Origin: a virus
Strand: one strand, 5' to 3'
IMG/VR virus record: IMGVR_UViG_3300007535_000024
Location: 1 to 20,374 of that record
Length of the DNA stretch: 20,374 bases
Shown here one piece after another: positions 1 to 20,374 of the stretch (positions are counted from its first letter, which is position 1; each line of letters starts with the position of its first letter). The position numbers and the translations under genes are program-made. The notes below the pieces were generated by a model. That model was not told the origin of the DNA, did not search any database, and saw only the letters and a program-made list of their open reading frames with translations.

Positions 1-633
1 TTAATTTATTTCATGGAAATTTTTAATATCATCATTTTCTGTTAGATCACAAGCTTTTACCCATCCTCTATTAGTAGTAAGAAATTCATGATCATATGTA
101 CATCTTATAATAAGACCATCTTCTGTTTCTATTTCTATTTTTTCTTTGTTTTTTGTATTTGGCATATTTGTAACCAAAACAGGATTTGTATATTTAAAAT
201 TTTTGTTTTTTTCATCATATGTTAATACTTTATCATCTACAGTTATTTCTGATATTTTCTTATTACCTGTTGATGTTTTAATTAATGTGTTCTTATCAAA
301 ACAACCACACATCAAAATATATAAAATTTCACTAAAAGCAGCAGGATCATCCATAATAATACTGGCACAATTGTATCCACAAATATTTTCTCTATCAAGA
401 GCTTTTCCTGCTGTCCACAATGATCGCATAGATGGCATTAATTCAAAATTTAATATTGAATCTATAACATCTTTAAATGATTGTTTATCTTCTTCAGGCA
501 CCCTTTCAATCATAAAATCACCGTATCTTTTTACGGTTTCTTCCCATTTTTCTCTTCTTTTTAAAGAATCAATCCATTTAGAATAAGTTCTTACATATAT
601 TAATTCTTCAAAAGATGTCATAAAATTATTCAT
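1..633 (-). CDS. nrdJ: NrdJ N-terminal fragment fused to the N-half of a split intein
   Basis: Residues 1-110 match the start of adenosylcobalamin-dependent (class II) ribonucleotide reductase, which makes deoxyribonucleotides. They include the N-terminal RTYSKW and GYNCAS segments and end at ILYILMCG, where intact homologues continue TGVGF. Instead, Cys111 begins an intein: block A is CFDKNTLIKT, and block B is T179-Y-D-H182 followed by FLTTNRG. The frame stops with TAA at positions 1-3, 100 residues after Cys111. That is the usual size of a split-intein N-fragment, with no C-terminal intein blocks. The remaining intein and reductase are presumably encoded beyond position 1. ATG 633 is chosen because GGAG lies 5 nt upstream; a TTG at 657 in the same frame falls inside the preceding terminator hairpin. 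The fragment alone lacks the catalytic barrel, so it should be active only after trans-splicing. Identification as NrdJ is confident; the split state depends on sequence outside the window. Confidence 0.85.
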   Translation of the reverse strand: MNNFMTSFEELIYVRTYSKWIDSLKRREKWEETVKRYGDFMIERVPEEDKQSFKDVIDSILNFELMPSMRSLWTAGKALDRENICGYNCASIIMDDPAAFSEILYILMCGCFDKNTLIKTSTGNKKISEITVDDKVLTYDEKNKNFKYTNPVLVTNMPNTKNKEKIEIETEDGLIIRCTYDHEFLTTNRGWVKACDLTENDDIKNFHEIN

Positions 634-655
634 ATATGCTCCGTTATTTTTAGAC

Positions 656-690
656 AAATATAGCCCTTTATGAATTAAAGGGCTATATTT
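656..690 (-). terminator. Hairpin terminator upstream of nrdJ
   Basis: A perfect 15-bp inverted repeat (656-670 with 676-690) encloses a 5-nt loop. The stem has a GC core (GCCC/GGGC) flanked by A and T runs on both sides, so it could act in both directions. It ends the transcript of the small basic gene at 698-1027 and separates it from nrdJ. Confidence 0.8.
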
Positions 691-697
691 GCATTTG

Positions 698-1027
698 TTA
701 TATTCTGTTTAAACGTCTAGATATTCTCGATTGTTTGTTCTTTTTTCTTCTTGATTGTTTTCTTGCTTCTAAGGTAGGTTTTGTGTATCCAGGCCTATAT
801 CCTGTAGTTAATAAGCCCCTTTTAAACTTTTCTTTTCTGTTAAACTTTGAAAGATATTCTTTAACAGCTTCTTCTGTAAATTCTTTTTTCTCATTTTCAG
901 ATAATTCACTAACATCTTTATTTAATTTTTTTATTTTGTTCTCAACAGCTTTTTTAATTTCATCAGGTAATTTTCCTTCAGGATCAATATCAATTTTGTT
1001 ATTTGATTGATCTATCACATTTTCCAT
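698..1027 (-). CDS. Small basic protein of unknown function
   Basis: 109 residues. The first 55 are mixed-charge, Lys- and Glu-rich and probably helical. The last 45 are strongly basic with many Arg and Lys (ARKQSRRKKNKQSR), as in a nucleic-acid-binding tail. No family was recognised. The start ATG has a good ribosome site (AAGGAGAT about 10 nt upstream). It is the last gene before the hairpin at 656-690 and follows dut at a 38-nt gap. A role in binding DNA or RNA is only an inference from charge. Confidence 0.7.
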   Translation of the reverse strand: MENVIDQSNNKIDIDPEGKLPDEIKKAVENKIKKLNKDVSELSENEKKEFTEEAVKEYLSKFNRKEKFKRGLLTTGYRPGYTKPTLEARKQSRRKKNKQSRISRRLNRI

Positions 1028-1065
1028 AGTATGTTATCTCCTTAAATTTTATAACCAAAACAAAT

Positions 1066-1530
1066 TCATTTATTAGTACTGCCTATACCACCTTTTCTTT
1101 CCTCTTCAGTATTGCAATTATCTGATTCTAGATATTTTTCAAAAATACCCTGGACTAACCCTTCACCTTTTTTAAAGTGCATTGTTTCTTTACCAAAATT
1201 ATGTAATGACACACCTATATTTCCATTATTTTTAATGTTATTATAATAATCAGAATCAACAATACCAACAGTATTTTTAAGTCTTATATTTTTCTTCATA
1301 CTAGATGCCCGTGGATATATTTTTAATACTTCATCATCTAACATGTAAGATTTAATATCTGTCCAAAAAAAATAATATTCATTTGGTTCTATTTTAAAAT
1401 CTTCGGATGCAAAAAAATCATAACCAGCTGAATTTTTTGAACCTTTTAATGGTATTATAACATCTTTTTGGTTTTTAAAAGCTTTTAAATGATCTTTATC
1501 AACAACTTCAAATCCTCTTATTCTTGACAT
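1066..1530 (-). CDS. dut: dUTP diphosphatase (trimeric dUTPase)
   Basis: Hydrolyses dUTP to dUMP and pyrophosphate, keeping uracil out of DNA and supplying dUMP for dTMP synthesis. All five motifs of the trimeric family are visible in order in 154 residues: motif 1 AGYDFFA (35-41), motif 2 PRASS (73-77), motif 3 GIVDSDYY (89-96, with the catalytic Asp), motif 4 GEGLVQGIF (122-130) and a glycine-rich motif 5 RKGGIGSTNK at the very C-terminus. Motif 5 has Ile where most members have Phe (GFGST), a mild departure. ATG 1530 is chosen because AAGGAGAT lies just upstream; the open frame runs further to 1602, but that part overlaps the preceding gene. It fits with the reductase fragment downstream as nucleotide metabolism. 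Confidence 0.93.
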   Translation of the reverse strand: MSRIRGFEVVDKDHLKAFKNQKDVIIPLKGSKNSAGYDFFASEDFKIEPNEYYFFWTDIKSYMLDDEVLKIYPRASSMKKNIRLKNTVGIVDSDYYNNIKNNGNIGVSLHNFGKETMHFKKGEGLVQGIFEKYLESDNCNTEEERKGGIGSTNK

Positions 1531-1540
1531 ATTTATCTCC

Positions 1541-2482
1541 TTATTTTTGATATCGCCTGTTAAAAAATCTTTGTTTAGCTTTATCAAATTTCTCTTTATC
1601 ATAAAGAAAAACGTTATATTTTTTCTCTAATTTTTTAGCCATTATACCATAGTCTATTCTTTTTTGTACAATAGTATCGTTCATAAAAAGAAAAACACCA
1701 TCTTCTTCTGTTATATACTTATTTTTTTCTTCATCTGTCAAAGAATCTATTGATTTTTCTTTATCAATGCAATAAGTAATAAGATCAGTTAATCTATTAA
1801 TAGGATTAACCAATATAAATAATTTACTTTTTGATGGTATTTTTAATGTTTTATCTTTGAGTATCCATTCTGATTCATCATGATAAACCTCACCAATTCG
1901 CAATAAAGCATTCCATAACAAGTCACGCACATCTTTTTCTTCCAAATTGTATTTTACACCTGTTTTATCAGAAAAGTCAGTATTAATTTTTCTAGTTAGA
2001 AAAATAGAAAGCTTTTTAATATTATTAATTTTTGGTAACTTTTTAGACCAATCCCATCCCATATTAAATAGACTATAATATTCAGCATCATGTGATAGTT
2101 GTCTATATTTAGGATCCTTTTTTATCTCTTTTGTTAAATAATCAAGTATGTTTTCTAAAACTCTTCTATTATCTCTAGAATTGAATATTCTTTGTAATGC
2201 AACCATATCATTCGCAAGAAAATAATGTGGATTGTCATACATCACACGTGTTAATTTATTCAATTTTATTACTTTTTCGGAATCCATAACAAGCATAGCA
2301 TCTCTAGCTACACCTAGGAAATTAAATTTTATATTGCCTGATCCTGATATACCTGATATATTTTCAAATTTTTCTTTTTTTAGATATTCAAATCCGTCAT
2401 ATAGGTCAAATGCAACAAAAAATTTTCTAGGTATATCTTCACTAGAGAAAGATTTCTCTATTAAATAATGTTTAAATTTCAT
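1541..2482 (-). CDS. Hypothetical phage protein beginning MKFKHYLIEK
   Basis: 313 residues, soluble, with no signal peptide or membrane segment. The N-terminus MKFKHYLIEK resembles the short start found on many T4-type phage proteins, but the rest gave no recognisable fold. The middle has a Trp-rich stretch (MGWDWSKKLPK, about 142-152). The C-terminal half contains VYHDESEWIL and a basic end (KAKQRFFNRRYQK). A ribosome site (AAAGGAAT) precedes ATG 2482. It lies 10 nt upstream of dut and 15 nt downstream of the RNase H gene, so it is probably co-transcribed with both. An enzyme such as an ADP-ribosyltransferase cannot be excluded, but no motif supports one. Confidence 0.7.
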   Translation of the reverse strand: MKFKHYLIEKSFSSEDIPRKFFVAFDLYDGFEYLKKEKFENISGISGSGNIKFNFLGVARDAMLVMDSEKVIKLNKLTRVMYDNPHYFLANDMVALQRIFNSRDNRRVLENILDYLTKEIKKDPKYRQLSHDAEYYSLFNMGWDWSKKLPKINNIKKLSIFLTRKINTDFSDKTGVKYNLEEKDVRDLLWNALLRIGEVYHDESEWILKDKTLKIPSKSKLFILVNPINRLTDLITYCIDKEKSIDSLTDEEKNKYITEEDGVFLFMNDTIVQKRIDYGIMAKKLEKKYNVFLYDKEKFDKAKQRFFNRRYQK

Positions 2483-2497
2483 TTTATTCCTTTATAT

Positions 2498-3382
2498 TTA
2501 ATATAAATTTAATAATTTTTGCTCAACGTTAGTCCAATTATCAAGGAAATAATTCCAATTCTTTTTTTCAATATATTTATACATTTTATCAGGATGTGGG
2601 AAGTTTTTTGTTTTATACATTTTCATAATACTATCTTGAAGTGATTTAGGTATACGTTTAAAATCCATAAGATTTCTATTAAATTCATATCTCTCTTCTA
2701 AATTATTGTCTTTTAACCACTTTTTCCATCCATAAGTGATAACTTTTTCTAATGTTTTAGGGCCAAACCCAGGTTTTCTTTTACCTTGTGGATGATCTAA
2801 AGCTGTTTTAATATTAAATATGTCATCTTTGGATTGACCTAGAAGGCATTGTTCAATAATAAAATGTTCAGGGCTAGGGTGTTTTAGTTCAGCTTGTTTA
2901 AGAGGACTATATATTGATACTCTGTTTTTTTCATATAATTGCATAAAGTCTTTATCAACACTAATAATATGATGTTTTTGTGGTGCGTTTTGTACTATAG
3001 TGCCTATAATATCATCACCCTCTGCATTTTTATGTCTTAGTATTTTAAAAGGAAAATTTTCTTTTAATTCTTCCATAAAAGATTTATAATGAGAAAAAAC
3101 AAGACCCCAGTCTATTTTATTATCTTTTTTTCTTGATTCTTTATATCTAGGCCAGTATATTTTCCTCCATATTGAATTTTTATCACCATCTATAGAAAAA
3201 ACCAATTCTGACGCGTTAACATCAGAAATAGAATAATATATTACTTGAAAAATTTTAAATTCAAAATATTGCCAATCATACTCAATCACATTTTTTTTCT
3301 CTTTATCCCATATAAGAGTTCCATCTGAATGCAATGACCGCATCATTGCATTATTGCCATCGATTAGCACAGTTGTTGACAT
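2498..3382 (-). CDS. rnh: T4 RNase H-type 5'-3' exonuclease (FEN family)
   Basis: A flap/5'-nuclease that removes RNA primers and adjacent DNA from lagging-strand fragments behind the replication fork. The acidic two-metal site is complete: D8 (LIDGNN), D65 (FSIDGD), E121-D123-D124 (AEGDDIIG), D143 and D145 (SVDKDF) and D186-D187 (QSKDDIF). The IYWPRYKESR segment (75-84) fits the helical arch, and GKRKPGFGPKTLEKVI (200-215) fits the helix-hairpin-helix DNA-binding loop. At 294 residues it is close to T4 RNase H (305). The start has AAGGGGAT upstream. The homing endonuclease gene ends 4 nt before it, so that gene sits immediately upstream of a replication gene. It should act with the gp32-like protein at 6082-7125. 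Confidence 0.9.
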   Translation of the reverse strand: MSTTVLIDGNNAMMRSLHSDGTLIWDKEKKNVIEYDWQYFEFKIFQVIYYSISDVNASELVFSIDGDKNSIWRKIYWPRYKESRKKDNKIDWGLVFSHYKSFMEELKENFPFKILRHKNAEGDDIIGTIVQNAPQKHHIISVDKDFMQLYEKNRVSIYSPLKQAELKHPSPEHFIIEQCLLGQSKDDIFNIKTALDHPQGKRKPGFGPKTLEKVITYGWKKWLKDNNLEERYEFNRNLMDFKRIPKSLQDSIMKMYKTKNFPHPDKMYKYIEKKNWNYFLDNWTNVEQKLLNLY

Positions 3383-3386
3383 ATTA

Positions 3387-4268
3387 TTATATCCCCTTTT
3401 TTAACCATTTATTAATTTTCTGAATTTCTAGATAATTATCCAATAAAATTTTTTCTTCGTTTACTATTAATAAATCTATACCTTTTTGATCACATTGATA
3501 AGCTTTTATCTTATCAATTTGTTTCTTTTTAGATAAAGAATGCCAATAAGTACCATTATATTCAATAGCTTTGTTTAAATCAGGTATCCATATATCTAGT
3601 TCTAGATTTTTGCCTGTTAAAGGATTAATTATTTGACTTCTATCATTCCTTATAATATCATAACCAAGTGATTCAATATAATCTTGTAACTCTATTTCTT
3701 GTTTACTAGCTGTCGATTCATTCCAGCAAATAGGACAGCGAGCACCTTTTTTAAAACAATAAAATCTTACTTTATATTCATGGCATTCTGGACATTTAAT
3801 TTTTAATTTAGAGCTTGCATTTTTATAAGTTTTTGACAGTAATCGATACCCTTCTATTTTTTCTATAAAGGATTTAACATATTCATATGTTAATTTTATA
3901 CCACCATTGCATTTAGCACATCTTTGGCCACGATAAAAATTACCATATGTTACTTTATATTCATGTCCTTTATCACACTCAATTAATAATCTTGTATTAG
4001 CATTTTTATAAACGCTTGATATTAATTTATAATTAAAAGATTCTATATATTTTTTAACATGATCGTAATTTAATTTTTGATTATTCATATAACAGATAGG
4101 ACATCTTCTACCAAGCTTAAAATTACTATATGTTGTTTTATATTCATGTTCTTCCGGGCATTTAATTTTTAATTTAGAGCGGCCATTTTTATAAGTATTT
4201 GATAGTAATTGATAACCTTCTTTTTCTATATAGTCTTTAACATATAAATATGTTAACTTTGTGCTCAT
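3387..4268 (-). CDS. Homing endonuclease 1: three zinc-binding repeats plus Vsr-like nuclease
   Basis: 293 residues. Three tandem ~60-residue repeats (about 4-64, 65-123, 124-183) share the pattern KLxYxYVKxYIExxxYxLL, then a Cys-x3/4-His pair and a CxxC pair (CPIC, CAKC, CPIC), so each probably binds one zinc and contacts DNA. The C-terminal domain (about 190-293) has the Vsr/EDxHD endonuclease signature: a Glu in the first helix (IELQDYIE), LELDIWIP, AIEYNGTYWH and a following IDKIKAYQCDQKG. The family makes double-strand breaks that spread its own gene. The start overlaps the upstream stop as ATGA and has no strong ribosome site, suggesting translational coupling. Both flanking genes look complete, so here it is intercalated rather than splitting a gene. 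Confidence 0.85.
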   Translation of the reverse strand: MSTKLTYLYVKDYIEKEGYQLLSNTYKNGRSKLKIKCPEEHEYKTTYSNFKLGRRCPICYMNNQKLNYDHVKKYIESFNYKLISSVYKNANTRLLIECDKGHEYKVTYGNFYRGQRCAKCNGGIKLTYEYVKSFIEKIEGYRLLSKTYKNASSKLKIKCPECHEYKVRFYCFKKGARCPICWNESTASKQEIELQDYIESLGYDIIRNDRSQIINPLTGKNLELDIWIPDLNKAIEYNGTYWHSLSKKKQIDKIKAYQCDQKGIDLLIVNEEKILLDNYLEIQKINKWLKKGI

Positions 4269-4588
4269 TTTATAGATCTTACTAAAGATTTTCCATTATC
4301 ATCAGTATATTTAATATAAAATTTTCTTTGATATTTTGATCCTTGCATATATTTTTGAGCATCAGATCCATTATTAAATCTAAGCCTTTTTCTACCTCCT
4401 TGCATATTCTGAAAAAACTCTTTATTTGAAACATTAAAACATGGGAATTCATCTTTTCCACGTTTAACTGATTCAGGTGCTACGACACCATCTACATCTG
4501 TTTTAAAGCCATCATCATTTGTTTGTGATTGATCACCATCAGATTTAATATCATCAGATGGCATATTATCATCTCTAAATTCACCCAT
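4265..4588 (-). CDS. Hypothetical protein, acidic N-terminus and basic C-terminus
   Basis: 107 residues. The first 45 are low-complexity and acidic (many Asp, Ser, Gln) and likely disordered. The last 60 are basic and more ordered, with GGRKRLRFNN and a YQRKFYIKYTDDNGKS stretch. No family was recognised. AAGGAG lies about 12 nt upstream of the ATG. Its start overlaps the preceding stop by one base (TAATG), and its stop overlaps the homing endonuclease start (ATGA), so translation of 5572 to 3387 is tightly linked. The asymmetric charge would suit a nucleic-acid or virion-core binder, but that is a guess. Confidence 0.65.
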   Translation of the reverse strand: MGEFRDDNMPSDDIKSDGDQSQTNDDGFKTDVDGVVAPESVKRGKDEFPCFNVSNKEFFQNMQGGRKRLRFNNGSDAQKYMQGSKYQRKFYIKYTDDNGKSLVRSIK

Positions 4589-5037
4589 TATTCATCCTCT
4601 CCTTTTAAAACATGTACAATTATATTATCTAACATATCATCTGTTATAACTCTGTTTGGATTTTTATATTTTTGTTTTTTCATCAATGTTACACATTTTC
4701 TTAGCATATCCTTCATTTTATAAAAATTTTCATCTTCTTTTTTATCTTCCTTTTCTTCATTTATGTCATTTGAAAGAATTTTTATAATGCTTTCGTTCGC
4801 TTTAAATTTATAAAAAAGGTCTTTTATTCTTTTATATTTTAATCTTTTTTCACTATCAACATAAAAATAATACTGCATTAGAATAGGCTTTAACCCTTTT
4901 AATTCTAATGTATCTATTAATTTTTTTTTATTATCATCTTTTAATATAAGTGTTGTTTCTTTATTAGATATAATATCATATAAAAATATCATTATTATAT
5001 CTAAAAACTCATCAGGTGATGAAATTATCTTACTCAT
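4588..5037 (-). CDS. Hypothetical helical protein
   Basis: 149 residues, Lys-, Asp- and Ile-rich, predicted mostly helical, with a strongly charged middle (NEEKEDKKEDEN, about 93-104). No catalytic or metal motif is visible and no family was recognised. The start has AAAGGAG about 9 nt upstream and overlaps the end of the nuclease gene by 8 nt; its stop overlaps the next start by one base. The tight overlaps with 5030-5572 suggest a linked job in DNA processing, which is inference only. Confidence 0.65.
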   Translation of the reverse strand: MSKIISSPDEFLDIIMIFLYDIISNKETTLILKDDNKKKLIDTLELKGLKPILMQYYFYVDSEKRLKYKRIKDLFYKFKANESIIKILSNDINEEKEDKKEDENFYKMKDMLRKCVTLMKKQKYKNPNRVITDDMLDNIIVHVLKGEDE

Positions 5038-5572
5038 CTTTTTTTAACTCCTTTATTTTCATTATATCACTAGGTGAGATATTTGTAAAAAAATCATTCA
5101 TTTTCATACAACATATTTTTTGATCACCTGTTTTTATAATAAAATAATCTAATAATTCTGTTTTATCAAACATATTTTTTATATTTTCTGTAATGAAAAT
5201 CAATGGTTCTTGTCTATCTTTTTTATATATTACCATTGGTTCTTTACAATTTTTATAACAATCTCTTATCGATTGTTCCCAAAATTGTAGTATCTCATTA
5301 TTTTTCACTTTTTTAAAGAATTTATTAAATGAACTTTTAGGATACCCTGCTTTTATCTCTATACTAAATATATCAGTAAGAAAATTGCCTTCGGGTAATA
5401 CAGAAATAATATCACCTGTTAAATCAGGATTTTGAGCTGTTACAGTAGCTAAACCACCTGAAGAAGGAGATCTCCACCATATATAAGGTTTTTCTTTTCC
5501 TGAATACCATTTTGTTAACATTTTACAAATAGTTCTTTCATAACTACTGCCTTTTGACTTGCCATTTGACAT
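5030..5572 (-). CDS. PD-(D/E)XK nuclease, Holliday-junction-resolvase-like
   Basis: 180 residues with the core of the restriction-endonuclease-like fold in the first half: GSSYERTICKML (E12 on the first helix), WWRSPSSGG (32-40), TGDI with D54, and IEIKAG with E72-x-K74. That order and the spacing resemble Hjc-type resolvases and related phage nucleases, which cut branched or otherwise structured DNA using Mg2+. The C-terminal half has no recognised domain. AAGGAG lies about 8 nt before the ATG. It is the first gene after the terminator at 5601-5636 and leads a four-gene overlapping set. Substrate cannot be told from sequence; a resolvase, a repair nuclease or a DNA-packaging accessory nuclease are all possible. 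Confidence 0.75.
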   Translation of the reverse strand: MSNGKSKGSSYERTICKMLTKWYSGKEKPYIWWRSPSSGGLATVTAQNPDLTGDIISVLPEGNFLTDIFSIEIKAGYPKSSFNKFFKKVKNNEILQFWEQSIRDCYKNCKEPMVIYKKDRQEPLIFITENIKNMFDKTELLDYFIIKTGDQKICCMKMNDFFTNISPSDIMKIKELKKDE

Positions 5573-5600
5573 AACATTTTCTCCTTAATAAAAAATTAAA

Positions 5601-5636
5601 AACCCCAAACTATAAGTATTTATATAGTATGGGGTT
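5601..5636 (-). terminator. Hairpin terminator after hsp20
   Basis: A 14-bp inverted repeat with one mismatch (5601-5614 with 5623-5636, AACCCC/GGGGTT at the base) and an 8-nt loop, followed on the minus strand by a T-rich run. It lies 26 nt downstream of the hsp20 stop codon and should end that transcript. The loop and upper stem contain TATAAATA (5617-5624), identical to the T4 late promoter core, so read-out of the next gene from here is conceivable. Confidence 0.75.
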
Positions 5637-5662
5637 AAAGAGAAAATATATTCTGTTTTTTA

Positions 5663-5992
5663 TTATTCTATTTGTATGAATTCTTGATCTTCATATGGTT
5701 CCTTAAAAGCAAATTTAATAGTCATTATGCCATTTTCAACAAAAGCTTTTGTTTTTTTAACATCGACGACATCACTATTTATAGGCACTGATTTATTAAT
5801 TTTTTTGAAACCTTCCTTTTCACCATTCACAAAAAGATTATTCTTCTTAATAGATATAGTCAAATCATCTTTAGAATACCCAGGCACCTCTAATATTAAA
5901 ACTTCTTTTTCCTTATCATCTGAATAATAAAACCCATAATATCTAGAAAAGTCAAAATTTCTTTGTTTAATTAAATCATCATATATAGTCAT
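5663..5992 (-). CDS. Small heat-shock protein (Hsp20 / alpha-crystallin family)
   Basis: 109 residues. The alpha-crystallin domain covers about 29-96, with VLILEVPGYSKDDLTISI (31-48), the NNLFVNGEKE strand and the conserved end AFVENGIMTIKFAF, matching the family A-x-x-x-NGxLxI pattern. Such proteins bind unfolding polypeptides without ATP, and Hsp20 genes are known in several T4-like phages. The N-terminal arm (28 residues) and C-terminal tail are short, and the usual IxI assembly motif appears only as the terminal IQIE. A strong AGGAGG ribosome site precedes the ATG. It is a single-gene unit, between hairpins at 6016-6060 and 5601-5636, with its own promoter candidate at 6045-6072. Confidence 0.9.
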   Translation of the reverse strand: MTIYDDLIKQRNFDFSRYYGFYYSDDKEKEVLILEVPGYSKDDLTISIKKNNLFVNGEKEGFKKINKSVPINSDVVDVKKTKAFVENGIMTIKFAFKEPYEDQEFIQIE

Positions 5993-6015
5993 AGTTTTCC
6001 TCCTATATTAAAATT

Positions 6016-6060
6016 AAAAAGTAGTTATATTTTTTCATATTATTAATATAACTACTTTTT
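6016..6060 (-). terminator. Hairpin terminator after the gp32-like gene
   Basis: A perfect 16-bp inverted repeat (6016-6031 with 6045-6060) with a 13-nt loop and T-rich flanks on both sides, located 22 nt after the stop of the single-strand binding protein gene. The stem is AT-rich but long. The -10 element of the hsp20 promoter candidate lies within it. Confidence 0.7.
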
Positions 6061-6072
6061 ATATTTTGTCAA
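6045..6072 (-). promoter_or_regulatory. Candidate sigma-70 promoter for hsp20
   Basis: On the minus strand TTGACA (6072-6067) is followed after 16 nt by TATATT (6050-6045), about 52 nt before the hsp20 start. The -35 is a perfect consensus. The spacing is one base short, and the -10 lies within the preceding terminator stem. Confidence 0.5.
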
Positions 6073-6081
6073 GAAAAAAGA

Positions 6082-7125
6082 TTACATATTTTTTAATTCA
6101 TTTAAAAGATCTTCATCATTCATATCATCATCAGATTTATCATCAGATTTATCATCAGATTTATCATCAGATTTATCATCGGATTTATCATCGGATTTAT
6201 CATCAGATTTATCATCAGATTTATCATCGGATTTATCATCAGATTTATCATCGGATTTATCATCAGATTTATCATCAGATTTATCATCCTTAGGGGCACC
6301 ATCCTTTTTAGGTTTCATATTAGTATCCCCTGTCCGTCTTTCAAATTCTTCTTCAATGTCTTCCCAAAACCCTTCAACCTGAAGCAATTTTTTATGTTCA
6401 TCCCATGTTAGTTTTTTACTTTCAAGATATTCTTCAAGAGATACAGTTTTTTCCATTAGTTTTTCAATACCTTCTTCTGTATCAGCAATAGCTGAAGGCT
6501 TTCTAGAAAAAATAGTATCAGAATAATCAGGCCATGTTTTGCCATTTTTATCAGGTTTTTTAGCTTTAATTTTAACAATCAAATCATATCCATTTTCAGG
6601 ATCAAATACAGCCATTCCATATCCTTCAGCTTTATCAGTAATTTCGTTTTTGATTTTTGATTCCACTGTAGCAGGAAATTCATAAAGTTTTACTTTACCG
6701 GATGATTTATACTCATCATCTTTATCATCATCTCTTGGATCATTAACAATGAGAGTATTACATACAAATTTATCTTGTCTTTTATATTTAAAAGCCAGTT
6801 TTTTATCTTCTTTATTACCTTTATAAAGCATTTGATTCAATGCACACCATGGGCAATAATTATCCATTGCTTCTGATTTAGGACAGTGAATAAAATGATG
6901 TTTTTCATCAATAACAAAATAATGAAACATATATTTTGTATAAAAATTACTATCAGGATCAGGTAGAAGTCTGATTCTATACTCTTTTGCTTTATCTACA
7001 GTTCCCATAGTAGGATTTTTCCATTTATCATAAAAACCACCACCACTGTTTTGTTCCAATGGTGCTTCGTTGGCTTTTTTATTTACAAAATCCTTAAATT
7101 TGTCAGTCTTTATCCATTTGCTCAT
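6082..7125 (-). CDS. 32: gp32-like single-stranded DNA-binding protein with (DDKS)13 tail
   Basis: 347 residues. Coats single-stranded DNA at the fork and recruits replication and recombination partners. The zinc ligands H68-x12-C81-x9-C91-x2-C94 reproduce exactly the spacing of T4 gp32 (H64, C77, C87, C90). Residues 1-20 are basic, as in the cooperativity domain. The acidic C-terminal end, DDDMNDEDLLNELKNM, resembles the T4 gp32 tail that binds partner proteins. Unusually, thirteen perfect DDKS repeats (280-331) lie between core and tail. ATG 7125 is chosen because GGAGGGT lies directly upstream; a GTG at 7137 is inside that ribosome site. A promoter at 7172-7200 and terminator at 6016-6060 make it an independent, probably strongly expressed unit. 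Confidence 0.93.
   Translation of the reverse strand: MSKWIKTDKFKDFVNKKANEAPLEQNSGGGFYDKWKNPTMGTVDKAKEYRIRLLPDPDSNFYTKYMFHYFVIDEKHHFIHCPKSEAMDNYCPWCALNQMLYKGNKEDKKLAFKYKRQDKFVCNTLIVNDPRDDDKDDEYKSSGKVKLYEFPATVESKIKNEITDKAEGYGMAVFDPENGYDLIVKIKAKKPDKNGKTWPDYSDTIFSRKPSAIADTEEGIEKLMEKTVSLEEYLESKKLTWDEHKKLLQVEGFWEDIEEEFERRTGDTNMKPKKDGAPKDDKSDDKSDDKSDDKSDDKSDDKSDDKSDDKSDDKSDDKSDDKSDDKSDDKSDDDMNDEDLLNELKNM
6133..6289 (-). repeat. 12-nt tandem repeat coding (DDKS)13
   Basis: Thirteen consecutive 12-nt units (minus-strand GATGATAAATCT or ...TCC) in frame inside the gp32-like gene. Units differ only at the third base of the Ser codon (TCT or TCC), so the array is close to perfect and probably changes copy number by slippage without breaking the frame. 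Confidence 0.95.
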
Positions 7126-7171
7126 GTTACCCTCCACATATTAATTATTATTAACAACCATTCTTTAACTT

Positions 7172-7200
7172 ATAATATCAAATATACTTAAAATAGTAAA
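7172..7200 (-). promoter_or_regulatory. Candidate extended -10 promoter for the gp32-like gene
   Basis: Minus strand TTTACT (7200-7195), 17-nt spacer ending TTTGA, then TATTAT (7177-7172) followed by AAGTTA. The TG one base before the -10 is an extended -10 element. The 15-nt core TGATATTATAAGTTA is shared with both tRNA promoters at 9682-9710 and 9810-9838. It lies 47 nt before the start codon. Confidence 0.65.
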
Positions 7201-7347
7201 TCAATTCTCATTTAACATTTCATTTTTGTATTTTTTCTTTTTCTTCTTCTTTTCTTTAAGTGTTTCACCATCACCATATATAAGCTGGTCTTTCACTTGT
7301 TTCTTTTTTTGTGGTTTATCCATATAAGGTTTGTTATTATCTATCAT
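7201..7347 (-). CDS. Small Lys-rich protein, 48 residues
   Basis: A short gene with clear start signals: AGGGGAT about 7 nt before ATG 7347, and an ATGA overlap with the preceding stop (7344-7347). The protein is very basic (runs QKKKQ and EKKKKKKKY) with a short GDGET centre. No family was recognised. The stop TGA at 7201-7203 directly borders the gp32 promoter. The T4 counterpart of this position is occupied by small transcription and replication accessory genes, but no similarity is claimed. Confidence 0.65.
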   Translation of the reverse strand: MIDNNKPYMDKPQKKKQVKDQLIYGDGETLKEKKKKKKKYKNEMLNEN

Positions 7348-7898
7348 AAATTATCCCCTAATTTTTTTATATATCTACTATACCTTTTTACAAGTGATTT
7401 CATCTCACTTTCGTTATTATAAATATATGAAAGATATCTCTTGTTTATATTACCATTTGGTATATATCTATTAAATAATAAAAATGATAATAAAACTTTA
7501 TCTATATTATTCTTCATATATTCAATAACAGCAAAAGATGGTTCATTAATATCTTTTAAATCATTTAGTGACTTGATATTAATAGATTTTAAATAAGAAA
7601 AAGACATTTCAATATCATCCTTATTTATTGACTGACGCTTTTTCTTTTTATCTTGTTTAATATATTCTTTAATAATTGAGCTGTTCAGGAATTTTGAATA
7701 ACTGAAAGTTTTCCATAATTTTAAACCACATTTAAAATATTCACGTGGGCATATATTATTCCATTTTGTATTAAACCTATCAGTTAATGATTGAATAATT
7801 TGGAGATTTTCTTCTTTGATCTTTGGAATTTTTTTGACTGGCTTTTGTCCTTTTACTTCTTTAAAATAATTTATAATATCTATTATTTCATAATACAT
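7344..7898 (-). CDS. Possible gp59-like helicase loader (tentative)
   Basis: 184 residues, basic, Ile- and Lys-rich, predicted all-helical. The family could not be recognised with certainty. The C-terminal part (PSFAVIEYMKNNIDKVLLSF, then a Tyr-rich basic end) can be lined up by eye with the C-terminus of T4 gp59, in the order short helix, NI, FxLL and a final Tyr/Lys helix. The gene also sits upstream of the gp32-like gene, as gene 59 does in T4. T4 gp59 is 217 residues and loads the gp41 helicase on gp32-covered DNA. ATG 7898 is chosen because it overlaps the upstream stop as ATGA and has GGTGGGA before it; the frame is open to 7910. It could equally be an unrelated helical protein. Confidence 0.6.
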   Translation of the reverse strand: MYYEIIDIINYFKEVKGQKPVKKIPKIKEENLQIIQSLTDRFNTKWNNICPREYFKCGLKLWKTFSYSKFLNSSIIKEYIKQDKKKKRQSINKDDIEMSFSYLKSINIKSLNDLKDINEPSFAVIEYMKNNIDKVLLSFLLFNRYIPNGNINKRYLSYIYNNESEMKSLVKRYSRYIKKLGDNL

Positions 7899-8503
7899 CA
7901 GTCCCACCAATATAAAACATTTTGTTGAAGGAAATTAAGAACCTTTTCTAAATCTTTATGTTTTTCTTTATCTGCTTGTAACATTATATTAATATATTCT
8001 TTTCTTTCTTGGTTTTTTTCTTCATCTGATAAATGGGATCTTCTATTTCTGATTATATCATCAATGTCTTTGTTAAAGTCAATTATTGTGCCCCATTTCT
8101 TTTCGTGTTCAGTTATATAAGGATCAGCATAATTATCTTTATTAATTCTATCTAATAAAGCAACACAATATTCCATTTGCAAAGCATATTCATCAGCTGG
8201 AACAACCATACCATATTTTCTATATTTTTTGGCATCATTTTTTAGTTTAAATCTAATTAGATTCAAAAAATAATAAGAATCAAACCATTTATCTGACCAT
8301 AAAATACTTTTATATTCCCATGTATTAAGAATAAAATTCATAGGACCATACCAAAAAATATCTTTTAGTCTATTAAACCCTCTACACATTTTAAAATAAA
8401 AACTTTCTATTTTGGTATCATGTATAGCAGGATGATTAAGAAACCAATCTTCAATTTTTTCAAATAAAGAAACTTTCATTTCATATTCAGTTATTTTACT
8501 CAT
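7898..8503 (-). CDS. Hypothetical protein with aromatic-rich N-terminal half
   Basis: 201 residues. The first 90 are rich in Trp, Phe and Tyr (FWYGPMNFILNTWEYKSILWSDKW spans about 50-73), followed by YALQMEYCVALLDRI (106-120) and a charged helical end closing in LYWWD. Proteins of this general pattern are common in large phages, but no function is known to me. There is no clear transmembrane helix. Ribosome site AAAGG lies 8 nt upstream. Its stop overlaps the next start (ATGA), tying it to the gp32-proximal genes. The tRNA-Trp gene ends 15 nt upstream. Confidence 0.7.
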   Translation of the reverse strand: MSKITEYEMKVSLFEKIEDWFLNHPAIHDTKIESFYFKMCRGFNRLKDIFWYGPMNFILNTWEYKSILWSDKWFDSYYFLNLIRFKLKNDAKKYRKYGMVVPADEYALQMEYCVALLDRINKDNYADPYITEHEKKWGTIIDFNKDIDDIIRNRRSHLSDEEKNQERKEYINIMLQADKEKHKDLEKVLNFLQQNVLYWWD

Positions 8504-8517
8504 AATATTACCTTTTA

Positions 8518-8594
8518 TGGCGGGCCATGATGGATTCGAACCACCAACTACTAGATTTGGAGTCTAGCGTTCTTCCAATTAGAACTAATGACCC
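8518..8594 (-). tRNA. tRNA-Trp (CCA)
   Basis: 77 nt including an encoded CCA. Acceptor GGGTCAT pairs with ATGGCCC (one G-U). The anticodon arm CTAGA-CTCCAAA-TCTAG places CCA at 34-36. The T arm GGTGG-TTCGAAT-CCATC is normal and the discriminator base is G. It lies between the genes at 8603-8884 and 7898-8503, 24 nt upstream of a coding start. Confidence 0.93.
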
Positions 8595-8602
8595 TTGAAT
8601 TC

Positions 8603-8884
8603 TTATATCAAAGAAATATTCCATTCATCACATAACATTTCTTTTAATTCACCTTCTTCCGTATCATCAAGATATATATCTATTTCTTCCAATGAAGAAG
8701 AAATAATAGATTCTAATACACTTTTTATAGAATCTTGTTTATTCATTTCTTTTTCTAGCTCTGTTAAATCATCAATATCATCAAAGCTTTCTATTTCAGA
8801 AATCATATTATTGATATCATCTTCATCATATTTATATATAATATGATCATAAGCTGTTTCTATATATTCACCCTCATAGCTCAT
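8603..8884 (-). CDS. Small acidic protein of unknown function
   Basis: 93 residues, strongly acidic (many Asp and Glu, few basic residues), probably helical, with EYIETAYDHIIYKYDEDD near the N-terminus. No family was recognised. Small acidic phage proteins often mimic DNA or bind host enzymes, but nothing specific supports this here. ATG 8884 is chosen because GGGAG is 8 nt upstream; an in-frame GTG at 8893 lies inside that site. It sits inside the tRNA cluster between tRNA-Glu and tRNA-Trp. TATAAATA at 8913-8920, about 30 nt before the start, could be a late promoter. Confidence 0.7.
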   Translation of the reverse strand: MSYEGEYIETAYDHIIYKYDEDDINNMISEIESFDDIDDLTELEKEMNKQDSIKSVLESIISSSLEEIDIYLDDTEEGELKEMLCDEWNISLI

Positions 8885-8912
8885 GATATTCACTCCCTTT
8901 TATCAATTATTT

Positions 8913-8920
8913 TATTTATA
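8913..8920 (-). promoter_or_regulatory. Possible T4-type late promoter core TATAAATA
   Basis: Exact match to the T4 late -10 sequence, 29 nt upstream of ATG 8884, which is the usual distance. In DNA this AT-rich several chance matches per strand are expected, so position is the main support. Confidence 0.3.
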
Positions 8921-8936
8921 AAGAAGAATAGAAAAG

Positions 8937-9012
8937 TGGTGATCCTACCGGGGCTCGAACCCGGAACATAAGATTGAAAGTCTTATATCTTAACCATTTA
9001 GACGATAGGATC
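8937..9012 (-). tRNA. tRNA-Glu (UUC)
   Basis: 76 nt with encoded CCA. Acceptor GATCCTA pairs perfectly with TAGGATC and the discriminator is A. Anticodon arm TAAGA-CTTTCAA-TCTTA gives TTC. T arm CCGGG-TTCGAGC-CCCGG is perfect. Confidence 0.95.
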
Positions 9013-9017
9013 ATTTT

Positions 9018-9093
9018 TGGTACTCCGGGAGGGAATCGAACCCCCAACTGATCGATTATGAGTCGATGGCTCTTCCAATTGAACTACCGGAGT
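9018..9093 (-). tRNA. tRNA with CAU anticodon (elongator Met or Ile2)
   Basis: 76 nt with encoded CCA. Acceptor ACTCCGG/CCGGAGT, discriminator A. Anticodon arm ATCGA-CTCATAA-TCGAT. The first pair is A-T, so it lacks the initiator mismatch. CAU tRNAs may be elongator Met or Ile2 with lysidine at C34. Because a tRNA-Ile(UAU) is also encoded, Met is somewhat more likely. Confidence 0.9.
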
Positions 9094-9096
9094 ATA

Positions 9097-9171
9097 TGGT
9101 GGGAATAATCGGACTTGAACCAATAACCTATGCCTTATCAAGACAGTGCTCTACCATTGAGCTATATTCCC
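9097..9171 (-). tRNA. tRNA-Ile (GAU)
   Basis: 75 nt with encoded CCA. Acceptor GGGAATA/TATTCCC, discriminator A. Anticodon loop TTGATAA gives GAT. The anticodon stem CTGTC/GGCAT has a C-U mismatch at the top and one G-U. It is separated from the next tRNA by only 3 nt, so the two are clearly cut from one transcript. Confidence 0.9.
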
Positions 9172-9326
9172 TTTTCTATTTAATTTTTCTACCTTTTATC
9201 CATCAAGAATTTTCTCACCCTTTTAATAAAATTAAATAGTGCATTTTTAAACCTTACTCCTCAAAAATGTTTAGTCCTTTATATAATATTTATATAAAGT
9301 ATCGAACATTTTTAAGAAGCAAGAAG
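9172..9326 (-). other. 155-nt spacer in the tRNA cluster with hairpin and weak promoter
   Basis: No convincing reading frame. It holds a long imperfect hairpin (9263-9313): an outer 9-bp arm AAAAATGTT/AACATTTTT and an inner 9-bp arm CTTTATATA/TATATAAAG separated by an internal loop. This may be a terminator or processing site after tRNA-Asn. Nearer tRNA-Ile, TTGATG (9206-9201), 18 nt and TAAATA (9182-9177) form a weak promoter candidate. Confidence 0.4.
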
Positions 9327-9402
9327 TGGCTCCTAGTGAAGGACTTGAACCTTCAACTTCCTGGTTAACAGCCAGGCGTTCTGCCAATTGAACTAACTAG
9401 GA
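9327..9402 (-). tRNA. tRNA-Asn (GUU)
   Basis: 76 nt with encoded CCA. Acceptor TCCTAGT/ACTAGGA, discriminator G as usual for Asn. Anticodon arm CCTGG-CTGTTAA-CCAGG gives GTT. T arm GAAGG-TTCAAGT-CCTTC is perfect. Confidence 0.95.
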
Positions 9403-9410
9403 TTATTCTA

Positions 9411-9487
9411 TGGTTGGATCCATGGGGCTTAAACCCATAATCTACTGATTAAAAGTCAGTTGCATTATCCATTTATGCTAGGATCCA
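9411..9487 (-). tRNA. tRNA-Lys (UUU)
   Basis: 77 nt with encoded CCA. Acceptor TGGATCC/GGATCCA, discriminator A. Anticodon arm ACTGA-CTTTTAA-TCAGT gives TTT. Two oddities: the acceptor begins with U1-A72, and the T loop is TTTAAGC, with U in place of the nearly universal C56, which would turn the G19-C56 tertiary pair into a wobble. It is still foldable throughout. Confidence 0.88.
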
Positions 9488-9494
9488 ATATATT

Positions 9495-9570
9495 TGGTAG
9501 TCCTGGATGGAATTGAACCATCACTCACACAATTATAAGTTGTGCGCTTTACCATTTAAGCTACAGGACT
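9495..9570 (-). tRNA. tRNA-Ile (UAU)
   Basis: 76 nt with encoded CCA. Acceptor AGTCCTG/CAGGACT, discriminator A. Anticodon arm CACAA-CTTATAA-TTGTG places TAT at 34-36, which reads AUA directly. Most bacteria read AUA with a lysidine-modified CAU tRNA instead, so this isoacceptor is uncommon. AUA is very frequent in the genes of this window. Confidence 0.9.
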
Positions 9571-9578
9571 ATATTTTT

Positions 9579-9668
9579 TGGTGAAGGGTGATGGAATTGA
9601 ACCACTCGTCAACCACCTAGATTGTTTTACGACCAGAGTTTTACAGACTCCTACCAGGAACACCCCCC
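9579..9668 (-). tRNA. tRNA-Tyr (GUA), irregular class II fold
   Basis: 90 nt with encoded CCA and the long variable region of class II tRNAs. Acceptor GGGGGGT pairs with ACCCTTC through two G-U pairs; discriminator A. Loop CTGTAAA gives GTA. The D arm is unusually short (TCC-TGGTA-GGA) and its right side competes with the anticodon stem. The first T-stem pair is mismatched. GTAAAAC occurs in the anticodon loop and again in the variable region. It may be functional but degenerate. Confidence 0.7.
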
Positions 9669-9671
9669 ATG

Positions 9672-9718
9672 TTTTTAACTTATAATATCATAATCTTGTT
9701 TCTTTGTCAATGTTTTTA
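9672..9718 (-). repeat. Direct repeat copy 1 (promoter-bearing)
   Basis: This 47-nt segment recurs at 9800-9846 with a single difference (C9708 versus T9836, inside the -35). The two copies are 128 nt apart and flank the tRNA-Ala gene, implying a duplication of a promoter-plus-tRNA unit. Confidence 0.9.
9682..9710 (-). promoter_or_regulatory. Strong extended -10 promoter before tRNA-Tyr
   Basis: Minus strand TTGACA (9710-9705), 17 nt, TG-A-TATTAT (-10 at 9687-9682). It has a perfect -35, ideal spacing and an extended -10. Transcription would start about 7 nt before the tRNA-Tyr 5' end. Confidence 0.85.
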
Positions 9719-9720
9719 TT

Positions 9721-9794
9721 TGGTGGAGACTAAGAGAATCGAACTCTTATTTCTGACTTGCAAAACCAGTGTAATCCCGTTATACTAAGCCCCC
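9721..9794 (-). tRNA. tRNA-Ala (UGC)
   Basis: 74 nt with encoded CCA. Acceptor GGGGGCT pairs with AGTCTCC, including a G3-U70 wobble, the identity element for alanyl-tRNA synthetase. Anticodon loop TTTGCAA gives TGC. The anticodon stem has two G-T pairs next to the loop. Discriminator A. Confidence 0.9.
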
Positions 9795-9799
9795 TCATA

Positions 9800-9846
9800 T
9801 TTTTAACTTATAATATCATAATCTTGTTTCTTTGTTAATGTTTTTA
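9800..9846 (-). repeat. Direct repeat copy 2 (promoter-bearing)
   Basis: Second copy of the repeat at 9672-9718, 46 of 47 positions identical, located between tRNA-Gly and tRNA-Ala. Confidence 0.9.
9810..9838 (-). promoter_or_regulatory. Extended -10 promoter before tRNA-Ala
   Basis: Minus strand TTAACA (9838-9833), 17 nt, TG-A-TATTAT (9815-9810). It is identical to the tRNA-Tyr promoter except for one base in the -35, which should make it somewhat weaker. The start would fall about 9 nt before tRNA-Ala. Confidence 0.8.
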
Positions 9847-9849
9847 ATT

Positions 9850-9923
9850 TGGAGAGGATAAAGGGAATCGAACCCTTATCTACTGGGTGGAAACCAGTTA
9901 TATTACCGTTATACTATACCCTC
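9850..9923 (-). tRNA. tRNA-Gly (UCC)
   Basis: 74 nt with encoded CCA. Acceptor GAGGGTA/TATCCTC (one G-U), discriminator U as in bacterial tRNA-Gly. Anticodon arm ACTGG-TTTCCAC-CCAGT gives TCC. It is the first tRNA after the hairpin at 9932-9967. Confidence 0.93.
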
Positions 9924-9931
9924 TAAAACAA

Positions 9932-9967
9932 AAAAGGTTGAAAAATCTTTTTGATCTTCAACCTTTT
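9932..9967 (-). terminator. Hairpin terminator before the tRNA-Gly gene
   Basis: An 11-bp inverted repeat (9932-9942 with 9957-9967, core AGGTTGAA/TTCAACCT) with a 14-nt loop that can add ATC/GAT pairs. On the minus strand it is followed by a T run. It would stop transcripts of the small genes upstream just before tRNA-Gly. Confidence 0.7.
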
Positions 9968-9999
9968 ATAATTTTATTCATTATTTAAAAGATATCAGA

Positions 10000-10083
10000 T
10001 CATAGAATTATTCCTTTATAATTGCCCGCAATTATAGCATTGCTTTTTTCATAATTAATAATATATCTTTTTTGTTTTTTCAT
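10000..10083 (-). CDS. Possible 27-residue protein
   Basis: ATG 10083 to TGA 10000-10002. It encodes a basic N-terminus (MKKQKRYIINYEK) followed by a short neutral end. TAGGAAA lies about 9 nt upstream, which is acceptable but not strong. It lies 44 nt downstream of the 30-residue gene at 10128-10220 and upstream of the terminator at 9932-9967. No family is known; it may be a chance frame. Confidence 0.4.
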   Translation of the reverse strand: MKKQKRYIINYEKSNAIIAGNYKGIIL

Positions 10084-10127
10084 TGTAAGTGTTTTCCTAA
10101 ATTTAACTTTTAAATAATGAATATATT

Positions 10128-10220
10128 TTATTTACCTCTAGATGATTTACAACCACCTCTGCCTTTATTACTTCTATTACCTTTTCCAGATCCGTCTTTT
10201 TTTGGTGTTCCTTTTGGCAT
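10128..10220 (-). CDS. 30-residue Gly/Lys/Arg-rich small protein
   Basis: ATG 10220 with AAAGGAAT upstream. The protein begins MPKGTPKKDGSGKG and ends with GRGGCKSSRGK: one Cys, no hydrophobic core, very basic. Short proteins of this composition are, as far as I recall, frequent in large phage genomes, but their role is not known to me. A TATAAATA element lies at 10240-10247, about 20 nt before the start. It is transcribed toward tRNA-Gly and sits between two tRNA genes. Confidence 0.65.
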   Translation of the reverse strand: MPKGTPKKDGSGKGNRSNKGRGGCKSSRGK

Positions 10221-10239
10221 AATATTTATTCCTTTTTGT

Positions 10240-10247
10240 TATTTATA
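10240..10247 (-). promoter_or_regulatory. Possible T4-type late promoter core TATAAATA
   Basis: Exact T4 late -10 sequence between tRNA-Met and the small gene at 10128-10220, 19 nt upstream of its ATG. It is close for a promoter and a chance match is possible at this base composition. Confidence 0.3.
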
Positions 10248-10274
10248 TTCTATAATAAATATTTTTATAAATTT

Positions 10275-10351
10275 TGGGAGCGGGGGAGGGATTCGAACCC
10301 TCGACCACAAGGATATGAGCCTTGTAAGCTAACCACTGCTATCACCCCGCT
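10275..10351 (-). tRNA. tRNA with CAU anticodon, initiator-like Met
   Basis: 77 nt with encoded CCA. Acceptor AGCGGGG/CCCCGCT, discriminator C. Anticodon arm CAAGG-CTCATAT-CCTTG. The acceptor and the GGTCG and GGTTC segments closely resemble E. coli initiator tRNA. However, the C1-A72 mismatch is replaced by a weak A-U pair, and only two of the three G-C pairs next to the anticodon loop are present. The D stem is short. It could be an initiator or an elongator. Its 5' end abuts the MazG-like stop codon. Confidence 0.85.
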
Positions 10352-10675
10352 TTAATTTTTTTCTACCCATTTTAATACTATGTTTTTTTCAAAACCACCA
10401 CGTTTTTGTCTTTTATTTATCATCTTTTCAAGGATTTCTATTGGTTCTATGCAATCATGTGACATTATTTTTAATATAACTTCCATCACATCACATAACT
10501 CTTCTATAGTATTATTATTTATATACTCCGTCACTTCCTCTAATAGTTTATTTTTAAGAAATTTATTTAATGTATTAAAATCATCAACTATTTCTGTTTC
10601 AAATTCCAATTCTTTTGATTTTAAGATTTCTGGTATATTATCTCTTACTAATTTATTATAAGTAATACGTGCCAT
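10352..10675 (-). CDS. MazG-like nucleotide pyrophosphohydrolase
   Basis: 107 residues. Belongs to the all-alpha NTP pyrophosphohydrolase / phosphoribosyl-ATP pyrophosphohydrolase-like group. The start ITYNKLVRDNIPEIL is typical. LLEEVTEYI supplies the EExxE metal-binding motif, and about 10 residues later EELCDVMEVI supplies ExxD. Such enzymes hydrolyse nucleoside triphosphates to monophosphates, and phage versions may clear damaged or regulatory nucleotides. ATG 10675 fits homologue starts and has GGAT 4 nt upstream; an ATG at 10684 is the alternative, without a visible ribosome site. The start overlaps the small gene at 10656-10817 by 20 nt, suggesting coupled translation. Confidence 0.85.
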   Translation of the reverse strand: MARITYNKLVRDNIPEILKSKELEFETEIVDDFNTLNKFLKNKLLEEVTEYINNNTIEELCDVMEVILKIMSHDCIEPIEILEKMINKRQKRGGFEKNIVLKWVEKN

Positions 10676-10817
10676 GATATCCATTATTGATATTTATCAT
10701 ATCATAAGAAAAATTTTCATTATTATCATATTCCTGATAAAGAATATAATTATCAACATCAGAGTAATCATTCTCATCCCATGCATCAGAGAACTTATTA
10801 TAATCTTCAATTTTCAT
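10656..10817 (-). CDS. Small acidic protein, 53 residues
   Basis: ATG 10817 follows a near-perfect ribosome site (AAGGAGG, 5 nt spacing) and sits 41 nt downstream of a consensus promoter at 10858-10886. The protein is acidic and rich in Tyr, Asn and Asp (MKIEDYNKFSDAWDENDY at the start). No family was recognised. It ends within the MazG-like gene in another frame (20-nt overlap), a typical phage gene junction. The excellent start signals make it likely to be translated. Confidence 0.65.
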   Translation of the reverse strand: MKIEDYNKFSDAWDENDYSDVDNYILYQEYDNNENFSYDMININNGYHGTYYL

Positions 10818-10857
10818 AAAAACCTCCTTATTTAAAGAATTGTTATTTTATAAACCA

Positions 10858-10886
10858 ATAATACATCATTTTTACATCTTTGTCAA
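10858..10886 (-). promoter_or_regulatory. Sigma-70 promoter for the MazG-like / tRNA-Met unit
   Basis: Minus strand TTGACA (10886-10881), 17 nt, TATTAT (10863-10858). Its -35 lies inside the last codons of the RNA ligase gene. It should drive the small gene, the MazG-like gene, tRNA-Met and small genes down to the terminator at 9932-9967. Confidence 0.8.
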
Positions 10887-11486
10887 CTTATTTTTTATAA
10901 TTTTTTGATGCATCCAATGTTTATCAGTTTTAACATGGTTTTTCCTAACAAATTTTGCAACTGATTTTTGAAAATCACTTATTAAAAAACTATCAGATAA
11001 TCTAATAACATATCCTTCCATATTATTATTAAATAATTTTTTAATTTTATCTTTATTATAAAGACCTTTATATAATAATGGAACAGTATTAATGTTAATA
11101 TTTGAACAAAAATTTTCGGTGTCATCCCATGATAAACATTTATCATTCAACCATACTGAAAAACATAAAAAATATGATTCAAGATTATTATAATATATAC
11201 TATGTTTTGCATAAAGATTCTCACCACAAATTCTAAAATTATTAGGTATCAAATATTTAATATTGCTCCATATATTCTTAACATAATGTCTTGATTCATG
11301 GTCAGCACTAGAAAGACTTCTGCTATGTATATAATTATTATACATAGTAGTATTTTCACCATCCATTTTTTCAGTAACAACTACTTTTTTATTGTTAAAA
11401 AATGAATCATCATATAACTTTACATCATCTAAAGTTATCCCCTTTGACCATGGCAAATGTGTTGTTTTTGGATATTTATATAGCAT
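10872..11486 (-). CDS. RNA ligase (Rnl2-like nucleotidyltransferase), compact
   Basis: 204 residues. Seals RNA nicks through an enzyme-adenylate. Motif I is K40-MDGENTT (Lys40 the adenylated residue), motif III is GEN (88-90), IIIa is YFLCFSVW (105-112), motif IV is E157-GYVIRL and motif V is K178-FVRKNH. Together these match the RNA_ligase family of T4 Rnl2. T4 Rnl2 is about 334 residues; here nearly all of the C-terminal helical domain is missing, so it is a minimal catalytic module. Near a large tRNA cluster, repair of cleaved tRNAs is a reasonable inference, but no polynucleotide kinase is seen. The ATG overlaps the previous gene by 11 nt. Confidence 0.88.
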   Translation of the reverse strand: MLYKYPKTTHLPWSKGITLDDVKLYDDSFFNNKKVVVTEKMDGENTTMYNNYIHSRSLSSADHESRHYVKNIWSNIKYLIPNNFRICGENLYAKHSIYYNNLESYFLCFSVWLNDKCLSWDDTENFCSNININTVPLLYKGLYNKDKIKKLFNNNMEGYVIRLSDSFLISDFQKSVAKFVRKNHVKTDKHWMHQKIIKNKLTKM

Positions 11487-11727
11487 AATTTTTATCAGTT
11501 TTTATTCTTGTTAAAGACTCAGAATATAATTTAGTATTGTAAGAGTATATATTGTTTTCATGAGGTATATTATTTTTAAAGGTTATCTTTTTATTTAACA
11601 TCTCTATATATTTATCAATATATATTTCAGCGTATGCACTAGCAAAAAAAACTTGATCTAACGTTATACAAGATTCATATGTTTTTTTAATCCTTGTTAA
11701 AAGATGCCCTATATTAATATCATTCAT
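11476..11727 (-). CDS. Hypothetical protein, 83 residues
   Basis: Short protein with a helical first half (GHLLTRIKKTYESCITLDQVFFASAYAEIYIDKY is about 7-41) and a polar, Asn- and Tyr-rich second half. No family was recognised. AAGGAT lies just upstream of ATG 11727. It starts 12 nt after the glycosyltransferase stop and overlaps the RNA ligase start, so the three are probably on one transcript. Confidence 0.6.
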   Translation of the reverse strand: MNDINIGHLLTRIKKTYESCITLDQVFFASAYAEIYIDKYIEMLNKKITFKNNIPHENNIYSYNTKLYSESLTRIKTDKNYAI

Positions 11728-11739
11728 TTTAAAAATCCT

Positions 11740-12816
11740 TTATTTAGGCAATTTTAAATTTAACAACCCTACTAATTTATTATAATATTTTGTTAAGTTA
11801 TCGTTTGTTTCCCAGAACAACCCATTTTTAAGAGTATTATAATCGCTTTCCCATATTTTTTCAAGCTTTTTATTTTTTAAAGTATCTTCAATCATTGATA
11901 TCATTTCTTCATCGGTTTTAGATCTCATTTTTAAATTTTTATAAGGATATATATCAGTATATATTGCAGGTATACCAGCTGCTGTATATTCTTTAGCTTT
12001 TATATTACTTTTACATTCGTTAAAAAGGTTTTGTTCTAAAGGAGCTATGCCTAGATCAATATTTAATGATTTCAAATAATTAGGATAATTAAAAATATCA
12101 ACCCATTTATGTTTAATAATTTTGTCATTATTTTTTAATTCTAAAGGGCACCCACCAATAATATTCCATTCATAATCATTAGATGTCTTAATAATAAAAT
12201 TTATTAATTTATTACTAAAGTCACCGCCTTTGATATTCTTATCATTTGAAAAATGGTTACCTGATCCTGCCCATGCTATTTTGAATTTTTTATTAAAATT
12301 ATCTTTCCACTGTGGTTCACCCCATAAAAATTTTGGTAAATGATTTTGTTGTACTTCAATTTTGTTATTATATTGTGAATAAATCTCTTTAAGTTTATTT
12401 GTTGAAACAATCATAGCATCAACTTCTTTCATTATCTCAATAGCTGTTTTAGAGTATCTATTATAATATTTACTAGCAAAATTCCATTTTGGAATATCAC
12501 TAAGGAGATCATCTATCTCATATAGCAATGGAACATTTGCTTGTTTTCTATAATTTTTTTTAATATGTTTTATTATTTTCAATTGTTGTTCTGTTGCTGA
12601 TCTTTGAAACATTATAAAAAGCTGATCACTATAAAAATTAATATCATTAATAAAATGTAGTCCATAAGAAGGCATAAAATTTACTCTATTATCATGTTTA
12701 TATTGAGATAATAACATAGATGGAAAAATGCATCTTATATATCCACAGCCGGCCATGTCTGCTAGATAGATATGATGCATAATAGTTGATGGTGTTTTAA
12801 TTATTTTTTTACCCAT
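11740..12816 (-). CDS. Glycosyltransferase, GT-B fold (GT4-like)
   Basis: 358 residues. Transfers a sugar from an activated donor; the acceptor is unknown. The N-terminal ADMAGCGYIRCIFPSMLLS (19-37) is the start typical of phage GT4-like enzymes. The C-terminal half has FKIAWAGSGNHF and WNIIGGCPLE, then LGIAPLEQNLFNECKSNIK with the donor-binding EYTAAGIPAIYT (about 288-299). Phage glycosyltransferases may modify phage DNA, virion proteins or host surface sugars; DNA modification would be notable beside the methyltransferase upstream, but cannot be shown. The start overlaps the end of homing endonuclease 2 by 16 nt, and its ribosome site (AAAGGAAA) lies in that gene's last codons. The N-terminus looks complete, so it was not split. 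Confidence 0.85.
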   Translation of the reverse strand: MGKKIIKTPSTIMHHIYLADMAGCGYIRCIFPSMLLSQYKHDNRVNFMPSYGLHFINDINFYSDQLFIMFQRSATEQQLKIIKHIKKNYRKQANVPLLYEIDDLLSDIPKWNFASKYYNRYSKTAIEIMKEVDAMIVSTNKLKEIYSQYNNKIEVQQNHLPKFLWGEPQWKDNFNKKFKIAWAGSGNHFSNDKNIKGGDFSNKLINFIIKTSNDYEWNIIGGCPLELKNNDKIIKHKWVDIFNYPNYLKSLNIDLGIAPLEQNLFNECKSNIKAKEYTAAGIPAIYTDIYPYKNLKMRSKTDEEMISMIEDTLKNKKLEKIWESDYNTLKNGLFWETNDNLTKYYNKLVGLLNLKLPK

Positions 12817-13853
12817 TTTTTAATAATTTCCTTTTCTATTTTATTACAATTTATCCAATTATAATCTTTAACTATTAATAAGTCAATACCTTTTTGTTTG
12901 CATTGATTTACTTTTATTTTATCTCTTTTTATCATATTTAATTTATTATGCCAATAAGTACCATTATATTCAATAGCTTTCTTTTTATCAGGTATCCATA
13001 TATCCAGTTCAAGATTTTTGCCTGTTAAAGGATTAATAATCTGTGTTCTATCATTTCTTATTATATTATATCCTAGTGATTCAATGTAATTTTGTAATTC
13101 TTTTTCTGTTTTACTAGATTTAGATTCATACCAGCATATAGGACATCTATGTTTACTATTTTTAAATGCTGCAAATGATACTTCATACTCATGTCCTATA
13201 GGGCATTTTAATAATAATTTTGTACAAACATTTTTATAATTATCAGATAATAATTTATAGCCTTCTTTTTCTATATAATTTTTAACATATTCATATGTAT
13301 ACTTAATATTATTATTAATACATAATGGGCATGAACACTTTAAAAATAATTTAAAAGTTGTTTTATATTCATGCCCTATAGGGCATTTTATTAATAATTT
13401 TGTATGATTATTTTTATATTCTTTAGATAATAATTGATAACCTTCTTTTTCTATAAAATCTTTAACATATTCATATGTATACTTAATATTATCTGCACAA
13501 TATGGACATCTATGTTTGCTATTTTTAAATGTTGAAAATGATATTTTATATTCATGCCCTATAGGGCATTTTAATAATAATTTTTGTTTATTATTTTTAT
13601 ACTTTTTAGATAATAATTTATAGTCTTCTTTTTCAATATAATCTTTAACATAATTATATGATAATTTTTTATTACCTATGCATATAGGACATTTTGCACC
13701 TTGTTGAAAATTATTAAACCTTGCATAGTATTCATGTCCTTTAGAACATTTTATTAATAATTTTGTATGAGTATTAACATAATCATCAGATAATAATTGA
13801 TAACCTTTTTTTTTAATATACTCTTTTACATAATTATATGTTAATTTTTTCAT
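12801..13853 (-). CDS. Homing endonuclease 2: four zinc-binding repeats plus Vsr-like nuclease
   Basis: 350 residues, same family as the genes at 3387-4268 and 19669-20374, with the most repeats. Repeats cover about 1-61, 62-122, 123-182 and 183-248; each has KxxYxYVKxYIxKxxYxLL, a C-x3-H pair (CPIGHEY) and a closing CxxC or CxC-type pair. The third repeat is shortened near its Cys pair (KCSCPLC). The nuclease domain (249-350) has KELQNYIE, LELDIWIP, AIEYNGTYWH and RDKIKVNQCKQKG, with all EDxHD residues present, so it looks active. No strong ribosome site is visible before ATG 13853. It is inserted between two intact genes. Confidence 0.85.
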   Translation of the reverse strand: MKKLTYNYVKEYIKKKGYQLLSDDYVNTHTKLLIKCSKGHEYYARFNNFQQGAKCPICIGNKKLSYNYVKDYIEKEDYKLLSKKYKNNKQKLLLKCPIGHEYKISFSTFKNSKHRCPYCADNIKYTYEYVKDFIEKEGYQLLSKEYKNNHTKLLIKCPIGHEYKTTFKLFLKCSCPLCINNNIKYTYEYVKNYIEKEGYKLLSDNYKNVCTKLLLKCPIGHEYEVSFAAFKNSKHRCPICWYESKSSKTEKELQNYIESLGYNIIRNDRTQIINPLTGKNLELDIWIPDKKKAIEYNGTYWHNKLNMIKRDKIKVNQCKQKGIDLLIVKDYNWINCNKIEKEIIKKWVKK

Positions 13854-13860
13854 TTATTTT

Positions 13861-14076
13861 TTACCAATTTGATACATCAGTACATTCTTTACTCCATCCA
13901 CATGCACATTGTACACCACAAGCTATTCCTAATCCAGTAGGTGTAAAAAAATATGATATTCTTCCTCCTATCGCTGGTTGAATATCACTATTATATATTT
14001 CACAATTTTGATTATGATCTTCTATAATCTTTTGTGCATTATCCCATTCTATTTTTGACATTTTAAATTTTACCAA
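13861..14076 (-). CDS. Small Cys-rich hypothetical protein
   Basis: 71 residues from TTG 14076, or 66 from ATG 14061. The TTG has GGAG 7 nt upstream, whereas the ATG has only a weak GGTAAA, so TTG may be the true start. The C-terminal CGVQCACGWSKEC (C-x3-C-x-C-x5-C) may hold a metal, and GLGIACG is glycine-rich. No family was recognised. It overlaps the zinc-ribbon gene by 7 nt if TTG is used. The homing endonuclease 2 gene begins 7 nt downstream of its stop. Confidence 0.6.
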   Translation of the reverse strand: MVKFKMSKIEWDNAQKIIEDHNQNCEIYNSDIQPAIGGRISYFFTPTGLGIACGVQCACGWSKECTDVSNW

Positions 14077-14354
14077 TCTTTATCTCCTGGCATAATAATT
14101 TTTGATTGTCTGCCATTTTCAATAATACTTTTTATCTTTCTTTTTTTGCTTATTTCGTCAATATATTTTTTATAATTATAGATAGCTTCTTTTTTTGATA
14201 TTTTTTTATCACCATCATCTAACTGTATTGTCACTTCTTTCAAACCTAAATTACAGAACACACAAATAGATGCATTATCATTTGGATCATCTGGTAATGC
14301 ATCTAGACAATAATCAACACTAAGAAATTGGTTACATTTAACACATTGTGGCAT
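14070..14354 (-). CDS. Small zinc-ribbon-like protein
   Basis: 94 residues. C4-x2-C7 (CVKC) near the start and C-V-F-C around residue 31 form two CxxC pairs, a zinc ribbon. The rest is a charged helix (KKEAIYNYKKYIDEISKKRK). The family and partner are unknown; a nucleic-acid or protein-binding role is inferred. AGGGGGT lies 8 nt before ATG 14354. Its start overlaps the end of the frameshifted methyltransferase reading by 17 nt, as expected if that reading is real coding sequence. Confidence 0.65.
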   Translation of the reverse strand: MPQCVKCNQFLSVDYCLDALPDDPNDNASICVFCNLGLKEVTIQLDDGDKKISKKEAIYNYKKYIDEISKKRKIKSIIENGRQSKIIMPGDKDW

Positions 14355-15125
14355 TCATACCCCCTGGAAAATCATTAATGGTTAATTGGTTAAGATTATT
14401 TTTTATTATAGAATGATATTTAGAATCCTTTTCGATTAAAATATATTTTCTATTTAATTTTTTGCTGCTATGCCTGTTGTACCTGAACCAGCAAATATAT
14501 CCAATACAGTATCACCTATCCATGTAAATTGTTTTATACATCTGTATGGCAACTCTAACGGAAATGCTGCTGGATGACCTGTTTTATTCTTTTTGGTTCC
14601 AGGAAATTCCCATATCGAAAGAGAATTTTTTATAAATTCATCTTTTGTTAGGTCTGTTTTTCCCTTTGTTAATTTTTTCTTTGATATATTATAAAACACA
14701 AGAATGTATTCAAATGGAGTTGGAAAAGAAGGGCATGATGGTGACTGCCATGATCCCCATGATGATCTACTTGATGTATTATTTTTATTCCATATAATAG
14801 TTGTAAACATACCATATCCTAATTCAAACATAAAATTACTTATATGGATATGAGTAGGCACTGAACCATTTTTTCCATCTCCTATATTAACAATAATCCT
14901 TCCATCTTCTTTCATTTTTGGCTTGAGAATATAAAATAAACGTTTTAACCATAAAATATATTCATCATGACCCATGTTATCATTATGATCACTATAACCT
15001 TTTTTATTATATTTATTTTGGCCAAGATTTACATTATATGGTGGGCTAGTAACCAACAGATCAATAGATTTGTTATCAATAGTGGGTATAATATGTTCAC
15101 AGTCACCTAAAAATATATCATTCAT
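14338..15125 (-). CDS. Beta-class DNA methyltransferase with -1 frameshift near the C-terminus
   Basis: Transfers a methyl group from S-adenosylmethionine to an exocyclic amino group of DNA (N4-cytosine or N6-adenine; the SPPY form favours N4-C). TSPPYNVNLG (motif IV, 26-35) precedes the target-recognition part; motif X (HPAAFPLELPYRCIKQF, 184-200) and motif I (DIFAGSGTTG, 209-218) follow, the beta-class order. The zero frame stops (TAA 14454-14456) 7 residues after motif I. Shifting -1 at A-AAA-AAT (14463-14457) continues with LNRKYILIEKDSKY, the expected motif II and after, to TAA 14338, giving about 262 residues. The cause may be programmed slippage, a natural one-base loss, or a read error in the six-A run. 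The stop-terminated form lacks the acidic cofactor-binding motif II. Confidence 0.85.
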
Positions 15126-15429
15126 TTGCTATTTTATCCAATGATGAAAGACTAATAGTTATTCTTTCAGACATTTTTTCAAAATCTTGATTAATAATAG
15201 ATTTAATATGATTGTCTATACCAGTATGTCTAATAGATTTTATATCAGAATATAAATTAGCCTGTTCTAATTGATAAAGTTCATCAATAACATTACTTAA
15301 TTCTTTATAAGCTTCGTCTATTTTGTTAACAGGTATATCTTTTATTTCTATGCCAACATTTGGTTTTATTGATTCATAATTTTTAACACTTATAGTAGAT
15401 GATCTATAGATAAAAAAATTAGTTTTCAT
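15118..15429 (-). CDS. Hypothetical protein, 103 residues
   Basis: The first 35 residues look like beta strands (FFIYRSSTISVKNYES, GIEIKDI), and the rest is a long helix rich in Glu, Leu and Ile (DEAYKELSNVIDELYQLEQ). This strand-then-helix pattern is seen in some small phage proteins of unknown role. There is no catalytic motif. AAGGAAAT precedes ATG 15429. It overlaps both neighbours (11 nt upstream, 8 nt downstream), so it belongs to the methyltransferase transcript. Confidence 0.65.
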   Translation of the reverse strand: MKTNFFIYRSSTISVKNYESIKPNVGIEIKDIPVNKIDEAYKELSNVIDELYQLEQANLYSDIKSIRHTGIDNHIKSIINQDFEKMSERITISLSSLDKIANE

Positions 15430-15589
15430 TATATTTCCTTTTAATCCTTTCTATTTCGTTTAAAGATTCTTCAATGATATCTTTAATATCTTTATTTGTT
15501 GAAACATCTTTATTTCTATTAATAACTTTAACAATATTATTAAATGCTGTACATTTAACAAAATTAACACCTTTCTGTACTTTATTCAT
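15419..15589 (-). CDS. Small helical protein, 56 residues
   Basis: ATG 15589 follows AAGGAG with 5-6 nt spacing, and its stop overlaps the next start. The first residues MNKVQKGVNFVKCT resemble the start of the membrane protein upstream (MNKTQKGIILCVT), and the DNA around the two starts is also alike. After that the proteins diverge: this one is soluble and charged (IKDIIEESLNEIERIKRK). No family was recognised. It fills what would otherwise be a 150-nt gap. Confidence 0.65.
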   Translation of the reverse strand: MNKVQKGVNFVKCTAFNNIVKVINRNKDVSTNKDIKDIIEESLNEIERIKRKYNEN

Positions 15590-15803
15590 TTTTTCTCCTT
15601 TTCCAAAGAACGATGATCATACATAAAAGTAATCCGAACAAGATACTTATAGAAAATCCTGAAGTTATATGAAAAAAATAATAAATAGGCCCACTTAATC
15701 CTGGATAACATTTTACTCCTATCCAATATAGCAATCCAGAAAGCCCAATTGCTGTGATAACATAAGTAACACACAAAATTATTCCTTTCTGTGTTTTATT
15801 CAT
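15582..15803 (-). CDS. Small membrane protein with two helices (copy B)
   Basis: 73 residues. Two hydrophobic segments (about 8-28 and 46-67) are joined by a GVKCYPGLSGPIYYFFH linker, with a basic end (WKRRKNE) suggesting that both termini face the cytoplasm. It is a clear paralogue of the protein encoded at 15817-16029: both have LxWIGVKxxPGLxxPIYYFxHIxSGFSxxxLxGLxLCM. No family was recognised. The small size and two helices leave holin-like or superinfection-exclusion roles possible, without direct support. AGGGGA precedes ATG 15803. Confidence 0.7.
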   Translation of the reverse strand: MNKTQKGIILCVTYVITAIGLSGLLYWIGVKCYPGLSGPIYYFFHITSGFSISILFGLLLCMIIVLWKRRKNE

Positions 15804-15816
15804 TTTTTTCCCCTAA

Positions 15817-16029
15817 TTATTTCATTTTCCAAAGAGAGATGCTCATACATAAAAACAATCCAATCAAGACACCCATAGAAAACCCTGAACATATATGCAA
15901 AAAATAATATATAGGATCATTTAATCCTGGAAAAGATTTTACTCCTATCCACAGTATCAATCCAGAAAAACTAACTCCTGTAGTAACACATATAATTGCT
16001 CCGTTTTTTATTTCACTTAATTTTTTCAT
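15817..16029 (-). CDS. Small membrane protein with two helices (copy A)
   Basis: 70 residues, paralogue of the neighbouring 15582-15803 product and probably its duplication partner. Hydrophobic segments are at about 12-30 and 45-65, with the same central WIGVKSFPGLNDPIYYF linker. The N-terminus (MKKLSEIKNGA) is slightly longer and basic, and the C-terminus ends WKMK. It starts 2 nt after the DUF1653-like gene stop with only a weak ribosome site (AAAAGAT). The conserved Pro-Gly linker in both copies suggests that it is the functional part. Confidence 0.7.
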   Translation of the reverse strand: MKKLSEIKNGAIICVTTGVSFSGLILWIGVKSFPGLNDPIYYFLHICSGFSMGVLIGLFLCMSISLWKMK

Positions 16030-16031
16030 AT

Positions 16032-16226
16032 TTATATCTTTTTAAATCTTGTTATACCAGGCTTTACTTCATCAAACCATGTATTTAAATCACGTGTAAA
16101 TACTTCATCTATGTTATTTTTATAGACAACATCTGTATTACCATGATCAGTATTCAAAGCTAACATTAATACTTCATATATACCACCTTTAAAATGTTTA
16201 TATATACCACCTTTTAAAATATTCAT
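16032..16226 (-). CDS. DUF1653-like small protein
   Basis: 64 residues matching the short DUF1653 pattern by eye: KGGIYKHFKGGIYEVLMLALNTD for the first strands, VVYK in the middle, and a closing RDLNTWFDEV...ITRFKKI where the family has RPLxMFxExV...RF. It is a small beta-rich fold of unknown function found in bacteria and phages. KGGIY occurs twice at the start, reflected in a short DNA repeat around 16177-16217. AAGGAT precedes ATG 16226. It is the first gene after ligA in the transcript, separated by 21 nt. Confidence 0.75.
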   Translation of the reverse strand: MNILKGGIYKHFKGGIYEVLMLALNTDHGNTDVVYKNNIDEVFTRDLNTWFDEVKPGITRFKKI

Positions 16227-16247
16227 ATCTATCCTTATTGTTTGGTT

Positions 16248-18041
16248 TTATTCAATAACCCCTAGTTCATTTAAAAGTTTATCATAAGTAATTATTGGCA
16301 CATTATACTGTTTAGCCTTTTTTGTTTTACTACTATTAGATTCTACATCATTAGTAACTAAAAAATCAACATTTTTTGATATACCTTTTACTCTTGACCC
16401 TTTAGATTCAAGTATTCTTACTAAATCATCTCTTTTTAATGGTGCTGTTCCTGTTAAAGTAAATATTTTTCCTTCATATTCTGAATCCTCATTTTTCTTT
16501 AAAAACTCTAATCCATAATTAGATAGTAAACAATAATTTTTAAAAATCAATGGTCTGTTTTCTATGATATTATCATTTGTAACCGACCCAATACCATCAA
16601 TATGATCATATCTATCAGCCTTTAAAAAATCATTAAATGTCATTTCATTTAATATTTTAGTAGCTGTTTCAACACCAAGCCCATATACACCCATTGATGC
16701 TAAAAATTTTTCTGGTGTTGTTTTTAGTTTTTCTCTTAATTCATTATACAGATGATGTGCTTTCTTTTTGCCAAAGCCATCAAGAGACATTATATCTTCT
16801 TCTGTTAATTCATATAAGTCATTCAAAGTATCAATGTTTAGTTTTTCAATTGTTGATAAAGATACATTCATTATACCTAATTTTTTAACAAAATGTTCAA
16901 GTCTTTTAAGTGTTTGTGATGGACATATAACATTAGGACATATGAGATCAACACCCTTTTCTATCAATAAAGTATTACATGAATTGCATTTTTCTGGTAA
17001 ATCTATATTATTATTTTCTGATTCAACATCAACAATGTATGGTATCACATCACCAGATTTTACTATAGATATCTTTGTACCTTTATTAATAAATTTATCT
17101 TTAATAAATTTTGCATTATGACCAGTTGCTTTATTAATAGTAGATCCATCAATATTTATAGAATCAATATAAACAAGTGGTATAACTCTACCTGTTCTGC
17201 CAGTATTCCATTCAATATCTTTTACAGTAGTGAAAATAGCTTCTTGGTTAACTTTAAATGATATCTTATTAGTTGGATATTTAACATTTTCTCTTTCACT
17301 ATCATCCAAAGTCAATACTAAACCATCAATATCATATTGTGATAATTCATCTTTATATTTTTTTAATAAATCAACAAGTATATCATCAGATATATCTTTA
17401 ATTTTTAATTTTTTATAAGTTATTGGGTTTTTTGGAAATAACGAATTTATAAAATCTATTCTTTTGCTTTCGGAAGTGGATTCAGAATCTATATGTTCAT
17501 AAAACACAATATCGAGAAGGTTTAATAATGTACTATCATCATCATTAATGATACCAGCCGTTGCATTTCTTTTGTTTACATATTCTTCAGGAAGATGATC
17601 TAAAAGAATTTCCCCTCTGAACCATAAAGATTCTTTGTTTTTTATATGTTTTGTTATTATTTTTTTACATTTATTAGTTATACTTCTACCATGAATACCA
17701 TCACCTCTTAAAAAGGCTTGATTTACTTTGCCATTTTCAAAATTAACAGCTATGGATACACCATCTAATTTTGGTGTTATGGTAATATAGTCATCTGGAT
17801 TATGTTTTGCTAACCATTTTTGACATGATCCATCTGTTTTTAATTTTTTTAGACTGCCAAGTACAAATGGCAGCTTGATTTTATCTCTTGAATCAACAAA
17901 AGTACCAACTGTTTTAAAATAAGGATCATTAGGATATTTTTTACGCATTTCATCTTTAAAATCATCATAATCCTTATCAGATATAGGTGATAATCCCATT
18001 TCATATAATCTATCATATTTTATAAGTTTTTCAATTGACAT
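16248..18041 (-). CDS. ligA: NAD+-dependent DNA ligase
   Basis: 597 residues, all domains present. Seals nicks between Okazaki fragments and in repair, using NAD+. A shortened Ia domain (about 1-48) keeps ISDKDYDDF and the following region. Adenylation motifs: K91-LDG (nucleophile Lys91), RGDG (112-115), RGE (142-144), DGLVL (239-243) and FKV with K263. WNTGRTGRVIPLV begins the OB fold. The zinc finger uses C352, C355, C368 and C373. Helix-hairpin-helix repeats (about 385-500, including GFGKKKA) and a BRCT domain (522-597, GKIFTLTG and DFLV) follow. T4 itself uses an ATP-dependent ligase, so this LigA differs from the T4 set. AGGAG precedes the ATG and a strong promoter lies 31-59 nt upstream. 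Confidence 0.96.
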   Translation of the reverse strand: MSIEKLIKYDRLYEMGLSPISDKDYDDFKDEMRKKYPNDPYFKTVGTFVDSRDKIKLPFVLGSLKKLKTDGSCQKWLAKHNPDDYITITPKLDGVSIAVNFENGKVNQAFLRGDGIHGRSITNKCKKIITKHIKNKESLWFRGEILLDHLPEEYVNKRNATAGIINDDDSTLLNLLDIVFYEHIDSESTSESKRIDFINSLFPKNPITYKKLKIKDISDDILVDLLKKYKDELSQYDIDGLVLTLDDSERENVKYPTNKISFKVNQEAIFTTVKDIEWNTGRTGRVIPLVYIDSINIDGSTINKATGHNAKFIKDKFINKGTKISIVKSGDVIPYIVDVESENNNIDLPEKCNSCNTLLIEKGVDLICPNVICPSQTLKRLEHFVKKLGIMNVSLSTIEKLNIDTLNDLYELTEEDIMSLDGFGKKKAHHLYNELREKLKTTPEKFLASMGVYGLGVETATKILNEMTFNDFLKADRYDHIDGIGSVTNDNIIENRPLIFKNYCLLSNYGLEFLKKNEDSEYEGKIFTLTGTAPLKRDDLVRILESKGSRVKGISKNVDFLVTNDVESNSSKTKKAKQYNVPIITYDKLLNELGVIE

Positions 18042-18071
18042 ATAATATTCTCCTGTTAAAGTTTTATATAT

Positions 18072-18100
18072 AGTATAACAATATTATATGAATTTGTAAA
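18072..18100 (-). promoter_or_regulatory. Sigma-70 promoter for ligA
   Basis: Minus strand TTTACA (18100-18095), 17 nt, TG-T-TATACT (-10 at 18077-18072). It has an extended -10 and ideal spacing. It lies in the 73-nt gap between tRNA-Arg and ligA and would drive the long unit toward 10872, in which no internal terminator was seen. Confidence 0.8.
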
Positions 18101-18114
18101 GGATTTTTTTAGAA

Positions 18115-18190
18115 TGGAACCCCTGGTAGGAGTCAAACCTACGACATTCACATTAGAAGTGTGATGTTCTATTCACTGAACTACAGGGGC
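18115..18190 (-). tRNA. tRNA-Arg (UCU)
   Basis: 76 nt with encoded CCA. Acceptor GCCCCTG/CAGGGGT, with an unusual G1-U72 wobble; discriminator U. Anticodon arm TCACA-CTTCTAA-TGTGA gives TCT, which reads AGA, the favoured Arg codon in AT-rich genes such as these. Confidence 0.92.
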
Positions 18191-18200
18191 TTATTTTGTG

Positions 18201-18276
18201 TGGAGCCTCCTACAGGACTTGAACCTGTGATCTTTAGTTTACAAAACTATTGCTTTGCCAACTAAGTTAAAGAGGC
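18201..18276 (-). tRNA. tRNA-Thr (UGU)
   Basis: 76 nt with encoded CCA. Acceptor GCCTCTT/AGGAGGC (one U-G), discriminator U. Anticodon loop TTTGTAA gives TGT; the outermost anticodon-stem pair is an A-A mismatch. T arm ACAGG-TTCAAGT-CCTGT is perfect. It is 9 nt downstream of the tmRNA 3' end. Confidence 0.9.
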
Positions 18277-18285
18277 TTAAATTTT

Positions 18286-18633
18286 TGGTGGAGATGGCGA
18301 GAGTTGAACTCGCGTCCAAAGATGATTATTAAACAATATTTACATACATAGTTCAGATAAAAATCAATACAGTATACTAATCTGAACAATTTCTACTGTA
18401 TAGTTAACCTAATTTATTTTATTATCATTTATTAGGTATTAATGATAACTATCTTATATAATATTATATCATATGAAATGTATAAGAGACATTTTCATAT
18501 GACAGTAGCTATGCTGCTACAGCGTAGTTATAATCGTCTGCAATTATAATTAAAATTTATCAGTTTAACGAGTTAATAAAGCTCGGTATGAAATCATTCA
18601 ACATACAATCTTTGTCGATGCCATTTCATCCCC
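18286..18633 (-). ncRNA. ssrA: tmRNA with tag peptide ADDYNYAVAA
   Basis: 348 nt including CCA. Rescues ribosomes stalled on broken mRNA and tags the unfinished protein for proteolysis. The 5' end GGGGATG pairs with 3' CATCTCC (G3-U70, the alanine identity pair). The tRNA-like end has the typical GGACGCGAGTTCAACTCTCG T arm. The tag frame runs 18541-18509: resume codon GCA, then ADDYNYAVAA and TAG, close to the E. coli tag ANDENYALAA. GAGC/GCTC-type pairing just 5' of the tag fits pseudoknot 1, and several AT-rich helices follow. It lies between tRNA-Pro and tRNA-Thr and is probably transcribed with them from 18739-18767. Confidence 0.96.
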
Positions 18634-18650
18634 AAATTTTAAAAGATCTA

Positions 18651-18727
18651 TGGTCTAGATGGGAGGATTCGAACCTCCGACATCTTGGATCCAAACCAAG
18701 CGCCCTGCCAGACTGGGCCACATCTAG
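18651..18727 (-). tRNA. tRNA-Pro (UGG)
   Basis: 77 nt with encoded CCA. Acceptor CTAGATG/CATCTAG with the C1-G72 pair typical of bacterial tRNA-Pro; discriminator A. Anticodon arm CTTGG-TTTGGAT-CCAAG gives TGG. It is the first RNA after the promoter at 18739-18767. Confidence 0.95.
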
Positions 18728-18738
18728 ACATAATTTTT

Positions 18739-18767
18739 ACTATACCACTATTTATATATAATGTCAA
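18739..18767 (-). promoter_or_regulatory. Sigma-70 promoter for tRNA-Pro / tmRNA / tRNA-Thr / tRNA-Arg
   Basis: Minus strand TTGACA (18767-18762), 17 nt, TG-G-TATAGT (-10 at 18744-18739). It has a perfect -35 and an extended -10, immediately after the polymerase stop codon. Transcription would start within about 6 nt of the tRNA-Pro 5' end. Confidence 0.85.
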
Positions 18768-18772
18768 CTATC

Positions 18773-19672
18773 TTATCCAAAAAACATATCAAAAGTGTTA
18801 TTTCTTTTTAATATGTTTTCTCTATTTTGTGGTTCAAGTAAAATTTTTATCTTCTTAATTAAAAATTTTTCAATCATTTTTTCATAGTCAGGTTCAATAC
18901 CGTTTTTAGTAAATTCTTTTGGCCATTTTACATATGAAACCACATCAATATTATAAGGATTAGATTTAACATATACAACTTTAGCCTTGTTTCCTTCTAT
19001 CAATGATTCATAATAACCATCAATATTAAACAATTTTAATAATTTATGATAACTAGCTGCACCTTTTATATGATAAGGTGTTCCTTTTATTGGTTCACCA
19101 TCAACAATATATTTACCAAGTTTATTAATATTAATATTTGATGATATATCCTCTGGCTCTTCTTTTTTAATTAAATCTTTGCACTCATCAACAAACTGAA
19201 TAATTTCTTTGTCTGTTTTATCTTCAAGAATAAATCTTAACACTTTTTTAAGAATCACTTTAAAAGCAGTAGGTGTTTCTGACCTAATAATTTCAAGACC
19301 TGTTACATCAATCTCATCTTTATCCACGCCTTCATCATTGACTACGTGAAAGCCATATTTCTTTTTTTTAATAAAAAGAGCCGCTTTACATACAATTTCT
19401 TGCTTAAATACTATAGCAAAATCATCCTTTTCTACTGTTGAATTATACGTTCCTTGTTGTAATTCTTCAAAGCAAGATTTATCAACATATTCTTCTATTT
19501 TTCTTGAAAGTTCTAAAATATAATTGATTTTTTGTTTATCAGGTAATATTTTCCATTTTTCAGGATCAACACCCGAATCCAATAAAAATTCTTCCATTTT
19601 CATAAACAGAGAATCAGTATCAATATAAGCAATATAATCTTTATTACTTATATCTTTATCTCCTTTTTTCAT
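18773..19672 (-). CDS. 43: C-terminal part of a split family B DNA polymerase (gp43B-like)
   Basis: 299 residues. It begins 12-13 residues before palm motif C (YIAYIDTDS; catalytic D18 and D20) and runs through the rest of the palm and thumb. KKKKYGF (about 118-124) and GLEIIRSETPTAFK (KxY- and thumb-like motifs) follow, ending TFDMFFG, close to the clamp-binding FDMFDF end of T4/RB69 gp43. The exonuclease domain, motif A and motif B are absent and must be encoded upstream, beyond the homing endonuclease. The start is a true gene start: AAGGGAT lies 7 nt before ATG 19672, which overlaps the endonuclease stop (ATGA). No intein C-terminal motif (HN) precedes the polymerase sequence, so the parts must associate without splicing. 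Split gp43 genes with endonuclease insertions are known in Aeromonas T4-like phages. Confidence 0.9.
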   Translation of the reverse strand: MKKGDKDISNKDYIAYIDTDSLFMKMEEFLLDSGVDPEKWKILPDKQKINYILELSRKIEEYVDKSCFEELQQGTYNSTVEKDDFAIVFKQEIVCKAALFIKKKKYGFHVVNDEGVDKDEIDVTGLEIIRSETPTAFKVILKKVLRFILEDKTDKEIIQFVDECKDLIKKEEPEDISSNININKLGKYIVDGEPIKGTPYHIKGAASYHKLLKLFNIDGYYESLIEGNKAKVVYVKSNPYNIDVVSYVKWPKEFTKNGIEPDYEKMIEKFLIKKIKILLEPQNRENILKRNNTFDMFFG

Positions 19673-20374
19673 TTTATTATCCCTTTTAAAAAATTCTCAA
19701 TTAAATTTAATTCAAACTTTTTATTATTAACCCAATTATATTCATTTACTATTAATAAGTCAATGCCTTTTTCTTTGCATTGATCTATTTTTATCTGATC
19801 CTTCTTTATTTTATCTAATTTTTTATGCCAATAAGTGCCATTATACTCAATAGCTTTATTAAGTTCTGGTATCCACACATCTAATTCAAGATTTTTGCCT
19901 GTTAAAGGATTAATTATTTGAGTTCTGTCATTCCTTATTATATTATAACCAAATGCTTCAATATAATCTTGTATCTCTTTCTCTTGTTTGCTGGATTTAG
20001 ATTCATACCAGCATATAGGACATCTGTAATTTTGATTTTTAAAACTATTAAAACTCATTTTAAATTTATGATATTTAGGGCAAGATAATAATAATTTATG
20101 ATTAGAATTTGTATAATTATTTGATAGTAATTGATAGTCTTCTTTTTCTATATAGTCTTTAACATACTTATATGTATATTTTTTAATTTTTGATAGTTTT
20201 AATTTATTGCACTCAAAACATCTTTGACCTTGTTGAAAATTATTAAATTTAACTTTATATTCATGCCCTATAGGACATTTCACTAATAATTTTATATGAG
20301 CATTAACATAGTCACTAGATAATAATTGATAGCCTTCTTTCTCTATAAAATTTTTAATATAATCATAATTAAAA
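19669..20374 (-). CDS. Homing endonuclease 3 (5' part beyond window) inside the DNA polymerase gene
   Basis: At least 234 residues; the frame stays open to the window edge and position 20374 is already inside a zinc-binding repeat (NYDYIKNFIEKEGYQLLSS), so the real start lies outside. Two repeats are visible, with CPIGHEY...CFEC and CPKYHKF...CPIC as metal sites, followed by the nuclease domain with KEIQDYIE, LELDVWIP, AIEYNGTYWH and KDQIKIDQCKEKG. The nuclease core is almost identical to the copies at 3387-4268 and 12801-13853. Its stop overlaps the start of the polymerase C-terminal gene, so this copy divides the polymerase gene, presumably cutting near the conserved motif C sequence of uninterrupted alleles. 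Confidence 0.88.
   Translation of the reverse strand, partial: FNYDYIKNFIEKEGYQLLSSDYVNAHIKLLVKCPIGHEYKVKFNNFQQGQRCFECNKLKLSKIKKYTYKYVKDYIEKEDYQLLSNNYTNSNHKLLLSCPKYHKFKMSFNSFKNQNYRCPICWYESKSSKQEKEIQDYIEAFGYNIIRNDRTQIINPLTGKNLELDVWIPELNKAIEYNGTYWHKKLDKIKKDQIKIDQCKEKGIDLLIVNEYNWVNNKKFELNLIENFLKGIIK

What the first reader, a model, noticed from the sequence alone, without database searches (positions are those of the whole stretch)
1..633. nrdJ fractured by a probable split intein
The reductase sequence breaks exactly after MCG, where intact enzymes continue TGVGF. It is followed by 100 residues with intein blocks A and B and then a stop codon, with no C-terminal intein blocks. This is the layout of naturally split inteins in phage nrdJ, nrdA and gp41 genes described from marine metagenomes (the NrdJ-1 type). 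The insertion point here appears to differ from that of NrdJ-1. A new fast-splicing pair is possible.
Basis: partly seen in the sequence, partly recalled or inferred. Interest (0 to 1): 0.85.

Follow-up and report, generated by a model that had tools for sequence, protein, structure and literature searches.

The report
Phage reductase split by trans-splicing intein
A virus of bacteria carries its DNA-building-block enzyme (class II ribonucleotide reductase) as two separate genes, each ending in half of a self-splicing protein element, so the two pieces should find each other and weld into one enzyme; it is a new member of a known and biotechnologically useful kind, at a different position in the gene from the well-known example.

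Summary
The finding holds. The minus-strand ORF 1-633 is the N-terminal part of a class II ribonucleotide reductase (NrdJ). It breaks after ILYILMCG, continues as a 100-residue N-intein (Cys1, TxxH block B) and stops; the TAA is the contig's last three bases. The missing half is in a second, 99.7%-identical virus contig (L003). There, 88 bp past the same stop and in another frame, a separate ORF encodes a 36-residue C-intein ending GCIVHN, followed by TGIGFSVERQ. Both halves keep all catalytic residues, with Thr as +1 nucleophile. This is a natural split intein at MCG|TG(V/I)GF, not at the NPC|SEI site of NrdJ-1. Relatives at this site exist in other viral contigs; most carry a GIY-YIG homing endonuclease between the halves, behind a hairpin with TATAAAT in its loop. 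L003 keeps the hairpin (with compensatory changes) but has lost the endonuclease. One relative (L102) is a contiguous mini-intein nested among split copies, apparently re-fused by deletion. The same lineage also sits two codons upstream (M|CGTGVGF, +1 Cys). Trans-splicing itself is inferred. The 2009 fractured-genes paper and InBase could not be read, so novelty of the site is likely, not proven.

The parts
304..633 (-). N-terminal extein of class II ribonucleotide reductase (NrdJ/RTPR type), 110 aa, ending ILYILMCG
   Evidence: Pfam RNR_Alpha, TIGR02505 and PHROG 367; ATG preceded by GGAG
4..303 (-). IntN, 100 residues CFDKNTLIKT...CTYDHEFLTTNRGWVKACDLTENDDIKNFHEIN; Cys1 at 303-301, TxxH (T69, H72) at 99-88
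   Evidence: TIGR01445 and Intein_splicing matches; invariant C1, T69, H72, NRGWV in alignment A1
1..3 (-). TAA stop ending IntN; also the last three bases of the contig
   Evidence: same stop in L003 at 8582-8584
639..642 (-). GGAG Shine-Dalgarno of nrdJ-N
   Evidence: sequence
655..691 (.). perfect 16-bp inverted repeat upstream of nrdJ-N, probably the terminator of the preceding gene

Best explanation
nrdJ of this T4-like phage is a fractured gene. Gene 1 makes NrdJ residues 1-110 fused to a 100-aa IntN. Gene 2, outside the window and seen in L003, makes a 36-aa IntC fused to the rest of NrdJ. The halves associate and trans-splice by the standard class 1 route: Cys1 thioester, transfer to Thr+1, cyclisation of the last Asn of IntC, peptide bond MCG-TGIGF. 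This yields an uninterrupted reductase. Shown by sequence: both halves, their motifs, the separate frames, and the site. Inferred: expression, association, splicing and enzyme activity. History, inferred: the intein was once mobile, split around a GIY-YIG endonuclease gene kept silent early in infection by a hairpin that hides its ribosome site and has a late-type promoter in its loop. In this lineage the endonuclease was lost, leaving the split and a relic hairpin.
For: IntC found 88 bp past the same stop in a 99.7% identical contig with 19 SNPs. The IntN and IntC motifs are intact and the +1 residue is Thr. All other divergent lineages seen at the same site (L093, L105, L112, L092, L125) are also split; the only contiguous copy, L102, is nested among split ones. 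The concatenated halves group with them in one clade, support 97/94. A contiguous relative folds as an intein (pLDDT 91; best PDB match NrdJ-1, TM 0.77). The spacer hairpin is far more stable than shuffles (z -5.1). It is shared, with TATAAAT inside, by every member of the close clade, and 6 of 14 stem pairs show compensatory changes (slid controls at most 1). In L112 and L093 the hairpin's 3' arm holds the AGGAG of the endonuclease gene, the arrangement described for I-TevI and mobE (PMC2988022).
Against: No experiment. The C-half is not in the window itself but in a near-identical strain. L003 ends 41 residues into the C-extein, so integrity of the rest of NrdJ is unknown. TATAAATA is not enriched in this AT-rich window, so the promoter reading rests on its conserved place in the hairpin. 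The L105 hairpin uses a partly different stem and aligns poorly.
Confidence: 0.93

Rival explanations
1. A contiguous mini-intein interrupted only by a sequencing or assembly error; the gene is really one ORF.
For: The stop sits exactly at the contig end, where assemblies are weakest. A contiguous relative exists, L102.
Against: A second assembly with 19 SNPs has the same stop, then an 88-bp spacer with a 15-bp hairpin, then IntC in another frame behind its own ATG. No single base change could join them. Several relatives are split at the same place.
Confidence: 0.02
2. A decayed, non-splicing intein remnant: NrdJ is inactive, or the two pieces work without being joined, as in the genes-in-pieces NrdA of phage Aeh1.
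For: The endonuclease has been lost. Two-piece reductases can be active without splicing (Aeh1 nrdA, PMC2988022).
Against: All splicing residues are intact in both halves, and the only amino-acid difference between the two strains in the ORF is T122I. Unspliced halves would carry 100 and 36 foreign residues next to a highly conserved stretch of the enzyme. A relic in a 26% GC genome should decay.
Confidence: 0.05
3. The hairpin between the halves is not an endonuclease relic but a terminator or a control element recruited to time synthesis of the C-half (this concerns the spacer only and is compatible with the split intein).
For: It still folds and keeps TATAAAT. Another hairpin, of terminator type, lies just upstream of nrdJ in this genome. 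An 'intercistronic untranslated sequence' splits gene 43 of phage 44RR (PMC2988022).
Against: The stem is homologous, with covariation, to the hairpin in front of the endonuclease genes of L112 and L093. The IntC ribosome site lies downstream and is not sequestered. No U-run follows the stem.
Confidence: 0.25

Closest known systems
NrdJ-1 split intein (marine metagenome, class II RNR)
   Same: Same host gene family, same split place in the intein (IntN about 100 aa, IntC about 36-40 aa), Cys1; best sequence and fold match in the PDB
   Different: NrdJ-1 sits at NPC|SEI with Ser+1 (PMC13123727); this one sits at MCG|TGIGF with Thr+1. In the tree, inteins at the NPC site form a separate clade.
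UvsW split intein of Salmonella phage S16 (gp114/gp115)
   Same: Closest intein half in a named phage, 47% identical; also a fractured gene with IntN and IntC in separate genes
   Different: Different host protein and +1 Cys; an intervening gene (gp114.1) lies between the halves
Fractured phage genes with split inteins and endonucleases (Dassa et al. 2009; known to me and cited in PMC3653736)
   Same: IntN gene, stop, IntC gene in a phage nucleotide-metabolism gene
   Different: No endonuclease between the halves here, only a relic-like hairpin. The paper's own list of sites could not be read.
I-TevI/I-TevIII/mobE regulatory hairpins of T4-like phages
   Same: Stem-loop with late-type promoter in the loop directly upstream of the endonuclease gene in the relatives
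   Different: In L003 the endonuclease gene is gone and the AGGAG has become AGGAT

Membership tests
Natural split inteins (class 1) | N-fragment with Cys/Ser1 and block B TxxH | tested here: met
   C1, T69, H72 in window ORF; TIGR01445 above cut-off
Natural split inteins (class 1) | C-fragment with blocks F and G, terminal His-Asn and a Cys/Ser/Thr +1 | tested here: met
   L003 ORF 8673...YWDMSIPETHNYVLSNGCIVHN|TGIGF
Natural split inteins (class 1) | The two fragments are separate translation units | tested here: met
   Stop at 8584, ATG at 8673, different frame, in L003
Natural split inteins (class 1) | Fragments associate and ligate their exteins | not testable with these tools
   needs co-expression
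NrdJ-1 intein allele | Insertion at NPC|SEI of class II RNR with Ser+1 | tested here: not met
   Insertion is at MCG|TGIGF, Thr+1; NPC-site inteins form another clade
Fractured genes of Dassa et al. (split intein with free-standing endonuclease between halves) | Endonuclease gene between the intein halves | tested here: not met
   88-bp spacer without ORF in L003; present in relatives L093, L105, L112
Class II ribonucleotide reductase, RTPR type (TIGR02505) | RNR_Alpha N-terminal domain and GYNC...ILM(C/N)G|TG(V/I)GFS continuation | tested here: met
   intact homologue L004
I-TevI type hairpin control of an endonuclease gene | Stable hairpin, late promoter in loop, sequestered ribosome site, endonuclease ORF behind it | tested here: inconclusive
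   First two features present in L003, last two absent; all four in L112 and L093

The most novel reading that the evidence does not exclude
In this lineage the retained hairpin and late-type promoter now control the C-terminal half of the enzyme, so that reductase assembly by trans-splicing is timed in infection. A selfish element's off-switch would have become a switch for a phage enzyme.
Probability: 0.12. Interest if true: 0.8.

Novelty: new member of a known kind. Interest (0 to 1): 0.56.

Why it matters
Natural split inteins are the source of the fastest protein-ligation tools. This is a complete new pair with a Thr+1 junction, plus at least five more divergent pairs at the same or the adjacent site, ready to test. 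The set of relatives also shows several states of one element at one site: split with endonuclease, split after endonuclease loss, and contiguous again. This makes the old question of how inteins become split, and whether it is reversible, directly testable.

Tried and rejected
Frameshift or assembly error as the cause of the stop: rejected by L003. Endonuclease gene in the spacer: none. Same insertion site as NrdJ-1: rejected. Late promoters enriched in the window: not (15 TATAAATA observed, 12.6 expected), so the promoter claim is weak on its own. The idea that the two neighbouring insertion registers are each separate clades, or a proven shift: the AU test rejects neither grouping (p 0.42 and 0.24), so direction and number of shifts are open. 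The site-a IntC profile was sought in bacterial and archaeal genomes: no relative; the IntN profile found only distant ones there. An exact search for a contig continuing L003 past its end found none but L003 itself; a search for the L102 fusion junction found only L102 itself. Dassa 2009 and Carvajal-Vallejos 2012 are not held in the library.

Full report
WHAT IS IN THE WINDOW. The window is a single 20,374-bp virus record, 26% GC. Its genes are of T4-like kind: gp32-like ssDNA-binding protein, T4-type RNase H, family B polymerase part, dUTPase, RNA ligase, NAD-dependent DNA ligase. ORF 1-633 on the minus strand starts at ATG 633 behind GGAG and ends with TAA at 3-1, the last bases of the contig. 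Residues 1-110 are the N-terminal part of a class II ribonucleotide reductase. They break after ILYILMCG. Residues 111-210 are an N-intein: TIGR01445 above its cut-off, Pfam Intein_splicing 0.1 bit below, best solved relative NrdJ-1. An intact class II homologue reads ILYILLCGTGVGYSVERQ at this place (L004).

THE OTHER HALF. A search of IMG/VR found one contig, L003 (8,903 bp), 99.7% identical to the window over 6,252 bp with 19 substitutions. It carries the same stop codon and continues. After 88 bp comes a separate ORF, MKITKIKKIKDNSEYWDMSIPETHNYVLSNGCIVHN/TGIGFSVERQFVNKMPSLPDKFNEIDDTIVFADSKLGWAEG, cut by the contig end. The first 36 residues are a C-intein with blocks F and G and His-Asn. 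The rest is the reductase, starting exactly at the residue missing from the N-half. The two ORFs are in different frames. The reading is therefore a split intein with exteins MCG and TGIGF and Thr as +1 nucleophile.

RELATIVES AT THE SAME SITE. A DNA pattern for HN-TG(V/I)G(F/Y)S and profile searches found further inteins at this site (site a) in viral contigs: L093/L096/L107 and partial copies, L105, L112, L092, L125/L137, and L102. IntN identity to the window is 60% (L112), 54% (L093), about 55% (L092) and 44% (L105). Between the halves, L093, L105 and L112 have a free-standing GIY-YIG/NUMOD3 endonuclease gene, L092 a 72-aa TnpB C-terminal remnant, L125 only a 64-codon open frame without a family match, and L003 nothing. 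A second set (L012, L113, L114, L139, L141) sits two codons upstream, ILM|CGTGVGF, with Cys+1. In L012, L113 and L141 a GIY-YIG-like stretch is fused to IntN and IntC overlaps or abuts its end; in L114 the GIY-YIG-like frame follows IntN as a separate ORF, and L139 has only a short spacer. Sites a and b together form one clade (97/94), apart from inteins at the NrdJ-1 site and at KP(S/A)G|T. The data do not decide whether each register is one clade (AU p 0.42 and 0.24).

MOBILITY AND REVERSAL. L093 and L107 lie in different phages: N-exteins 76.5% and C-exteins 79.3% identical at DNA level. Yet IntN, spacer, endonuclease and IntC are 98-99% identical, and the first 120 bp of C-extein rise to 90-95%, as expected for recent homing with co-conversion. 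L102 has the same intein (98-99%) as one open reading frame in a third, 71-74% identical C-extein. Relative to L093 about 780 bp are missing, from just before the IntN stop to just before IntC, and the new junction has bases not found in L093. L102 is nested within split copies in the tree, so it is best read as re-fused by deletion. It is one contig that starts exactly at intein residue 1, so a chimera is not excluded; the exact junction was found only there.

THE SPACER HAIRPIN. In L003 the 88-bp spacer begins with a 15-bp stem (-16.6 kcal/mol, z -5.1) and TATAAAT lies at its loop end. All members of the near clade (L003, L093, L099, L107, L105, L112) have a hairpin at this place with TATAAAT inside. 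Comparing L003, L112, L093, L107 and L105, 6 of 14 pairs change on both sides, against at most 1 when the partners are slid. In L112 and L093 the 3' arm contains AGGAG and the endonuclease ATG follows at once. This is the I-TevI/mobE arrangement: early transcripts hide the ribosome site, late transcripts start inside the hairpin (PMC2988022). In L003 the arm reads AGGAT, no endonuclease follows, and IntC has its own AGGA-ATG further down. The simplest reading is an endonuclease lost while the split and its control hairpin remained. That the hairpin still acts is possible but unsupported.

MECHANISM AND LIMITS. A fold of the contiguous relative L102 (147 residues) has pLDDT 91 and matches NrdJ-1 (8UBS, TM 0.77) and other inteins. 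With all catalytic residues present in both halves, splicing by the standard class 1 route is expected. Expression, splicing, rate and enzyme activity were not tested. The remainder of NrdJ in this phage, including the other two common fracture sites, lies beyond the end of L003.

NOVELTY. The arrangement is a known kind. Site, +1 residue and sequence differ from NrdJ-1 (native NPC/SEI, PMC13123727). PMC3653736 cites two intein-interrupted nrdJ genes from the 2009 survey, whose sites I could not check. I therefore call it a new member of a known kind.

Noticed in passing
window 18773-20373 (-): Family B DNA polymerase is also fractured: the ORF 18773-19672 starts 14 residues before the YIDTDS motif (equivalent to residue ~540 of the 831-aa enzyme of Synechococcus phage B23) and overlaps by 4 bp a Hef-like zinc-finger endonuclease ORF that runs off the contig. 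No C-intein is present, so this looks like genes-in-pieces without splicing.
   Followed up: partly
window 3387-4268, 12801-13853, 19669-20373 (all -): Three related endonuclease genes with treble-clef zinc-finger repeats and a Vsr/MTES_1575-like nuclease end, similar to 'Hef' homing endonucleases of Campylobacter phages.
   Followed up: partly
window 18286-18633 (-): Phage-encoded tmRNA with tag ADDYNYAVAA, among 13 tRNA genes (8518-10351 and 18115-18727).
   Followed up: no
window 6145-6252: gp32-like protein ends in a DKSD tandem repeat; L003 has 36 bp (three units) fewer.
   Followed up: no
L092, L125/L137, L139: A single nrdJ gene carries two or three intein sites (MCG region, NPC|C and KPAG|T), with separate N- and C-intein ORFs at the sites where both were seen, so the reductase would be assembled from up to four polypeptides.
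   Followed up: partly
L102 1-417 (oriented; contig IMGVR_UViG_3300008627_000843): Contiguous mini-intein 98-99% identical to split copies in other phages; apparent re-fusion of a split intein by a ~780-bp deletion.
   Followed up: partly
L092 8069-8287 (-): A TnpB/Cas12f-like C-terminal fragment lies between the two intein halves.
   Followed up: no
L110 (Salmonella phage S16, 104626-107352): UvsW helicase is fractured by a split intein with an intervening gene (gp114.1); annotated only as separate helicase proteins.
   Followed up: partly
L131-L208: An uncurated count found 59 distinct IntN-IntC pairs in the fetched loci, about 50 of them split; split inteins look common in uncultivated phages, in helicase-like, ligase-like and other genes.
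   Followed up: no
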